64,000 nt of DNA, from the NCBI GenBank assembly GCA_019192445.1, contig JAHCMK010000006.1, positions 1 through 64,000 of the forward strand. Direction: 5' to 3'. Positions 1-64,000 of this stretch are shown here, one piece after another; position 1 is the stretch's first letter; each line of letters begins with the position of its first letter. Position numbers and translations under genes: made by a program. This DNA comes from Oceanococcus sp. HetDA_MAG_MS8 (lineage in GTDB: Bacteria; Pseudomonadota; Gammaproteobacteria; Nevskiales; Oceanococcaceae). The notes beneath the pieces are model-generated. The model made no database searches, was not told where the DNA came from, and saw nothing but the letters and a program-made list of their open reading frames with translations.

Positions 1-89
1 GAAATGGAACAACCATTCCTGCGCGAGCGCGCCTAGCGGCACGCCGCGTTCTGACTCGCTGATATGTAACGAACTTCGGAGACAGGACA

Positions 90-686
90 CTAGAAAGGAA
101 TCAGAGATTTCTTCCGGGTGAAATGGACATAGCCCACACTCACCCCCGCGCGCGCACCCACGCCCGTACGAATGGGCGCAATGATGACGTCCCCACTGCG
201 TAAGTAATTCACACTGGCACCGGCGACCACGTAGAGCGACCCGTCCACACCAGGGTAACGCTGGAACAAGTCATCACTGCTTTCTAGGTTGTAAACCAGG
301 GCCAGAACCTTGGAGGCATTTCCACCAGTATCGAAACCTACTGACGGCCCCTGCCAGAACACGGGCATGCTCTGGCCTTCATAGATGCTGAGTTCGCCTT
401 GCCCGTAGCGAGCGCCAATTCCAATGGCGCCACTCAACTCCTCGCCAACGATATAGGCATTAGGCCGCCCCAAGTCCGCAAAGGTTTTCTCTACCGCTTG
501 CGCCAAACCCTGCGTGGTCTCGCCAAAAAAGGTTTGCGCTCGCGCCAGCACCTCTTCCTGGGCAAAGCCCTCCTCGCTCTGGGCCGTGGTCGGCTCCGAC
601 TCAGCCGCGTTGACGCTGGTCAACGTAAGCGCCAACCCAGCGAAGATTCCCGCAGCGCTCAACCTCACAAGTTTTGCCCTTGTCAT
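90..686 (-). CDS. EipA/DUF1134 family envelope protein
   Basis: This encodes about 198 residues with an N-terminal signal peptide (MTRAKLVRLSAAGIFAGLAL..., cleavage near VNAAE), so the product is periplasmic. The middle carries the conserved DUF1134 block, visible as IGARYGQGELSIYEG followed by WQGPSVGFDTGGNASKV. DUF1134 proteins include Brucella EipA, a small periplasmic beta-barrel needed for envelope integrity; that role is known for the family and only inferred here. I chose the ATG at 686 over an upstream ATG at 758 because GAGGAC lies just before it and the signal peptide then begins directly. It is transcribed divergently from the small lipoprotein gene at 735. Confidence 0.85.
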   Translation of the reverse strand: MTRAKLVRLSAAGIFAGLALTLTSVNAAESEPTTAQSEEGFAQEEVLARAQTFFGETTQGLAQAVEKTFADLGRPNAYIVGEELSGAIGIGARYGQGELSIYEGQSMPVFWQGPSVGFDTGGNASKVLALVYNLESSDDLFQRYPGVDGSLYVVAGASVNYLRSGDVIIAPIRTGVGARAGVSVGYVHFTRKKSLIPF

Positions 687-734
687 CGTGTCCTCGTATT
701 GTTTGGGGTGTTTGTGTTCAGACCAACCATTGTG

Positions 735-956
735 ATGCCCGTTCCATTGCTGTTTCATCGACTAGCTCGCCAGCTCAAACGCGCTGTGGGCCTATTCTGT
801 CTCGGGGCACTATGTGCAGGGTGCAGCAGCCAGCAGGTCTATCAAGGCACTGCTGAATGGCGCGTACAAAGCTGTGAAAATGAAGCTGACCGCGACGCTT
901 ATGAGCGGTGTCGCGAGCGGGCTCGCCAACCTCTGCGTGCCAGCGATCCCGGTTAA
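735..956 (+). CDS. small lipoprotein, function unknown
   Basis: This is a 73-residue product with a basic start, a hydrophobic stretch and a clear lipobox (LGALCAGC, cysteine near residue 30), followed by a short polar tail with two more cysteines (SCENEADRDAYERCRERAR). It is probably a lipid-anchored envelope protein. The start at 735 gives a normal lipoprotein signal peptide; the reading frame stays open upstream but there it is antisense to the EipA gene. I recognise no family. The Cys-x(12)-Cys tail resembles those of several small proteobacterial lipoproteins of unknown role. Confidence 0.6.
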   Translation: MPVPLLFHRLARQLKRAVGLFCLGALCAGCSSQQVYQGTAEWRVQSCENEADRDAYERCRERARQPLRASDPG

Positions 957-1133
957 GCCCACAGCCCCGCTCATCCGCGGGCTGAGGCTCTACGGCACCC
1001 TCACTCATCGCACCGTCAATTTTCACTGCAGCGGCAGCGTCAAGACTTCGTCACCATCATGACGGAGGCACGGGGCCAGAACCATCGATGTGCACTCGGC
1101 TAGTCGACGTCTTCGTCATGCTCATGCCGCGGC

Positions 1134-1331
1134 TTAGCAGTCATCCTCTTGCGCGACACGCAGAACGCAATCATCGTCAGCATCCCACTCCACCTGCACC
1201 ACGATGGGTCTGCAGCAGACAAAGCAATCCTCAATATAACTCTGCGCGCCGGCCGTTCCATCCACCAGCAAGGTGATGACTTCCCCGCAGTAAGGACATT
1301 CGGCGGGGATCTCTTCTTGCAAAAATGACAT
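1134..1331 (-). CDS. CPXCG motif-containing cysteine-rich protein
   Basis: This is a 65-residue soluble protein with two cysteine pairs: CPYCGE near the start and CFVCCRP in the middle. Between them is the LLVDGTAGAQSYIEDC segment typical of the CPXCG cysteine-rich family. The spacing suggests a zinc ribbon; the biological role is unknown. The ATG at 1331 is preceded by AGGAGG at good spacing, so I prefer it to the in-frame ATG 14 codons upstream. The acidic C-terminus (WDADDDC...EDDC) adds another cysteine. Confidence 0.85.
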   Translation of the reverse strand: MSFLQEEIPAECPYCGEVITLLVDGTAGAQSYIEDCFVCCRPIVVQVEWDADDDCVLRVAQEDDC

Positions 1332-1494
1332 ATGGCGGCCTCCTGAAGGAATCGATGGTAGGAGATGGATCAAAGGCCTGTTAACGTAAGGCCACGGTTT
1401 TTTGACGCTTCACCTTTTCTTGATCGGCACGGAACGCATAATGCAGGAGTCCGGGCCGTTACGCGTCGTCCCTTCGCCGTTCGAGGAAGCAGAC

Positions 1495-2691
1495 ATGAAG
1501 GTGTTAATTATTGAAGACCGCCCAGAAGATGCGGTCATCATTCGCAAGCAATTAGAGAGTGAGGCGCCGGCCGGCGAGCCCATTCAAATTACCCATGCCC
1601 TGGATTTGTCTAGCGGCATTGAACACCTGCAGGACGACGAGTTTGATTGTGCGCTGTTGGATTTGAATCTGCCAGATGGTCGGGGACTCAATAATCTGCG
1701 CCGCCTGCACCACGTGGCTCCCAAGCTGCCGGTTGTGGTCCTCTCCGGCATCGAAGATGAGCGCACGGCTGCCAACGCGGTGAAAACCGGCGCCTTTGCT
1801 TACATTGTGAAGCGCCCCTTAGGCCAAGGCGAAGAGCTGTACCCCGTTCTACAAGACGCGACAAGCTCGGCCAGCGACAGCGACCATCCCAACTTGGAAA
1901 CCATCAATCCGCGTGGACGCTTCAAGCTAGATCCAGAGTTCAAGCTGGTTGACTGGGACGAGCATTGTGTGGCCCTACTGCATTGGACCAGCGAGCAAAT
2001 GCAGGGGCGAAGTCTCTTGGACCTAGCGCCCGACAACCGTCGCGACGAACTGGTGCAATCTCTTCGCCACGCCCGGGACGACATTTCCCCCATTAAGATT
2101 CCTCTGCTCCTCCCCGACGGCAAATACCGCCGCGTGGAAATTCATCCGCGCAGCTTGCGCGACTCGGGCTCTGAGTGGGGCCTGACAGACGCTGAAGAAT
2201 CGCGCCGGGCTCATCAAGCCATGCAGGTGCTGGACTTGATTCTTGGAGCCACACGCGACGCCGTGTTCAGCCAAGACCTTGACGGCCAAATTCACAACTG
2301 CAGCTATGCCATTGCTGATTTCATTGGCATTCCCGCGACCGACATCATTGGCAAAAACTTTACCGAACTGTTCCCCAGCTCTGAGCGCGCCTCGGCGCAG
2401 TTCATCCTGTCGGCCATTCGCCGGGGCCGGATTGTGCGTGACCTGAACACGGAGTTTGAACATGCCAACACGGCCAAAGTCCCGGTCATCATCACTATTG
2501 CTCCCTTACGTGATGAGCTGGGCGGCCTGATTGGCGCCTGCATCCTGGCCAAGCCGAGGACCGAAGGCGGGGAAGACCAGAACTGGCGGCGCGAACGTTT
2601 GATGCTGGAAGAACGCTATCTCAACCTCCAAGAGGAGCTCGCAGATCTGCGTCAAGAACTGCGCACCATGCGACCGACTGGAAACGACTGA
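1495..2691 (+). CDS. response regulator with tandem PAS-like domains
   Basis: About 398 residues. Residues 1-125 form a receiver domain: acidic pair E7/D8, phospho-acceptor D56 in CALLDLNLPDG, and a conserved lysine in YIVKRP. Two PAS-like domains follow (about 140-235 and 250-360; the second has the SQDLDGQIHNCSYAIADFIG segment), then a C-terminal coiled coil rich in Glu, Leu and Arg. There is no DNA-binding, GGDEF or kinase output, so the protein probably passes a signal by protein contact. I chose the ATG at 1495, preceded by GAGGAAG, because it starts directly at the receiver fold; the frame stays open upstream to 1402. It is first in a tightly packed operon with two histidine kinases. 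Confidence 0.85.
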   Translation: MKVLIIEDRPEDAVIIRKQLESEAPAGEPIQITHALDLSSGIEHLQDDEFDCALLDLNLPDGRGLNNLRRLHHVAPKLPVVVLSGIEDERTAANAVKTGAFAYIVKRPLGQGEELYPVLQDATSSASDSDHPNLETINPRGRFKLDPEFKLVDWDEHCVALLHWTSEQMQGRSLLDLAPDNRRDELVQSLRHARDDISPIKIPLLLPDGKYRRVEIHPRSLRDSGSEWGLTDAEESRRAHQAMQVLDLILGATRDAVFSQDLDGQIHNCSYAIADFIGIPATDIIGKNFTELFPSSERASAQFILSAIRRGRIVRDLNTEFEHANTAKVPVIITIAPLRDELGGLIGACILAKPRTEGGEDQNWRRERLMLEERYLNLQEELADLRQELRTMRPTGND

Positions 2692-2699
2692 GCACTACC

Positions 2700-3785
2700 A
2701 TGACCAACTCTCCCCTACCGCCTATTCCCGAGCTTAGCGAGGGGCTACTTATCGTTGATGACCGGGGGCATATACGCTACGCCAGCCCTGGGGCTGCCGT
2801 GATTTGCGAACGGGAGCGGGAGACCCTGACCGAACTCAGTCTGAACGACCTCGACCCTCAACTACAGACCCAACTCAGCGCCGTCGTTGCCGGCCAAAGT
2901 GTGGCGGAGGGCGCGGTACTCGCCCATTCGTTAGCCACCGAGCAAGACCGTCCAGTGTCCGCCAGGATCGAAGCTTTGGAGCCCTGCGGGAGCACCCGAT
3001 ACGCCGTGTTGCTCACCGACCAACGCACCGAGGAACAACGCCAGCGTGGCCTGGATGAATTTAACCAGCGCCTGCAAGCCAGTAATCGCGACCTAGAGCA
3101 GTTTGCCTACACGGTGTCTCATGACCTGCAAGCTCCGCTACGCACCCTCACCAGCTTCGTCCGGCTACTGCAGGCCGAGTGCGGCGACGAAGTGAGTGAT
3201 GATGCCCGTCAATACCTGGGCTTCATTGATACTGGAGCCACCCAAATGCAGGAGCTTATTAGTGGCCTGCTGCAGTTTTCGCGTGCGTCTAGAGTAGAGC
3301 TGGAGGACGACCCGGTGGACTTGAGTGAGGTACTCAAGAACGCCTTGGCGCAACTGCATGCCGCCATTGAAGAATCTTCTGCCCAGATCGACACCCCAGC
3401 TTCGCTGCCTTGGGTGAAGGGCAATCAAAGTGCTTTGATCCAGCTATTCCAAAACTTGCTGGGCAATGCCATCAAGTTTCGCCGTGAGGATCAGCCCTGT
3501 GAGATCGCTCTTAGCATCGACGACGGCAGTGACGACGGCAGTGACGACAGAATCGTCATTGGGGTCCACGACAATGGCGTAGGCATTCCAGATGATATGG
3601 CCGAGGACGTCTTTGAGCTATTCCGGCGCCTGCACTCCGACAATAAGCGCTTCCCAGGCTCCGGTATGGGCCTCTCGATTTGTCGCAAGATCGTCGAACG
3701 CCATGGCGGCACCATTTGGGTCGAGAAGAATAGCCAGGGCGGCACCACGATCTGGTTGGAACTGTATAAAGCCGAGGCGCCTTGA
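2700..3785 (+). CDS. PAS-type soluble histidine kinase
   Basis: This is a 361-residue kinase with no membrane segment. A short PAS-like domain (about 10-110) is followed by a HisKA domain with phospho-acceptor H141 in YTVSHDLQAPLRTL and by a HATPase domain with N256 (N box), DNGVGIP (G1) and GSGMGLSIC (G2). All catalytic boxes look intact. The QAPLR form of the H box is the one found in phytochrome-like and CHASE kinases. The sequence just before the G1 box holds a short perfect tandem repeat coding DDGSDDGSDD. It starts 8 bp after the preceding regulator and its stop overlaps the next start (TGATG), so the genes are probably translationally coupled. Confidence 0.9.
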   Translation: MTNSPLPPIPELSEGLLIVDDRGHIRYASPGAAVICERERETLTELSLNDLDPQLQTQLSAVVAGQSVAEGAVLAHSLATEQDRPVSARIEALEPCGSTRYAVLLTDQRTEEQRQRGLDEFNQRLQASNRDLEQFAYTVSHDLQAPLRTLTSFVRLLQAECGDEVSDDARQYLGFIDTGATQMQELISGLLQFSRASRVELEDDPVDLSEVLKNALAQLHAAIEESSAQIDTPASLPWVKGNQSALIQLFQNLLGNAIKFRREDQPCEIALSIDDGSDDGSDDRIVIGVHDNGVGIPDDMAEDVFELFRRLHSDNKRFPGSGMGLSICRKIVERHGGTIWVEKNSQGGTTIWLELYKAEAP

Positions 3786-5557
3786 TGCAGGACCTCGCGG
3801 GCGAAGTGACCCACACTCGGCTGCACTTCGTGCATTGGCTGGTGCTCGGCGCCTCTTTGTTACTCACCATTTTGGCCTGGTACATCTCCAGTAACCAGCA
3901 GCAACAAAAGCACGCCAAAATGTTTGAGGTGGAGGCTGAACGCCTGAGCACCCAGCTGCGCGAGCGTATGGAAAAGTACGAGAACGCCTTGTGGTCTGGT
4001 GTGGGCGCATTGGAAATCATCAAGCGCAGCCGCGGCCTCACCCGGCCGGACTGGCGGCGTTTTGCCCAAACCATGAACTTGCTTGAGCGCTACCCCGGGA
4101 TTAATGGCATCGGCGTCATCTATTCCGCCCAGCCAGAGGAGCTGCCGCGTTTGGAGGAACGCTTCGCTGAGCAGTTTCCCGAACTTGAGCGGGTCGAGAT
4201 CTACCCCAAGCACCAACATGGGGTGCACTTTCCCATTTTGTTACTAGAGCCCTTAGACGGAAACCGGGAAGCGATTGGCCTCGATATCGCCTTTGAGAAG
4301 AACCGTCGAACGGCTGCTCTGGCCGCGCTGGAGACTGGCACTCCGCAGATGACCGGCCCCATCGTCTTGGTCCAAGACGCCGAGGAAACACCGGGGTTTT
4401 TGCTCTTTGTCCCCTTCAATATTCCCGTTGACGATACTCCTGAAGAGCCCCGCCAAGACCGAGGGTTTGTTTATGCCCCCTTTGTTGTCAAGGACTTGAT
4501 TGCCGGCACGCTGGCCAGCACCAAACGCTTGGTCACCTTTAGCCTGCGGGATTCGGGCACCAACTTGTACGCAGAAACTGCGGATAACACCGCAACCTTT
4601 GACCCCGCCCCAATGTTTGAGACCCAAACCAGCGTGCAGTTGTACGGGCGGGAGTGGGTATTTGATATTCGCTCCAACCTCGAGTTTCGCAGCCGTGCTC
4701 AGTCCAGCCTGCCGACGACGATTTTGATTGGCGGCATCACGGTCGACCTGCTGCTATTGGGGGTGTTTCTCATATTGGTGAACTCCAATGCTCGCGCAGT
4801 GAATCTGGCTCAAAAGATGACGGCAGACCTGCGCGAGTCCAAGTCACAGCTGAAAAAGCGCAACGAAGAATTAATTCAGTTCAACTACCGCGTCTCGCAT
4901 GATCTGGTAGCCCCGCTGAAGACCATTCAGGGCTTAGTGTTGATGGCCCGCGATGACCTCAGCGACAACAACGCCGATGCGGTAGACCCCAGCCTCGAGC
5001 GCGTTGATGCGATGGTCAATCAGCAAATTCAGGTCATCTCATCCATATTTGAGCTGTGTGAGTCGGACCTGAGCAACGAGGCTTATCAACGCATCGACAT
5101 TCGCAAGCTCGCCAAGAGCCTATTTGCGCGTGTTCTGCGCGTGCAAACAGAGGCCCGAGTGGAGCTGCGCCTGCCCATCCCCGAGGGCACAACGGTATTA
5201 GCCAAACCCACACGCCTAGAACAAATTCTTTTCAACCTCATTTCCAATGCGGTCAAATTCCGCAACCCCAATGCCGACAACCCCATGGTGGAAATTACGG
5301 TAGAGCGCGTGGATTCCTGGGTCACGCTGCGCGTGCGTGACAACGGCATTGGCATCCCCGCAAACGCGCGTGGCCGAGTCTTCGATTTGTTCTTCCGCGC
5401 CCACAGTACCCATGCCGGCGGCGCTGGCCTTGGCACCTATATCGTGCGCAAGAACGTGGAAAACATGGGTGGAACCGCGCGTGTGCATTCCGACCCCGAT
5501 GGCACCTTGTTTGAAATTGAATGGCCGGAATACCCGGTCGAGGTAGATGCGGCATGA
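3785..5557 (+). CDS. CHASE-domain membrane histidine kinase
   Basis: 590 residues. TM1 (about 15-34) and TM2 (about 311-333) bracket an extracytoplasmic CHASE-type sensor (about 45-300; motifs LLERYPGINGIGVIYSA and FPILLLEPLDGNREAIGLD). A coiled-coil linker, a HisKA domain with H372 in YRVSHDLVAPLKTI and a HATPase domain (SNAVKFRN, DNGIGIP, GAGLGTYI) follow. CHASE domains bind small extracellular ligands such as cytokinins in plants; the ligand here is unknown. The ATG at 3785 overlaps the previous stop by one base. A TTG one codon upstream is also in frame but less likely. Its stop overlaps the next response regulator gene by ATGA. Confidence 0.9.
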   Translation: MQDLAGEVTHTRLHFVHWLVLGASLLLTILAWYISSNQQQQKHAKMFEVEAERLSTQLRERMEKYENALWSGVGALEIIKRSRGLTRPDWRRFAQTMNLLERYPGINGIGVIYSAQPEELPRLEERFAEQFPELERVEIYPKHQHGVHFPILLLEPLDGNREAIGLDIAFEKNRRTAALAALETGTPQMTGPIVLVQDAEETPGFLLFVPFNIPVDDTPEEPRQDRGFVYAPFVVKDLIAGTLASTKRLVTFSLRDSGTNLYAETADNTATFDPAPMFETQTSVQLYGREWVFDIRSNLEFRSRAQSSLPTTILIGGITVDLLLLGVFLILVNSNARAVNLAQKMTADLRESKSQLKKRNEELIQFNYRVSHDLVAPLKTIQGLVLMARDDLSDNNADAVDPSLERVDAMVNQQIQVISSIFELCESDLSNEAYQRIDIRKLAKSLFARVLRVQTEARVELRLPIPEGTTVLAKPTRLEQILFNLISNAVKFRNPNADNPMVEITVERVDSWVTLRVRDNGIGIPANARGRVFDLFFRAHSTHAGGAGLGTYIVRKNVENMGGTARVHSDPDGTLFEIEWPEYPVEVDAA

Positions 5558-5958
5558 GTACCGATGTGTGCTTCTTGGTAGTTGATGACAATGAAGCAGA
5601 CCGCTTTTTGAATACGCACCTGCTCAAAAAGATTGGCTATGCCAGCGAGTCCATCGCTGAAGCCGCAGATGGAGCCCAAGCCCTGGAGATCCTCCAGCAT
5701 CGTTGGAGCGGTAAACGCTGTGTGGTGCTGCTGGACATCAACATGCCGGTCATGGATGGCTTTGAATTCCTCCAGCAATGGGAAAACAGCGAACACCCCA
5801 ACATCGTACGGGTGGTCATGGTGACCTCATCACAGGATGCCCGCGACCGCAGTCGCGCTGCTGAACATGGCTGCGTCATGGGCTTTTTAACCAAACCGCT
5901 GGAGCGAGCCAGCTTTTCCAGCTTTTTGGAAGACTCACTGAGTTGGGACAAGGATTGA
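5554..5958 (+). CDS. single-domain response regulator (Rcp1-like)
   Basis: This is a 134-residue stand-alone receiver. It has the acidic pair D11/D12, phospho-acceptor D61 in VVLLDINMPVMDGFEFL, the threonine switch in VMVTSS and K114 in FLTKP. It has no output domain and resembles the Rcp1-type regulators paired with phytochrome-like kinases. The ATG at 5554 overlaps the stop of the CHASE kinase (ATGA), which makes that kinase its likely phosphate donor. The frame is open 11 codons further upstream, but those codons lie inside the kinase gene. Confidence 0.92.
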   Translation: MSTDVCFLVVDDNEADRFLNTHLLKKIGYASESIAEAADGAQALEILQHRWSGKRCVVLLDINMPVMDGFEFLQQWENSEHPNIVRVVMVTSSQDARDRSRAAEHGCVMGFLTKPLERASFSSFLEDSLSWDKD

Positions 5959-5979
5959 GTCCTAACTGGAGATACGCCC

Positions 5980-7194
5980 GTGGATCTGTTTTCAAACCTA
6001 CTTAATTTTCAGTCGATGCCGCACGGGTATTGCCTGCGCTGGCTGCCCAGCCTGCTATGGACCCACGTCATTGCCGACGTGATGATTGCCGTGGCGTATT
6101 TCTCGATCCCGACTTCCATTTTGTACTTCGTGTCCAAGCGCCAGGAAAGCGGCGAAACCATGCGCAAGTACTGGTGGTTAGGCTTGATGTTCGCAGCCTT
6201 TATTTTGAGCTGTGGAATCACACATATTTTTGGAATCATCACAATCTGGCAGCCGGTGTATGGCATTGAGGGCTTACTCAAGGTCATCACTGGGGTGATT
6301 TCACTGGCGACCGCCGCGGCCTTATTGAAAATCACCCCACGCTTATTGTCCTTGCGTAGTGCAGAGGAGCTTGAGCAGGAGATTGCCCAACGCCGCGAAC
6401 AAGAGCGGGAGCTCAAACGCATCAACCAGCGCCTACAAAATGAAGTGTTATCCCGGCAACGCGCTCAAGAAGCCGAGCGCGAGGCCTTAAAGGCATTTCA
6501 GGGCTTAACCTTGTTCAGCGATGTCAGTGTCGAGGCCGACAGCGCCTCCAGCCCTGTGGGCATCACTTTGGGCAACCAGCTCTTACGCCGGCTACCGAAC
6601 CTGATCCGTCGCCCGAGTACGCGTATTCAAGATGGGCTCGATCATGCACTAGAAGATGCTGCAAACCCGGGAGTGGCCTCCTTAGAAGAGCGCCTCCACT
6701 TGGTTGCGGAAGACATGCGCAACTTCACCTCGGCCCTGGACCGGTTCGCCAGCATGTGCGACGACTATGCCAACGACCCCATGCGGCACATTCGTCTGCG
6801 GCCCTTTTTACAAGCCCTAGTACTCAATCTCGCTGACCTCTGGGATTTACGTTGGGAGAACACCCAACTCGATTGCGCAGATAGTATCGATCTGGTTACC
6901 CACGCCGGCAGCCTCAGCGCCATTTTGGTGAGCATGCTCAAGACTTTTGAAACCCAAAGCCGGCGCTGCTTTTCCGAGGGCACCTTACATATTTCCGTCG
7001 AAGCCCATGATGAGCAGTTGCGTATCCATATTTGTGCACCGCATGCCGATGATAGCTCTGAGGAACCCCGCGATCGCGACGCCGCAGGTTTGTCAGTGGT
7101 CGCGGAATATGCCCAAAAGCGCTTAGATGCCAGCTTGACGAGTCGTCAAAACGAAGGCCGGCTGTGCGCAGAGTTGGTCTTACCCCGCAATTAA
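5980..7194 (+). CDS. ethylene-receptor (ETR1)-like sensor with degenerate kinase domain
   Basis: 404 residues from a GTG start preceded by GGAGA. Residues 25-120 form three membrane helices closely matching the ethylene-binding domain of plant ETR1 and cyanobacterial SynEtr1. ADVMIAVAYFSIP carries D33, Y40, I43 and P44; ILSCGITHIFGI carries I75, C78 and H82. These correspond to ETR1 D25, Y32, I35, P36, I62, C65 and H69, where the Cys and His bind Cu(I). A coiled coil (about 125-170) follows. The remaining 230 residues resemble a dimerisation and ATPase fold, but I find no SHDL phospho-acceptor, no N box and no DNGxG or GxGxG loops. It probably senses a ligand and works through the kinases encoded upstream. 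Calling it an ethylene receptor is inference from conserved residues. Confidence 0.85.
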   Translation: MDLFSNLLNFQSMPHGYCLRWLPSLLWTHVIADVMIAVAYFSIPTSILYFVSKRQESGETMRKYWWLGLMFAAFILSCGITHIFGIITIWQPVYGIEGLLKVITGVISLATAAALLKITPRLLSLRSAEELEQEIAQRREQERELKRINQRLQNEVLSRQRAQEAEREALKAFQGLTLFSDVSVEADSASSPVGITLGNQLLRRLPNLIRRPSTRIQDGLDHALEDAANPGVASLEERLHLVAEDMRNFTSALDRFASMCDDYANDPMRHIRLRPFLQALVLNLADLWDLRWENTQLDCADSIDLVTHAGSLSAILVSMLKTFETQSRRCFSEGTLHISVEAHDEQLRIHICAPHADDSSEEPRDRDAAGLSVVAEYAQKRLDASLTSRQNEGRLCAELVLPRN

Positions 7195-7254
7195 CAGCAC
7201 CCCACCAGTCTGGCGGATGATGAATGCCGGCCTTGAGGCGGGGCTTTCCGAGCT

Positions 7255-8262
7255 TTAAGCGACGACTAAGGCTTTGGTGCAGGCATGCGCCACCGCACAT
7301 CCACTCAGCCAAGCCCCTTCGACGCGGCCGCCGCAAAGCCAATCCCCTGCCAAGAAGATTCCACTGTTGGCAGGATCTTGCCAAAACCCTTGCGCATAGA
7401 CCTCGCGTGGCGCAGTGGCATAACGCCAAAGATGCACATGTTGGGTGCTGATCGGTCCCTGCATCACATCAGCAACGATGGCTTCTAATTCCGCAACCGC
7501 AGCCTCCTGATCAGTGCAGGCCCGGGTACTCAGCTCAGGCCCAGCATGCACTGTCCACACGGGGTCGCTGGTATCAATCGCTCCAGGCTTGGTGCTGTTA
7601 CTCGCCATCCAAGCTATGTCTGGATGCGGGGAAAACAAGCCATCCCACGCCCAAGGAGGGCGAGCCAGTACGGTGATCGCAAGGCATGGCCCCAGGCTGG
7701 GCCATGGCGCTAATTCTGGGCTGGGTCTGAGCAAGGCACGGCTTTGCTGGGCCGGCGCGGTCACTACCACCTGTGGGGCAGTCCAGGTTCTTCCATCTTC
7801 ACAGTGGACCGTTACCGACTCGGCAAGACGCTCTATACGCGTCACCTTGGTTTGACAGAACAGCTCCAAGCCCTTCGCCTGAAGCTGCTGTGTCCAAGCA
7901 GTCAGCCAAGCATTCATTCCCCCGACGCCAGCGTAGCGTTGCTGGCCATCCTCAACAGCAACAGCAATACCGGGAGCACCACGGCCTAGCTGGGCATGCC
8001 ATTGATCCACTCGGCGCTGCTTGATCCAGGACCTTAGCCAAGCCTGGAAGCTGGGGTCCCGCGCCGTGAAGTACTGAGCCCCCGTGTCGAACCAAGCCGA
8101 GTCAGCGGCCGGCTGCAGACGCCGGGTTGCACAGCGTCCACCCGCCTTGCGCGCTTTATCGACCATCCTCACCCGCCAGCCCTGATCCAAGAAGACCTCG
8201 GCGGCGGCCAGACCAGATACGCCAGCTCCAACGATGAGAACATCAGCCATGTGGGCACTCAT
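7255..8262 (-). CDS. FAD-dependent oxidoreductase (renalase/amine-oxidase-like)
   Basis: 335 residues with an N-terminal Rossmann FAD motif (VLIVGAGVSGLAAAEVF) and the GGRCATRR segment typical of bacterial renalase-like NAD(P)/FAD oxidoreductases. The C-terminal FAD motif GIFLAGDWLCGGRVEGAW is also present. The substrate is unknown. The start ATG overlaps the CRY-DASH stop (ATGA), so the two are coupled. Such flavoproteins often sit beside cryptochromes and photolyases in light-inducible clusters. An in-frame ATG four codons later (8250) is an alternative start. Confidence 0.85.
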   Translation of the reverse strand: MSAHMADVLIVGAGVSGLAAAEVFLDQGWRVRMVDKARKAGGRCATRRLQPAADSAWFDTGAQYFTARDPSFQAWLRSWIKQRRVDQWHAQLGRGAPGIAVAVEDGQQRYAGVGGMNAWLTAWTQQLQAKGLELFCQTKVTRIERLAESVTVHCEDGRTWTAPQVVVTAPAQQSRALLRPSPELAPWPSLGPCLAITVLARPPWAWDGLFSPHPDIAWMASNSTKPGAIDTSDPVWTVHAGPELSTRACTDQEAAVAELEAIVADVMQGPISTQHVHLWRYATAPREVYAQGFWQDPANSGIFLAGDWLCGGRVEGAWLSGCAVAHACTKALVVA

Positions 8263-9581
8263 GACGAATAAGGCCAGTCAGCCGCGTCGACCGCGTTGAG
8301 GGGCACCACCTCAGCCGAGCCCCATTTGCGGATGAATTCTTCATTCGGGTCGTACATGCGAGTTTGCTTAGCAAGGTCGAAGCGCCGATGGCCGCGGGGA
8401 TCGGCGCCGACCCCTGCCAAATACTGCCAATTACCGTAATTACTGCCCAGGTCGTAGTCCACTAATTGCTGCTCAAACCAAGTGGCACCGAAGCGCCAGT
8501 CCAGCTCAAGCTCATGGACGAAGCAGCTAGCGACCAGTTGCCGCCCACGATTCGACATCCAGCCGGTCGTCGCCAACTGGCGCATACAGGCATCGACGAT
8601 GGGATAACCGGTCTCACCGGCTTCCCAGGCGCGTAGCCGCTGCGCGTAGTGACTGGTCATAGGACGTTGCTCACGCACACCTGCAAAGGCAAATAAGCGC
8701 TGACCATGCCGCCATGCGTACCACTGGAAGTACTCCCGCCATAGCAGCTCAAAGAACAGCCAATACGTTGATTCATTCGCCAAGACTTCCTGCTCGTAGC
8801 GAGCCAGCTCTGCTGCAACCCTCGCCACCGACAATGAGCCATTGGCCAGCCATGGCGACAACCTGGAACTTGCCAAAGGAGTATCCAAGGCATTGCGTGT
8901 CTCTTTGTAGCTTTGTACGGCATGCGTCTGAAAAAGAAATTCGTTGAGCTGCATGTTGCCCATGCGGCTACCGCCCACCCAGTCGGCCGCCTTGTCGAAG
9001 TCCACCTTTGGCAGCTCTTTGGGCCATTCGCGTGGCAGATCATCACTGACCATGGCCGGCAGTTGGCTCAGCATCGCTTCAGGTGGCCGCACCTGGGCGC
9101 GCTTTTCAACTTTGCGCCTGAATGGCGAAAAATGCCCTGGCAAGTCTTCCAATGCGAAGGGCAGGCGCTCCGGACTAAACAGAGTCGCCGTATGTGCTTG
9201 GCTAAACCGGACCTCGCCGAACCTTTGCTGAAGCTCCTGCCACTGGCGGTTTTCGTAAACGCCAGGATGTGCGGAACGCGCAACATCGGTCACACCCCAG
9301 CGCTGGATCAAAGCGCCAACCTCAACGATAGGATCTCCCCAGACCACGACCAACTGTTGACCTTGGCTTTGCAAGTCCGCCTGCAGATCCAACAGGGATT
9401 CGTAGAGAAACTTCCAGCGGTGTGGCCCCAGGCTCGGGCGCTGACACCACCCTGGCTTGAACCACAACGGGTCCACCACAAAAACACACAGCAAGCGGTC
9501 CACTCGGGCAGCGAGGCTGCCTAAGGCCGGATGGTCATCGAGACGAAGGTCTTGGCCGAAAAGAAATAATCCCGTACGCAT
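8259..9581 (-). CDS. cryptochrome DASH / photolyase-family flavoprotein
   Basis: 440 residues with an N-terminal photolyase fold (LFLFGQDLRLDDHPAL) and a C-terminal FAD domain. The latter holds the CRY-DASH block: SRLSPWLANGSLS, GETGYPIVDACMRQL, NRGRQLVASCFVHEL, then YDLGSNYGNWQYLAGVGADPR. CRY-DASH proteins bind FAD and an antenna cofactor, repair cyclobutane dimers in single-stranded DNA and act as blue-light receptors in some species. It is the first gene of a two-gene leftward operon with the FAD oxidoreductase. It is divergent from glutathione peroxidase across a 139-bp control region. Confidence 0.93.
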   Translation of the reverse strand: MRTGLFLFGQDLRLDDHPALGSLAARVDRLLCVFVVDPLWFKPGWCQRPSLGPHRWKFLYESLLDLQADLQSQGQQLVVVWGDPIVEVGALIQRWGVTDVARSAHPGVYENRQWQELQQRFGEVRFSQAHTATLFSPERLPFALEDLPGHFSPFRRKVEKRAQVRPPEAMLSQLPAMVSDDLPREWPKELPKVDFDKAADWVGGSRMGNMQLNEFLFQTHAVQSYKETRNALDTPLASSRLSPWLANGSLSVARVAAELARYEQEVLANESTYWLFFELLWREYFQWYAWRHGQRLFAFAGVREQRPMTSHYAQRLRAWEAGETGYPIVDACMRQLATTGWMSNRGRQLVASCFVHELELDWRFGATWFEQQLVDYDLGSNYGNWQYLAGVGADPRGHRRFDLAKQTRMYDPNEEFIRKWGSAEVVPLNAVDAADWPYSS

Positions 9582-9593
9582 GGGGAGCTGAGC

Positions 9594-9655
9594 TGTACAA
9601 GCAGACCTGCAGAATACCTATACATTTAATGAACGGCAATCAATATATGTGTACA
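9594..9655. promoter_or_regulatory. cluster of TGTACA-like boxes between cry and gpx
   Basis: Three boxes occur in this divergent control region: TGTACA at 9594-9599, TATACA at 9619-9624 and TGTACA at 9650-9655. They sit in or beside the two promoters proposed here. From memory, LitR-type MerR regulators recognise paired T(G/A)TACA half-sites 12 bp apart. The boxes here are not spaced 12 bp apart, so binding by the LitR-like protein encoded at 14.8 kb is only a hypothesis. Confidence 0.4.
9611..9639 (-). promoter_or_regulatory. candidate promoter of the cry operon
   Basis: Read leftwards, TTGCCG (9634-9639) and TATTCT (9611-9616) are separated by 17 bp and lie about 30 bp before the CRY-DASH start. 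A TGTATA box (9619-9624) lies inside the spacer, a position where a regulator could block or remodel the promoter. The same TATTCT hexamer is the -10 of the sRNA promoter near 15.86 kb. Confidence 0.4.
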
Positions 9656-9659
9656 TCTA

Positions 9660-9688
9660 TTGAACATTGCGGAGTGGCGGGCTATATT
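9660..9688 (+). promoter_or_regulatory. candidate promoter of the gpx-photolyase operon
   Basis: TTGAAC (9660-9665), a 17-bp spacer and TATATT (9683-9688) make a good sigma70-type match, with the start codon 32 bp after the -10. A TGTACA box ends 4 bp upstream of the -35. Confidence 0.5.
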
Positions 9689-9720
9689 TTCAGCTCTACG
9701 TCCATCCTTGGAGTGACCTC

Positions 9721-10299
9721 ATGCCCTCCACGTTTTTTCGCCGCGCGACACTCACTCTGCTTGGAATGGGCTTGGCCCTGAGCGGCGCCAGCTCTCGCGC
9801 AGACGATGCGCGTCTTGCGGCTTGCGCCGATATTCAAGCCCCTCCAGAGTTGTTAGCCAGCGAATCCAAGGGGGCACTCTGCGACTATTTCGAAGATGCG
9901 CGCGCAATCATGATTGTGAACACCGCATCGATGTGTGGTTACACGGGGCAGTTTTCTGGACTGCAGGAACTACATCAAACCTACGGGCCTCGAGGCCTGC
10001 GATTGCTTGGCTTTCCTTCCGACGATTTTGGAGGGCAAGAACATGCCAAAGCCGACAAGACAGCCGAGGTCTGCTTCAAGAATTTTGGGGTGAGCTTCCC
10101 CATGTTCAGCCAAGTCGATGTCCGGGGAGACACGGCCCATCCCCTGTTTCGTAAGCTTGCCAGCGCTAGCAACAGCGCTCCCCGCTGGAATTTTCATAAG
10201 TACCTCGTCACCGCCGAAGGTGTGCAAGGCTTTGCATCGTCCGTTGCCCCGCAGGATGCGCAGCTTCGCCGCGCGATCGAAGCCAGCCTGCAGAAGTAG
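9721..10299 (+). CDS. exported glutathione peroxidase-family protein
   Basis: 192 residues with a signal peptide (RRATLTLLGMGLALSGASSRA), so probably periplasmic. The thiol-peroxidase core shows the catalytic cysteine C72 in NTASMCGYTGQF, a glutamine in the second motif (GFPSDDFGGQEH) and the RWNFHKYLV block with Trp and Asn. Cysteine, not selenocysteine, is at the active site. Bacterial members usually reduce lipid or organic peroxides, often with thioredoxin. I chose the ATG at 9721, preceded by GGAG, because the upstream in-frame start would put the signal peptide inside the protein. It is the first gene of a six-gene light-response operon, suggesting it detoxifies peroxides formed in light. 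Confidence 0.88.
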   Translation: MPSTFFRRATLTLLGMGLALSGASSRADDARLAACADIQAPPELLASESKGALCDYFEDARAIMIVNTASMCGYTGQFSGLQELHQTYGPRGLRLLGFPSDDFGGQEHAKADKTAEVCFKNFGVSFPMFSQVDVRGDTAHPLFRKLASASNSAPRWNFHKYLVTAEGVQGFASSVAPQDAQLRRAIEASLQK

Positions 10300-10301
10300 C
10301 C

Positions 10302-11843
10302 GTGCACACCTCTCTGGCCGTGCTGTGGTTTAAGCGCGACCTCCGCCTGTACGACCATGCCGCTGTCACAGCAGCAAGTGCTCACCCGCGCGTGCTACCG
10401 GTGCTTGTTATTGAGCCGGAATACTGGCGCCAATCAGACCGCAGCCCCCGGCATTACGCCTTATGGCGACAGGCCGCAGAAGACTTGCTGCAAAGCCTCA
10501 GGGCGATGCAACGCCCGGGCTGGGTACGGCACGCACCCATCCTGCAAGCTCTGGATGAGCTACGCCGCCAATTTGGCGCCTTCACGCTCTACAGCCACCA
10601 GGAAACGGACTCGCAGTGGACATACAGCCGTGACCGCAGCGTGAGTCAATGGTGCCGAAATCAAGGCATGACCTGGACTCAGCCGCGCCAATTTGGGGTT
10701 GTGCGCGGCATGCGCCGGCGCCAAGGCTGGGCGCGTCAGTGGGAAGCGCTGATGACCGAGCAACCACTCGCGCAGCCTACATGGCAAGGCCAGCCGCCTC
10801 CACCGGGCGACCCTTTACCGCGATTACAGGACATCGACTTTTGCGCTCAAGACGAGCTTCCGACTACACAGCAGGATTCTCGAAGGGCGGCCAGCCTGCA
10901 ACGCCTGGAGCAATTTCTGCACCAGGATGGACACAGCTACCGCGGCGGTATGTCCAGCCCTATCAGTGCGCAGCGGGCATCATCCCGCTTGTCGTTGGCT
11001 TTGAGCGTGGGCAGCTTATCGCTGCGTGAAATTGTCCACCGCAGCCGCGAGCGCCTGCAAAATCTCGATCCAGATGACCCTGCGCAGCGACGTTGGCGCG
11101 CCAGCTTACGCAGCTTCGACAAGCGCCTGCATTGGCACTGCCACTTCATTCAAAAGCTGGAAACAGCCCCGCATTTAGAGCAGCGCAATATGCACTCTGC
11201 TTACGATGCTCTAGCGCCGGAACCAGTCACTCAGGATGCGCTTAACCGCTGGGTGCAGGGTCAAACTGGATGGCCGTTTGTGGATGCCTGTATGCGCTCG
11301 CTACGGCACAGCGGCTGGATCAATTTCCGTATGCGCGCCATGCTGGTCAGCGTCGCCAGCTACCACCTGGGAATTCATTGGCGCGAGTCAGGTGTGCTCT
11401 TGGCGCGAATTTTCTGCGACTACGAAGCCGGCATTCACTGGCCCCAAGTGCAGATGCAATCGGGCACGACCGGCATCAACACTTACCGCATGTATAACCC
11501 CATCAAGCAGGGCTTGGACCAAGACCCAGAGGCAAGTTTCATCGCCCAGTGGGTACCAGAACTCGCCTCGCTCCCCCCCGCCCTGCGCCACCAGCCCTGG
11601 AAGGCGGGCCACCCCCCTGCCGGATACCCCAGCCGGATTGGTGACCACAGCCTACTCGCTAGAGCGGCCCGGCAACGACGGGCAGGACTACGCAGTGGCG
11701 CTGCTTTTGCCCAAGAAGCGCGCGCCCTCCAGGCGCAGCTGGGTTCGCAGGCGAGTGGCATGAGCCGCAGCATGCGCGGCCAGCGCCGCCAGCCGCCTAA
11801 GCCGTCTGCGGCCAGCCGCCAACTTAGCCTCTTTCCGGAGTAG
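10302..11843 (+). CDS. photolyase/cryptochrome-family protein
   Basis: 513 residues from a GTG two bases after the gpx stop. The N-terminal photolyase domain begins LAVLWFKRDLRLYDHAAV. The FAD-binding C-terminal domain has WPFVDACMRSLRHSGWINFRMR, and the block QMQSGTTGINTYRMYNP with a downstream WVPELASLP. That last block marks a bacterial/cyanobacterial subgroup distinct from class I CPD photolyases. The C-terminal 80 residues are basic and low-complexity (RSMRGQRRQPPKP). It could be a repair enzyme or a cryptochrome-type receptor; the sequence alone does not decide. Confidence 0.85.
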   Translation: MHTSLAVLWFKRDLRLYDHAAVTAASAHPRVLPVLVIEPEYWRQSDRSPRHYALWRQAAEDLLQSLRAMQRPGWVRHAPILQALDELRRQFGAFTLYSHQETDSQWTYSRDRSVSQWCRNQGMTWTQPRQFGVVRGMRRRQGWARQWEALMTEQPLAQPTWQGQPPPPGDPLPRLQDIDFCAQDELPTTQQDSRRAASLQRLEQFLHQDGHSYRGGMSSPISAQRASSRLSLALSVGSLSLREIVHRSRERLQNLDPDDPAQRRWRASLRSFDKRLHWHCHFIQKLETAPHLEQRNMHSAYDALAPEPVTQDALNRWVQGQTGWPFVDACMRSLRHSGWINFRMRAMLVSVASYHLGIHWRESGVLLARIFCDYEAGIHWPQVQMQSGTTGINTYRMYNPIKQGLDQDPEASFIAQWVPELASLPPALRHQPWKAGHPPAGYPSRIGDHSLLARAARQRRAGLRSGAAFAQEARALQAQLGSQASGMSRSMRGQRRQPPKPSAASRQLSLFPE

Positions 11844-11845
11844 AT

Positions 11846-12331
11846 ATGCCTCCTTCGCAGATTGTCGTACGCCCCAATGCCTCGCTCAATCAGCAACAGG
11901 CCGCATGGATTTTGGGCGGCATGTGCGCCATTTCTTTCACGATTGCGGGCACTTTGGCCGTCCTAGGCTACTGGATCGTTTTGCCCTTTGCCGGGCTAGA
12001 AATGAGCTGCCTGGCCGCGGGGCTCTACTTTGCCCTGCGTGATAATGCCTACCGCGAGGTCATACGCAGCGATTCGGGGAAGCTGTTTATTGAGAAAGGT
12101 CGTGGCAAACCCGAGTCAGCCTGGCACTGCCCGCTGGCCTGGGCGCGCAGCCATTACCAGCCACCCGCAGGGCCCACTGCCCACGGCAAAGTCCTGATTA
12201 CTTACGCGGGCCAGAGCGTGGAAGTGGGCCGCATCCTCGCCGATGACGATAAACCCGAATTCGCTCGCAACCTGCAGCAGTGGCTGAGCCACGCCCAACA
12301 GGCGGCACTACAACCGGAGGGCGGCCTATGA
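11846..12331 (+). CDS. DUF2244 membrane protein
   Basis: 161 residues with two adjacent membrane helices (about 20-42 and 44-64) followed by a soluble domain of about 95 residues. The pattern matches DUF2244, an uncharacterised proteobacterial family (YFALRDNAYREVIR at the membrane boundary). It starts 2 bp after the photolyase stop and overlaps the next gene by ATGA. DUF2244 genes more often sit near cytochrome oxidase genes, so finding one among photolyases is unusual. Confidence 0.75.
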   Translation: MPPSQIVVRPNASLNQQQAAWILGGMCAISFTIAGTLAVLGYWIVLPFAGLEMSCLAAGLYFALRDNAYREVIRSDSGKLFIEKGRGKPESAWHCPLAWARSHYQPPAGPTAHGKVLITYAGQSVEVGRILADDDKPEFARNLQQWLSHAQQAALQPEGGL

Positions 12332-13056
12332 CCCCAGTCACCCTTGTCATTGGCGCCAGCTCCGGTATTGGCAGTGCGGTCGCGGAGCAGCTGCAAACAC
12401 TAGACAAAGTCGTTTACGGAGCCGGCCGCGCCACGCAGCCTCCATCGCAGCTGCAGCAACACTGGTTACAACTCGACTTCTACGACCCCGCCAGCATCAC
12501 ACAGGCCTTTGAAACACTCGCCGACACCCTCAATGAGCGCGAACAAAGGCTGCAGCAGTTACTCATTTGCAGTGGCTTACTACATGATGCAGACACCAGC
12601 CCTGAACGACGCCTCGGCCAGCTGCGCGCAGAAGACTTCAGCAAGCTGATGCAGGTTAACGCCTTGGCCCCACTACTCTTAGCCCAAGCGGCATTACCGT
12701 TACTGTCACGGCGGGAGCCCACGCGTATCGCTGCCATCTCTGCCCGCGTAGGAAGCATTGGCGACAACCGCATGGGGGGCTGGTATAGCTACCGCTGCGC
12801 TAAGGCGGCCTTGAACATGGGCTGGCGCTGCCTGGCCCACGAGCTGCGCCGTTCGCACCCCAGCTGCACACCTTTGCTGTACCACCCCGGAACGGTTGAC
12901 ACCGATCTATCCAAGCCCTTCCAGAGCAATGTCAAAGCAAACAAGCTATTCAGCAGCCACCAGGCGGCGAGATACTTCTTGGAGGTGCTTGAACAACACG
13001 GCGATTGCGCTGAGCTTGCTTATTTAGATTGGGCCGGCAAGCCCATTGCGTGGTAA
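12328..13056 (+). CDS. short-chain dehydrogenase/reductase (C-factor-like)
   Basis: 242 residues from an ATG overlapping the DUF2244 stop. It has the SDR nucleotide motif [13 protein letters not shown], a catalytic serine region ([12 protein letters not shown]) and the YxxxK pair in [16 protein letters not shown]. The [12 protein letters not shown] segment is typical of the C-factor/CsgA-like SDR subgroup. SDRs of this subgroup recur in proteobacterial photolyase clusters, but the substrate is unknown. The frame stays open 16 codons upstream inside DUF2244; the coupled ATG is preferred. Confidence 0.85.
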
Positions 13057-13058
13057 GC

Positions 13059-13190
13059 ATGGCGCACCGCAAACCGCATCTCCCGCACAAAGATTGCCAG
13101 CGCTGCGGCAAACCCTTTGCCTGGCGCAAGAAGTGGGCACGTGACTGGGAGCAGGTCAAATATTGCTCGGAGCGCTGTCGCCGTGGCTAA
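13059..13190 (+). CDS. DUF2256 small zinc-binding protein
   Basis: A 43-residue gene starting [20 protein letters not shown] and ending YCSERCRRG. It has two Cys pairs (CQRC and CSERC) around [16 protein letters not shown], the full DUF2256 signature and a probable zinc knuckle. Its ATG is 2 bp after the SDR stop and its last 8 bases overlap the GTG start of the Fe-S photolyase gene, so it is almost certainly co-translated with it. The family is known as a frequent small partner of this photolyase class; its job is unknown. It could act as a nucleic-acid-binding or assembly helper. Confidence 0.88.
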
Positions 13191-14718
13191 GCCCCAACGC
13201 CTGATTATCATCCTTGGCGACCAGCTGGCTCTGGACAGTGTCTTACCGAGCGACTACCGCAAAGGCGAAGACCTGCTGTGGATGTGCGAAGCCCATAGTG
13301 AAGCCACGCGCGCCTGGTCCCATAAAGCTCGGCTGGTGATGTTTTTGGCGGCTATGCGCCACTTCGCCCAAGAACTAGAAGACGACCAGCACAGTCTGAT
13401 TTATCGCCGCGACTGCCCTGACCTCAGCCAGCAGCTGGCCAAGGATCTCAACAGCCTCCAGCCCGATTGCGTACACCTCACCCAGCCTGGTGATTACGAC
13501 TTACGACACAGCATCATCGAAGCCGTAGAGGAGCACTCTCTGCCATTGGTAGAGCGCGACGATCCGCATTTTCTTTGCAGCTTAGAGCGCTTCAATGATT
13601 GGGCCGAAGGGCGCAAGACCTATCGCATGGAGTTCTTCTACAGGGAGATGCGGCGCGAGCACAGCGTACTCTTGGAAGATGACGGCGAGCCCCGTGGCGG
13701 ACAATGGAATTTCGACGCCGACAATCGCGACAGCTTCGGCAAGCAAGGCCCTGGTGAATTACCCGAACCCATCACATTTAGGCCTGATGACTGCACCCAG
13801 CAAGTCATCAAAGAGGTCGAGGAACGTTATGCCGAGCATCCCGGCCAGACCCAATACTTTGACTGGCCAGTGCAACGCTCAGATGCGCTCAAAGCCCTGG
13901 AGGATTTCGTCGAGCATCGGCTGGCGCAGTTTGGGCAGTATCAAGACGCAATTTGGACCGGCGAGCCCTGGCTATACCATAGCCGTATCGCGGCCGCTCT
14001 TAATCTCCATCTGCTTCACCCGCGTGAAGTCATTGAAGCTGCCACGGCGGCCCTAGATGCAAAGAAGGCGCCGCTGAATGCCGTGGAAGGCTTCGTCCGT
14101 CAGATTTTGGGCTGGCGCGAGTATGTGCGCGGTCTTTATTGGCTACGCATGCCGCAGTGGCGAGAGGAAAACCACCTGGAGGCCGAGCTGCCGCTACCGG
14201 AGTTCTTCTGGACCGGCGACACCGATATGGTCTGCCTCAAAGATGCGATTGAGCAAACCCTGAAATATGGCTACGCGCATCATATTCAAAGGCTCATGAT
14301 CGCCGGCTTATTCTGCCTACTAGCTGGAGTTCGACCGCACGAGGTCCATGGATGGTACTTGGCCGTTTATGTGGATGCGGTGGAGTGGGTGGAGCTGCCC
14401 AATACCTTGGGCATGAGCCAGTTTGTGGATGGCGGTGTTCTGGCAAGTAAGCCCTATATCGCCAGCGGCGCCTACATAAGCCGCATGAGCAATGCTTGCA
14501 GCCAATGTCGCTACAACCCCAAACTCAAAGTGGGCGCCAAAGCCTGCCCCATCACTACCTTGTACTGGGATTTTTTAGCGCGCCACGAACAGCGCTTTGC
14601 CCAGCATCCCCGACTCAAAATGCAGCTACGGAATCTGCAACGGCTGGATGACAGCACTCGTGATGCCATTCAAGACCAGGCGCGGTCGTTACGGCAGAGC
14701 TGGAGTAAAGCCAGCTGA
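13183..14718 (+). CDS. phrB: Fe-S bacterial cryptochrome/photolyase (PhrB-type, (6-4) photolyase)
   Basis: 511 residues from a GTG inside the DUF2256 gene. The family signature is clear: [10 protein letters not shown] at the start, [12 protein letters not shown] in the FAD domain, and a C-terminal cysteine cluster [12 protein letters not shown]...[10 protein letters not shown]. Four cysteines (C351, C439, C442, C455) have the spacing of the [4Fe-4S] ligands of Agrobacterium PhrB, and two adjacent histidines (about 366-367) match those needed for (6-4) repair. It should repair UV (6-4) photoproducts using FAD and a lumazine-type antenna. It is the last gene of the gpx operon, followed by a hairpin shared with the convergent regulator gene. 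Confidence 0.93.
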
Positions 14719-14771
14719 GGTGAAGGCAGGCAGGCTCTCAAGTGATTGGGGCGCGCCAATCCGAATAACAA

Positions 14772-14801
14772 GGCCGACGCTAAACAGAATTAGCGCCGGC
14801 C
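14772..14801. terminator. hairpin between convergent phrB and merR genes
   Basis: GGCCGACGCTAA (14772-14783) pairs with TTAGCGCCGGCC (14790-14801) over 12 bp with one mismatch and a 6-nt loop. It lies midway between two convergent stop codons. On the minus strand it is followed by CCTTGTTATT, so it is a better terminator for merR than for phrB. Confidence 0.55.
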
Positions 14802-14819
14802 ATCATCTGCTGGCTGCGC

Positions 14820-15785
14820 TCAGTCGCCGTCCGGCTCGGCTGCACCCTTGCCAAACTCATGCTCAATGAGGTGATGCAGCGCATCTTCCATCATGCGCCG
14901 GGCACGCGCTGTGGTATGGAATAGCAGTGTGTGAACCGCCGCATCTGTGGGATTGCGCGACTCACAATCACGGGAGTAAGACTCAAACGCGGACAACTTA
15001 GTAATGAGTGCAGCCAAGTGCTCGGGGCACTCGCACTGCACCGAGCGGGCCTGACCAGCCCAGCGCCGCAGCTCCAGGTCTGTAAATCGACGCGCCGGCG
15101 GCGGCTCCTTCAAGAACCCCGCCGGGTCCGGCATGCTGGAATCAACGGCTGCTGGAGTGGCGTTCACTAATGCCGGCAACATTTTTTGCAGCTCAGCCAC
15201 CCGCACAGGCGCCGACACAGTGTGAACACCAGCACGATGTAACTGCGCCAAATTTTCGGAGTTACCAAACTGGTAAATCACCATCACCGTCGTCGCCGAC
15301 ACATGCTCGGCTAACCGGCGGATCAGCTGAGCGCTATCTGGAGTGATGATGGTCAGCTCAACCACCAACACATCAGCCACTTCCGGAGGCGCTGCCAAAG
15401 CGGCCTCGGGGGTGACGTGGCAGGCCACTGTCATGTTGGAATCGCTGGCGCCAGACTCTGGCCATTCCATACCCAGGTGAGGCCCTACAACAACCGCGCC
15501 TACAGGGCCGCTGAGTGTTGGCCGAAAGTCCGGCAACCCTGCCAAGCGCTGCCCCAGCTCCACATCACTCAAGCTGGCTACCGTAGAAATGGCATGGCCG
15601 GCATCCACAAGCTGCTTCAGCATAGCCAGGCGGGCCACCTGAGCACGGCTATACAAGCGCCCATTCGCCGGCGTGCGATATGGCTCCACAGCCTTGTAAC
15701 GGCGTTCCCACATACGGATCGTGACCGCGGCAATGCCGGTGAGTCTCTCGACCGCGCCGATCCGGTACGACTGCTCATTCGCCAT
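14820..15785 (-). CDS. MerR-family regulator, LitR/CarH-like
   Basis: 321 residues. An N-terminal MerR winged helix (YRIGAVERLTGIAAVTIRMWERRYKAVEP, then GRLYSRAQVARL) joins a LitR/CarH-like middle region and a Rossmann-type C-terminal domain (LVVELTIITPDSAQLIRRL, TVMVIYQFG). In B12-dependent light sensors this last domain carries an ExxH histidine motif; I do not find a convincing one, so the protein may lack cobalamin. The ATG at 15785 follows GAGGAA; an ATG at 15815 lacks a ribosome site. Its position beside cry and photolyase genes points to a regulator of the light-response island. It is divergent from the sRNA candidate and the repair operon. Confidence 0.8.
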   Translation of the reverse strand: MANEQSYRIGAVERLTGIAAVTIRMWERRYKAVEPYRTPANGRLYSRAQVARLAMLKQLVDAGHAISTVASLSDVELGQRLAGLPDFRPTLSGPVGAVVVGPHLGMEWPESGASDSNMTVACHVTPEAALAAPPEVADVLVVELTIITPDSAQLIRRLAEHVSATTVMVIYQFGNSENLAQLHRAGVHTVSAPVRVAELQKMLPALVNATPAAVDSSMPDPAGFLKEPPPARRFTDLELRRWAGQARSVQCECPEHLAALITKLSAFESYSRDCESRNPTDAAVHTLLFHTTARARRMMEDALHHLIEHEFGKGAAEPDGD

Positions 15786-15819
15786 GGACGATTCCTCTTC
15801 CGGAAGTTTTTTCATGTTT

Positions 15820-15845
15820 TGTCCACGTTTGGTGTTGACTGTCCA
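15820..15845. promoter_or_regulatory. direct TGTCCA repeats upstream of merR
   Basis: TGTCCA occurs at 15820-15825 and 15840-15845, exactly 20 bp apart. The second copy begins on the last base of the sRNA -35 and runs into the spacer. The inverted form ATATGGACA recurs at 16022-16030, and TGTCCATAT is at 15840-15848. These are plausible operator half-sites for the MerR protein, allowing autoregulation and control of the rightward promoter. Confidence 0.4.
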
Positions 15846-15863
15846 TATATTGTGCGCTATTCT
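15835..15863 (+). promoter_or_regulatory. sigma70-type promoter of the sRNA candidate
   Basis: TTGACT (15835-15840), a 17-bp spacer and TATTCT (15858-15863) point rightwards. Predicted transcription starts near 15870. No start codon with a ribosome site follows before the terminator at 15962. Confidence 0.55.
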
Positions 15864-15869
15864 GCCTAC

Positions 15870-16003
15870 GAAGTCGAAGAAAACAAACCGACAACCGAGT
15901 CCCTCCCCCGCGCTGACTGACCCGTCAGCGCAACTCGTCGCCGACCCCCGGCGACACCCAAGGCCGCGGTGGCCCCTCCTCCCGTAACACCGCGGCCTTT
16001 TTT
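15870..16003 (+). ncRNA. candidate C-rich small RNA with CCUCCUCCC loop
   Basis: About 134 nt lie between a sigma70-like promoter and a strong intrinsic terminator, with no plausible open frame. Three perfect hairpins can be read: GCGCTGAC/GTCAGCGC (15910-15931, loop TGACCC), GTCGCCG/CGGCGAC (15937-15955, loop ACCCC) and a 10-bp terminator stem (15962-15997). The terminator's 16-nt loop contains CCTCCTCCC (15975-15983). A further unpaired CCCTCCCCC lies before the first hairpin. Loops of this kind are anti-Shine-Dalgarno-like and resemble the CCUCCUCCC 'cuckoo'/CcsR RNAs of alphaproteobacteria and C-rich RNAs such as Xanthomonas sX13. Alternatively it is an attenuating leader of the repair operon that starts at 16.1 kb. 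The start is predicted, not observed. Confidence 0.6.
15962..16003 (+). terminator. strong intrinsic terminator of the sRNA candidate
   Basis: GGCCGCGGTG (15962-15971) pairs perfectly with CACCGCGGCC (15988-15997) and is followed at once by six T residues. No coding gene ends upstream on this strand, so it must end a non-coding transcript or act as an attenuator. Confidence 0.85.
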
Positions 16004-16021
16004 ATGCCTGCCGTCTGTGAA

Positions 16022-16064
16022 ATATGGACACAAGGTGTACAGAAAGCGGGGGTAAGGGTCTACA
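16022..16064 (+). promoter_or_regulatory. control region of the ligase-associated repair operon
   Basis: ATATGGACA (16022-16030) is the exact inverse of TGTCCATAT found in the sRNA promoter. TGTACA follows at 16036-16041 and TCTACA at 16059-16064, 17 bp apart, a weak -35/-10 pair. The shared boxes suggest the MerR protein controls both promoters. This is pattern-based only. Confidence 0.35.
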
Positions 16065-16112
16065 CTCAACGGACGCGAACACCCGAAGACCAAAATCCAT
16101 TGTGTGTGCATA

Positions 16113-17099
16113 ATGCCTGTGTTAACGCTGTCTGACCATGGTTTGTACTGCCCTGCGGCAGATCTGTACATAGACCCTTGGCGCCCCGTCGATAAAGCCA
16201 TCATTACGCACGCCCATGCCGACCATGCCCGCCCCGGACACCAGCATATTCTGGCCAGTCAGGAGTCCTGGCCCCTGCTCCAACATCGCCTGGGAAGCAC
16301 CACTGGGCAAGCACTTCGCTACGGTGAAGGCATTTCTATACAGGGGGTGCGGATTAGTCTGCACCCGGCTGGGCACATCTTGGGCTCTGCCCAAGTTCGC
16401 CTAGAGCACAAGGGTGAGGTCTGGGTGGTTAGCGGAGACTACAAGCGCCAATCCGACCCCACCTGTACAGCTTTTGAAGTAGTCCATGCGCATACCTTTA
16501 TCTCCGAAGTGACATTCGGACTGCCGGTCTACCGCTGGCCAGAGCCGAGCACGGTCTTTGCTCAGATCCACCAGTGGTGGGACGATTGCGCCGAACGCGG
16601 ACAAGCGGCCGTATTGTGCTGCTACGCCCTCGGCAAGGCCCAGCGGATCTTGCAGGGCATGTTAGGTGCGGAGCGCCCCATCTATCTGCATGGCGCCATG
16701 CAGCCGCTCACCCAGATTTACCGGGAATCTGGGGTGCAGATGGCCCAGGCCGCCCCCGTCCCGGTCAAGGGCACAGACCTTAGCGGCGCCCTGGTGCTGG
16801 CGCCCCCCAGTGCCGTAGGCACACCCTGGATGCGGCGCTTCAATCGTGTATCCACCGGATTTGTTTCCGGCTGGATGCAGCTGCGGGGCAACCGACGGCG
16901 ACGGGGCTTCGATCGCGGCTTTGTGCTCTCCGACCATGCCGACTGGCCGGCGCTTATCCAAACCATTGAGGAGATCAATCCTCAGCGCACCCTACTCACC
17001 CATGGTGACGGCAGCGCACTCACCCGCTGGATGCGTGAACAAGGCCGCGACATTGCCGCCCTGCATCAGGTCGCGCGAAATGCCCAGGACGACGGATGA
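16113..17099 (+). CDS. ligase-associated DNA exonuclease (metallo-beta-lactamase fold)
   Basis: About 328 residues. It opens LTLSDHGLYCPAADLYIDPW and carries the metal-binding motif THAHADHARPG, a second histidine in HPAGHILGSAQV and an aspartate in VVSGDYKRQ, and LSDHADWPAL near the end. These features match the 'ligase-associated DNA exonuclease' family, related to the mRNA 3'-end processing (CPSF) nucleases. It is the first gene of a four-gene repair operon and overlaps the ligase gene by ATGA. Family members start close to the ATG at 16113; a GTG three codons upstream is also possible. Neither has a strong ribosome site. Confidence 0.9.
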   Translation: MPVLTLSDHGLYCPAADLYIDPWRPVDKAIITHAHADHARPGHQHILASQESWPLLQHRLGSTTGQALRYGEGISIQGVRISLHPAGHILGSAQVRLEHKGEVWVVSGDYKRQSDPTCTAFEVVHAHTFISEVTFGLPVYRWPEPSTVFAQIHQWWDDCAERGQAAVLCCYALGKAQRILQGMLGAERPIYLHGAMQPLTQIYRESGVQMAQAAPVPVKGTDLSGALVLAPPSAVGTPWMRRFNRVSTGFVSGWMQLRGNRRRRGFDRGFVLSDHADWPALIQTIEEINPQRTLLTHGDGSALTRWMREQGRDIAALHQVARNAQDDG

Positions 17100-18679
17100 A
17101 AGCCTTCGCCGCACTGTACGCCGCGCTAGATGCCAGCACCAAAACGCAGCATAAGCGAGCCGCTATTGTCGACTTTCTGCGGCATACCCCAGAGGATGAG
17201 GCCAGCTATGGGCTGGCTGTGCTCTGTGGGTATCGCCCGCGACGCAGCATCAGCGGCAGCCGTCTGCGCGCCCTGGCGGCTCGAGCTTGCGGCCTGCCCA
17301 GTTGGCTCATTGACGAAAGCTACCATCATGTTGGCGACCTCGCGGAGACCTTGGCACTTCTGCTGCCCCCGGCCGAGGCGGCGCAGTCACGGCCTCTGAG
17401 TTACTGGCTAGAAGAAGGGCTCCCCGAGTTGGCGCGCCTCAACGCCGCCGAACAGGATCAGCGCATAGAGCAGATATGGGCCGAGCTTCCAAACAGCGAA
17501 CGACTGGTGTTTCACAAGCTGCTTACCGGAGGCTTACGCGTGGGCGTGGCTCGGCAAAGCGTCGTGCATGCCCTGGCTGAATTTTTTGACGAAGACGCTG
17601 GCGCCATAGCGGCCAGACTCATGGGCCGAATTCGCCCGCACCCGGAATGGCTGCAAGAGCTCAGTCAACCCGGCCGCGCAGATGTGTTGGCGCCTTATCC
17701 CTTCTTGCTCGCGCACCCCCTGGATGGAGAGCCTCGAAGCCTGGGCCCTACCGATGATTTCCTGGCCGAGTGGAAATGGGATGGCATTCGCGCACAACTG
17801 GTCCACCGCTCGGAAACCGGACTGTGGTCGCGCGGGGAAGAGCTCCTTGACGGCGCCTTTCCCGACCTTTGTGAGCCGGCCAAAGGCCTGCCCATCGGCA
17901 CCGTTCTCGATGGCGAGGTAGTGGCTTGGCAAAACCAGCGCGTTGCCCACTTCAGCCAGCTGCAACGACGCCTCAACCGTAAGCGCCCCAGCCCAAGCTT
18001 ACTGAGCGAGGTGCCAGCGCGCTATGTGGTGTACGACCTGCTGGAAGAGGCTGGCCAGGATCTACGCGAGCAGCCTTTGCAGCACAGACGCCAACGCCTG
18101 CAGGCCCTCTTAGAGGCACACAACGGTCCCTGGCATTTGTCCCCAGCGCTAGCTGCTGCCGATTGGGCGCAGTGGACCCATATCCGCGCTCAAGCCCGCG
18201 ACGAAGGCGCCGAAGGACTCATGCTCAAACGGCTGGATAGCGCTTACAGCGGAGGGCGTCCACGCGGGCTGTGGTGGAAATGGAAGCTAGACCCCTACAC
18301 CGTGGATTGCGTACTCCTCTACGCCCAAGCCGGCCACGGACGCCGCTCCGGCTTACACACCGATTACACCTTGGCCGTGTGGAAAGGCGACGAGCTAGTG
18401 CCTGTTACCAAGGCTTATTCTGGCCTGAGTGACAAAGAGTTTTTGGCCTTAGACCGCTGGATACGCGCGCATACCCGCGAGCGCTTCGGCCCGGTTCGCT
18501 CCGTAGAGCCGGCGCAGGTGCTAGAAATCGCCTTCGAGGGCATCCAATCCTCCAAACGGCACAAGTCCGGCCTGGCCCTGCGCTTCCCACGCATTGCCCG
18601 CTGGCGCCAAGACAAAACCGCCGCGGATGCCGACCACCTCCATCAGCTTCAAGCCCTCCTCGACGGAGCGCCCGCGTGA
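17096..18679 (+). CDS. ATP-dependent DNA ligase
   Basis: 527 residues. An N-terminal DNA-binding domain is followed by the nucleotidyltransferase core with the adenylated lysine K227 in FLAEWKWDGIRAQ. Further motifs are SRGEELLDGAFPDL, LDGEVVAW, GLMLKRLDSAYSGGR and WWKWKLDPYTVDCVLL, and an OB-fold ends the protein. This is the ATP-dependent ligase of the bacterial ligase/exonuclease/helicase/PdeM set, distinct from the replicative NAD+-dependent LigA. It is coupled to both neighbours by 4-base overlaps (ATGA before, GTGA after). It probably seals breaks made during processing of damaged DNA. Confidence 0.95.
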   Translation: MKAFAALYAALDASTKTQHKRAAIVDFLRHTPEDEASYGLAVLCGYRPRRSISGSRLRALAARACGLPSWLIDESYHHVGDLAETLALLLPPAEAAQSRPLSYWLEEGLPELARLNAAEQDQRIEQIWAELPNSERLVFHKLLTGGLRVGVARQSVVHALAEFFDEDAGAIAARLMGRIRPHPEWLQELSQPGRADVLAPYPFLLAHPLDGEPRSLGPTDDFLAEWKWDGIRAQLVHRSETGLWSRGEELLDGAFPDLCEPAKGLPIGTVLDGEVVAWQNQRVAHFSQLQRRLNRKRPSPSLLSEVPARYVVYDLLEEAGQDLREQPLQHRRQRLQALLEAHNGPWHLSPALAAADWAQWTHIRAQARDEGAEGLMLKRLDSAYSGGRPRGLWWKWKLDPYTVDCVLLYAQAGHGRRSGLHTDYTLAVWKGDELVPVTKAYSGLSDKEFLALDRWIRAHTRERFGPVRSVEPAQVLEIAFEGIQSSKRHKSGLALRFPRIARWRQDKTAADADHLHQLQALLDGAPA

Positions 18680-21081
18680 GCACGCATCCCTTAGAGCCCT
18701 GGATCTTGGCGCGAGGCTGGCAGCCCTTGGACCATCAACGCGATGTTTGGCAAGCCCGGAGCCGTGGCGAGGAAGGCCTGTTGCTCGCACCCACTGGGCA
18801 TGGCAAGTCACTGGCTGGCCTGGGCTGCGTCCTGCGCGAGGATGTGCAGCCTGGAGGCTTGCGCCTGTTATGGATTACACCGCTGCGGGCGCTGGCACAG
18901 GATCTGGCCGCCGAGCTCGCCTTGCCCTTGAGCGAGCTACGGCCAGACTGGCAGGTGCAGTCACGGAGCGGCGACACCAGCGCTTACCGTAAACAGCAAC
19001 AACGAAAACGCCTGCCGGAAGTGCTGATTACCACACCAGAGTCGGCCAGTTTGCTGCTGTCCTATGGCGATCTACTTCCGGCACTCACCCAGATCGATAC
19101 CGTCGTCGTAGATGAGTGGCACGAGCTCATCGCCAACAAACGCGGCATCCAAACCCAGCTGGTCCTGGCGGCCTTACGCCAACTCAATCCCGCCCTGCGT
19201 GTGTGGGGCTTATCGGCCACCCTGGGCAATGCTCAGCAAGCCGGCGAGGCCTTGGTCGGGCCCAACCCCATTCTGATTCATGCAAAGCGTCGCAAGCAGC
19301 TACAAATTCACACCCTGCTGCCCAAAGACCCTCAGCGGATTAGCTGGGCGGGCCACCTGGGCCTGAAGATGTTGGATCAGGTCAAAGCCAAACTTCTTCA
19401 GGCCGGCTCTACCCTGCTCTTCGCCAACACCCGTGCGCAAGCTGAACTATGGTTTGAAGCGCTAGCGGCGGAGCCGGAGCTACAGGATCAGGTTGGGCTG
19501 CATCATGGATCTCTAGACGCCAGCGTGCGCCAGGCGGCCGAACAAGGCTTGAAGACGGGCGCCCTGCGCTGCGTGGTCGCCACCTCCAGCCTAGACCTGG
19601 GCGTGGACTTCAGCCCGGTAGAGCAGGTGATTCAAGTTGGCTCCCCGCGCACCTTGGCCCGCCTGGTCCAACGCGCCGGACGCGCCGGCCATCAGCCCGG
19701 AGCCGTGAGCCAGATACTCTGTGTGCCCACCCACACCCTAGAGATGGCCGAGTTCGCAGCAGCGCGCCAAGCCTGGGCCGAAGGGCGCATGGAGCCCCGG
19801 CAACCGCTCGCCGGCAGCTTAGATGTGCTCTCGCAGCATGTGCTCACCCGCTGCCTGGGGCAGCCTCAGGATGCTGAGCAGCTCTATGCCGAAGTGCAGC
19901 AAGCCCCGGCGTATGCCGAGCTGGGCCGCAAGCAATGGGATTGGGTGCTCGATTTTCTGGGTCGTGGCGGCGAGGTCTTACGCGCCTACCCGGAGTACCA
20001 CCGGCTGCAAAGCAATGACCAGGGCCGGCTCATGGTCAGCAATGCCACCACGGCGCGGCGTCATCGGATGATGATTGGGACCATCGCCGCCGATAGCACC
20101 ATGTCCTTGCGCTGGACCAAGGGCGGTCGCATTGGTCAAGTTGAAGAGGCCTTCATCGCCAGACTCAAACCCGGCGACAGCTTCCTCTTCGCCGGGCGCG
20201 CTCTAGAGCTCGTGCGCGTCCAGGGCCTCACGGCCTATGCCAGACTCGCCCGCGGCAAGCGGGTGGCCGTGCCGCGCTGGAGCGGCGGGCGCCTGCCCTT
20301 ATCGGAGTCCTTGGCCGCCGCCTTCGTCACGCAATTACAGCAAGGCGTCCAAGGACCTGAACACCAGGCTCTACAGCCTTTGCTCACGCTGCAGCAACAG
20401 CAATCGGCCTTGCCCAGCTTGGAGTACCTATTGGTAGAAAGCCTGCGCTCCCGCGAGGGTTGGCATCTGTGCCTGTACCCTTGTGCTGGACGGGCGGTGC
20501 ACGAAGGGCTGGGCGCGCTGCTCGCCCATCGTGCCAGCCAAGCCCAACCACGAAGTATTACCGTGGCCGCCAATGATTATGGGCTGGAACTGCTGTCCAG
20601 CTCGGCCTGGCCAGAGGATCATGAGTGGCTCAAAAGCCTACTGAGCATTCAGGATCTAGAGCAGGAAATTGAGCTGGCGATGAACGCCACCGAGCTGGCC
20701 AAGCGCCATTTTCGGGAGATCGCCCAAGCCGCCGGCCTGGTCTTCACGGGCTATCCTGGCCGTGGCAAAAGTGCGCGCCAAGTGCAAATGTCTACCGGGC
20801 TGCTGTTCGACGTCTTCGCCCGTTACGACCCGGACAATCCTTTGCTACACCAAACCCGCGATGAAGTTCGCTTGCGTGAGCTGGACTGGCCACGCCTAGA
20901 GCGCACGGTGAAGCGCTTAAGCCAGCTCCCCTTACGCTGGACACGCCCCGAGCGTCTCACTCCCTTTGCCTTCCCTTTGTATGCGGAAGCACAGCGCCAA
21001 CAGCTCTCTACAGAATCTTTGGCCGATAGGCTGCAGCGCATGCAGCAACAATTGGAACGAGCCGCAGGGGAGACCACATAG
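18676..21081 (+). CDS. ligase-associated DEXH-box helicase (Lhr-type)
   Basis: 801 residues from a GTG overlapping the ligase stop. The superfamily 2 motifs are clear: Walker A LLLAPTGHGKSLAG, PLRALAQDL (Ia), TTPESASLLL, VVVDEWHEL (DEXH form), WGLSATLG, then SSLDLGVDFSPV and RLVQRAGRAGHQPG in the second RecA domain. A large Lhr-type C-terminal region follows. Family members are 3'-5' DNA translocases/helicases. This shorter Lhr form is usual in the ligase-associated operon and probably unwinds or remodels the damaged substrate for the exonuclease and ligase encoded upstream. Confidence 0.95.
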   Translation: MSTHPLEPWILARGWQPLDHQRDVWQARSRGEEGLLLAPTGHGKSLAGLGCVLREDVQPGGLRLLWITPLRALAQDLAAELALPLSELRPDWQVQSRSGDTSAYRKQQQRKRLPEVLITTPESASLLLSYGDLLPALTQIDTVVVDEWHELIANKRGIQTQLVLAALRQLNPALRVWGLSATLGNAQQAGEALVGPNPILIHAKRRKQLQIHTLLPKDPQRISWAGHLGLKMLDQVKAKLLQAGSTLLFANTRAQAELWFEALAAEPELQDQVGLHHGSLDASVRQAAEQGLKTGALRCVVATSSLDLGVDFSPVEQVIQVGSPRTLARLVQRAGRAGHQPGAVSQILCVPTHTLEMAEFAAARQAWAEGRMEPRQPLAGSLDVLSQHVLTRCLGQPQDAEQLYAEVQQAPAYAELGRKQWDWVLDFLGRGGEVLRAYPEYHRLQSNDQGRLMVSNATTARRHRMMIGTIAADSTMSLRWTKGGRIGQVEEAFIARLKPGDSFLFAGRALELVRVQGLTAYARLARGKRVAVPRWSGGRLPLSESLAAAFVTQLQQGVQGPEHQALQPLLTLQQQQSALPSLEYLLVESLRSREGWHLCLYPCAGRAVHEGLGALLAHRASQAQPRSITVAANDYGLELLSSSAWPEDHEWLKSLLSIQDLEQEIELAMNATELAKRHFREIAQAAGLVFTGYPGRGKSARQVQMSTGLLFDVFARYDPDNPLLHQTRDEVRLRELDWPRLERTVKRLSQLPLRWTRPERLTPFAFPLYAEAQRQQLSTESLADRLQRMQQQLERAAGETT

Positions 21082-21084
21082 GCC

Positions 21085-21771
21085 ATGCACCGCATTACGC
21101 TAGGTGAGCAGCAGTTGCTGCTGCTGCCAGACCGCGCCCTGTACTGGCCCACCCACAAAGCCGTGGTGGTGGCCGATATCCACTTAGGCAAAGGCGCGTC
21201 ATTCCGCGAGCAAGGCCTCCCGCTACCGCAAGGAGGCACGCAAACGGATCTGGACCGGCTGAGCCGTCTCATACACGACCAGCAAGCTGAGCAGCTACTC
21301 GTATTAGGTGACCTGATCCATGGCGGCGCCCGCCAGCCTGAACAACGTTGGATCGCTCAAGCGCAGTTGTGGCGGGAACAGCACGCACAACTGCAGCTGC
21401 ACTGGGTGGTTGGCAATCATGACCGCGCCCCGGAAGAACTGGCACGGCGTTGGCGGGCCGAGCTGATTCGCGAAGGCGCACAATGGTCTGGCGTGCAGCT
21501 TTGGCATCACCCTAGCGAAGATCTGAGCCAGCCCAGCCTGGGGGGCCACTGGCACCCCGTGGCGAGAATTCAACCGGGGGCACGCCAAAGGCTGCGCCTG
21601 CCGGTGTTTTGGTTGGAACAGCATCGATTGGTGCTTCCAGCCTTTGGCAGCCTCACCGGAGGCCATCCGGTTGCACCCACCCCCCACACCCACTTGTGGG
21701 CCTGCGCTGAGCAGCACATCATTGCGCTACAGCGTCTCCACCATGGCTTTGCACCGAGGAGTACACGATGA
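21085..21771 (+). CDS. pdeM: ligase-associated endonuclease PdeM
   Basis: 228 residues with the calcineurin-like phosphoesterase motifs VVADIHLGKGASFRE, LVLGDLIHGGARQPE, VVGNHDR and a C-terminal GGHWHPVARI. This is PdeM, the Mn-dependent nuclease/phosphodiesterase of the ligase-associated repair set. It begins 3 bp after the helicase stop and overlaps the next gene (ATGA). With it the operon holds all four usual members of the set. Confidence 0.93.
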   Translation: MHRITLGEQQLLLLPDRALYWPTHKAVVVADIHLGKGASFREQGLPLPQGGTQTDLDRLSRLIHDQQAEQLLVLGDLIHGGARQPEQRWIAQAQLWREQHAQLQLHWVVGNHDRAPEELARRWRAELIREGAQWSGVQLWHHPSEDLSQPSLGGHWHPVARIQPGARQRLRLPVFWLEQHRLVLPAFGSLTGGHPVAPTPHTHLWACAEQHIIALQRLHHGFAPRSTR

Positions 21772-22652
21772 ACATTCTATTGACCGGAGCCAGCGGCTTC
21801 ATTGGCCAGGCGCTACAGCGCGAGTTGGGTCAATCGCATCAGCTCTACCTCCATTTTCGCCGTGACCCCAGACCCAGCGAAGTGCATGCTGGCACGCCCA
21901 TCCGTCAGGTCGACGACATTCCTACCGCATTGGATGCGGTGGTGAACCTTGCCGGTGAAAATTTGGGCGCGCAGCGCTGGACCAACAGCCGCAAGCAAGC
22001 GCTGCGCGACTCGCGCATTGCCTTTACCCAGAAGCTCAGCGCCGATCTGGCAGCGGCGAGCCAGGCCCCCAAAGTTTGGATTAATGGCTCCGCCGTGGGC
22101 ATTTACGGTGATGCACCGGGGCGCAATCTGGATGAATCGTCTGCGCTTGGTGATGACTTCGCGGCCCAACTCTGCCGTGACTGGGAAGCCACCGCGGAGC
22201 AGGCCGCCGCCGCGCTAGGCGCGCAGCGATTAGTACTGCTCCGCCTAGGTGTGGTGCTCGGGCCAGGGGGAGCTTTACAAAAAATGCTGCCGCCATTTCG
22301 CTTTGGTTTAGGCGCCGTGATCGGCCCAGGCGAGCAGCACATGCCATGGATCAGCCGCGATGATGTGGTGCAGGTCATTCGCCGCTGCCTAGAGGACGAA
22401 GCCTTCCAGGGCCCACTCAATCTCAGCGCGCCCGAGACGGCCAGCCAACGTCACTTCGCCAAAACCCTGGGCCAGGTATTACGCAGGCCTGTGCTGTTCA
22501 CCGCACCAGCAGCACTACTCAAACTCATGCTGGGTGAGATGAGCAGCATTTTGTTGGTCGACCAACAGGTGATGCCCGTCGCGCTCGCCAACAGTGGCTA
22601 TCGCTTCCGCCACCCAGACCTGGCCAGCGCACTGGAGGCGTCTCTGAGCTGA
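21768..22652 (+). CDS. TIGR01777 family NAD-dependent epimerase
   Basis: 294 residues with an N-terminal nucleotide motif ILLTGASGFIGQAL, VNLAGENLGAQRW, the substrate-loop segment NGSAVGIYGD and a C-terminal DUF1731-like region (APETASQRHFAKTLGQ...ALLKLMLGEMSSILL). This matches TIGR01777 (YfcH-like) extended SDRs, whose substrate is unknown. The YxxxK pair of normal epimerases is replaced in this family by YGD. It is translationally coupled to pdeM, which probably reflects operon packing rather than a repair role. Confidence 0.9.
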   Translation: MNILLTGASGFIGQALQRELGQSHQLYLHFRRDPRPSEVHAGTPIRQVDDIPTALDAVVNLAGENLGAQRWTNSRKQALRDSRIAFTQKLSADLAAASQAPKVWINGSAVGIYGDAPGRNLDESSALGDDFAAQLCRDWEATAEQAAAALGAQRLVLLRLGVVLGPGGALQKMLPPFRFGLGAVIGPGEQHMPWISRDDVVQVIRRCLEDEAFQGPLNLSAPETASQRHFAKTLGQVLRRPVLFTAPAALLKLMLGEMSSILLVDQQVMPVALANSGYRFRHPDLASALEASLS

Positions 22653-23079
22653 ATATTGCACCATTTCTACGAGTGGCCACTCATGGCGCATCTAAAAACA
22701 GGGCGCCAAAGTAATGGCATAGGGCAACACCAGTCATCGGCTTGTAGGCTGGCTTCGCATGTCTTTATCGACAAGCTCTTAGGCACGAACCCACTGGACG
22801 AGGTCAATCCACCGGCCCGCTATGATTGTCTAGCCCTGGGCCCCAATCAGGGGCACCAGGGGAGACAAGACGGAGAATTGTCGATATTATAAAAAAACGG
22901 TCAAGGTGTGAGCTGCTGTAATGCCGCTTCGAAGAGGAGACAAATTGACCATGCCCTCCGCAGTTTTCTGCAGTTGGCGTTGAGGAATATAACGGCCAAG
23001 AGCAGGCCCCGCGCTTGCTCTTGGCTCCTCATATCAACCCAGGCTTAATGGTTCCAGCGTCGGCGATAGGTCGATCTAT
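22653..23079. other. intergenic region, 427 bp, no gene seen
   Basis: This separates convergent genes. It holds an imperfect inverted repeat at 22834-22861 (CCCTGG...CCCC / GGGG...CCAGGG, 5-nt loop) without a following T-run, and an A-rich patch near 22892-22898. A 78-codon open frame at 22656-22892 has no ribosome site or family resemblance and I do not call it. I see no tRNA and no clear terminator. Confidence 0.5.
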
Positions 23080-24075
23080 CTAGCCCCCGCAACTCCCCAG
23101 CGCCGACAGGCCTTGGGCGCGACTGATCACCGGGACATAACCCAGCTCTTGCTCCGCCTTGGCAACGTTCACCGTCACCGGCTTGGCCAGCAGTTCAATG
23201 AGCATCCGGGTCGCCGGAGGGGTGCTGCGCAGGCCCAACGACTCCCACAAACCCTCCATCGTCCTCGCATAGCCCTGCGCCAAAGCCAAGGGCACGCTCC
23301 CGCTCGGGGGGCTCACACCGGCCGTTTCCAATAAACGTGAGAAGAATTCTTTGTAGCTCACTGGGGGACCATCGCTGATGAAATAGGCCTGCCCGCCCTG
23401 GCCTCGGCGCGCAGCCAGCACCAAAGCTTCAGCGACATTGTCGACGTGCGTCGTGGAGGTCAAGGCCCGTCCCTGGTCAATCCAACGAAAGCGCCCCTGC
23501 TGAACAGCCTGCACAAACTTAGGTAGCAAGGAGGTGTCGTCCTTGCCCCAAATCAAGCGCGGACGCACGCTGATGCAGCGCATGGCAGGCGAGTTCGCCT
23601 CCAACACCAATTTCTCAGCATACGCTTTGGTGGCCGGATAGCGGGGTAGGGGCCGGCGCGGCACTGGCCGGGTTTCATCCAAGTTTTCTAGACTGGAGCG
23701 CCCATCCGCATACATGGCCTCTGTGCCGACGTGCACCACACAGGCCACTCCCGCGCGCCGCGCTGCCTCGAGAACGATGGCCGTACCGCCGACATTCACC
23801 TCTTCAAATTGACGTTGCGGGCCCCACTCATCCACCAGCGCCGCCGCATGAAAAACGGTATCGCAGCCCGCCATGGACTGCGCCAGCAAGTCCACGTCTT
23901 TGAGGTCTCCACGCGCCGGGGTCGCGCCCAGACGCGCCACCACATTGGCCGCTGATTCGCTACGGGCCAGCGCAGCGACGATGCAGCGCTCCTGGCGCAA
24001 GCGGCGCAGCAGGTTACGCCCCACAAAGCCGGATCCACCGGTCACAAAAACCTGATGCATGGCGTGATCAGTCAT
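23080..24075 (-). CDS. NAD-dependent epimerase/3beta-HSD-like oxidoreductase
   Basis: 331 residues. It has a Rossmann start (QVFVTGGSGFVGRNLLRRL), DTVFHAAALVDEWG, the catalytic tyrosine and lysine in RYPATKAYAEKLV, and the substrate segment ISVRPRLIWGKDDTSLLPKF typical of extended SDRs acting on sterol-like or fatty substrates. OleD of hydrocarbon biosynthesis belongs to this group, but no oleABC genes are nearby, so the substrate is unknown. It stands alone on its strand; its ATG is preceded by GGAG. Confidence 0.85.
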   Translation of the reverse strand: MTDHAMHQVFVTGGSGFVGRNLLRRLRQERCIVAALARSESAANVVARLGATPARGDLKDVDLLAQSMAGCDTVFHAAALVDEWGPQRQFEEVNVGGTAIVLEAARRAGVACVVHVGTEAMYADGRSSLENLDETRPVPRRPLPRYPATKAYAEKLVLEANSPAMRCISVRPRLIWGKDDTSLLPKFVQAVQQGRFRWIDQGRALTSTTHVDNVAEALVLAARRGQGGQAYFISDGPPVSYKEFFSRLLETAGVSPPSGSVPLALAQGYARTMEGLWESLGLRSTPPATRMLIELLAKPVTVNVAKAEQELGYVPVISRAQGLSALGSCGG

Positions 24076-24330
24076 TCATTCAACTCCATAGCCGGCGCAA
24101 CGGGGCTGCTAAGCATGGCACGCCATCGCGCAATATGCTGCGCGGCACCAAGCACGCTACATTAGGGGTGCTGGACCTGGGAACGGCGTTGCGATCTGGA
24201 CCGCCCGCCGCACGCGAAAGCGTCGAGAGGACCCATAGACAGGGTGGCATCGATGCCGGGCCAGTGACTCACGACGCGGTGTCGGCGGCGAACTCCGTCA
24301 CGCTTCTATTTCAACTCATTGGCGCCTGGC

Positions 24331-25884
24331 ATGGAACACTCAGAACATCATCTCGCTCTCCGTCATCTGTTGCTCGACGACTACGCCGATGTACGCGAGC
24401 TCATGAACTTGGTCTACCCCACCCTGGGTGGAGCCTGGCCCAAGCGCAAATTTCAGGCCCAGCTCAAAACCTTCCCCGAAGGCCAGATCTGCATCGAAGA
24501 CAAGGGCCGCGTTGTGGCTTGCGCCTTCTCCGTGATTGTGGATTACGACAAATTTGGCGACAAGCACACCTATGATGAAATCACCGGCGATGCTTACCTC
24601 AGCACCCATGACCCTAACGGTGATGTGCTGTACGGAGTGGATGTTTTCGTGCACCCGGACTATCGCGGCCTGCGCCTAGGCCGCCGCCTGTACGAGGCGC
24701 GCAAGGAGCTATGCCGCAATCTCAATCTGCAATCGATTGTCGCCGGCGGGCGCATACCCAACTATGCCGAGCATGCGGCGCAGATGAGCCCACAGGAGTA
24801 CGTGGAGCAGGTCAAATCCAAGGACCTGCACGACCCCATTCTCACCTTCCAGCTCAGCAATGGCTTTGAGGTCACCCGCATTCTCAAAGCCTACCTGCCG
24901 GAAGATAAGGAGTCGCATGGCTATGCCACCTTGCTGCAATGGCACAACATCTATTTTGAAGCGCAGGAATCGCCCCTGATTGGCGCACCACGCACCAGCG
25001 CCAGGGTGGGTTGCGTGCAATGGCAAATGCGTTATTTCCAAAACGTGGGTGAACTACTGCAACAGGTGGAGTACTTCATTGACGCCTTGTCCGACTACAA
25101 ATGTGACATGGCCCTGTTCCCAGAGTTTTTCAACGCACCACTGATGGGCTTGGCGCCGGACCAAAGCCCCAGCGAAGCGATCTGGCACCTGGCCGGCTAC
25201 ACCGAGGAGATTCTGGCCGAGGTCTCGCGCCTTGCCGTGTCCTACAACATCAACGTCATCGCCGGCTCCATGCCGGTGGTTGAGGATGATGAGCTGTACA
25301 ACGTCGCCTACCTGTGTCGCCGCGATGGCACCATCGAATCCCAGTACAAGCTACATCCCACACCGCACGAAAAGCGCGACTGGGTGATGCAGGGTGGCGA
25401 TGCCTTGCGCTGTTTCGATACCGACTTCGGCCGCATCGGCGTGTTGATTTGTTACGACGTGGAGTTCCCGGAGCTGGCGCGGCTGCTTTCCGAACACGAA
25501 ATGCAAATTCTGTTCGTGCCCTTCTGGACCGACACCAAAAATGGCTACCTGCGGGTGCGTCGCTGCGCCCAGGCCCGCGCCATTGAAAACGAATGCTATG
25601 TAGTCATTGCTGGCAGCGTCGGTAACCTGCCCAAAGTGGACAACGTCGACATCCAGTACGCCCAAACGGCGGTGTTCTCACCCTCCGATTTTGCCTTCGC
25701 CCACGACGCTGTGGTCTCAGAAACCACCCCCAATACCGAGATGACCTTGATTGCGGACCTGGATCTGCACAAGCTACGCATCCTGCAAAACGAGGGCTCG
25801 GTACGGAACTATCTAGACCGCCGCCGCGATTTATATCGGGTGGAATGGTTAGGCAAGGAATCCATCCCACCCCAGGAAGACTAA
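24331..25884 (+). CDS. bifunctional GNAT acetyltransferase / carbon-nitrogen hydrolase
   Basis: About 517 residues in two parts. Residues 1-210 are a GNAT domain with the acetyl-CoA loop DYRGLRLGRRLYEAR and VFVHPDYR. Residues 225-510 are a nitrilase-superfamily amidase with a complete catalytic triad: Glu in MALFPEFFNAP, Lys in YKLHPTPHEKRDW and Cys in IGVLICYDVEFPELAR. The fusion is a known proteobacterial architecture, but substrates are not established. It may acylate or deacylate an amine-containing small molecule. I chose the ATG at 24331 over a TTG four codons upstream. No strong ribosome site is visible. Confidence 0.9.
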   Translation: MEHSEHHLALRHLLLDDYADVRELMNLVYPTLGGAWPKRKFQAQLKTFPEGQICIEDKGRVVACAFSVIVDYDKFGDKHTYDEITGDAYLSTHDPNGDVLYGVDVFVHPDYRGLRLGRRLYEARKELCRNLNLQSIVAGGRIPNYAEHAAQMSPQEYVEQVKSKDLHDPILTFQLSNGFEVTRILKAYLPEDKESHGYATLLQWHNIYFEAQESPLIGAPRTSARVGCVQWQMRYFQNVGELLQQVEYFIDALSDYKCDMALFPEFFNAPLMGLAPDQSPSEAIWHLAGYTEEILAEVSRLAVSYNINVIAGSMPVVEDDELYNVAYLCRRDGTIESQYKLHPTPHEKRDWVMQGGDALRCFDTDFGRIGVLICYDVEFPELARLLSEHEMQILFVPFWTDTKNGYLRVRRCAQARAIENECYVVIAGSVGNLPKVDNVDIQYAQTAVFSPSDFAFAHDAVVSETTPNTEMTLIADLDLHKLRILQNEGSVRNYLDRRRDLYRVEWLGKESIPPQED

Positions 25885-25931
25885 GCCCGCAGGGCTTGGA
25901 GTCTGTCCTAAGCCCCGACCGTGTGCAGCGC

Positions 25932-27284
25932 ATGTCCGACCGCATAAGAACCTATCTGGCAGGCAGCCTACTTTTGCTGGCCCTTGCCGCTGCCGTTGTT
26001 GTTCGCTTTGCCGCCCTCGAGCGTGCCCCTGCCGGGTTCTACATCGACGAAGCCGCCATTGCCGCTCAAGCCCTGTGCATAGCGCACAGCGGCCACAGCG
26101 CCCAGGGTAAGGCTTGGCCCTTGTACGCCGATGTGCTGGGCGGAGGCCAGGCTTCACCCATCTTGCTCTACCCTGCTGCCGCGTGGAGCAAGCTGGGCAA
26201 TGACAGTATCGCTGGCTTAAGAACGCTGAGCGTAGGACTGGGGCTAGTCATGCTCGCCACCATCGTCTGGGCCGCAAGTGGTCACCAACACTGGTGGCTG
26301 CATGCAGGACTGGGCTTGCTGTGTTTGAGCAACCCTTGGTGGTTCTCGGCGACGCGCATATTCTGGGACCCCGTGTTTGGCGCAGCATGTTGGGGCTTGG
26401 GCTTGGCGCTCTACTGGCGATGTCGGCAGCTGCCTACTGCGAGCTGGTGGTACTCCTGCCGTCTATGCCTGGTCAGCATCCTGCTGGTTTCCGCCGCTTA
26501 TGCCTACCCTCCGGTACGCATTCAGCTGCTGCTGTCCTTGGTTTTGGTGGCCTTTTGGGACACATCCGCGCTCGTACAAGTTCGCTGGGCATTGGCCCCA
26601 CCAATGCTCCTTGGCGGCGCCCTGCTCAGCCCGCTGATCATGGAGTACCTACTGAGTGGCAGCTTCGCCGGCCGAGGGCAAATGTTAGCCGTGTGGAACG
26701 CAGACTGGATGCAGTCTCAAGGCTTGTCAGCCTGGGACTTGCCGGGCGTGGCACTCCGCAACGTATGGCTGCATCTCGACCCGGCCTACCTGTGGTTGCA
26801 GGGCGACAGCAACTTGCGCCACAGCACAGGTTTTGGGGGCCTCTTAGGCCCAGCAGAGGCCAGCATAATCATCGCCACGGCTTTGCTCGCGCCCCGCATC
26901 CTCTGCTCCCGCAACAGTGGCTTGCTGCTCGCACTGAGTATTGCTGGCGTGCTGCCAGCAGCGCTGACCTGGGAAGGCCTGCCACATGCCCTGCGCAGCC
27001 TTGGTGCCACTGGTCCATTGCTGCTTTGGATATGCGTCATCGGCGCCCAACTGCACCAGCGGCTGGCCATCGATCAGCGCCGGCGACTACTGCTTTTACT
27101 GTGCGTGATCAGCAGCCTCGGTTTGCTGCGCTTTGGTCAACATTACTTCCACAGTTTTGCGCAGCAGTCCCAAGACTGGTTTGGCGGTCAGGTCGCCCCG
27201 GCGGACTACTCCGACGAGTTTGCTTTGGCGCGGCTGTATTACGAATTACGCAGCGGGCAAGCCGATTGCCCTGCAAGCCCTTGA
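25932..27284 (+). CDS. GT-C-like polytopic membrane glycosyltransferase
   Basis: About 450 residues with roughly ten hydrophobic helices. The first extracytoplasmic loop carries APAGFYIDEAAIAAQ, the acidic Asp-Glu motif typical of ArnT/PMT-like GT-C glycosyltransferases that use lipid-linked sugar donors. No donor or acceptor can be named. The start is uncertain: the ATG at 25932 begins just before the first helix but lacks a good ribosome site, and the frame is open to 25845 inside the preceding gene. Its stop overlaps the TTG proposed for the CDGSH gene. Confidence 0.7.
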   Translation: MSDRIRTYLAGSLLLLALAAAVVVRFAALERAPAGFYIDEAAIAAQALCIAHSGHSAQGKAWPLYADVLGGGQASPILLYPAAAWSKLGNDSIAGLRTLSVGLGLVMLATIVWAASGHQHWWLHAGLGLLCLSNPWWFSATRIFWDPVFGAACWGLGLALYWRCRQLPTASWWYSCRLCLVSILLVSAAYAYPPVRIQLLLSLVLVAFWDTSALVQVRWALAPPMLLGGALLSPLIMEYLLSGSFAGRGQMLAVWNADWMQSQGLSAWDLPGVALRNVWLHLDPAYLWLQGDSNLRHSTGFGGLLGPAEASIIIATALLAPRILCSRNSGLLLALSIAGVLPAALTWEGLPHALRSLGATGPLLLWICVIGAQLHQRLAIDQRRRLLLLLCVISSLGLLRFGQHYFHSFAQQSQDWFGGQVAPADYSDEFALARLYYELRSGQADCPASP

Positions 27285-27535
27285 AGACCTGCGTACAAGC
27301 ACTACGCAAGGACCAACCTGCGCGACCGGTGTCGCTGCCGGCGGGGACGCATTTGGTGTGTGGTTGCGAACATGCTCAATCCGCGGACGGCCTATGCCGC
27401 GCTGAGGCCGGCTGCCAAGGCCAAGGCTGGCCCATCACACTGAAACGCCCGCAACTACTTTGGCTGTGTAGCTGCGGGCGCAGTGCAAACATGCCCTACT
27501 GCGATCAATCCCACCAAAAGCCCGAAGGCCTTTAG
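27281..27535 (+). CDS. CDGSH-type iron-sulfur protein
   Basis: About 84 residues ending in a canonical CDGSH-like motif: LCSCGRSANMPYCDQSH, with three cysteines and a histidine as [2Fe-2S] ligands. A degenerate first copy, LVCGCEHAQSADGLCR, precedes it, so this is a tandem-type bacterial mitoNEET relative. No ATG or GTG is in frame. The likely start is the TTG at 27281, which overlaps the previous stop as TTGA; another TTG is at 27266. The stop codon TAG at 27533-27535 falls exactly at the left edge of the MITE-like repeat, so the natural C-terminus may have been changed by insertion. Confidence 0.75.
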   Translation: MKTCVQALRKDQPARPVSLPAGTHLVCGCEHAQSADGLCRAEAGCQGQGWPITLKRPQLLWLCSCGRSANMPYCDQSHQKPEGL

Positions 27536-27748
27536 GGAGACGCTGAATAAATCGCTGTGCTCGCAATCTGACCCGCCGGCGGCGCTGACTCGGGACATCC
27601 GTGTCCCTCGCCGCAAGCAGCCGCTGCGCGGTCCCAATCGGCTGTCTTGCCGATTGGTCGCACTCCTCACACATCGCCCATATGCTGCGGGCGCTGTGCT
27701 CCGGCGGCGGGCCACCTTGCCTCGCTCGCGGATTTCTTCAGCGCCTCC
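27535..27748 (+). mobile_element. MITE-like repeat, copy 1 (214 bp)
   Basis: The ends are imperfect inverted repeats: GGGAGACGCTGAATAAATC at 27535 and the complement of GATTTCTTCAGCGCCTCC at 27731-27748, flanked on both sides by TTA (27532-27534 and 27749-27751), a possible 3-bp target duplication. The body matches an inverted copy at 63478-63620 through most of its length, including CACTCCTCACA and CATATGCTGCGGG. It differs by about 75 extra bases near the middle that hold a perfect hairpin CCAATCGGC/GCCGATTGG (27634-27657). There is no transposase, so it would be non-autonomous. Confidence 0.75.
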
Positions 27749-27806
27749 TTAGCCCGGCGAAGAAGACAATCTCGTGTGGGCGAGAGCGGTGGGCAGGCTA
27801 AACGGT

Positions 27807-28832
27807 CTAGGCCGACTTGGGCTTAAGCAGGTAATGCCCCACGCCCCATTGCTCGCCGCCGTCGATACCAAAGAACTCGGCTACGGCCAGGAAGAACATG
27901 CGCCAGCGCTGCAGGCGCAGCCGGCCCTGGGCACCACCGCCTAGGACCTCCACCAACTCCTTGCGGTGCGCGTCGCAACGCTCCAGCCAGGCGTTGCTGG
28001 TGTCTTCGTAATGGGTCCCACTCACCCACCAGCGTTGGACCACATCCAGATCGCGGTCATAACCACAGAAGAGGTCATAACTGGGCATCATGCCGCCACT
28101 GAAAAAGTGCCGGGCCATCCAGTCACCGTCGCCTCGGTCTTCGTAGGCGTAGGTGAGTTCCTTGTGGCAGAACACATGCGTGAACAGGGCGCCATCGGGC
28201 TTGAGCCAGGTCGCAATCCGCGCAAACAGCTTGGGGTGATTGCGCACATGCTCCATCATCTCGATGGACACCACGCGATCAAACTTTTCATCCGGCGCAA
28301 AATCGTTGATATCGCAGGTGCGAATCTCGAGATTGCTCAGACCGCGCTGGCGGGCCTGATCCATGATGAATTCGCGCTGCGGATTGGAGTTGGATACCCC
28401 AATGATGGTGGACTTGGGAAAACGCCCTGCCGCCCACAGTGCGAAGCTGCCCCAGCCACAGCCCAAATCCAGCACGGTCATGCCATCCACGATGCCGGCC
28501 CGCTCGGCCGTCATCTCCAGCATCTTGGCTTCGGCCGCATCCAGATCCGACGTGCTGGCATCAAACCAGCAGCAGGAGTATTTGCGGTGGGCACCCAGCA
28601 CGCGGTCAAAAAAGGCCGGAGGCACTTCGTAATGCTGGTCGTTGGCCGCTTGGGTCTGCACGGCAATGGGACCGGCATGCCATTCGGCCAGCCGCTGCGC
28701 CCGCGCCTGGGCGCGCTGCTCGGCGGTCAGGGCATATTCTTCCTTCAGGCGGCGACGAGAAATGCGCCGTACACCCATCCGAATCAACCCATCGGGGATC
28801 AAGCCAGATTCAGCCAGGGTAATCACGCTCAT
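27807..28832 (-). CDS. cyclopropane-fatty-acid-synthase-like methyltransferase
   Basis: 341 residues. The SAM-binding motif is VLDLGCGWGSFALW, followed by the CFA-family segments VVSIEMMEHVRNHPKLFAR and HVFCHKELTYAYE. It lacks the full N-terminal domain of classic Cfa and has its own N-terminal helical region. It differs clearly from the upstream paralogue, suggesting a different fatty-acid substrate or step. I chose the ATG at 28832 because it overlaps the upstream stop (ATGA). Possible roles are methylation of unsaturated phospholipid chains, such as cyclopropane or furan fatty acid formation. Confidence 0.85.
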   Translation of the reverse strand: MSVITLAESGLIPDGLIRMGVRRISRRRLKEEYALTAEQRAQARAQRLAEWHAGPIAVQTQAANDQHYEVPPAFFDRVLGAHRKYSCCWFDASTSDLDAAEAKMLEMTAERAGIVDGMTVLDLGCGWGSFALWAAGRFPKSTIIGVSNSNPQREFIMDQARQRGLSNLEIRTCDINDFAPDEKFDRVVSIEMMEHVRNHPKLFARIATWLKPDGALFTHVFCHKELTYAYEDRGDGDWMARHFFSGGMMPSYDLFCGYDRDLDVVQRWWVSGTHYEDTSNAWLERCDAHRKELVEVLGGGAQGRLRLQRWRMFFLAVAEFFGIDGGEQWGVGHYLLKPKSA

Positions 28833-30127
28833 TGGGGCAACTCCACTGTGCTGATACCGGCTCGGTCGGTGACCGGCCCACGGTTGCAGCGTGGCTTGGT
28901 GAAGAGCAAGTGCACCACCGAAATGCTGGCCTCCATGAAGGCCCCTTCGCAGGAGCCCAGGTAGTAGTCCCACATGCGCTGGAACTCAGGGCTGTAGCCC
29001 ATGGCCGTCACCTGCGATTTGTGCGCATGGAAAGCCTCGCGCCACATATGCAGGGTGCGAGCGTAGTCCTGACCGAAGTCGTCCAAGTCGAAGAGGTTGA
29101 GGTCGGTATGCGCCCGGCTTACCCGAAGTAGCTCAGCGACGCAGGGCAGGTGTCCTCCGGGGAAAATGTATTCGCGGATGAAGTCGGTACCCGAACGCAT
29201 GCGGTCGTAGTTTTCATCGCGAATGGTAATGGCCTGAATCAGGGCCTGACCCTCGGGCTTGAGCAGGCTGGCCACCTTGCGCATGTAGGTGGGGAAGAAG
29301 TCGTGCCCCACCGCCTCGATCATCTCGATGGACACCAACTTGTCGTACTGTCCTTCCAGGTGACGGTAATCCTTGAAATGCAGGGTAATGCGATCTTCCA
29401 GACCGGCGGCAGCAATGCGCTCCGCCGCCATTTTGTGCTGTTGCTCGGAGATGGTGGTGGTGGTGACATGGACGCCGTAATGCGTGGCCGCATGAATGGC
29501 AAAGCCGCCCCAACCTGAGCCGATTTCGACCAGCGTCTGGCCCGGTTGCAGATCCAGCTTGCGGCAAATCAGGTCGTACTTGCGAACCTGCGACTCCGCT
29601 AGCGTGGTGGCTGCGGTGGGAAATACACCGGCCGAGTAGGTCATGGAGTCGTCCAGGAACAACTGGAAGAAGTCATTGCCCAGGTCGTAGTGCGCACCAA
29701 TGTTCCGGCGGCTACCCGTTTCGGTATTGCGCCGGCGCCACTCGAGAATTTGGTAAGCGGAATCGCGCAGCTTGGCCACGAAACCGTTATCGACGGCCTG
29801 GGTGATGGCTGGCTCGCGCACGAACAAGCGCACCACCTCAACAAGATTCGGCGAGGACCACAAGCCCAGGATGTAGGCCGTGCCCGCACCTGTTGCTCCT
29901 CCGAGCGTCATGTAGGTGTAGGTCAGGTAATCGTTGATCACGATGGGATAGGTTGGCCCGGCATCGCTGCCCAGCCGAACCACGCTGCCATCCGGCTCAG
30001 TAATTTCGAGCGCGCCAGACTGGAACTGAGACAGGACCTTATGCAGGTGTTTACGGGCTGATAGTGCGGCGAACTGCGGCAAACCAGCGGATCTATGCGG
30101 AGCTAATTCTGTGATTCTTGAATACAT
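28829..30127 (-). CDS. cfa: cyclopropane-fatty-acyl-phospholipid synthase
   Basis: 432 residues, full Cfa length. The N-terminal domain is followed by NIGAHYDLGNDFFQLFLD, the SAM motif LVEIGSGWGGFAIHAA, VSIEMIEAVGHDFFPTY and FIREYIFPGGHLPC, all diagnostic of Cfa enzymes that add a methylene from SAM across cis double bonds of membrane phospholipids. Its ATG overlaps the DUF1365 stop by one base (TAATG on the minus strand). It is the third gene of a four-gene lipid operon. Confidence 0.93.
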   Translation of the reverse strand: MYSRITELAPHRSAGLPQFAALSARKHLHKVLSQFQSGALEITEPDGSVVRLGSDAGPTYPIVINDYLTYTYMTLGGATGAGTAYILGLWSSPNLVEVVRLFVREPAITQAVDNGFVAKLRDSAYQILEWRRRNTETGSRRNIGAHYDLGNDFFQLFLDDSMTYSAGVFPTAATTLAESQVRKYDLICRKLDLQPGQTLVEIGSGWGGFAIHAATHYGVHVTTTTISEQQHKMAAERIAAAGLEDRITLHFKDYRHLEGQYDKLVSIEMIEAVGHDFFPTYMRKVASLLKPEGQALIQAITIRDENYDRMRSGTDFIREYIFPGGHLPCVAELLRVSRAHTDLNLFDLDDFGQDYARTLHMWREAFHAHKSQVTAMGYSPEFQRMWDYYLGSCEGAFMEASISVVHLLFTKPRCNRGPVTDRAGISTVELPQ

Positions 30128-30921
30128 TAGATGCTATCCCGCCCGATGACCTCGGGCTGTCTGTCCTCCGGTGGGGGTATATAAGGCACGCCCTTGAGGT
30201 GCAGGCGTAGCGCTTCAAAATAAATACCCGCGACAACTTGAAAAGCCATCAAGGGTGTATGGAGCAAAGTCCGGGCCAAGTTCAGGCCAGTGATGGGGGC
30301 CATTTGCAAATGCAGGTTGGCGGAGAAAACTCGCTCGTCAGCGCGCCAGTTATCCAGTCGCAAAGCGATTTGCTCATCACTGACGCGTAACCCCAGTTCA
30401 TATTCCATATCCATGGGCATAAACGGGGATACATGCATGTCTTTGCCAAAGCGCAGAGAAAACCCCGACGCCTGCTCTGCAGGCGGACGCAATACATAGG
30501 CAATCTGTTGATCCCAAGGCGTGTTGTGCACTTCCAGCACGACCCAGTGCAGTTTGGATCGGTCTGGCGCCCAGACCAAATACACGGAAATCGGATTCAT
30601 CACGTACCCGGCGTACCGGGGCTGGGTGAGTAGCTCGATCTGCCCTGTGGGCCGCTCACCACCGCGCTGCTCAATCAAGTCACGGACAGCCTCTGCGAGG
30701 TCCGGACCACCTTGGCGCAAGTGGTCGCGCCGCTGAACACTCAGCAGGTTTGGTTTGTTCCAAGACCAAAACCAGCGCCGTTGAAATACCCGATCCAGTT
30801 CCGCCAAATCGAGGCGCAGCATGGAGACGCGATAACGAAAGTCATGAGCCTTGGGTGCAAAGCGTCGGTGCCGGGTCCAACCCCGCGCAACGCGACTGTG
30901 TAGCACTCGCCCCTGCCGCAT
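30127..30921 (-). CDS. DUF1365 family protein
   Basis: 264 residues matching DUF1365: HSRVARGWTRHRRFAPKAHDFRYRV at the start, NKPNLLSVQRRDHL, and PRYAGYVMNPISVYLVW. DUF1365 genes are almost always found between a COG2907 flavoprotein and a Cfa-type enzyme, as here. The group has been linked to modified fatty acids and to singlet-oxygen response in alphaproteobacteria. The biochemical role of this subunit is unknown. It is tightly packed with both neighbours. Confidence 0.9.
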   Translation of the reverse strand: MRQGRVLHSRVARGWTRHRRFAPKAHDFRYRVSMLRLDLAELDRVFQRRWFWSWNKPNLLSVQRRDHLRQGGPDLAEAVRDLIEQRGGERPTGQIELLTQPRYAGYVMNPISVYLVWAPDRSKLHWVVLEVHNTPWDQQIAYVLRPPAEQASGFSLRFGKDMHVSPFMPMDMEYELGLRVSDEQIALRLDNWRADERVFSANLHLQMAPITGLNLARTLLHTPLMAFQVVAGIYFEALRLHLKGVPYIPPPEDRQPEVIGRDSI

Positions 30922-30923
30922 TG

Positions 30924-32165
30924 CTACCAGCCTCCACCGAGGGCTTGGCTGACCTCCAAGGCACTGCGCGCTCCGTCTTCATGGAATCCGTTGTACCAGT
31001 AAGCGCCGGTAAACCATGTGTTGTTGTGACCGTTAATCTCGTCACGACGCGCCCGAGCAGCATTGGACTGCGGGGTGTACACCGGGTGCGCGTACACGTA
31101 CTGGCCCAAGACTTTGCTGGGATCGATGTTTGCGTTGTCATTTAAGGTCACGCAGAACGGCTCCGGCGCATCCAAGCCCTGTAAGCGGTTCATGCCATAA
31201 GTCAATGTAGCCGGATGATCAGGGTCGGGGTGCAGCTTGTAATTCCAGCTCGCCCAGGCCCGCTTACGCTGCGGCATGAAACGACGGTCGGTGTGCAGCA
31301 CCACGTCATTATCGACATAGGGGATTGCGCCCAGGATCTGTCGCTCGTTCTCGCTAGCGTCGTTCAGCAGGGCTAAAGCCTGATCAGAGTGACAGGCCAA
31401 AACGACGGCGTCAAAACGGGCTGGCCCTGTCTCTAAAAAGAGGGTCACGCCCTTAGCATCGCGCTCCACACCTCGCACGGGCGTGCTGGTACGGATGTCG
31501 CAATCGAGCCGCGGGACCATACGCTCAATGTAAGTCCTAGAGCCTCCTGGCACCGTGCGCCACTGGGGCCGGTCTTTCAACGACAGCAGCCCATGGTTGG
31601 CAAAAAACCGCGCGAAGTGCTCAGCTGGAAACTGCCGAGCGGTCTCCAGGCTGGTGGACCAAATAGCTGCACACAAGGGGTAGACATAACGATCTGCCAA
31701 ATCTTGCGAGTACCCCCCCTGCTCCACAAACTCGGCCAAGGTGCGCGTATCTTGAGTGCACCCCTGCAGAGCCAGTGCGTCCTTGTTAAAACGCAAGATG
31801 TCGCGCAGCAACCGATACTGGCTGGGCCGCAACAAGTCTGAGCGAGTGGCAAAAATCCCACCTAAACCTTCGCTACAGTACTCGCGGGAGCCATCGGCGG
31901 TCGCTACCGAAAAGCTCATTGATGTGGCGCGACCTTGAATGTCCAGCGCATCAAAGAGGCGAATGAGGTTCGGATAGGTCCGATCGTTGTACACGATGAA
32001 CCCCGTATCCACTCGATAATCCCGCCCATGCAACTGCACATCCATGGTCGCGGTATGCCCGCCCAGACGCGACTCTGCTTCAAACAGAGTCGTCTCATGA
32101 TGTTTGTTGAGTCCCCAGGCGGCAGCTAGCCCACTAATGCCACTGCCGATAATGGCAACCTTCAC
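30924..32165 (-). CDS. COG2907-type FAD oxidoreductase
   Basis: 413 residues from a GTG preceded by AAAGGA. The N-terminal FAD motif VAIIGSGISGLAAAWGL is followed by ESRLGGHTAT, DTGFIVYNDRTYPNLIRLF, CAAIWSTSLETARQFPA and a C-terminal TWFTGAYWYNGFHEDG. This is the predicted NAD/FAD-binding protein that accompanies DUF1365 and Cfa. It may desaturate or oxidise acyl chains before methylation, which is inference from operon logic and from the furan fatty acid pathway. It is the first gene of the leftward operon, divergent from the sigma factor gene by about 21 bp if the annotated sigma start is right. Confidence 0.9.
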   Translation of the reverse strand: MKVAIIGSGISGLAAAWGLNKHHETTLFEAESRLGGHTATMDVQLHGRDYRVDTGFIVYNDRTYPNLIRLFDALDIQGRATSMSFSVATADGSREYCSEGLGGIFATRSDLLRPSQYRLLRDILRFNKDALALQGCTQDTRTLAEFVEQGGYSQDLADRYVYPLCAAIWSTSLETARQFPAEHFARFFANHGLLSLKDRPQWRTVPGGSRTYIERMVPRLDCDIRTSTPVRGVERDAKGVTLFLETGPARFDAVVLACHSDQALALLNDASENERQILGAIPYVDNDVVLHTDRRFMPQRKRAWASWNYKLHPDPDHPATLTYGMNRLQGLDAPEPFCVTLNDNANIDPSKVLGQYVYAHPVYTPQSNAARARRDEINGHNNTWFTGAYWYNGFHEDGARSALEVSQALGGGW

Positions 32166-32186
32166 ACGGTATCCTTTACTAACGTC

Positions 32187-32795
32187 ATGTCTTCAGATGC
32201 GGATATATATCGCACCCTGATGACGATCGGATGCAATCCAGCACGGAATCTTCTCTTGAGCCACAGCGATAACGACGAACTCATTGAGCTCCTCGCCCAA
32301 ACCCGGTTAGGCAACCGCCGCGCCTTCTCCCAGCTCTATGAGCGTACCAGTGCGCATCTGTACGGCCTAACCCTGCGTATCTTGCGAGACGAATCCCTAG
32401 CTCAAGAAGCCGTGCAGGACGCATATATACAGATCTGGCAAAAGGCTCAGACCTACAACGAAAGTCGTGGGGGAGCGCGTACGTGGATGGGTAGCATCGC
32501 GCGCTATCGTGCGCTGGACTTGCTACGTAGCCGTAAGCGCCTGGATGTGATGGCGGAACCGCCCGAGCCGGAGGCCATTGATCCCAGTGGCACTTGGCTA
32601 GATCAAACCGATCTGCAGCGCTGCTGGCCAGAACTCAGCGAGGAGCAGCAACGAGCGGTGGCTTTGTCATTTATCAATGGTTACAGCCACGCGGAACTGG
32701 CCGAGCGCCTGGACACTCCCCTGGGAACAGTCAAAAGCTGGGTGCGGCGGGGACTGATGGCACTAAAAGCCTGTTTGGAGGGCCTCAAGGCATGA
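32187..32795 (+). CDS. ECF sigma factor (SigK-like)
   Basis: Up to 202 residues with sigma region 2 (AFSQLYERTSAHLYGLTLRIL, WMGSIARYRALDLLRSRKR) and region 4 (LSEEQQRAVALSFINGYSHAELAERL, LGTVKSWVRRGL). It belongs to the ECF group paired with RskA-type anti-sigma factors. The start is doubtful: the ATG at 32187 leaves only 21 bp to the divergent gene and has no ribosome site. An ATG at 32220, or a TTG at 32256 giving (M)SHSDNDELIELL, would make a more typical N-terminus and leave room for a promoter. It overlaps the anti-sigma gene by ATGA. Confidence 0.88.
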   Translation: MSSDADIYRTLMTIGCNPARNLLLSHSDNDELIELLAQTRLGNRRAFSQLYERTSAHLYGLTLRILRDESLAQEAVQDAYIQIWQKAQTYNESRGGARTWMGSIARYRALDLLRSRKRLDVMAEPPEPEAIDPSGTWLDQTDLQRCWPELSEEQQRAVALSFINGYSHAELAERLDTPLGTVKSWVRRGLMALKACLEGLKA

Positions 32796-33457
32796 CCGAT
32801 GAACTGAGCATCGCCCTGTATGTACTGGGAGTACTGGACCGTGGAGAACGGGCCCAGGTCGATGAACTTCTACAACAAAGCCCACAGGCGCGTGAGCAAC
32901 GTGATCAATGGGAACGGCGTTTAGCACCGCTGCAAAATCGTGTGCCGGAGGTGTCGCCGCCGCCGGGCTTATGGCATCGCATACAACAACAACTGGGCCT
33001 CATCCAGCCCAAGCCTGCACGTCGAACATGGCGCTTGCCAGGGTTGGCGGGAGCCGCGTTGTCGGCCGTGATACTTGCTGGTCTTTGGTTGTTTGTTCCC
33101 ACCACTCCTGAGGTTCAGCCCACGCAGCGTGAGGAGCTGGCCTTTGTGGTGAATCAAGATACCTACTGGACCGCCAGCTGGAGCGCGCAACAGCCGCAAA
33201 CCTTGCGACTGACGGCAGTCGACCCCTCGGGCGTGGGTACTGATCAGGACCACCAAGTTTGGTTGCTGCATCCCGAACGCGAGCAGCCTCAAGCCATTGC
33301 TTTGATGCCTAGGCAACCCGGCCAATCCATAGAAGTGTCTTGGCCAGGGCCGATGGATAATGCTTCCATCGCCGTCAGCCGTGAGCCCCGTGGCGGATCA
33401 CGACAACAAGGACCCAGTGGCCCCATCGTAGTAGTGGTGCCGGTACAACGCGGTTAA
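32792..33457 (+). CDS. RskA-type anti-sigma factor
   Basis: 221 residues. The N-terminal cytoplasmic part (LSIALYVLGVLDRGERAQVDELL) resembles RskA-family anti-sigma domains. One transmembrane helix lies near residues 86-106 (AALSAVILAGLWLFV), and the C-terminal extracytoplasmic RskA domain includes YTASWSAQ-like and DHQVWLLHP segments. It should sequester the sigma factor encoded just upstream until released by proteolysis. It is not the ChrR zinc-cupin type found with Rhodobacter sigmaE, so the same kind of lipid operon seems to have a different regulator here. Confidence 0.88.
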   Translation: MTDELSIALYVLGVLDRGERAQVDELLQQSPQAREQRDQWERRLAPLQNRVPEVSPPPGLWHRIQQQLGLIQPKPARRTWRLPGLAGAALSAVILAGLWLFVPTTPEVQPTQREELAFVVNQDTYWTASWSAQQPQTLRLTAVDPSGVGTDQDHQVWLLHPEREQPQAIALMPRQPGQSIEVSWPGPMDNASIAVSREPRGGSRQQGPSGPIVVVVPVQRG

Positions 33458-33544
33458 GCTCCACAACGCGAGCCCACCGCGTGGGTTTGCAGCGGGCCTC
33501 AGCTAGGGCAAGATGCGCAGCATTGTTAATGCATTGGGGATGAC

Positions 33545-34117
33545 ATGCTGTATTTGTTCTTAGGCTTGGTTTTGTGGTCGACCTTGCACCTGCTGCCAGC
33601 CGGTGCACCTGCACTCAGGCAAAAGGCCGTTGCGGCCATCGGGCTATGGCCTTACAAAGGCGTCTTCGCGCTGCTCACCCTTGGCTGCTTTGTCCTCATT
33701 GTGCAGGGCTGGCAAGCTACACCAGCAACCGCTTTGTGGGTTCCCCCGGTTGGCCTGCGCCACCTCACCTTACTGCTGATGATCCCGGCGGTTATTTTCG
33801 TTGTGGCGGCTTACGTGCCCGGAAACTTTATTCAAGCCAAGCTTGGCCATCCCATGCTGATGGGGGTGGGCACTTGGGGCCTAGCGCATTTGTTGGCCAA
33901 TGGCGAGATGCGGTCGGTGCTGTTGTTTGGCACCTTCCTGATCTGGTCCTTCATGGATATCAAAGCCATCAAGGCCCGTGATGGAGCCAGCAAACCGGCC
34001 CCGGCCTCCAATGCCGGTATGCGCACAGTCGTTGTGCTGCTGATTGGCCTAGCCCTGTATGCCGCGCTGATCATTGGACACCCCCATTTCGCGGGCCGCG
34101 CGGTGATCGCGGTATAG
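33545..34117 (+). CDS. NnrU family membrane protein
   Basis: 190 residues with five or six hydrophobic helices and the NnrU pattern: HLLPAGAPALRQK near the start, GLWPYKGVFAL, and RHLTLLLMIPAVIFVVAAY followed by LGHPMLMGVGTWGLAHLLANG. NnrU is related to the NnrS/isoprenoid (beta-carotene Z-isomerase-like) membrane proteins and was first linked to nitric-oxide metabolism in denitrifiers. No denitrification genes are nearby, so the role is open. It is preceded by GGGGA. Confidence 0.9.
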   Translation: MLYLFLGLVLWSTLHLLPAGAPALRQKAVAAIGLWPYKGVFALLTLGCFVLIVQGWQATPATALWVPPVGLRHLTLLLMIPAVIFVVAAYVPGNFIQAKLGHPMLMGVGTWGLAHLLANGEMRSVLLFGTFLIWSFMDIKAIKARDGASKPAPASNAGMRTVVVLLIGLALYAALIIGHPHFAGRAVIAV

Positions 34118-34161
34118 TCCGCAAGCCACAATCAACAACTATTGCGGGAGACTACGCAAAC

Positions 34162-34440
34162 ATGTCTGATCTAAAAGCCCAGTTTGAAGCCGCCGTTGAA
34201 AAAGTGCGGACGGCACCAGCTGATGGGCCCTTGAAGCCCAGCAACGAAGAAAAACTCAAAATGTATGCGCTGTTCCGTCAAGCCAAGGATGGTGACGTTT
34301 CTGGGAAGCGGCCTGGCATGCTGGACCCCGTTGGCCGATTTAAGTACGACGCCTGGGCCAACCTCAAGGGCATGAGCCAAGAAGAGGCCATGCAGAAGTA
34401 CGTGGATCAGGTGGACTCCTTCGAGCAGCAAGCGGGTTAA
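34162..34440 (+). CDS. acyl-CoA-binding protein
   Basis: 92 residues with the whole ACBP signature: FEAAVEKVRT, KPSNEEKLKMYALFRQAKDGDV, RPGMLDPVGRFKYDAWANLKGMS and the C-terminal AMQKYVDQVD helix. The conserved Tyr, Lys and Trp that hold the CoA head group are present. ACBPs carry long-chain acyl-CoA in the cytosol; they are sporadic in bacteria but recurrent in aquatic proteobacteria. Followed 20 bp later by an alpha/beta hydrolase gene that may share its transcript. Confidence 0.95.
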   Translation: MSDLKAQFEAAVEKVRTAPADGPLKPSNEEKLKMYALFRQAKDGDVSGKRPGMLDPVGRFKYDAWANLKGMSQEEAMQKYVDQVDSFEQQAG

Positions 34441-34460
34441 AAAAACACGGCGGAGGAGGC

Positions 34461-35324
34461 ATGGCACAAATTCTGCCCATGTTGCGGCGCCCCGATCCGG
34501 GCGCCGCAGCGGCTGGTTATTTCGACTGGGAAGGCTTTCAAATTGCCTTTGAGGTCCACGGCCCGGAGAATGGGCTGCCGGTGGTGTTGGTCCACGGCAT
34601 ATTGCTGGATTCAGCCTGCAACCGAGACTTGGCGCTCAGCCTGGCTGAGGAAGGCTACAAGGTGGTGCTACTGGACCTACTCGGCCATGGCGCCAGCAGC
34701 CGCCCCCGACATTCCAAGTGGCTACGGGTTGATCTTTACGCCGATCAAATCCGTTGCTGCCTGAACCACTTGGGCTTAGACCGGGTCGTGCTTGGCGGAG
34801 TCTCGTTGGGAGCGATTAGTAGTCTGCAGTTCACCAGCGAGCACCCAGACCGCGTGCAGGGTTTGCTCTTGGAAATGCCCGTCATGGAGCGGGCTGCTCC
34901 TGCCGCCGCCCTTACCCTGATACCCATTCTAGGAATGGCGCGATTTGGCAAGCCCCTTTTGCGCGGCGTAAAGAGCCTAGTCCAGCGCCTTCCCGAACCC
35001 AAACGCAATATCTGGCGCATGGCCCGCAATTTGGGCCTGCATGACCCTGAAGACATTGCCGCCATTATTCATGGCGTGTTGGTGGGGCCGACCGTCCCTA
35101 CCCGCAAAGCACGCCAAGCCATGCGTGCACCGGCGCTCATCATTGGCCATGGCGGAGACTGGCTGCATAACCTGGAAGATGCCCAAGTTCTTGCCCGCGA
35201 AATGCCGAACGCGCGCTTCGTCATTGCGCGCTCCATATTGGAGCTACGCCTACATCCTGAGCGCCTGATGCCAAAGATTCTCAGCTTTTTAGAGCGCACC
35301 CAACTGCCACCACCAGCGGCCTAA
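34461..35324 (+). CDS. alpha/beta hydrolase
   Basis: 287 residues. The fold shows VVLVHGILLDSA (oxyanion segment), LLDLLGHGASSRPRH and the nucleophile elbow GGVSLGAISSLQF. The C-terminal acid and histidine are less obvious: the usual GxxH block looks replaced by RSILELRLHPERLM, so activity is uncertain. A strong GGAGGAGG site precedes the ATG. The stop overlaps that of the convergent EcsC gene by 3 bases (CTAA). Confidence 0.85.
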   Translation: MAQILPMLRRPDPGAAAAGYFDWEGFQIAFEVHGPENGLPVVLVHGILLDSACNRDLALSLAEEGYKVVLLDLLGHGASSRPRHSKWLRVDLYADQIRCCLNHLGLDRVVLGGVSLGAISSLQFTSEHPDRVQGLLLEMPVMERAAPAAALTLIPILGMARFGKPLLRGVKSLVQRLPEPKRNIWRMARNLGLHDPEDIAAIIHGVLVGPTVPTRKARQAMRAPALIIGHGGDWLHNLEDAQVLAREMPNARFVIARSILELRLHPERLMPKILSFLERTQLPPPAA

Positions 35325-36163
35325 GGGCGCGGCAACTGCTCGTGTTGCAGGGGCGCGACATCATCGGTCATCGACATGGCGCGTCGCCCCTCGTCGAAGT
35401 GACTGTGGTGCAGCAAATACCTTAAGGCGCAGACATGCTGCGCGGCGCTGCAGACATCGTGAATGTACATGGCATTGACGGTGCTGCCTGCTACGGCCCC
35501 CACCAGCGGAACGGATTGCGCTAACTTGCGTTGACCCAAATACCCACCTAACTGGCGTGCTACCTGATTCAGACTCAGCTGAACCGCATCCTTGGCCATT
35601 TGTCGCTGCAGGGCACGCTCCAAACCGTCCCGCACCGCAGCCACAGTCAATTCGCTGGGGTCTACATCTAAGCTGCGCAGAGCGAGTTGCTTTTCTTGAA
35701 TGGTGTTCGCGCTGGCAATCGCGAAAATCCCCATGGCCAATGCGGGCTCATCATCCACGTTCAGCCCATAACAACCCGCCGTACGTTCAATGCTGCCCAA
35801 GGCCAGGGTGAGCAGTAAGGGAATATCTGCCGCCACACCCCAGGCGCCGCCAACACCCGTAACGGCTCCGACGCTGCCAGCTAGGCCGGCAGCCAACTTG
35901 GCAATACGCCGCGCACGGCCATCGCAGTCCTGCAAATCTTGGCCCGGAGCAGGCTGTGGCAGACGCTGGTGAAATTGCCAGCGCGCTACAGACTGGCTAC
36001 CCCGCAAGACGGACTGCAACAGGGGCAAGGGCACCAAAGCCTGGGCTGCTCGCGATGCTGGAGCCAGAGCCCGGCCAAATCCACGAGCCACCCAGCTGGG
36101 TGGGGATTGGGACCAGGCCGCAATAGTCTCGGCCCTTTGTATCGCGTATTCGTCCATGCTCAT
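35321..36163 (-). CDS. EcsC family protein
   Basis: 280 residues matching the EcsC family: an Ala/Gly-rich segment (LAAGLAGSVGAVTGVGGAWGVAADIPLLLTLALGSI, split here as two hydrophobic blocks) and VPLVGAVAGSTVNAMYIHDV near the end. EcsC was named from the Bacillus ecs operon, but the function is unknown; the proteobacterial forms are probably membrane-associated. It is monocistronic and convergent with the hydrolase gene. Confidence 0.85.
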   Translation of the reverse strand: MSMDEYAIQRAETIAAWSQSPPSWVARGFGRALAPASRAAQALVPLPLLQSVLRGSQSVARWQFHQRLPQPAPGQDLQDCDGRARRIAKLAAGLAGSVGAVTGVGGAWGVAADIPLLLTLALGSIERTAGCYGLNVDDEPALAMGIFAIASANTIQEKQLALRSLDVDPSELTVAAVRDGLERALQRQMAKDAVQLSLNQVARQLGGYLGQRKLAQSVPLVGAVAGSTVNAMYIHDVCSAAQHVCALRYLLHHSHFDEGRRAMSMTDDVAPLQHEQLPRP

Positions 36164-36231
36164 AGTGGCCCAGCCTGAGTCTCCGGCCTCGCAGTGCCAG
36201 TTGTTGGCGGCATGGGGTATCGTACGCGCCC

Positions 36232-37008
36232 ATGTGCTTAATTGTCTTTAGCTGGGATGAGGACCAACCTGCACTCAGGCTGGTCGCCAACCGCGACGAA
36301 TTCCATGCTCGGCCGAGTAGCCCACTTGGGTTTTGGGCCGATGCACCAGAGATACTGGCCGGGCGAGATTTGACCGCCGGTGGCACTTGGCTGGGAGTAA
36401 GTCAACGAGGACGCTTTGCCGCCATTACCAATGTCCGTGAGCCTGGGTCACAGCTCCCAGAGAATCCACGGTCGCGGGGACATTTGGTGAGAGACTTCCT
36501 GCTGAGCGAACAAACAGCCATGGAGTTCTGCACAGCCCTGGAGCCCCATGCTCAGGAGTTTCCCGGCTTCAATCTGCTGGTGCTCGATGGCAAGGACATG
36601 GTGTACTTCGGTAACCGCCATCCTATACAGCTGCTCCACAGCGGCCACTATGGATTGAGCAATGCGGGTCTGAACAGCAGCTGGCCCAAGGTAGAACAAA
36701 GCGTAGCGGCCCTGGCCGCCCAACCCAATACCGCATCATTATCGGAGGATGTGCAGCTGCTGAGTCGGCGCGAGGCCTATGCGGATAAGCTACTACCCGA
36801 TACTGGCGTGGGCCTCAATGCAGAGCGCCTGCTCTCGCCTCCGTTTATTGTGTCGCCGGGTTATGGCACCCGCTGCACCACGGCCCTGCGCTGGAGCCCT
36901 GAGGCCGTTCAATTGCTCGAGCACAGTTACGATAGTGCCGGAAAGGTGACTACTGTGGTCAAAGAGTCTATGCAGCACGTGACAGGCCTCAGCAGCGTCA
37001 GCCCATAG
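36232..37008 (+). CDS. NRDE family protein (TANGO2-like)
   Basis: 258 residues starting MCLIVFSWDED, with the name-giving NRDE motif in RLVANRDEFHARP, then GGTWLGVSQRGRFAAITNVRE and RGHLVRDFL. This is the bacterial TANGO2/NRDE (Ser-rich, Ntn-like) family; homologues have been linked to heme trafficking in eukaryotes. The bacterial role is unsettled. It has no signal peptide, so it is cytoplasmic, and it stands alone. Confidence 0.93.
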   Translation: MCLIVFSWDEDQPALRLVANRDEFHARPSSPLGFWADAPEILAGRDLTAGGTWLGVSQRGRFAAITNVREPGSQLPENPRSRGHLVRDFLLSEQTAMEFCTALEPHAQEFPGFNLLVLDGKDMVYFGNRHPIQLLHSGHYGLSNAGLNSSWPKVEQSVAALAAQPNTASLSEDVQLLSRREAYADKLLPDTGVGLNAERLLSPPFIVSPGYGTRCTTALRWSPEAVQLLEHSYDSAGKVTTVVKESMQHVTGLSSVSP

Positions 37009-37216
37009 CGCTCTGCTGCTCCGGCAGAATCCAGACATTCGGGGCTGTGCGCGAGGCGGGGTCAGGCACATCGTCGGTAGCGACCACACCATAAGCGCCG
37101 CAGACCGCACTATTGCGGGCAGACCCCGGAATAAGGCGTGGCGAGCGCCCTTAGCTCGGCGCCCACCACAATGATTCAGGAGTGATTCAGTACCGACGCG
37201 CCTGAACGATGCCGCC

Positions 37217-38338
37217 CTAAGAGCTAGCCCAGGTGCGCAAAGCGCCCAAGCCTGGCTTGCCTCGCTGCCCAGCCTCGCGTTGAATTTTGTGCAGGGCGCG
37301 CTCTAAGGCGGCAATGGCCTCTTTGTTTCCTTCCCGGCGATATTCGGGCAGTCGTTGGGCGTAGTCATCGCATTGGCGTAGGAAGCGCTCGATGTCATAG
37401 CCTGTGAGCGTCGACAATTCGGCCTGCTCACCAATGCCCATGCGCACCACCATACTGGCATTCAGGCGCTGTTCCACCACGTCTTCGGGCACCAGCAGAG
37501 TGGGCTTACCCAGCCAAATAGCCTCGCTAATAAGTTGGTTGCCGGCAGTGCTCAAAACTCCGCGACAACCGGCCAAGTCGTCAACGAAGCCCCGCTGGCT
37601 AGGCGCACGAAAAGATAAGTTGTCATCATCACCGACCCGGCCGGTGCCATAGACATGCACCGGAATGTCCAACGCCCGCAGCGCCTGTTCGACGCCGGGA
37701 AGGAACTGGTGTGGCCCCTTGTTGAAGTAGGCCAGCAGGTAGTCCCCCTGATGGGGCCTAGCCTGAAGCACCATATCGCGCAGAATGGGCCCTACAGTTT
37801 GAACATTGCGATAACGAGTGGGGCAATCGTAGAAGCTCGATACGATGGCGTAGTCGGGAATACCCATCAAGGTGCGGTAGCCAAAGGCATCGCGCGCGGC
37901 TGCGAAGCGATCCGCCATGGGAAAGCTAGGCTTGCAATAAGCCATGATGCCAACATGATCCAAAGAAACGCGTGGTAAGCGCCGCTGGCGGGCCACCTTA
38001 TGCGTCCAGGCTTCAGAGTCGGAGATCACCACATGCGGCTGGAACGCATCCCAATCCTTATGCAGCGCGGCGACACCCTCACCACCGAATAACACGTCGG
38101 CCATCGGCTTCACGTTGTCCAGAATCGTGCGCTGGGTATCAACGCGCCCATCCGCGCCGTAACGCCACGCGATGGTCGGAATTAAGGTGCAGTCGAATTG
38201 ATCCTTCATCACGGCATAGGCATCAGGGCCGGCAAACACGCGGACCTGATGCCCTTGTTCTAGCAGGCTGGGAATAATTGCGCTGGAGCGCATGGCATGG
38301 CCGCGCCCATAACCCATAATTCCGTAAGCAATCCGCAT
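37217..38338 (-). CDS. MJ1255/VC2487-type glycosyltransferase
   Basis: 373 residues. It opens RIAYGIMGYGRGHAMRS, the GT-B N-terminal glycine loop, and ends with a donor-site block ACRGVLST-like segment (GCRGVLSTAGNQLISEAIWLG) followed by KPTLLVPEDVVEQRLNA. This is the MJ1255/VC2487 family of predicted glycosyltransferases, related to UDP-GlcNAc transferases such as MurG. The acceptor is unknown. It is a monocistronic gene with a short 164-bp space to the outer-membrane protein gene. Confidence 0.85.
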   Translation of the reverse strand: MRIAYGIMGYGRGHAMRSSAIIPSLLEQGHQVRVFAGPDAYAVMKDQFDCTLIPTIAWRYGADGRVDTQRTILDNVKPMADVLFGGEGVAALHKDWDAFQPHVVISDSEAWTHKVARQRRLPRVSLDHVGIMAYCKPSFPMADRFAAARDAFGYRTLMGIPDYAIVSSFYDCPTRYRNVQTVGPILRDMVLQARPHQGDYLLAYFNKGPHQFLPGVEQALRALDIPVHVYGTGRVGDDDNLSFRAPSQRGFVDDLAGCRGVLSTAGNQLISEAIWLGKPTLLVPEDVVEQRLNASMVVRMGIGEQAELSTLTGYDIERFLRQCDDYAQRLPEYRREGNKEAIAALERALHKIQREAGQRGKPGLGALRTWASS

Positions 38339-38502
38339 GATCTGGCCCCTGCCGACTCTTGGTGAAATTGCAGCTTAGGCCATGAATTACAACGCTACGG
38401 TGACAACACTGTTGCGCTTTGGTGACAGCCGCAGATTGCTTTCAGGGTCCGGGCTGCCTACCATGCGCGTGGGGAGTCACTTCTACGTGGTACACGTTTT
38501 TC

Positions 38503-39261
38503 ATGATCGCTGTTCGTCATTGTGTGGGCCTAGCATTGCTGAGCTCGGTATCGGTTGCTTCTGCGGGTTGGTTCGACTGGTTTAAGCCAGCCGAATGGGC
38601 TGGGGGTGTAGCGGGCCTTTTCGACTCAGATGGTGAGGGCGGGCGCGGACTCTATCTCGGTGGCTCGGCCGGCGTTATGCGTGCGGACTATGGGCTACAG
38701 CGGCGCTTGGGCGGCGTCGCAGACCGCGGCATCATTCCGGACGATGTGCTGTACATGGATGAGCCGGCCTACATGACCATCGCCACCTTACGTGGTGGAT
38801 GGCAACCCTTTCGTTGGCTGGAAGCAGAGGTGGAGTGGGGCTTCGACGTCGATAAGGCCGAGGTCAGCGAAAATCCGCGCCAAGTCGCTGAGCTCGACAG
38901 CCTGACCTCGGTGATGCTGCGACCGCAATTACCATTAGGTGGAGCCAACCTCTTTTTAGAGCTTGGCTTTAACGATATCCGCATCAATACCCAATGTGGC
39001 ACCAGCGATACCAATGCCGACGCGGATATTCGACGCGACCCGACTCTGGAAGCCAGCTGCCAAAGCTTTGAAGAGTCTAGCTTTGCTTACGGCGCCGGGG
39101 TGAGCTTTAAGCTGTCACAGCAAGCCAGCCTGCAGTTTGCGTGGCGGCAGATGTACGACGACGATTTCAACAACAACGGCGATAATGACAGCGTGACCGG
39201 TCTGAGCATCGGCGTCACTATGGCCTTTGGTGGCGGCAGCAGCGACGACTATTACGACTAA
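38503..39261 (+). CDS. outer-membrane beta-barrel protein
   Basis: 252 residues with a signal peptide (VRHCVGLALLSSVSVASA, cleavage before GWFDWF) and about eight amphipathic strands (YLGGSAGVMRADYGL, FLELGFNDIRI, ASLQFAWRQMYDDDF, TGLSIGVTMAFGGG). It resembles OmpA/OmpW-like eight-stranded barrels without an OmpA domain. The acidic tail (SSDDYYD) follows the last strand, which is unusual because barrels normally end in Phe. A Cys pair (QCGTSD...EASCQS) may form an extracellular loop disulfide. The start at 38503 gives a normal signal peptide; no clear ribosome site is visible. Confidence 0.7.
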   Translation: MIAVRHCVGLALLSSVSVASAGWFDWFKPAEWAGGVAGLFDSDGEGGRGLYLGGSAGVMRADYGLQRRLGGVADRGIIPDDVLYMDEPAYMTIATLRGGWQPFRWLEAEVEWGFDVDKAEVSENPRQVAELDSLTSVMLRPQLPLGGANLFLELGFNDIRINTQCGTSDTNADADIRRDPTLEASCQSFEESSFAYGAGVSFKLSQQASLQFAWRQMYDDDFNNNGDNDSVTGLSIGVTMAFGGGSSDDYYD

Positions 39262-39326
39262 GCGGCGAAACGCCGCAGCCGGGAGCAACTATTTCGCAGT
39301 GCGCTTGGGTGCGCCTGAGCTTTGGC

Positions 39327-41144
39327 TTATGCACTCTGGTCTGGGCTGTCGGCGCCGGTGAGCGTGTCCTCTCTAGATTGTTCTTTCCAGAGCTTGGCGT
39401 ACAGTCCCTGCTTGGCAAGCAGCGCCGGGTGATTCCCCTGCTCGACAACCTGCCCTTGATCCAGCACCACAATGTTGTCGGCGTCACGAATCGTCGATAG
39501 CCGGTGGGCGATGGCAATACAGGTACGATCTTGCATCGCTTCGCGTAGGGTCTGCATCACGCTGGCCTCGGCCTGCGAATCCAAGCTAGAGGTCGCCTCA
39601 TCTAATATCAACAGCCGCGGGTTCTTCAGCAGTACACGGGCCAAGGCGATGCGCTGCTTTTCGCCACCAGACACTTTCATCCCCCGCTCGCCGACCAGGG
39701 TGTCAAGACCCTCAGGCGCTGCCTCCAGCAAGCTATCCAAAGCGGCCCCTTGAGCGGCTTCAGCGAGCTGCTCAGGGCTGGAATCAGGCCGACCATAGGC
39801 GATGTTGTGGGCAATGGTGTCGTTCAGCAAGACGGTATCCTGGGGGACAACACCAATGTTCGCGCGCAGAACCTGCAGTTGGTAGGCGCGCAGGTCCAAG
39901 CCATTCAAGCGTATTTGCCCAGCCTGGGGGTCATAAAAACGGAATAACAGCTTGGCCAAGGTGGACTTGCCACTGCCGCTGGGGCCGACGATGGCCGTGG
40001 TCGTACCTGGCTCCACGGCAATGGAGATGCCCTTAAGGATGGGCCGCGCCGGATCGTAAGCGTAGTGCAGTTCGTCAATGTCCACACGCGGTGGAGCCTG
40101 GAGCTGAAGGGTCACAGCATCTTGCGCATCCGCAATGGTTGGCGCGATGTCGAGCAGGCTGAACAAACGCTGTACAGCGACCAAGCTGGCCTTGATTTCC
40201 CGGTACACAAAACCGAGGAAATTGAGTGGGGTGAATAACGACACCAGATAGGCGTTCACCATCACGAAATCGCCGGCTGTTTGGCGTCCGTCCACGACGG
40301 CCATTCCGGCAAGGATCAACATGCACAATAGGGCGACGGCGATGATGAGGGCCTGCCCTGCGTTGAGCACTGCTAAGGAAATACGCGATGAGCGCATCGC
40401 GCCCTCCCAATCCTCAAGCTCACGGTCATAGCGTTTGAGCTCACGCTCTTCTGCACCAAAGTACTTTACTGTTTCAAAGTTCAGTAAAGCATCCACGGCC
40501 CGTCCATGGGCCTGGGAATCCATACGCATGCTGGTGCGCACATGCCGGGTTCGCCACTCGGTTACCGCCACTGTCCAGGCTATGTAGGCCAGTACAGCCA
40601 CGAGCATTACCACGCCAAAGAGCCAGCCAAAGGCGCTGACCAAGATCACCGCGACCGCCGCGATCTCGATCAATGTGGGCAAGATATTGAACAGCATGAA
40701 GCGCAGCAGGAAGCGAATCCCAGACACACCACGTTCGATGTCTCTGGACAAGGAGCCGGTTTGACGGGATTGATGAAATTCCAAATCCAGGCTTTGCAGA
40801 TGCGCAAAAACCTGAACGCTCACCCGGCGCATGGTGCGCTCTGTGACCCGCGCGAAGACCAGGTCCCGCCACTCGCCCAGCCAGCCTCCTGCGAGCCTGA
40901 GGCCGGCGTAGGCGCAGATAATCCCCAGCGGCAAAGCCAGATTGAGGGCATATGCCGAGAGTCCGTCCACCAGTAATTTGAGCAACCACGGGGTGACCAG
41001 CGTGGCCGCCTTCGCCAAGGCGAGCAACACCAACGCCAGCACCACACTACTGCGTTCCTGCAGGAGGTGAGGTACCAGTCGTAACGCTGAACGCCACTCC
41101 GGGTTGAGGCCGGCGCTGGATGGGTCTTCTAGGCTATGGCGCAT
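39327..41144 (-). CDS. Atm1/HMT1-type ABC exporter (permease-ATPase fusion)
   Basis: 605 residues. Six transmembrane helices (about 35-320) with the Atm1-type segment AVDALLNFETVKYFGAEERE are followed by an ABC ATPase: Walker A IVGPSGSGKSTLAKLL, signature VSGGEKQRIALARVLL, Walker B RLLILDEATSSLD and the switch IAHRLSTIRDADN. The NFETVKYF motif is diagnostic for the Atm1/HMT1 group, which exports glutathione-linked compounds or metal conjugates. It acts as a homodimer in the inner membrane. It is monocistronic. Confidence 0.93.
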   Translation of the reverse strand: MRHSLEDPSSAGLNPEWRSALRLVPHLLQERSSVVLALVLLALAKAATLVTPWLLKLLVDGLSAYALNLALPLGIICAYAGLRLAGGWLGEWRDLVFARVTERTMRRVSVQVFAHLQSLDLEFHQSRQTGSLSRDIERGVSGIRFLLRFMLFNILPTLIEIAAVAVILVSAFGWLFGVVMLVAVLAYIAWTVAVTEWRTRHVRTSMRMDSQAHGRAVDALLNFETVKYFGAEERELKRYDRELEDWEGAMRSSRISLAVLNAGQALIIAVALLCMLILAGMAVVDGRQTAGDFVMVNAYLVSLFTPLNFLGFVYREIKASLVAVQRLFSLLDIAPTIADAQDAVTLQLQAPPRVDIDELHYAYDPARPILKGISIAVEPGTTTAIVGPSGSGKSTLAKLLFRFYDPQAGQIRLNGLDLRAYQLQVLRANIGVVPQDTVLLNDTIAHNIAYGRPDSSPEQLAEAAQGAALDSLLEAAPEGLDTLVGERGMKVSGGEKQRIALARVLLKNPRLLILDEATSSLDSQAEASVMQTLREAMQDRTCIAIAHRLSTIRDADNIVVLDQGQVVEQGNHPALLAKQGLYAKLWKEQSREDTLTGADSPDQSA

Positions 41145-41330
41145 GCGCAGGTGTTGCCCTGGTCGAAATCGGGTTGATGCAATGCTTGGCCCACAGGCGA
41201 GCCGATCGTCCGCTTGAGGGGATGCTCAGAAGCCACCATAGCAGCGTCACTTCTCGGGAGTCTGATCGCGGGTAGCACGGCGCGCTGTTGCCTTTAGGAG
41301 CATCAGTCAGACTCACAAAACACCGTTACC

Positions 41331-41354
41331 AGCCTCGCCGGTAGAGGCGAGGCT
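41331..41354. terminator. hairpin downstream of the CBS gene
   Basis: AGCCTCGCC (41331-41339) pairs perfectly with GGCGAGGCT (41346-41354) with a 6-nt loop, 20 bp after the CBS stop on the minus strand. The following bases on that strand have only a delayed TTTT, so it is a weak terminator candidate. Confidence 0.4.
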
Positions 41355-41374
41355 CGCATCGATGACGCTTGCAA

Positions 41375-41776
41375 TTAAGAGTGGCTGATTTCGCGGACGG
41401 CGCGTAATACGTCGCGCCGACTGATTTGGCCGATAAGACGATTGTCTTCAACCACAGGAAAGCGCTTGTACGGTGTATCCAAGAACATCTTGGCAATTTC
41501 GAGAATGGAGGTATCGCTCTCGACTGTCACAACCGAGGTCGTCATGAAATCACTGACCGTGCCCGAGTACTGATTGTGGTAACCGGCCGTTAAGGCGACC
41601 TTGATGCAATCTTTCTCCGACAATAGCCCGACGATGTTGCCGGTGTTATCGATAACGGGAGCACCAGATATGCCGTTTTCAAGCAAACGGTGAATCGCCG
41701 TCATCACATCCAAGTCTGGTTTGAAAGTGACCAGACTGGCAGCCATATATTGTTTGGCCGTGATTTCTTGTAGCAC
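41375..41776 (-). CDS. tandem CBS-domain protein
   Basis: 133 residues made only of two CBS motifs (residues about 5-60 and 70-128): LLENGISGAPVIDNTGNIVGLLSEKD and DTPYKRFPVVEDNRLIGQISRRDVLRAV. Such proteins bind adenine nucleotides and act as energy sensors or regulators of partners. The start is GTG with GGAGGA at good spacing. It lies close to nqrM and the nqr operon, so a link to redox or energy state is possible but unproven. Confidence 0.93.
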   Translation of the reverse strand: MLQEITAKQYMAASLVTFKPDLDVMTAIHRLLENGISGAPVIDNTGNIVGLLSEKDCIKVALTAGYHNQYSGTVSDFMTTSVVTVESDTSILEIAKMFLDTPYKRFPVVEDNRLIGQISRRDVLRAVREISHS

Positions 41777-41823
41777 CGAGGTCTTCCTCCATGATGGCGT
41801 CCTCGGCTGAAGTCCCTGACACC

Positions 41824-42051
41824 TTATTTCAAGGCGTTACTAGCGAGCTGCGACCGAGGCGACACAGCTGGCTGATCTTCATCATCACATACTTTGCGGC
41901 CGGCTGCGGCACAGGCGCAATCAAAGCCATCTTTGGCCGCAATTCCCCCGCAGGAGCCTTTGATGGGCTTGTTTGCGACCAAGGCGCCCACTGCCATTCC
42001 GGTTACAGCTAAGAGCATGATGACGAAGGAAATTGCGATTGTGGCAAGCAT
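41824..42051 (-). CDS. nqrM: Na+-NQR maturation protein NqrM
   Basis: 75 residues: one N-terminal membrane helix (TIAISFVIMLLAVTGMAVGAL) followed by the NqrM signature NKPIKGSCGGIAAKDG and further cysteines (CACAAAGRKVC). NqrM helps to insert an iron centre between NqrD and NqrE. The ATG at 42051 has AGGAC upstream; the frame is open to 42126 but that stretch overlaps the nqr terminator. The C-terminal tail after the last cysteine (about 17 residues, DDEDQPAVSP...) is longer than usual. It lies downstream of nqrF beyond a terminator hairpin. Confidence 0.9.
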   Translation of the reverse strand: MLATIAISFVIMLLAVTGMAVGALVANKPIKGSCGGIAAKDGFDCACAAAGRKVCDDEDQPAVSPRSQLASNALK

Positions 42052-42100
42052 GGTTGAGTCCTGGTCGGTGTTACTACTAAGGGACGATGCTGCGAAGACA

Positions 42101-42138
42101 ACAAAGCCGGTGATACACAGCATCACCGGCCTTTGTTT
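42101..42138 (-). terminator. terminator of the nqr operon
   Basis: GCCGGTGAT (42106-42114) pairs perfectly with ATCACCGGC (42122-42130). On the minus strand it is followed by TTTGTTGT and lies 41 bp after the nqrF stop. It would separate nqrF from nqrM unless read through. Confidence 0.6.
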
Positions 42139-42178
42139 GGATCATCCCGATACGGATGCGTTCATTGGCGCGCCTAGA

Positions 42179-43399
42179 TCAGCCACCAAAATCATCCAAC
42201 ATGATGTTTTCGGGCTCTACACCAAGATCGGTCAACATCTTGATGACGGCCGCGTTCATCATAGGTGGCCCACACATGTAGAACTCACAATCTTCCGGTG
42301 CCGGGTGATCTTTGAGGTAGTTCTCGTAGAGCACTTCATGGATGAAGCCGGTATCCCCTTCCCAGTTGTCTTCAGGCTGAGGGTCGGACAAGGCTACATG
42401 CCAATCAAAGTTGTCATTTTCCTTGGCCAGCATGTCGAAGTCTTCGACATAGAACATCTCACGCAGACTGCGTGCCCCATACCAAAAGCTCATTTTGCGA
42501 TTGGTCTTGATGCGACGCAGCTGATCAAAAATGTGTGAACGCATGGGTGCCATGCCGGCGCCGCCACCCACGAACACCATTTCCGCGTCGGTTTCCTTGG
42601 CGAAAAACTCACCGAAGGGCCCCGAAATGGTTACCTTGTCGCCCGGCTTCAGGTTGAAGATGTACGAACTCATTACACCCGGCGCCAAATCCATCCGTGA
42701 GGGCGGCGGCGTCGCAATCCGCACGTTGAGCATGATGATGCCCTCTTCCTCTGGATAGTTCGCCATGGAGTAGGCCCGGAGTGCCGGCTCCTTAGGCTTA
42801 GAGACCAAGTCGAAGAGTTTGAACTTATCCCAGTCACCGCGGTATTCATCGGCGATTTGGAAGTTTTTGTACTCAATAACGTCGTCGGGGCATTCAATTT
42901 GAATGTAACCGCCGGCCCGGAAGTTCACGTTTTCGCCGGCCGGGAGTTCGAGTACCAACTCCTTGATGAAGGTCGCGACGTTGTCGTTGGAGCGCACGGT
43001 GCACTCCCACTTTTTCACGCCAAAGACCTCTTCAGGAACATGAATTTTCATGTCCTGCTTCACGGTCACTTGGCAGGACAAACGGTCACCATCGCGGGCC
43101 TCGCGTTTGGTGATGTGTGATTCCTCGGTAGGCAGAATGGAACCACCACCTTCATTCACCTGCACACGGCATTGGGCACAGGTGCCACCACCGCCACAAG
43201 CGGAGGGAACAAATAAGCCAGCGTTGGCCAATGTGCCCAAGAGCTTGCCGCCGGTTGGCGCTTCGATGGTTTTTTCGTCGTTAATGGTGATCTTGACGTT
43301 CCCCTGGGGCACTAGCTTCGAGCGAGCGGCCAGGATGATGGTCACCAAGGCCAGCACAATGCCGGTGAACAGGGCGACGCCGAGGGCAATCTCAGTCAT
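42179..43399 (-). CDS. nqrF: Na+-NQR subunit F (FAD/2Fe-2S, NADH entry)
   Basis: 406 residues. One N-terminal helix, then a plant-type ferredoxin domain with cysteines in [13 protein letters not shown] and RLSCQVT, and a ferredoxin-reductase domain with the FAD motif [11 protein letters not shown] and the NADH motif [15 protein letters not shown]. This is the subunit that takes electrons from NADH. It is the last gene of the leftward nqrABCDEF operon, with 14 bp to nqrE. Confidence 0.97.
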
Positions 43400-43413
43400 G
43401 GTTCAGTGCGCTC

Positions 43414-44022
43414 CTAGAGTTGCACGCCGGAGAAGGCCATAAACCCTAAGGCCATCAACCCGGTGCTAATGAAGGTAATACCCAGACCTTGTAGCCCATC
43501 GGGCACGTCCGAATACTTCAGCTTCTCCCGTATGCCTGCCAGAGCAACAATGGCAAGCGCCCATCCCGCGCCACTGCCGAGGCCATAGACCACGGACTCG
43601 GCGAAGTTGTAATCCCGCTCCACCATGAACAGCGTGCCCCCCAAAATGGCGCAGTTCACGGTGATAAGTGGCAGGAAGATCCCCAGTGCCGCATGCAGTG
43701 CGGGCACGTACTTGTCCAAAAACATTTCCAGAATTTGGACCATCGCAGCGATCATGCCGATGTAAGAAATCAAGCCCAAAAAGGACAGATCGACATTCGG
43801 CAGCCCCGCCCAGGCCAATGCCCCATCTTTGAGCAAGAACTGGTACATCAAGTTGTTCGCGGGAACGGTGATGGCTTGCACCACAACCACGGCCACACCC
43901 AGCCCGATGGCTGTGGAAATCTTCTTGGACACGGCCAAGAAGGTACACATGCCCAAGAAGAAGGCCAGCGCCATGTTCTCTACGAACACGGCCTTCAAAA
44001 ACAGATTAACGAGCTCGGCCAT
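43414..44022 (-). CDS. nqrE: Na+-NQR subunit E
   Basis: 202 residues with six membrane helices and the conserved loops [18 protein letters not shown] and [10 protein letters not shown], each with a cysteine. Together with the NqrD cysteines these hold the membrane-embedded iron centre. It pairs with NqrD as an inverted-topology homologue. Its ATG overlaps the nqrD stop by one base. Confidence 0.97.
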
Positions 44023-44687
44023 CAGACTGCTTCCGTACGGTGGACTGCGTGGATCTGGTAGTCATGCTTTTCGACCTGCGCAGGTTTCACCGTACGCAAG
44101 ATCCAAATGAACAGACCGATGATGAAGAAGGCCGACGGAGGCAGCAGCAGCAAGCCCATGGGGGTATACCACCCGCCTTCGGTCGCAAGTGGCAGGATCT
44201 CAATGCCGAGCAAGGTCCCTGCACCGAAAAGCTCACGAACGGTCGCAACCACAATGAGTATCATCGAATAACCCAGCCCGTTGCCAATCCCATCCAGGAA
44301 GCTGGGAATGGGAGGGTTCTTCATCGCGTAGGCTTCGGCGCGCCCCATCACGATGCAGTTCGTAATGATCAAGCCCACAAAAACGGAGAGCTGCTTCGCC
44401 ACGTCGTACACGAAGGCCTTGAGCATCTGATCCACCACGATGACCAAGGAGGCAATGATGGTCATCTGCACAATAATCCGGATGTTGCTCGGAATATTCT
44501 TGCGAATCAGGCTGATGAACAAGTTGGAGAAGGCCACCACGCTGGTGAGCGCGATACACATAATCAACGCAGTTTCCAGCTTGGTGGTTACGGCCAACGC
44601 AGAGCAGATGCCGAGCACCTGCAAGACGATGGGATTATTGTCGAAGACCGGTTCTGTCAGGATCTTCTTGTTGTCAAAGTCCGCCAT
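44022..44687 (-). CDS. nqrD: Na+-NQR subunit D
   Basis: 221 residues with six membrane helices and the conserved pieces [15 protein letters not shown] and [19 protein letters not shown], each with an iron-ligand cysteine. Homologous to RnfA/RnfE and to NqrE. The order and overlaps are those of a standard nqr operon. Confidence 0.97.
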
Positions 44688-45475
44688 TAGGCCTTGCCCT
44701 CCCGCAAGTTCTTAAGAAACGGTTTGTAGCCGTTCTCACCCATCCAATACTGCAGCAAGTTGGTCACGCCATTCGAGGTCAGCGTAGCCCCAGACAGGGC
44801 ATCCATCTTGTGCTTGTTACTCGGGTCGCTATGGTCCACTCCCCCTTTCACCAAGCGAATCTGGACATCACCATCTTCGCCGTACACTTCTTTGCCGTCC
44901 CACAGGGCTTTCCAGGTGGGGTTGTCCACTTCCCCGCCCAGTCCTGGCGTTTCGGCATGCTCGTAAAAAGACAAACCCACCACCGTGTCGGCGTCCCCTT
45001 CCAGGGCTAAGTAGCCCCACAAGGTGGACCACAAGCCGTAGCCCCGCACTGGCAGAATAATTTTTTCCACGGCGCCGGCAGCATCGCGAATCAAATACAC
45101 CGTGGAATAGCGCTCACGCATCTTCACATCGGCAATGTCTTCACTGGCAGGAATCACTTCAGCCTGAGCAGGATCCTTGGAGGCCTTACGCTGATCGTAT
45201 TCCAGCGGGTCTTTGGCATCGCTGAAGGTGCCAGTTTCTAAGTCCACCAAACGGGCCTCGAATTCGGCGAAGACCTCCTGCACGCTGCGCCCCTCCAGAG
45301 GCACATCAGCCACGCGGACGATGTTGCGTTGCAGGTCAGCCAACTTGTTGGCTTCCTGGGCCGGGCGCAGGTAGACCGCCGCGGCCGATACCGCGACGGA
45401 ACACACCAGACACAGAGTCGTCGCGACCAGAACGGTTTTGACGATGCTGTCGTTAGGGAGGTCTTTAAAGGCCAT
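44687..45475 (-). CDS. nqrC: Na+-NQR subunit C (covalent FMN)
   Basis: 262 residues with one N-terminal membrane helix ([22 protein letters not shown]) and a periplasmic FMN domain. The attachment threonine is in [11 protein letters not shown] near residue 226, the usual SGAT motif for ApbE-type flavinylation. No apbE gene lies in this window, so the flavin transferase must be encoded elsewhere. Confidence 0.97.
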
Positions 45476-45494
45476 GAATCAATTTCCGAGTGGT

Positions 45495-46724
45495 TCAGGC
45501 AGCCGGTTGCGCTGCTGCCAAGCGATTACGGCGCCGCTTAATGTTGGCATTGACGACGGCGTAGTCGATCAGCGGGGCGAAGATGTTGGCGAACAAGATC
45601 GCCAGCATGATGCCTTCGGGGAAGGCCGGGTTGATCACGCGAATCAAAATGGTCATGAAGCCGATGAGTGCGCCAAAGGCGTAGCGACCCGCGTTGGTCA
45701 TGGATGCCGATACCGGATCGGTGGCCATGAACATCATGCCGAAGGCGAAGCCACCAATGCTCAGGTGCCAATACCAAGGCATGGAGGTCATGGGGTTGTC
45801 GGCTGAGCCAACGGCGTTCATTAAGGTGGCCGTGGCGACCATCCCCAGGAACACGCCCAAGATGATGCGCCAGTTGGCCACCCCGGTAATCACCAAGAAG
45901 GCACCGCCAATCAGGATGGCCAAGGTGGAAGCTTCACCGATAGAGCCTGGTAGCTGACCCATAAAGGTCTGCATCCATGTCATCCCAGAGTCGGTGATCG
46001 CAGATACGCCGCCCAGGGCAGCCATGCCCAAAGGAGTCGCACCTGTCCAGCCATCAACAGCGGTCCAAACCGCATCGCCAGACATCGCTGCGGGATAGGC
46101 AAAGTACAAGAACGCACGTCCGGTCAACGCGGGGTTCAGGAAGTTCTTGCCAGTTCCGCCGAAAACCTCTTTACCAATCACCACACCAAAGCTCACGCCC
46201 AAAGCCACCATCCACAAAGGGATGGTCGGTGGCAGCGTCAGCGAAAATAGAATGGATGTGACGAAGAAGCCTTCATTCACTTCGTGGTTACGCACCGCAG
46301 CAAAAATCACTTCCCAGATGCCGCCCACAATGAAGGTGGTCATATACACGGGCAGGAAGTAAGCGAAGCCGTGGAAGAAGTTGTCCAGCACACTGTTCGG
46401 GTTATAGCTGTTGCCAAACAGTTCCAGTAGAGCGCCGCGCCAACCATCAACACTGGTCATGCCCAGTTCAGCCATCGCGCTATTGGCCTGGAAACCGATG
46501 TTCCAACAGCCCACCAGCATGGCTGGCATAACGGCCAACCACACGTAGATCATCACCCGCTTCAGATCAATGCCGTCGCGTACGTGCGGCGCGCCGCGGG
46601 TCACATCCGGCGGCGAATAGAAGAAGGTGTCGACCATCTCATAGACGGCGTAGTACTTCTCGAACTTCCCGCCCTTGGCGAACAGGGGGTGCATTCGATC
46701 CAGAAATTCGCGTGTTTTAGCCAT
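45495..46724 (-). CDS. nqrB: Na+-NQR subunit B (covalent FMN, quinone/Na+ path)
   Basis: 409 residues, about ten membrane helices, FMN-attachment threonine in [10 protein letters not shown], and the [17 protein letters not shown]-like cytoplasmic start ([18 protein letters not shown]) typical of NqrB. It carries the riboflavin and FMN cofactors and the sodium pathway. Two bases separate its start from the nqrA stop. Confidence 0.97.
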
Positions 46725-46726
46725 GC

Positions 46727-48082
46727 TTAACCTTCTTTCTCAATCTGTTCGAGGTTCGCCCGCAAATACGGGCCGTAGTCGTATTTCCCAACGCAGACAA
46801 AGCTGCACAGGGCCAAGTCCTCCTCGTCCAGTTCCAGGCAGCCCAATGCCTGGGCGGTGTCTGTGTCCTTGACCAGCAGCGCGCGAAGGAGCTGCGTGGG
46901 CAGAACGTCCAACGGCATGACCCGTTCATAATTGCCGATGGGAACCATGGCGCGCGGGCTCCCGTTTTGACTGGTGCTGAACGCAAAAGTCTGCCGCGCA
47001 CGCCGCAACGCCGACACGAAGACGTTGTTGGCTGAAAATTTGTTGGTGCCAGGAGCAACCCAGCCCATGAACTCGCGCTCGCGACCTTCGCGCAGCACGG
47101 TGATTTGGTTGTGATACCGAGACAGGTACCGCCCCCATCCGGCTGCCCGGCGCCCCGATAAAACAGCCCCGGAAAGCACACGAACCTCGGTCGAGGTATC
47201 GATTTCGCCGGCAATCAGCTCGTCGGTACACACGCCAAGCTGGGTACGAAGCAGGCGCGGACGCGTCACCTCCGGTCCGGATAGCGCAACGACCCGTTGT
47301 GTATCCAGTTGGCCTTGGGCGAACAGGCGACCAATGGCCATGACATCCTGGTAGTTGATGTGCCATACGACACGTTCAGCGCTCACTGGCTCTAGGTTAT
47401 GAATATGCGTTCCAACCAAGCCGGATGGATGCGGGCCACTAAACTCGGCGACGTCCACATTATCGAGCTGAGGCACATCAATAGAGGCCCCGGCTCGTTT
47501 GCACACCCAAATTTTGCAGTCCACCAGAGCACGCAAGACCTTGAGACCGCGTTGATAGGCGTCTAAGTCATCGGCGATCACGACGGCTGGGTCTGCTGCG
47601 CCAGCATTGCTATCAATGCTGGTGACAAAAAGAGCCGCAGGGCTGGCATCGACGGCCGGCACTTTGGAATAGGGGCGCGTGCGCAAACTCACCCATAACC
47701 CGGAGGCAATCAGCTGTTCGCGCACTGCGGCACTATCCAGCCCCGCATCGATCTGGGCGTCATCGAAAGCGGTGAATTCAGCCGCTTCATCCCCATCAAC
47801 GCGAATCACCACCGACTGCAAAACCCGGCGAGCACCGCGATTAATCGCCTCCACTTCACCGCAAGCCGGAGCCGTGTACAAAACGCCAGGGTTCTTCTTG
47901 TCCTCAAACAACGGCTGACCACGCTTCACGCGGTCACCTTCAGCCACCAACATGGTGGGCTTCATGCCGATGTAGTCGCCGCCGATGACGGCCACACGAC
48001 CGGTTTGGGGGCCCTCCTCAATCCGCTGTTCGGGACTGCCGGTCATGGGGAGGTCCAGACCTTTCTTGATCGTGATCTGCAT
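46727..48082 (-). CDS. nqrA: Na+-NQR subunit A
   Basis: 451 residues, soluble, starting [19 protein letters not shown] with the biotinyl-lipoyl-like half-domains of NqrA ([32 protein letters not shown]). No cofactor is known in this subunit; it binds near the quinone site. It is the first gene of the operon. No strong ribosome site precedes the ATG. Confidence 0.96.
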
Positions 48083-48400
48083 AGGATAGGGATATCTAAG
48101 GTGGGGAAATCCAGCCCACTGATTTTACGGCATTTGCTGCGTTGCAGCCAAGTTGGCTGGAGCATCCGAGGCGCTGCGGGGCTTTAAAGCCTCGTCAGTA
48201 TCCATGGTAGGGAAGGACTGCGCTGAGTGCGCCCCTATCCCACAAGCCGCTCACTTTGGCCCTTGGCCCGGCTACCGGGCGAAATCGATGCCCACCACCA
48301 TGAGCGAGACCGCCCCCAGCACTAGCTTGACCAAAGTCTAAGGGGCCCATGCGGCCTAGCCACTGCACCCGCCAGAAGCCTGCGCCAGCAGAGCGCGCAT
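48083..48400. other. intergenic region upstream of nqrA
   Basis: About 318 bp separate nqrA from the amt terminator. Apart from a candidate nqr promoter (48122-48151) I see no gene; a 62-codon frame on the plus strand (48153-48341) has no ribosome site or family match. Confidence 0.5.
48122..48151 (-). promoter_or_regulatory. candidate nqr operon promoter
   Basis: On the minus strand TTGGCT (48146-48151) and TAAAAT (48122-48127) are 18 bp apart, about 40 bp before the nqrA start. The -10 matches five of six consensus bases, the -35 four. Confidence 0.4.
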
Positions 48401-48426
48401 AAAAAAGCCGCGCCCGAGGGCGCGGC
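48401..48426 (-). terminator. intrinsic terminator of glnK-amt
   Basis: A perfect 9-bp stem GCCGCGCCC/GGGCGCGGC with a 2-nt centre is followed on the minus strand by six T residues, about 40 bp after the amt stop. Confidence 0.85.
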
Positions 48427-48464
48427 TGACAGTGTCATCGTTATTGTTGTGTTGACACGCTGTC

Positions 48465-49730
48465 TTAGGAGTTGGTGAACTCCGGATAGGCTTCTAAACC
48501 ACATTCGCTCTGGTCTGTGCCTTCGTACTCTTCTTCTTCGGTCACCCGCAGACCCATAACGGCCTTGATGATGCCCCAGACAACCAAGCTGGCCACAAAG
48601 ACCCAGGCGAAGATGGTCACAGCACCAATCAGCTGACCACTGAAGCTCACGCCGTCGTTGGTCAAAGGCACCAGCAACAGACCCAGCAGACCGCAGGTTC
48701 CGTGCACGGAGATGGCACCGACGGGATCGTCGATCTTCAGCTTATCCAGACCGATGATGGAGAACACCACCAAGATGCCGCCCATGGCACCGAAGATCGT
48801 GGCTTCCAAAGCGGTCGGTGTGCTGGGCTCAGCGGTAATAGCAACCAAGCCAGCCAGAGCACCGTTCAGGGCCATGGTCAGGTCGGCCTTACCAAAGAGC
48901 ACGCGAGCGAGCAGCAAGGCAGCAACAGAACCACCGGCAGCAGCGGTATTGGTGTTCAGGAACACCATGGCCACCGATGCCGAGCTGCTGATATCACCCA
49001 GCTTGAGCACCGAGCCGCCGTTAAAGCCGAACCAACCCATCCACAGGATGAAGGTACCCAGCGTCGCCAAAGGCAGGTTGGCACCGGGGATAGCATTGAT
49101 TTTGCCGTCGGCTCCATATTTGCCCTTACGTGCACCAAGCAGCAGAACACCAGCCAGAGCCGCAGCGGCACCAGCCATATGCACGATGCCGGAACCTGCA
49201 AAGTCGGAGAAGCCCAGATCGCCCAAGGTGTACATACCAAAGACAGAGGCACCGCCCCAGGTCCAGCTGCCTTCCAGTGGGTAGATAAAGCCGGTCATCA
49301 CCACAGCGAAGAGCAAGAAAGCAAATAGCTTCATGCGCTCGGCCACCGCACCAGACACGATGGACATGGCGGTTGCCACGAACACGACCTGGAAGAAGAA
49401 GTCAGAGGCACCAGCGTAGATGGAACCACCGCGGAAGCCGTCCTCACGCTCCGCAAAGTCGCCCAACACAGCATCTGCATCGACATCAGCGATACCGGAG
49501 AGGAACAGGTCTCCTCCGTACATGATCATGTAACCGCAGATGAGGTACATGATGCAGCTGATCGAGAACAAAGCAATGTTCTTGGTCAGGATTTCGGTGG
49601 TGTTCTTAGCCCGGACCAAGCCGGCCTCAAGCATGGCGAAGCCTGCCGCCATCCACATCACCAGAGCGCCACACACCAAGAAGTAGAAGGTGTCTATGGC
49701 GTACTGCAGTTCAAAAATATTGTTTTCCAT
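48465..49730 (-). CDS. amt: ammonium transporter
   Basis: 421 residues with about eleven membrane helices and the Amt signature: MWMAAGFAMLEAGLVRAKNT, DFAGSGIVHMAGAAAALAG (with a pore histidine) and SVHGTCGLLGLLLV (second histidine). It conducts ammonium across the inner membrane and is gated by GlnK. It is encoded 44 bp after glnK in the same transcript, the usual glnK-amtB order. The tail EEEEYEGTDQSECG is acidic. Confidence 0.96.
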   Translation of the reverse strand: MENNIFELQYAIDTFYFLVCGALVMWMAAGFAMLEAGLVRAKNTTEILTKNIALFSISCIMYLICGYMIMYGGDLFLSGIADVDADAVLGDFAEREDGFRGGSIYAGASDFFFQVVFVATAMSIVSGAVAERMKLFAFLLFAVVMTGFIYPLEGSWTWGGASVFGMYTLGDLGFSDFAGSGIVHMAGAAAALAGVLLLGARKGKYGADGKINAIPGANLPLATLGTFILWMGWFGFNGGSVLKLGDISSSASVAMVFLNTNTAAAGGSVAALLLARVLFGKADLTMALNGALAGLVAITAEPSTPTALEATIFGAMGGILVVFSIIGLDKLKIDDPVGAISVHGTCGLLGLLLVPLTNDGVSFSGQLIGAVTIFAWVFVASLVVWGIIKAVMGLRVTEEEEYEGTDQSECGLEAYPEFTNS

Positions 49731-49774
49731 AACGTTTCAAGTCGCTCCGTTGTTATACGTTTGGCACTCGTTAT

Positions 49775-50122
<348 letters not shown>

Positions 50123-50186
50123 CTAGTGAACCAGTGGTGGTCGGAAGCCCCAATACTTCCGCTGCAATGACTGCGAAGGGGGCTGA

Positions 50187-50203
50187 AGCACCAACCGTGC
50201 CAA
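50187..50203 (-). promoter_or_regulatory. sigma54 promoter of glnK-amt
   Basis: On the minus strand TTGGCACGGTTGGTGCT has the invariant GG, exactly 10 bases, then GC, with TTGGCACG matching the -24 consensus and TGCT the -12 region. Transcription should start near 50175, about 60 bp before glnK. It fits nitrogen-limitation control by RpoN and NtrC. Confidence 0.8.
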
Positions 50204-50240
50204 GTTGCCAAAAGGGGCCAAATCGCAGAAGCTTGCGCCC

Positions 50241-50483
50241 ATGTTGGAACTCAAAACACTGCAAGACCTCTCCGACCGCTTGGCGGCGGTGCTACCGCCC
50301 GGCATGAGCCAGGTGCGCGACGAGCTGCGGGAGAATTTCCGGATGGTGCTGCAAGCTCGGCTGGCCGAGCTCGACTTGGTGACCCGGGATCAGTTCGATG
50401 CGCAAAAAGCCTTATTGGCTCAGTCGCGTAAGCGGCTGGAAGAACTCGAGCAGCGGCTGCAGACCCTGGAAAGCCAGAACTGA
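50241..50483 (+). CDS. ubiK: ubiquinone biosynthesis accessory factor UbiK
   Basis: 80 residues: an N-terminal amphipathic helix (LKTLQDLSDRLAAVLP) and a C-terminal trimeric coiled coil (DAQKALLAQSRKRLEELEQRLQTLE), the BMFP/UbiK pattern (formerly YqiC). UbiK helps assemble the aerobic ubiquinone biosynthesis complex with UbiJ. The start at 50241 matches family length; the frame stays open to 50205. It is divergent from glnK, so its promoter overlaps the sigma54 region. Confidence 0.9.
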   Translation: MLELKTLQDLSDRLAAVLPPGMSQVRDELRENFRMVLQARLAELDLVTRDQFDAQKALLAQSRKRLEELEQRLQTLESQN

Positions 50484-50836
50484 GGCGCGCCGCAGCCTGC
50501 GGCGTCGTGAGCGTGCAGCTTCACAAGCCCGCCGGCAGCCGCACGGCAAAGCTCCCCCGGCCGAGAGATGCGCCCACGGAAATCCGCAGCTCGGCTTGGC
50601 GCACCATTGTGGTGCAATACCCTGGCTACCCCCGCCAGGGACTGTGCAAGCCTCATGATGAGCCCGATCACATGGAGGCATCGGCGCCCGACAATGGCGG
50701 CGGATGATGTCGATGCTTAACGGAGCTGCCATGTAGGCTTTGGGGCATATCGCCAAGCCAGGTTGAGCGAGAAGGAGCTCTCGAGCCTCAGGCTATGTGC
50801 CCACTTGTCGCGTTGGGAGCGCGCTCCGCGAAGACC
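50484..50836. other. intergenic region between ubiK and cytochrome c5 gene
   Basis: About 350 bp with no gene I can support. It contains an NtrC-like palindrome (50600-50616), immediately followed by a hairpin CCCTGGC/GCCAGGG (50620-50640) with a C-rich 7-nt loop. Several overlapping open frames here have no ribosome site or family resemblance. Confidence 0.45.
50600..50616. promoter_or_regulatory. NtrC-like binding palindrome
   Basis: CGCACCATTGTGGTGCA matches the NtrC consensus TGCACCA-N3-TGGTGCA at 13 of 14 positions. It lies about 430 bp upstream of the predicted glnK start, with ubiK in between, so it could act as a distant enhancer. Confidence 0.5.
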
Positions 50837-50867
50837 AAAAAAAAGCCGCACTGAATGCGGCTTTTTT
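50837..50867. terminator. bidirectional intrinsic terminator
   Basis: GCCGCA (50845-50850) pairs with TGCGGC (50856-50861), flanked by eight A residues on the left and six T residues on the right. It ends the cytochrome gene on the minus strand and would also stop rightward transcripts. Confidence 0.8.
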
Positions 50868-50890
50868 GCGAAAACATGGGCAGCGATGCA

Positions 50891-51427
50891 CTAGGGCAGG
50901 CTGACCCCAGCATTTTCCAACATGTACACCACGGAGCGACGGATATCGTCGTCGCTGAGGCTGGCGTCACCACCACGTGGTGGCATGCTGTTCTTGCCGT
51001 TAATCGCATTACTCACCAGCATGTCCAAACCGGCCTCGTCCAAACGAGCCTGCCAGCCGGCTGTATCGTCTAGCTTAATCGCCCCCAGCACGCCCGCCAT
51101 GTGACAGCCAGAGCACACCCCATTCACGATACCCGAGGCATCCCGCGCCGCAGCCACTTCGGTGGCAGCTGGTGCAGCCGGTTTGGCAGCTGCAACCGCC
51201 GCCGCATCTGTATACACAGCGCCTACCGGAGCAATGCGTTCAGCAACGGCCTTGGTCCGCTCAGGATTCTCTTTTTCGTCGGGATCGATGGTGTTGGCAA
51301 TGGCACTGATCACTACAGTGATAAGCACCAACACTCCCAGCACCAAGCTAAAGGTGTTGAAAAAGACCCGGTCGTGACTGTGATCAACGGCAACACCGTT
51401 CACTACTTCAGTATCGTTTTGTGACAT
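50891..51427 (-). CDS. membrane-anchored cytochrome c5-type protein
   Basis: 178 residues. One N-terminal membrane helix (VFFNTFSLVLGVLVLITVVISAIAN, read here as an anchor) is followed by an Ala/Pro-rich linker (about 85-100) and a C-terminal class I cytochrome c domain with the heme motif VCSGCHMAG and axial methionine in NSMPPRGG. This is the c5 type, which passes electrons to terminal oxidases in gammaproteobacteria. The ATG at 51427 begins MSQNDTEVVNGV; the open frame continues far upstream but without a plausible start. Confidence 0.9.
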   Translation of the reverse strand: MSQNDTEVVNGVAVDHSHDRVFFNTFSLVLGVLVLITVVISAIANTIDPDEKENPERTKAVAERIAPVGAVYTDAAAVAAAKPAAPAATEVAAARDASGIVNGVCSGCHMAGVLGAIKLDDTAGWQARLDEAGLDMLVSNAINGKNSMPPRGGDASLSDDDIRRSVVYMLENAGVSLP

Positions 51428-51521
51428 CGCGAATGACTGTGAAAGCGGGAAAATACCGTCGCGCGAACTGTTCCCCAGCGCATGCAACGGGTCTGAATAC
51501 TTGCGAAGTTTAACATTGCGC

Positions 51522-52190
51522 CTAAGGCTTCTGGGCAACCGCAGTATGGTTGTATTGCTGCTCCATAGCATCCAGCGCAGATTTGATCTGTGCCTGAATG
51601 GGACCAAAGTCACGGGTCTGCGTGGCTTCCGGCACCGTGATTGGTGGCCCGTAGTACACGTCTATAGTGGTGAATGGCCAGGGAATTCGTAGCCGATCCC
51701 AACTCGGCACCGTCCAGTAGCGCTGCGGCACCACGAAATAGGGCACCACTGGCACACCGGCCTTGCGCGCCATGTCGATTACGCCAAACTTTACCTCGTA
51801 GAGCGGCCCGAGGGGGCCGTCCACCGTCACCGCGCCAGGGTAGCCTTGCTGCAAATAAGCCACGAGCTCATCTCTGGCTTGGCGGCCGCCTTTGTCTCGT
51901 CCACCCCGAGCGGAACTGCCACGCGCTGGCAGATGACCCAAGGAACGCACCACATGGGCAATAGCCTCACCATCGCGGGAGCGGCTAATCATGGTGGTAA
52001 AGCAGCGACGACCGCTCTCGGCCATGATGGCTGAGACCAAGTTTTGGTGCCAAAACGCCATCACAAAGCCGCCCTTCAAACCGGCGCGGTCGGCGGGCAG
52101 ATTCTGCTCGCCATGAATGCGATAACGGCAACTCCGACGCAGGAGTTGAATGATGTGCAAGAGCACGAAGTACAGTAGGCGGCGTCCCAT
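51522..52190 (-). CDS. DUF374-type lysophospholipid acyltransferase
   Basis: 222 residues. It has FVMAFWHQNLVSAIMAE with the catalytic His, the MISRSRDGEAIAHVV segment, RGSSARGGRDKGGRQA, and VTVDGPLGPLYEVKFGVIDMA followed by VPVVPYFV. These are the motifs of the DUF374/LpxL-like acyltransferases that transfer acyl chains to lipid A or lysophospholipids. The ATG at 52190 gives family-like length; upstream codons overlap the GNAT gene in another frame. Probably the last gene of a leftward cluster. Confidence 0.85.
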   Translation of the reverse strand: MGRRLLYFVLLHIIQLLRRSCRYRIHGEQNLPADRAGLKGGFVMAFWHQNLVSAIMAESGRRCFTTMISRSRDGEAIAHVVRSLGHLPARGSSARGGRDKGGRQARDELVAYLQQGYPGAVTVDGPLGPLYEVKFGVIDMARKAGVPVVPYFVVPQRYWTVPSWDRLRIPWPFTTIDVYYGPPITVPEATQTRDFGPIQAQIKSALDAMEQQYNHTAVAQKP

Positions 52191-52224
52191 CAATCGTGGC
52201 TTGAGGTCTGTGTCTCCACCGCCA

Positions 52225-52779
52225 TTATCCGGGATTCGATGCGGCCGACGCAGCCCGACCTCGAGCGGATCGCTCGCAAATCCAGCGCAACAAAGCGGTT
52301 TGCTCCTCGGGCGCGTAGTAAATCCCGTCCGGCACAAAACCCAAATCCGCCAAAACGCGCTGGGAGGCGCGATTCTCTGGGTGACAAATAGCCCATACCG
52401 AGGCCAAGCCCAAACTGGCAAAGCCCAAAGCCAGCACTTGCTGCGCCGACTCTCGACCAAAACCCTGCCCCCAAAACTCGGGCAGCAAGGCAAAACCCAG
52501 GTCTGGCCCTGGCAGGCCACTGCGGCGCAATAAACCACATAACCCCAGCGGCTGTCCGGTCGCCAACGCTTCACACACCCAAAGTCCCATCCCCTCGCGC
52601 TGGAGGTGGGATAACAGCCGCTGCTCGATGTACCCCTGCGCGGCGACCTTGTCCGCCAGAGTATGGGCGCTGATGTAGCGCTGCCATGCAGGCTGCATGA
52701 CCAGCTCGCGGACAAACTCCGCATCGTCCAACGACGGTGCCCGAAAGCGCAGACGCGTACTGGGTTTAGGACAGATCAT
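52225..52779 (-). CDS. GNAT acetyltransferase (RimJ/RimL-like)
   Basis: 184 residues matching RimJ/RimL-type N-acetyltransferases: TRLRFRAPSLDDAEFVRELV, GLCGLLRRSGLPGPDLGFALLPEFWGQGFG and HPENRASQRVLADLGF. The acetyl-CoA loop is EFWGQGFGRES. The substrate is unknown. Its ATG lies 13 bases inside the upstream membrane-protein gene. Confidence 0.88.
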   Translation of the reverse strand: MICPKPSTRLRFRAPSLDDAEFVRELVMQPAWQRYISAHTLADKVAAQGYIEQRLLSHLQREGMGLWVCEALATGQPLGLCGLLRRSGLPGPDLGFALLPEFWGQGFGRESAQQVLALGFASLGLASVWAICHPENRASQRVLADLGFVPDGIYYAPEEQTALLRWICERSARGRAASAASNPG

Positions 52780-53200
52780 GACTCAGGGCCGGCCGCTGAT
52801 GTCGGCTGTACAGCCAAACCACCCAAAGACCCAAGGGCAGGTCCACGCCAGCGCAAAATGGCGCCCACCAAATTGGGCGACTGCTATGGCCCCATTGTCC
52901 TGGTAGCCACAGATCAAACAGACCATGCGCAACCAGCGCCCAGCCGACCAAGGCCCAGGCCTGACCAAGAAACACCGGGCTCAAAGCCAAAACCATAAAA
53001 ACCCCGGCACAGAGCAGCTCCAGAGCCGGGTTTTGCTCGGCCAACAAGGCAAACAAGGGGTAATAACTGGCAATCACCATGGTCAACATAGGGTAGTAGC
53101 TGCGCTCCCGGTCAAAACCAGTCAGCCAACCCAGTACGGCCAGAACCAAAGCCAAAACCAGCCCCGCCAAAGCGGCGACTACGCTTGTGCCAGCGTCCAC
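52766..53200 (-). CDS. uncharacterised four-helix membrane protein
   Basis: About 144 residues from a GTG inside the MAPEG gene end. Four hydrophobic stretches are visible (AALAGLVLALVLAVLGWL, PMLTMVIASYYPLFALL, AGVFMVLALSPVFLGQAWA, CAGVDLPLGLWVVWLY) with a conserved-looking RERSYYPM loop and HGLFDLWLPG. I do not recognise a named family. Alternative start TTG at 53170. Confidence 0.6.
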   Translation of the reverse strand: MDAGTSVVAALAGLVLALVLAVLGWLTGFDRERSYYPMLTMVIASYYPLFALLAEQNPALELLCAGVFMVLALSPVFLGQAWALVGWALVAHGLFDLWLPGQWGHSSRPIWWAPFCAGVDLPLGLWVVWLYSRHQRPALSHDLS

Positions 53201-53613
53201 AGCACCGTTCCCGCGAGCCCCACCAAAGCCACGGCACTTACCGCGAAGCTGGCCGATCGCGCCAGGCTCCAACCCAGGTAGTAACACAGCATATGCCCTA
53301 TGCGGCCGAGCCCATAGGCCACGCAGAAACCATTGGTGAAGGATGTTGGCGCGGCTGCGAACACGGCCACCAACGCCAAGATGACAAAGGCGGTCAGACT
53401 TTCATTGGTATTAGCGTGAGCGCGTACAGCGCGAAAGAAAAACGAGCCCGCATCCGGAGTCACAGGAAAACCGGGGCGATGGCGGCTGAGTATTCCAGCC
53501 ACATCGGCCACCAAGAGTTGGACGATGCTTAAGGCGCCCATGCCAGCCAGCACCATCAACACGGGCTGGTAAGCCGACCATAGCGATGATAGTGATGCCT
53601 CAGGCATGGGCAT
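53179..53613 (-). CDS. MAPEG family membrane protein
   Basis: About 144 residues with four helices and the MAPEG pattern: FFFRAVRAHANTNESLTAF, with the conserved RAxxN, and FVAYGLGRIGHMLCYYLG-like C-terminal half (VAYGLGRIGHMLCYYLGW). Bacterial MAPEG proteins are related to microsomal glutathione transferases; the substrate is unknown. The ATG at 53613 lies just inside the preceding gene. Confidence 0.8.
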   Translation of the reverse strand: MPMPEASLSSLWSAYQPVLMVLAGMGALSIVQLLVADVAGILSRHRPGFPVTPDAGSFFFRAVRAHANTNESLTAFVILALVAVFAAAPTSFTNGFCVAYGLGRIGHMLCYYLGWSLARSASFAVSAVALVGLAGTVLWTLAQA

Positions 53614-54019
53614 GGACTCGTGGAGCGGCGTAGACACCAAAGTAAAAAAGGCCCGTGGTAATCAGCGCTGTGGCCGCTACCGAAGACCACGCCAAAAACT
53701 GGACCAAGCCGCCCCAAGAGGCCCAAGCGCCTTGGAGGCCGTAGCTGAGCAAAATAATGCAGGCACCCGCATTACTGACCAAGCCCACCCAAATTGGCCC
53801 ATGCGCAATTGCACCGCGCACGGCAGCCTGCAAGGCGAAGCTATAACCCACGCACAAGGCCAAATAAGCCCAACCCAGCAATCGCAAGAACAGCATACTG
53901 GGCTGCTCGGGCAGGCCGGCGGCCTGCAGCCAAGCGGCTGGCAAAGCAATCAAAGGCAAGCACCAAAACACAACCGTCGCCGCAATCTTGAAGCGCAGTG
54001 TCCAAATCAACCCCGTCAT
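53600..54019 (-). CDS. uncharacterised four-helix membrane protein
   Basis: 139 residues with four hydrophobic helices (IAATVVFWCLPLIALPAAWL, LLGWAYLALCVGYSFAL, WVGLVSNAGACIILLSYGL, VAATALITTGLFYFGVY). The ATG at 54019 has GGAG five bases upstream. I do not recognise the family; the two transmembrane halves give no catalytic motif. It is first in a leftward set with MAPEG, membrane, GNAT and acyltransferase genes. Confidence 0.6.
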   Translation of the reverse strand: MTGLIWTLRFKIAATVVFWCLPLIALPAAWLQAAGLPEQPSMLFLRLLGWAYLALCVGYSFALQAAVRGAIAHGPIWVGLVSNAGACIILLSYGLQGAWASWGGLVQFLAWSSVAATALITTGLFYFGVYAAPRVHAHA

Positions 54020-54127
54020 TATCACTCCACCCCGTTCACACGCCGTGCAAGCGCACTTAAGCCGTGGGCAGAGCTTAGCAGGCCCGCCCCAGGCTGCAGT
54101 GCCCTACCAACCCCAAGGCCATGCGCG

Positions 54128-56701
54128 CTAGAAATTCCAGGCCAACTGGGCACTAAAAAACCGGCCCCGATCACCACGAATTACAGAAAAGTTGCCGGGC
54201 GCCAAAGGCTGATCCAGGGCCTCATCCCAAATGATCTCACCGCTTAAATTCCGCGCCGACAACACTAAATTCCAAGACTCATCACTGCGACCCAACACCA
54301 GCCGAGCGTTGTATTGCGTGGTGGCATCTTGGCGAGTACGCGGATCCAGATCGCCATCCAGGAACTGGCTGCCCTGGTAAATCACGTCAAAGGCAAAATT
54401 GGCAAACAAGCCCCAGGGCGCGTAGTAAGCACTGAATGACGGCACCACGCTGGCCGTCCAGCGCGGCGCTCTTGCCACAACTTGCCCACTGAGGTCTTGG
54501 CTCGGCGTTGTGCACAGGGGCGCTGGCCCCTGTTCGTCGGCAGCGCTGCCATCAACAAAATCACATAAGGGCAAGGGCAAAGCATTCACGAGGGGATTAT
54601 TCAGCACACCCGTCGGCGCATCCGCAGGCGCCGGCGCATCCGGGTAGGAGGTGTAACGGGTGTCCGCAAACCCTACTGTGGCTAGAATTTTCATCCCTGG
54701 CAGTGGGGGCAAGATGGTGAGATCCATCTCAAAGCCTTGGGAGCGAGCTTCGGCGGCAGTCAGAATGATGAAGGTACCCTCGCCAAATGTGTTCACCTGT
54801 AAATCACTGAAGTCCGTATGGAACAGGGCAGCGGTCAGACGCATGGCCCCACCCAGCAAACGGGTCTTCACCCCCAATTCGGTACTGTCAGCGCGCTCAG
54901 GCTCATACTCCAGGTTGCGATCATTCAGCGGCAGGCCATTAAAGCCGCCACTTTTAAACCCCCGCGACCAGGTGGCATAAGCGCTCAAGGTATCGCTGGC
55001 CTTGTACTTCAGGCCGAACTTCGGCGAGAACTCGGACTCTTCCCGGCGGCGCACAGACTCATGCGGCTCCACATCCGAAATCAAGGTGATGAAGTTGCCG
55101 TTGGCCTCGCTAGACATCAAACCATCTTTGGTTTCCTCCCCCACACGCAGCCCCGCAATAATCCCCCAATGCGCGTCTAAGAAATACTCCACCTGCCCAA
55201 AAGCGGCGTAGGCCTGTCCATCCTGGCGCAGCAACACATCCGCCGATTCAGACACGCCCACAAGCCCGCTAATCACCTGAGCCAGAGTGTCGAAGGTGGG
55301 CCGGAGCACGCCGCTAATCAGGCCCTGCGGCAGAGGAGTATCGCCAATCTCGGCTGCGGTGATGTAGCTTCCTGCTGCGCCCAAATCTTCTAGTTCAAAG
55401 AGTTCAGCGGCATCTAAACTGGCATCGAAATAAAACAACCCCACCACAAAATTAAAACCCCGGCCCCAACCAAACATGCTGTCGGACTCTCCGACAAAGC
55501 GTAGCTCTTGGCTGAACTGGCGATAGGGGCTGGGCTCTAGCAGGCGGTTGCGGATCACCGGCGCAGCCGTGAAGTCGGCATCCAGGTCACGGTCAAGCAG
55601 GCTGTATTCGGCCCAACTCGTCACCGAAGACAGGCTGGCATATTGCATCGCTCCCCACGGTTCAAAGTCGTAGTCCCAGTTGGCCTGAACCCCCTGAGTC
55701 CGGGTACGGATCAAGGTGGGCACGTTGAGCGAGGTGCGAAAATCCACAACAGCATCGGCCGAAGGGTCATAAGACTGCGCCAGCTCCCGCATGCTATCGG
55801 TGAACACGGAGGGCTGGTACAAACCATTGTTAAAGCTTTGCTCCGAATAAAACGCCCCTAGGTCCAGCTGCCAAGCCCCTCCAGGTTGCCAGAGCAACCT
55901 GGCTTTGAGACTTTCCTCATCCACGTTGTACTCCGGCCGCTGCAAAAAGGTGTTGTGCAGCAGACCGTCATTGCGCATGAAGTTGCCCGCCACACGCAGC
56001 GCCAGAGTGTCATTGAAGGGAATATTCATCGCTGGGCGCATGGCCTGCTGACCGAAATCACCCAGCAGCAGATCCACCTGGCCGCTAGGGTAAAAATCTG
56101 CTCCCTGGGTGACCACGTTCACCACACCTGCCGTCGCATTCTTGCCGAACAAGGTGCCTTGAGGACCACGCAAGATTTCAATGCGGTCTAAGTCATAGAA
56201 AAAGGCGCTCAGGAAGTTCGAGCGACCGTAATACACGCCATCGATCACCGTGGCGACCGATGGCTCAAAACCGGCATTGGTGGAGCTGGTGCCGAAGCCA
56301 CGCACACGAATTTGTCCCCCTGCCGGCTTCACGGTGATCTGCGTGTTGGCGGTGTAGCCCGCGAGTTCATCCAGTTCTACAATGCCGGACTCGCGCAAGA
56401 ACTGACCATCGACAGTACTCACCGAGGCAGGCACTTCCTCCAAGCTTTGCTCGAGCTTTTGCGCAGTGACGGTAATGGTTTCCAAAACCCGCCCCGCCCC
56501 CTCCTCAGAGTTATCGTCGCGAGGAGTTTCTTCTTGGCTTAAGGGAATCACGGGCAGAGTATCCGCGCCTGCGTTATCGGCCGATTGCGCACTGAGCCCA
56601 GGACTCAGGCCCAGCCCCGCAACAAACAGCAAAGCGCGACCGGACCCCGCAGGCCAACCATAGGCGCAGAGCAAGTGGCGCAGCGGATGCATCATGATCA
56701 T
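54128..56701 (-). CDS. TonB-dependent outer-membrane receptor
   Basis: About 857 residues. A signal peptide (GRALLFVAGLGLSPGLSAQ) is followed by a TonB box-like ETITVTAQK, a plug domain (GGQIRVRGFGTSSTNAGFEP, RIEILRGPQGTLFGKNATAG), and a 22-strand barrel ending in phenylalanine (AQLAWNF). The GPQGTLFGKN plug form is common in iron-complex and sphingomonad-like receptors of unknown substrate. No siderophore genes or TonB system are nearby, so the ligand is unknown. The start is uncertain among three ATGs (56701, 56695, 56692). Confidence 0.93.
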   Translation of the reverse strand: MIMMHPLRHLLCAYGWPAGSGRALLFVAGLGLSPGLSAQSADNAGADTLPVIPLSQEETPRDDNSEEGAGRVLETITVTAQKLEQSLEEVPASVSTVDGQFLRESGIVELDELAGYTANTQITVKPAGGQIRVRGFGTSSTNAGFEPSVATVIDGVYYGRSNFLSAFFYDLDRIEILRGPQGTLFGKNATAGVVNVVTQGADFYPSGQVDLLLGDFGQQAMRPAMNIPFNDTLALRVAGNFMRNDGLLHNTFLQRPEYNVDEESLKARLLWQPGGAWQLDLGAFYSEQSFNNGLYQPSVFTDSMRELAQSYDPSADAVVDFRTSLNVPTLIRTRTQGVQANWDYDFEPWGAMQYASLSSVTSWAEYSLLDRDLDADFTAAPVIRNRLLEPSPYRQFSQELRFVGESDSMFGWGRGFNFVVGLFYFDASLDAAELFELEDLGAAGSYITAAEIGDTPLPQGLISGVLRPTFDTLAQVISGLVGVSESADVLLRQDGQAYAAFGQVEYFLDAHWGIIAGLRVGEETKDGLMSSEANGNFITLISDVEPHESVRRREESEFSPKFGLKYKASDTLSAYATWSRGFKSGGFNGLPLNDRNLEYEPERADSTELGVKTRLLGGAMRLTAALFHTDFSDLQVNTFGEGTFIILTAAEARSQGFEMDLTILPPLPGMKILATVGFADTRYTSYPDAPAPADAPTGVLNNPLVNALPLPLCDFVDGSAADEQGPAPLCTTPSQDLSGQVVARAPRWTASVVPSFSAYYAPWGLFANFAFDVIYQGSQFLDGDLDPRTRQDATTQYNARLVLGRSDESWNLVLSARNLSGEIIWDEALDQPLAPGNFSVIRGDRGRFFSAQLAWNF

Positions 56702-56768
56702 GGTTTTTGCTGATGAGCGAGGCTGCGGCGTCCCGGTACGCCAGCGCCGCCGCCCGCATCTCGCTCCC

Positions 56769-57422
56769 TCACTCCGTGACTCCCGGCCCCTGTGTGGGAG
56801 AGCTGAACAAACCAGCCTCCAAAGGCTGGTTTTCCTGGATGGCGCTAAACCGATTGCGCATTTCAGAGCCATCCGGGAATCGAAACACCGTGCCGCGCAA
56901 ACGCAAGTTTTGCGCATCCACTTCCAGCACAATGCTCTTCAGCAAACGGCGCCGCCCCGACTGCTGCGGCTCGAGCTCAAACTGCCAAAGACCCTCGGCT
57001 TTACGCCCCTGGATGAAGGCGTAGTTCTGGCCGAACTCCTCAATGGACACGGGAAAGCCAGCCTGGAGTAAGGCCAAGGCCTGCTGAGCGGCCGGGTTAT
57101 CGGCTGCATCCAAAGAAAACTGCTCGATTTCGTCCAGCAAGGGATAGCTCACCGTCAGCAACTGACCCGCCCGTACCGCAATAGTTTGCGGAGGTTGTCC
57201 CAACTCCCAGCGCATATGCTGTGGGGGCTGTACCCACACCCGTCCCTGGGCCACCAAGGGCCGCGACAAGGTTGCCAAAGCGCGCTGTTGCTCGACCTCA
57301 GCCACAAAGCTGCGCAATTGGCTTTGCCGTTGTAGCCAACCCTCCAGAGCTCGTTCAGCATCGTCTGCAGCCGTCGCCGTCAGGCTGATTATCAGGGCCG
57401 ACAGAGCCCACCATTGCTTCAC
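56769..57422 (-). CDS. LolA-like outer-membrane lipoprotein carrier
   Basis: 217 residues with a signal peptide (WWALSALIISLTATAA) and a LolA-type half-barrel: FVAEVEQQRALATLSRPL, GRVWVQPPQHMRWEL and VEEFGQ-like later segments (IEEFGQNYAFIQGRKAEG). It is not the chromosomal LolA of lipoprotein sorting, which would sit beside ftsK. Instead it belongs to the LolA-like protein that accompanies MMPL exporters in aryl-polyene-type clusters. Its ATG overlaps the MMPL stop by 4 bases, so the three export genes are coupled. Confidence 0.87.
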   Translation of the reverse strand: MKQWWALSALIISLTATAADDAERALEGWLQRQSQLRSFVAEVEQQRALATLSRPLVAQGRVWVQPPQHMRWELGQPPQTIAVRAGQLLTVSYPLLDEIEQFSLDAADNPAAQQALALLQAGFPVSIEEFGQNYAFIQGRKAEGLWQFELEPQQSGRRRLLKSIVLEVDAQNLRLRGTVFRFPDGSEMRNRFSAIQENQPLEAGLFSSPTQGPGVTE

Positions 57423-59788
57423 GCCTCATCTCCTTGTTGTCCCGGTTGCGGCTGGGCGCTACGCCACCATTGCGGGAGCAAGGCCAGCGCCACCACAGCC
57501 GCCAACAGTACGCCCGTGGCGCACACCCGCCCCAGGCTGGCAAGACCCACATTATCGGCCAAACCCAAAGAGCCGAACCCTGCTGCGGTGGTTGCCGCAG
57601 CCAAGATAATCGCTCGGCCTACGGTGGCATGTAGCTGATGAATCTGCCCTCCGCAGCGCTGCAGGGCCAACTGCACATGAATGCTGTAGTCCACGGCCAC
57701 ACCGAGCAGCAACGGCACCGCCAGCAGATTCATTAAATTCCAAGACCACCCCATCAGCACCATCACGACCTGCAGTAACACCACGCTTAGCCCCAGGCTG
57801 AGCAGGCTGAGCAACACCGATGGAACACTGCGATAGGCCAGCCATAACAACCCCAGCAGGGCTACCACCATGGGTATGAATACGCGAAGGGCGTCCGCTT
57901 GCATCACCTCCAGTAACGAGGCCGAGGCCAGCTCCCAGCTGGCCAAAAGAGCGCCGGGCACCTGCTCCACCTCTGTGGCCAGGGCCTGCAACGCCGGACC
58001 AGACTCCTGTGCCCCCAGCTGCATTCGGCCCATCGCCAGTACCTGGGTACCTTCGGTCGCAGCAAAGCGCCGCTGTAGCCATTGTGTACCGGCTTGATCC
58101 CAGCGTATGCCTTCATCAGCCCAAGCAGACCAGGCCTGCATCATACCCAAGACCAGTTGCTGAGCCGGCCGTGCAAAACCCGCATCGGCGATGGCCTGCA
58201 CGAACTCCTGTCGGCGCTGCGCAAGACTTTGTAGGGCCAAAGCATTGGATGGCGCAGGCTGCGGCCACAACCGGGTGGGCAAATCCAAGCGTGTCAGCAC
58301 GCCCTGAGTGAGCAAGGGCTGCAGCTGGCGCTCCAACATCTCCAGGCGCTCAGCGACGGCTGCGCGGCTATGGCCTTGAATCAACACATAAGGCCCCTGG
58401 CCCAAACCCGGCATGGCTTGCTGAAGTTCCGACAGAACTTGACGTGGAGGGCTGTTCTGTAAGCCTAGAGCTGCAGTTCCCGGATCCACCAAAGGTGGGC
58501 GCCACCACAAAACCAGCGCAGCCACAACCAGCAAAGCCCCGCTGGTAGCCCAGGCCAGCCCCGCTGAAGGCACCAGCCGCGTCGGCATAGACACGCTGAC
58601 CGCAGGGCTCTCTACGCGAGGCCTACGGCGCGCCAGCGGCCACAAAAACGCAGTAATCATCAGTACCGCAGCAATGGCAATGCCCAGGCCGACCAGCACT
58701 CCCAACTGCATCATGCCCGGCAAACTACTGCGCCCCACCAAGAAGAAGGCCCCGGCTGTGGTGGCGGCCGCCCAAACAATGCTGGGACCAATAGCCCGCC
58801 GTGCGAGACGGCTGTCTTGATCTGGCCTGGCCAGCCACTGTTGGTACAAGAGCAAGGCATAGCCTGCGGCCAACCCCAGCAAGATGGCCCCAAAACCCAA
58901 GGAAATCACATTCAGAGGCTGGAACAACCAGCCAGCTACCGCCATGGTGAGGACCAATACCAGCACCAGCAAACACAGCATCCAGGCCAAGGGCGCCCAG
59001 CGCCGATACGCGATGAAGAACAACAAGCCCACCAATACCAGAGTGCTCAGCCCAGCCAGCCGCAAATCTTGTAACAAACCCTGACCGAAATAAGCCTGGA
59101 TCACGGGGGTTCCGGTCAGCCCAACCCGCCAGCCCGGCTCTGGCGGCACCAGCTGCTGCAATAGATGGTCCAGCTCCTGGCTCCAGGCATAGCTGGCCTG
59201 CAAGCCTCTAACGGACTCTGGCAACTGCACATAGACCAACCGAGTGCGCCCATCTGTGCTCTGAAAGGGGTCCTGCGCTGGCTGGATGGAATCAGCACCT
59301 GGCAGGCGCGTCAAACCCAAAGGGTCCAGGCTCCAACGCCCAATATCTATAGGCGAGAAGGAGGTCGCCACGCGCTGCAATGCGCGCTGCAATACCATTG
59401 GCACATGCTCGGCACGCAAGCTCTCGACAAGATTCTTTACCGCGTCGGGCTCGGAATTCCACCATAAGGCCGCGATCAACTCCGCCTGCGCTGCAAGATC
59501 TTCTCGCCAAGGGCTCAGATACAGCACCTCAGGGCTAAGCTCATGTCTGCGGATGTGAGCGGCCACCAATTCAGCCGCCTCCCGAGCCTGGGCTGGGCTA
59601 TCGGCATGGATAACCACCATCGCCTCGCGATCATTGCCGAAGGCCCGTTGGTAGAGATTCAGAGCGCGGATCACGGGTAGTTGCTGAGGCAACAAACCGA
59701 AAATATCGGCCTGCAGCCGCAACTGAAACAGCCCACCCACGGCCACAGCCAACACCGCGAGTAGAGAAGCCCAACCCAGCCGGCTCAT
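57419..59788 (-). CDS. MMPL-family RND exporter
   Basis: 789 residues with about twelve membrane helices in two RND halves: LGWASLLAVLAVAVGGLF at the start, GFGAILLGLAAGYALLLYQ and LAVPLLLGVAVDYSIHVQLAL in the central helices, and two large periplasmic loops. MMPL members export lipids and hydrophobic pigments; in aryl polyene clusters this protein works with a LolA-like carrier and a DUF3261 lipoprotein. Adjacent genes overlap by 4 bases. Confidence 0.92.
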   Translation of the reverse strand: MSRLGWASLLAVLAVAVGGLFQLRLQADIFGLLPQQLPVIRALNLYQRAFGNDREAMVVIHADSPAQAREAAELVAAHIRRHELSPEVLYLSPWREDLAAQAELIAALWWNSEPDAVKNLVESLRAEHVPMVLQRALQRVATSFSPIDIGRWSLDPLGLTRLPGADSIQPAQDPFQSTDGRTRLVYVQLPESVRGLQASYAWSQELDHLLQQLVPPEPGWRVGLTGTPVIQAYFGQGLLQDLRLAGLSTLVLVGLLFFIAYRRWAPLAWMLCLLVLVLVLTMAVAGWLFQPLNVISLGFGAILLGLAAGYALLLYQQWLARPDQDSRLARRAIGPSIVWAAATTAGAFFLVGRSSLPGMMQLGVLVGLGIAIAAVLMITAFLWPLARRRPRVESPAVSVSMPTRLVPSAGLAWATSGALLVVAALVLWWRPPLVDPGTAALGLQNSPPRQVLSELQQAMPGLGQGPYVLIQGHSRAAVAERLEMLERQLQPLLTQGVLTRLDLPTRLWPQPAPSNALALQSLAQRRQEFVQAIADAGFARPAQQLVLGMMQAWSAWADEGIRWDQAGTQWLQRRFAATEGTQVLAMGRMQLGAQESGPALQALATEVEQVPGALLASWELASASLLEVMQADALRVFIPMVVALLGLLWLAYRSVPSVLLSLLSLGLSVVLLQVVMVLMGWSWNLMNLLAVPLLLGVAVDYSIHVQLALQRCGGQIHQLHATVGRAIILAAATTAAGFGSLGLADNVGLASLGRVCATGVLLAAVVALALLPQWWRSAQPQPGQQGDEA

Positions 59789-60252
59789 GGCGGCAGCACC
59801 ACGCGCAGGCTTTCGCCGGTTTTAGGCTGACGCAACTGCCAAATATGCGGCGCCACAGTCTCCACCTCCCAGCCCGCTGGCGGGGCTTCTCCAGCCACAA
59901 TGTCCGGCAGTGCAAACCAAATAAAGCGCCCGCGTGGAGGTGGCCCATAACCACCATAAGACCGCTGCTCTTCCACAAAACGGATCGCCCAACGCCCGCC
60001 CCAACGACGTGCCGTAAACAAGGGCAGCGGGGCTTTGGTGAAACTCAGGTATAGCTCGCCATCGTCCGACTCAGCCATCACCAAATCACCCAGCAAACGC
60101 GGCGCACCGTCTTGGGCTGGCTGCCACACGGCCTGCCCGCTACGCACCATCCATTTCGGCGCACTGAGATCGGTCGCCGGCAGTTCGGGCTGAATCAAAG
60201 CGCAGCCACCGAGCAGCAACGCTAGCAACATGGCCAAGCGACTGCAGCTCAT
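59785..60252 (-). CDS. DUF3261-like lipoprotein
   Basis: 155 residues from an ATG with GAGAGG upstream. It has a lipobox (LALLLGGCALIQPE) and a single beta-rich domain (WMVRSGQAVWQPAQDGAPRLL, FTARRWGGRWAIRFV). This fits the DUF3261 family, small lipoproteins typically encoded beside LolA-like and MMPL export genes. The frame is open to 60291, but that start would add a non-signal N-terminus. Called mainly on context and lipobox; family assignment is moderate. Confidence 0.7.
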   Translation of the reverse strand: MSCSRLAMLLALLLGGCALIQPELPATDLSAPKWMVRSGQAVWQPAQDGAPRLLGDLVMAESDDGELYLSFTKAPLPLFTARRWGGRWAIRFVEEQRSYGGYGPPPRGRFIWFALPDIVAGEAPPAGWEVETVAPHIWQLRQPKTGESLRVVLPP

Positions 60253-60395
60253 AGGCCGCCTCTCTCCACACAGCAGAAACAATGAATGCATCGCATAGAC
60301 TGGGCCCCATCGGCGGCTGTCAAAAGCCTTTGTTCTAACGCCGGCTGACTACGATTGAATGACGGCCCCTCCACCTTCGTGCACCCCTCCCGGCG

Positions 60396-61274
60396 TCAAA
60401 GGTGTCGCCGCAGAAAATCGACCTGATCCTGCACCACACCATCCCATAAGGGCGGAAGGTAAGGGTCAAAGTGGCCACAGTCATAACAACGAGTTTCTGC
60501 ATGCGGCGCCCGCCTAGCCGCTGCGTGGGCCAAGGCTGCTGGCGTGACCTGATCCCGCTCGGCAATGGCATACAAAATGGGACAGGAAATGCGCGCTGCA
60601 TCGCGCCCCGGCCGGTACCGAGCAACATGCAGCGCAATGCGTGCACAAACTGCGTTCTGCCAGAGCGAGTCTGCTGCGGTCATCGCCGCGAAGCCGGGCT
60701 GGGCATCCGGAGTGTCCATCACCGCCAAGCTGCCCGGCGCTCCCACCGCAGGCACTCGATAAGGCCCAAACCCCAGCGCAGACTGAAGCACATCTCTGAG
60801 CCCAGCCCCACTGAGCTTCAGAGCATGCCCCAAGCCAAGCGCGGGCAGGTTCCGCAGACCATCGCAAAATGGCACCTGCGCCACGACGGCGGCGATGCCT
60901 GCATCACGGGCGGCCAGATGCTGCACATGCCCTCCAGAAAACGAGCTACCCCATAGTGCAATGCGCTGGTCGTCCACCTCCGGCATAGCTCTGGCTGCGG
61001 CAATGGCCGCCATCCAATCCTGTTGCTGGCGAGCAATACTGAGTAGCTGCCTAGGCTGTCCTGCACTGTCGCCAAAGTGGCGATAGTCGAACAGCAACAC
61101 CACATAACCAGCGGCACAAAACTCCTCGGCATAGGCGCCCAGAGCCTGGTCGCGCGTCGCCGAAAAACCATGTGCCATCACCACGCAGGGTGCGCAGCCA
61201 TCCAGCTCTGCCGGCTTGTACAACCAGGCCGCGCAGCGTTCTCCCGCAGACTCAAAGGCAAAATTGTCACGCAT
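60396..61274 (-). CDS. alpha/beta hydrolase (dienelactone/S9-like)
   Basis: 292 residues. It has CVVMAHGFSATRDQALGAYA, LLFDYRHFGDSAGQPRQ, the nucleophile elbow LWGSSFSGGHVQHLA and a C-terminal ILYAIAERDQVTP / YDCGHFDPY Asp-His pair. All three catalytic residues (Ser, Asp, His) are visible, so it is probably active. The substrate is unknown; such enzymes are esterases or peptidase-like. The ATG at 61274 begins MRDNFAFESAGE. Confidence 0.88.
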   Translation of the reverse strand: MRDNFAFESAGERCAAWLYKPAELDGCAPCVVMAHGFSATRDQALGAYAEEFCAAGYVVLLFDYRHFGDSAGQPRQLLSIARQQQDWMAAIAAARAMPEVDDQRIALWGSSFSGGHVQHLAARDAGIAAVVAQVPFCDGLRNLPALGLGHALKLSGAGLRDVLQSALGFGPYRVPAVGAPGSLAVMDTPDAQPGFAAMTAADSLWQNAVCARIALHVARYRPGRDAARISCPILYAIAERDQVTPAALAHAAARRAPHAETRCYDCGHFDPYLPPLWDGVVQDQVDFLRRHL

Positions 61275-61500
61275 GATTGTGTTGTCTCCCCAAAAGTGCG
61301 CAGCAGGGACGCTTGACCGTGGACCAGATTGCACGGAGGCGCAAGACGCAGCGGGCTACACCGAGCATAGCCACCATCAAGAAGCGGCCTCTTGGCGCAC
61401 CAGCACAGGAGCAGCCCCTTGCGCAGCCATTATGCACTTGGCTGGCGGCTTAGCTCAGGTGCGCTAAGCTCCCAACGATATGCGTACAGGGGCGAAGCAC

Positions 61501-61902
61501 ATGCGGAGCAAATGGCCCGGCCTAAGACTGCTACTCATCATCATAGGCCTATTGCAGGGTTGCGCTGTGGCAGGCGCCGCCGCCGGCGTCACCAAAGCCG
61601 CGGTCAAAACTGCGGGTAGTGTGACGACTGGCGTGGTCAAGGGGTCGGTCAAAGCGGGGGGCGCGGTCGCCGCGGTTCTTGTGGGCAGCCCAGATGAGCC
61701 CGAATCCGAGGCTGTTGCGCTGAGCGCTCAATGCAGCATTCGCTGTTCTGGCCAAGACTATGCTCTGGAATGTCCGGCGAATTACAGCGCGCGCTGCGAT
61801 TGCGCCAATACCCCACCGGCGAGCTGCATCCCCGTCGCTGTGCAGCCCTCACCCACCCCCAAACCTACTCCGTCTCGAGTCGATCGGCTGGCCGGACAGT
61901 AG
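61501..61902 (+). CDS. cysteine-rich lipoprotein of unknown function
   Basis: About 133 residues. A signal with lipobox (LLLIIIGLLQGC) precedes a glycine/alanine-rich repeat (GVTKAAVKTAGSVTTGVVKG) and a cysteine-rich part with six cysteines (CSIRCSGQ, ALECPAN, ARCDCAN, ASCIPV). The C-terminus is proline-rich. The Gly-Ala-Val repeat resembles a flexible glycine-zipper-type helix. An upstream in-frame ATG at 61480 is possible. No family recognised. Confidence 0.6.
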   Translation: MRSKWPGLRLLLIIIGLLQGCAVAGAAAGVTKAAVKTAGSVTTGVVKGSVKAGGAVAAVLVGSPDEPESEAVALSAQCSIRCSGQDYALECPANYSARCDCANTPPASCIPVAVQPSPTPKPTPSRVDRLAGQ

Positions 61903-61975
61903 CGTGAAAGCCAGCGTCATCCTGCTGGCAGTGTTCTTCACATTTTCTTGATGCGCCGCTGCCGAGCATGGGCGC

Positions 61976-62470
61976 ATGGACACCGTATTTGTAGATTTTG
62001 AAGGCGTACTCATCACCGCCTCTAGCTATGCCCGCGCGCTGCGCGAAGCGCATGATTCCAGCGATCGGGCCAGCCATTTCGACCCAAGCTGTATTCAACG
62101 CCTAGACAAGCTCTGCGCAGAGCAAGGCCTGAAAGTGGTTTTGAGCACCGACTGGCGTTACCACAGCAGCTTCGAAGATTTGGCCGCCGCACTCGGCCGC
62201 GCCGGGTTGCAAGCGGATGTTGTTGGCGCCCTGGCTAAAGACCCGGAAGGCGCGCGCAATGAGCATCGCGGTGAAGCCATTGGCGCTTGGGCTGCTGCGC
62301 ACTCCGTGCAGCGGCACGTCATTCTGGACAGCCATATTGAGCGCCTGCCTGGTCAGCCCTGGGTCATGGTCGACCCTGACCTTGGCCTGAGCGACTCAGA
62401 CCTGCGCCGAGCTGAAGATTTTTTGCCCCCAGTGGCTCTTGAGCCCGCGCCGGAGCTGCAGGCCGCCTAA
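61976..62470 (+). CDS. HAD-like protein (SAK-type)
   Basis: 164 residues. VFVDFEGVLITASSYA matches HAD motif I (here Asp-x-Glu-Gly in place of Asp-x-Asp-Gly), LSTDWRYHSSFEDL motif II, and WVMVDPDLGLSDSDL motif III/IV. This is the small HAD domain of the 'Swiss Army Knife' RNA-repair-associated group. Because the second catalytic Asp is replaced by Glu, phosphatase activity is uncertain. Stands alone. Confidence 0.75.
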   Translation: MDTVFVDFEGVLITASSYARALREAHDSSDRASHFDPSCIQRLDKLCAEQGLKVVLSTDWRYHSSFEDLAAALGRAGLQADVVGALAKDPEGARNEHRGEAIGAWAAAHSVQRHVILDSHIERLPGQPWVMVDPDLGLSDSDLRRAEDFLPPVALEPAPELQAA

Positions 62471-62518
62471 AGTTTAGCTCGCTGCCGGGACAACCCAAGA
62501 CACCAGCTTAAAAACCCT

Positions 62519-62809
62519 CTATCGGCGCCAGTGCCAATAGGCATTCAGCAACAATGCTGCTAGCGCCCATAAGCCCAATAGCGCCAGAGTCAATGGCCAA
62601 AGCCAGCTCCACAGCGTTTCCCAGACGATAGCGCCCTGCAGATTCCAACCCTGGCGAAAAATGCCGGCAGGGTTCACCCAAGTGTCGAAGGCTGTCATGC
62701 ACACGCCGGGCACTAGGACCAGAATCAGCCAGCCCCACACGAGCAGTCTGCAGGACTTGCCATGATCTACTGCGATTTCCGCTCTGCGGTCGCTTTCTAC
62801 GCGCTTCAT
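62519..62809 (-). CDS. small two-helix membrane protein
   Basis: 96 residues with two hydrophobic helices: LLVWGWLILVLVPGVCM and LWPLTLALLGLWALAALLLN. The tail is WHWRR. The start ATG at 62809 (MKRVESD) fits better than an in-frame start five codons upstream. No family recognised; possibly a membrane-bound regulator or an accessory subunit. Confidence 0.45.
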   Translation of the reverse strand: MKRVESDRRAEIAVDHGKSCRLLVWGWLILVLVPGVCMTAFDTWVNPAGIFRQGWNLQGAIVWETLWSWLWPLTLALLGLWALAALLLNAYWHWRR

Positions 62810-62924
62810 CGTCAAATAGAACAACTATCCTCTGCAGTATCGCCCAGAAATCGCCCGGGAATCGCCTCATCTAGCAAAAATCTCGCAACGATCCGCTAAG
62901 CCCTACAGGCTGCTAGGCGGCGGC

Positions 62925-63428
62925 TCATTCGCGACCCAGTCGCCAGCGCTCCCAATCTGCCGGGATGCTGCCTAGCTCTCGCTGCATAGCCTGATCACAG
63001 CGCCAAGAAATCTCGTCTGGGGCATAGCTGCTAAAGCCGTAACGCGCGTAAAGCGCGCGGGCTTCCACCAAGGGCGTGACGGTTTCCAAGATCACGCGCG
63101 TGTAGCCCAAGCGCTGGGCATGAAACAGTGCAAAGCGCATGAGTGCATGACCAAGCCCCTGCCCCCGAGCCTGCGGCAAAGCATACATTTTGCGCAGCTC
63201 ACAACTCTGTGCATCGACTTTTTGTAAGCCCAGAGTTGCCACGATACGGCCAGACGCGTCCTCGACTACGCCAAAGTAGCCCTGCTGCTGATGATAAGAC
63301 TGCTCCAGGGTGCTCAGGTCTTTATCCATGCCGGTGGCATCTGGGCGCAGGCCATATTCTTCCAACACCTGAAATATGAGGGCCTGCACGGCAGCGCAGT
63401 CGGCATTGGTAGCGGCGCGAATCTGCAT
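62925..63428 (-). CDS. GNAT acetyltransferase
   Basis: 167 residues starting MQIRAATNADCAAVQALI, with the acetyl-CoA loop KMYALPQARGQGLGHALMRF and LGYTRVILETVTPLVEARALYARYGF. A typical small GNAT enzyme with unknown acceptor. The same frame stays open upstream into repeat copy 2 (to 63587), so the repeat could add about 53 residues if a start there were used; the ATG at 63428 matches normal GNAT length and is preferred. Confidence 0.87.
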   Translation of the reverse strand: MQIRAATNADCAAVQALIFQVLEEYGLRPDATGMDKDLSTLEQSYHQQQGYFGVVEDASGRIVATLGLQKVDAQSCELRKMYALPQARGQGLGHALMRFALFHAQRLGYTRVILETVTPLVEARALYARYGFSSYAPDEISWRCDQAMQRELGSIPADWERWRLGRE

Positions 63429-63477
63429 CGCAATAAGAGGAGTTGGCGAGCTCGCGATTCTAGCCCGAGCAGTCTTA

Positions 63478-63620
63478 GGGAGGTGCTGAAGAAATCCGCG
63501 AGCGCAGAAAGGTGGCTCGCCGCCGGCGCGCAGGACCCGCAGCATATGGACGATATGTGAGGAGTGCGAGCACCGCCGGCGAGCCAAATTGCCAGCACAG
63601 CGATTTATTCAGCATTTCCC
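63478..63620 (-). mobile_element. MITE-like repeat, copy 2 (143 bp, inverted)
   Basis: It is an inverted, shorter copy of the repeat at 27535-27748. Its ends are GGGAGGTGCTGAAGAAATC at 63478 and the complement of GGGAAATGCTGAATAAATC ending at 63620. The shared body includes CATATGGACGATATG-like and GGAGTGCGAGC segments, and the inverse of CGCTGTGCTGGCAAT. TTA precedes the left end (63475-63477) but the right flank is TGG, so no target duplication is visible. The central insert of copy 1 is absent here. Confidence 0.75.
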
Positions 63621-63716
63621 TGGCCTCTGGCCCGGCGCATCTAAACAGCAAAGCTTGCCAAAGCGGCCGCCGCAAACAGACACTGACGGGCCGTGATACC
63701 CCACCCCACCAAGCGA

Positions 63717-64000
63717 ATGCCAGCTGCCGCCGAAGTCCCCCTCTCAAATGACCAACTCGTCGACAGCTTGGCCGAACAAGGCTGGGTGGTTTGCCCGCAG
63801 TTTCTAAGCTCTCATGAGTGGCTACCGCTGCTGCACCGCGCGCAGGCGCTGCATGCAGAGCAGTTGATGCGGCCGGCCCAGATCGGCAGCGGGGCCCAGC
63901 GCCAGCGGCGCAGCGATATTCGCAGCGATGAGGTGCTTTGGATCGATCAACTCGATGCCACCACCCGCGTTTACTGGGAGCGCATGGAGGCACTGCGTCT
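63717..64000 (+). CDS. 2OG-Fe(II) oxygenase, truncated by the window end
   Basis: The first 94 codons of a larger gene. DQLVDSLAEQGWVVCPQFLS, MRPAQIGSGAQRQRRSDIRS and DEVLWIDQLDATTRVYWERM match the N-terminal half of SM-20/2-oxoglutarate-Fe(II) dioxygenases. The His-Asp metal motif would lie beyond the window. The ATG at 63717 is the first in frame; no strong ribosome site is visible. It starts about 97 bp after repeat copy 2. Confidence 0.75.
   Translation, partial: MPAAAEVPLSNDQLVDSLAEQGWVVCPQFLSSHEWLPLLHRAQALHAEQLMRPAQIGSGAQRQRRSDIRSDEVLWIDQLDATTRVYWERMEALR

Follow-up and report, generated by a model that had tools for sequence, protein, structure and literature searches.

Positions 15870..16003 of the forward strand are proposed to hold a candidate stand-alone small RNA (sRNA) of about 134 nt, located between the gene of a LitR-like regulator and a DNA repair operon. 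The window, meaning the whole stretch of DNA that was analyzed, comprises the first 64,000 nt (64 kb) of contig JAHCMK010000006.1 of an Oceanococcus genome (hereafter G000). Judging from the sequence, a probability of roughly 0.55 was given to the reading that this stand-alone unit is a LitR-repressed, probably light-induced sRNA whose C-rich unpaired segments pair with the G-rich regions where ribosomes bind. The computed basis consists of the structure, compensatory conservation with one sister genome of the same genus (G001), the promoter and operator layout, and a stand-alone unit in a third genome from another family of the same order (G067); transcription, light control, the direction of regulation, and the mode of action are what we infer. 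Taken as a whole, this is a real-looking sRNA candidate without an Rfam family; its design appears to be a known one, the regulatory setting new.

The ends of the unit were set from its promoter and terminator. Its predicted fold opens with a weak 5' hairpin of 4 bp (GUCG/CGAC, 15873..15892), followed by an unpaired linker, CCGAGUCCCUCCCCC (15895..15909), in which the pyrimidine run had a mean unpaired value of 0.85. Next come hairpin 1 (15910..15931, with an 8-bp stem of 15910-15917 and 15924-15931), hairpin 2 (15937..15955, with a C-rich loop and a 7-bp stem of 15937-15943 and 15949-15955, 6 bp of which were modelled), and the terminator hairpin with its U tract (15960..16003, with a 12-bp stem of 15960-15971 and 15988-15999), all on the forward strand. 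The loops of these three hairpins are UGACCC, ACCCC, and GCCCCUCCUCCCGUAA, and the terminator loop holds CCUCCUCCC. Since this loop is 16 nt long, the terminator was missed by a pattern allowing loops of 3-8 nt and was found by a separate terminator scan. The fold energy of 15870-16003 was −57.1 kcal/mol, compared with a mean of −32.4 (sd 3.36) for 200 dinucleotide shuffles (z = −7.35), none of which was as good.

The unit contains no ATG, no TTG, and one GTG (15969, inside the terminator stem). Mechanically predicted ORFs traverse 15870-16003, and open frames run across much of the unit in both G000 and G001, where the encoded peptides were dissimilar by eye. Long open frames are common in GC-rich DNA, and we take the ORFs crossing the unit for non-coding. 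No family reached its gathering score in an Rfam scan of the window, and a scan of the G000 and G001 units returned no sRNA family at E up to 5. The original prediction had described a structured non-coding unit of about 134 bases, which was borne out by this ATG-free stretch with its promoter, three perfect hairpins, and strong terminator; the second C-rich run claimed for the leader was likewise recovered as the linker at 15895-15909.

A DNA search of four genomes of the family matched G000 and G001. The homologous unit in G001 is 69% identical and has the same two neighbors. All 28 pairs of the four-helix structure were kept between the two (28/28), five of them through compensatory changes on both sides (hairpin 1 has three of these, hairpin 2 and the terminator one each); all four pairs of the weak 5' hairpin were invariant in G001 and thus carry no covariation information. 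Sliding the partners by 1-3 columns gave 0 two-sided changes, and 8 of 500 column shuffles reached the observed covariation. With only two alignable sequences, this compensatory conservation is regarded as good but not overwhelming. C made up 48% and G 8% of the unpaired bases in G000 (61% and 3% in G001), and the G001 terminator loop carries CCCCCCCUCCUC where G000 has CCUCCUCCC.

By itself, the C-rich motif is not beyond chance. The copy of CCTCCTCCC at 15975-15983 was the only one in the window, and at least one copy occurred in 42 of 100 window shuffles (0.53 expected per window). This expectation, together with a C-rich-loop terminator that ends an apparently ordinary coding stretch in another genome (locus L187 of G303), would suit an explanation in which the unit is a mere terminator with structured filler between the divergent repressor promoter and the repair operon, its C-rich loops being meaningless. 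That explanation appears very improbable, since hairpins 1 and 2, dispensable for a terminator, show compensatory changes, and the 15-nt unpaired linker CCGAGUCCCUCCCCC is unchanged between G000 and G001 at 69% overall identity.

The regulator gene (14820..15785, reverse strand) is predicted to encode a LitR/CarH-like MerR-family repressor of 321 aa, with its start placed at the ATG behind GGAAGAGGA. MerR_1 (4.3e-13) and MerR were the only Pfam models matched at E up to 0.001, with no B12-binding model among them; the NCBIfam CarH model matched residues 1-65 at 5.4e-11, far under its cut-off. The predicted fold has an HTH, a receiver-like middle domain, and a helical part, and the top Foldseek matches of this model were T. 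thermophilus CarH (E 1e-6) with poor superposition (TM 0.20). That the repressor senses light is assumed from its family and from its neighborhood, which includes photolyase and cryptochrome genes. Ten aligned LitR homologues shared an invariant CxCPxH ... C ... D ... H set within the C-terminal helical part, which lies behind the receiver-like middle domain, and the protein of 14820-15785 would be an unusual sensor in which no chromophore site is recognised.

On the other side of the unit, the repair operon begins on the forward strand with a ligase-associated DNA damage response exonuclease gene (16113..17099, TIGR04122 above cut-off) and continues with ligase (17096-18679), helicase (18676-21081), and PdeM (21085-21771) genes (TIGR04120, TIGR04121, and TIGR04123 of NCBIfam, all above cut-off). 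A DASH cryptochrome gene lies at 8259-9581 on the reverse strand. The stretch 8259-21771 reads as a light/UV repair island, with DASH cryptochrome, photolyase-family, DPRP family, LitR-like, exonuclease, ligase, helicase, and PdeM genes.

A promoter scan placed a sigma70-type promoter, TTGACT-17-TATTCT, at 15835..15863 (forward strand). This was the sole promoter-like match in 14500-17200, where shuffles gave a mean of 1.0, and it is not significant by itself; its TTGACT is retained in G001 and G067. CarH/LitR-type tandem 11-bp repeats were found just upstream of the −35 (15809..15828, forward strand, 9/10 positions) and, on the reverse strand, between the terminator and the repair operon (16022..16041, 10/10), with a weaker tandem repeat, TGTCCA-N5-TGTGCG, within the promoter spacer (15840..15859, forward strand). 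Upstream of its own unit, G001 also carries a tandem 11-bp repeat with 9/10 positions, and the spacer repeat recurs at the matching place as TGTACA-N5-TGTGCG in G001 and as TGTATC-N5-TGTATA in G067. The original prediction had proposed boxes shared with the MerR-type gene, and this idea survived in a sharper form, as the CarH-type tandem repeats at 15809-15828 and 16022-16041 and the weaker pair at 15840-15859.

The strict form TGTMCA-N5-TGTMCA had a single occurrence genome-wide, at 16025-16041, and a looser form had 8 sites (1 in the control). Two of these eight lie in promoter regions of this locus, one (40160) falls within a transporter gene, and ORF reading placed at least part of the remainder inside genes too. 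In the 64-kb window, five two-unit repeats agreed at 9 or all 10 positions (at 9605, 9647, 15809, 16022, and 27134), compared with 1.3 expected from mononucleotide shuffles, and four of these five best repeats sit in two intergenic stretches of the light/repair locus. A glutathione-peroxidase-like gene and the DASH cryptochrome gene flank two of these CarH/LitR-type tandem repeats (9605-9666) and probably belong to the same regulon. Upstream of LitR homologues more generally, TGTNNA-type words stood 11 bp apart 26 times, in 23 of 91 distinct regions, compared with 0.19 expected from dinucleotide shuffles (maximum 2 in 100 shuffles), and none of the other spacings from 6 to 40 occurred more than twice. 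The 91 regions are 99 minus eight duplicates from two collections; an earlier count over the 99, with a mononucleotide control, was 28.

CarH operators are described in the available part of one source as tandem 11-bp direct repeats of nAnnTnnACAn (PMC8156234), which reads TGTnnAnnT on the opposite strand. According to the accessible text of another, the class II LitR of P. mendocina represses a light-induced TTGACT-N16-TATGAT promoter from a site overlapping the −35 (PMC9758184). The promoter of the candidate sRNA resembles these LitR/CarH promoters, as far as the same partial texts describe them, in its tandem 11-bp direct repeats at and overlapping the promoter, its TTGACT −35, and its adjoining repressor gene (PMC8156234, PMC9758184). 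It differs in that the P. mendocina site, TGTACA-N12-TGTACA, has a spacing of 18 rather than 11 (PMC9758184), in that CarH operators hold three or four repeats where pairs are found here (PMC8156234), and in that the regulated products in the texts available are proteins, whereas here the product would be an RNA. The proposed light control is supported by operator-like sequence.

The covariance model, which was built from the G000 and G001 sequences, gave a score of 19.9 bits, with E 0.003 in a search of 83 kb, at the G067 LitR locus. There, a shorter unit adjoins the LitR homologue; its promoter is laid out in the same way, and it contains hairpins and a UCUCCUCC stretch and ends in a terminator. 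The neighboring gene is transcribed toward it, with the stop codon directly against the terminator, so this unit is not the leader of a gene behind it. Base-by-base alignment with the G000 unit was not possible. Unpaired bases in G067 were 27% C and 12% G, the terminator loop is AAAU with no C run, and the unpaired part is not C-rich overall; G067 has in common with the other two its location, the repeat-bearing promoter, a series of hairpins, and a single CUCC stretch. C-richness is a property of G000 and G001, and the 9-mer CCUCCUCCC of G000 alone. In a tree of 93 LitR-like proteins, those of G000, G001, G067, and locus L034 formed one clade (support 99/92), three of whose four members have the unit; L034 has an apparent protein gene in its place. 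The ORF behind the LitR homologue of G067 (L035 4036-5226) reads like a photolyase/cryptochrome-family protein.

The G067 arrangement bears on the main alternative, already named with the original prediction, that the unit is a leader or attenuator of the repair operon, in which the LitR-controlled promoter would serve the exonuclease-ligase-helicase-PdeM genes and the terminator would stop most transcripts until read-through is permitted. The exonuclease gene follows the unit in both G000 and G001, the promoter scan of the window gave no other consensus promoter before 16113, and the U tract in G001 ends 20 nt before the exonuclease ATG, which leaves little room for another promoter. We consider this explanation unlikely, however, as the G067 unit precedes a convergent gene and, of 20 exonuclease loci that could be tested, only those of G000 and G001 have this terminator upstream. 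Those loci derive from 57 matches in the order, of which 30 were fetched and 20 were testable (10 were dropped, the start-placing motif not being found); two others carry different hairpin-and-T matches. The downstream operon is the standard form of the ligase-associated cassette (TIGR04120-04123), which elsewhere among these loci stands without the upstream unit. Within the window, the 10/10 LitR-type repeat and about 110 nt separate the terminator from the gene, and the unit lacks an ATG for a leader peptide. When the 3' arm of the terminator was blocked, the predicted fold came to −39.9 compared with −57.1 kcal/mol, the only additions being a local hairpin of 4 bp and a closing helix of 3 bp, with no strong mutually exclusive antiterminator in that fold. 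Because the G001 terminator ends 20 nt ahead of the exonuclease ATG, read-through into the repair operon is possible and may feed the operon in that genome; sRNA and attenuator roles could coexist.

The distribution of the stand-alone unit was followed through the order and the class. Among 22 LitR-like loci of the order that were read (full-length matches, one per genome, leaving aside a second copy in G038 and the shorter L026-L033), the unit was present in G000, G001, and G067. A terminator scan of the best 80 of 565 confirmed LitR loci, using a script that needs a simple hairpin before TTTT and may overlook other terminators, gave rows for seven loci and the unit at L035 (the G067 locus); a few loci had little upstream DNA (5 bases at L060). 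In a covariance scan of 85 genomes of the order, the strong matches among the best candidates scored per genome (37 at most) were G000 and G001. Six other genomes of the order reached 16.4-19.4 bits among the candidates scored; these were taken as chance, with broken pairs in the three alignments inspected (five were rescanned). Looking beside litR homologues and searching by covariance had both been suggested with the original prediction. Among the 22 loci of the order and the best 80 of 565, the element was recognized in G000, G001, and G067, with a tentative, different C-rich unit in G041, and the covariance model gave no further strong match among the candidates scored in the 85 genomes.

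A scan of 369 genomes of the class, with at most the best eight candidates each, gave one further match at E up to 0.01, in G413 (30.1 bits, E 5e-4). Its location is unrelated, downstream of a 108-aa ORF, and its terminator loop has CCUCCUCCCC; no LitR gene was seen among the ORFs of the 3.1 kb read around it, and it was taken as convergent. The G413 element is possibly an independent C-rich 3'-end RNA, and the ar14 model of Rfam matched it below threshold (25.2 of 58.8 bits). At L153 1501-1605 (G413), the terminator loop is GACCUCCUCCCCUUA and a CCUCCCCCC run lies upstream, behind the 108-aa ORF. The order and class scans used strict filters and the best candidates per genome only, so that weak homologues may escape, as G067 did. 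A terminator-with-CCTCCTCC pattern matched 6 of the 369 genomes, including G000 (0 in the backward control); the matches in G000, G413, and G303 look like true terminators when read and folded, and the other three look like chance. The G303 terminator (L187 near 1501) has the loop UACCAUCCCUCCUCCAACUUUU, and C-rich-loop terminators are rare but recurrent in the class. Near another LitR homologue (L013 2656-2730, G041), a short C-rich terminator-ended unit has an 11-bp repeat upstream; it was not counted as a homologue, being shorter and having a regulator outside the clade. A search of plasmids gave no match, and the Rfam matches on G067 were below cut-off (Betaproteobacteria_toxic_sRNA, suhB, and anti-hemB). 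The element seems restricted to one lineage.

The original prediction had read CCUCCUCCC as the hallmark of alphaproteobacterial cuckoo/CcsR RNAs. As described in the accessible part of one source, the cuckoo, ar14 (NfeR1), and CcsR RNAs resemble the candidate in having C-rich anti-Shine-Dalgarno-like loops on stable hairpins, with variable stems and constant loops (PMC10746234). In ar14, however, CCUCCUCCC is found in every hairpin, whereas the candidate has it in one of three and neither G001 nor G067 preserves it. According to the available text, CcsR RNAs share a transcript with a DUF1127 gene (PMC10253847). No DUF1127 gene was found in the G000 genome, where a search for PF06568 gave 0 matches at E up to 0.001 with a positive E. 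coli control. Neither the G000 nor the G001 locus matched the cuckoo, ar14, or CcsR models of Rfam at E up to 5. CCUCCUCCC was therefore rejected as a family mark, since it occupies one hairpin loop only and is replaced by CCCCCCCUCCUC in G001 and AAAU in G067, with neither a DUF1127 gene nor an Rfam match.

Nor is a C-rich-loop sRNA new in kind for a gammaproteobacterium, given the published text available on sX13 of Xanthomonas (PMC3771888). In that text, the C-rich loops of sX13 repress mRNAs with G-rich motifs near start codons, independently of Hfq (PMC3771888). Like the candidate, sX13 is gammaproteobacterial. It is described there as having an unpaired 5' part, three stable stem-loops, and C-rich loops (PMC3771888). 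Three stem-loops and C-rich loops were seen in the candidate, with only CCC in the first loop and a weak hairpin in the 5' part; the likeness is one of design, sequence having been compared through Rfam scans only. The two differ in setting: sX13 adjoins polA in the description available, and the candidate adjoins the LitR-like gene and the TIGR04122 exonuclease. We know of no role of light for sX13. The best reading is that the candidate would work like sX13 and the cuckoo/ar14 RNAs, with class membership in either not claimed.

The same architecture might serve as a decoy, bound by a protein or by another RNA that is specific for single-stranded C-rich sequence. In G000 and G001, strong stems present a number of similar unpaired C-rich segments, which resemble a repeated binding platform, and between these genomes the stems change and the loops stay C-rich; sX13, the closest studied C-rich RNA, nevertheless targets G-rich mRNA motifs in the text available (PMC3771888), and the decoy idea is considered improbable.

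Pairing with mRNAs is judged the likeliest mode of action of the proposed LitR-repressed sRNA. In the dark, the tandem 11-bp repeats that overlap and flank the sRNA promoter would be occupied by the repressor. The repressor would leave on exposure to light, or to whatever signal it senses, and the sRNA would be transcribed divergently from the repressor gene, folding into a series of stable hairpins closed by a strong terminator and exposing its C-rich unpaired linker and loops. These C-rich segments would then pair with G-rich Shine-Dalgarno-like regions of mRNAs and lower their translation. Complements of the 15-nt linker numbered 102 genome-wide (itself included) compared with 157 for the reversed control, which gave no target enrichment. 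Among the 101 other sites, 29 were inspected and 10 had a start codon (of an ORF of at least 60 aa) within 25 nt, none of them convincing; anti-Shine-Dalgarno motifs match too many sites to discriminate targets.

A broader interpretation is offered tentatively, and is less likely than not. A LitR/CarH-type repressor may have a regulatory RNA as its divergent target, and this light-induced, multi-site, anti-Shine-Dalgarno-like RNA would damp the translation of many mRNAs at the time when the photolyases and the ligase-exonuclease-helicase operon are switched on. Such an RNA would be a separately evolved gammaproteobacterial counterpart of the C-rich photo-oxidative RNAs of Alphaproteobacteria, and its transcription might occasionally continue into the repair operon. 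No sRNA under LitR or CarH was reported in the titles and abstract openings of the open-licence literature searched. If the interpretation is true, a LitR/CarH photoregulator would control an sRNA directly, joining light sensing to translation control in a gammaproteobacterium, and a further C-rich hairpin RNA in a stress response would make convergent design testable.
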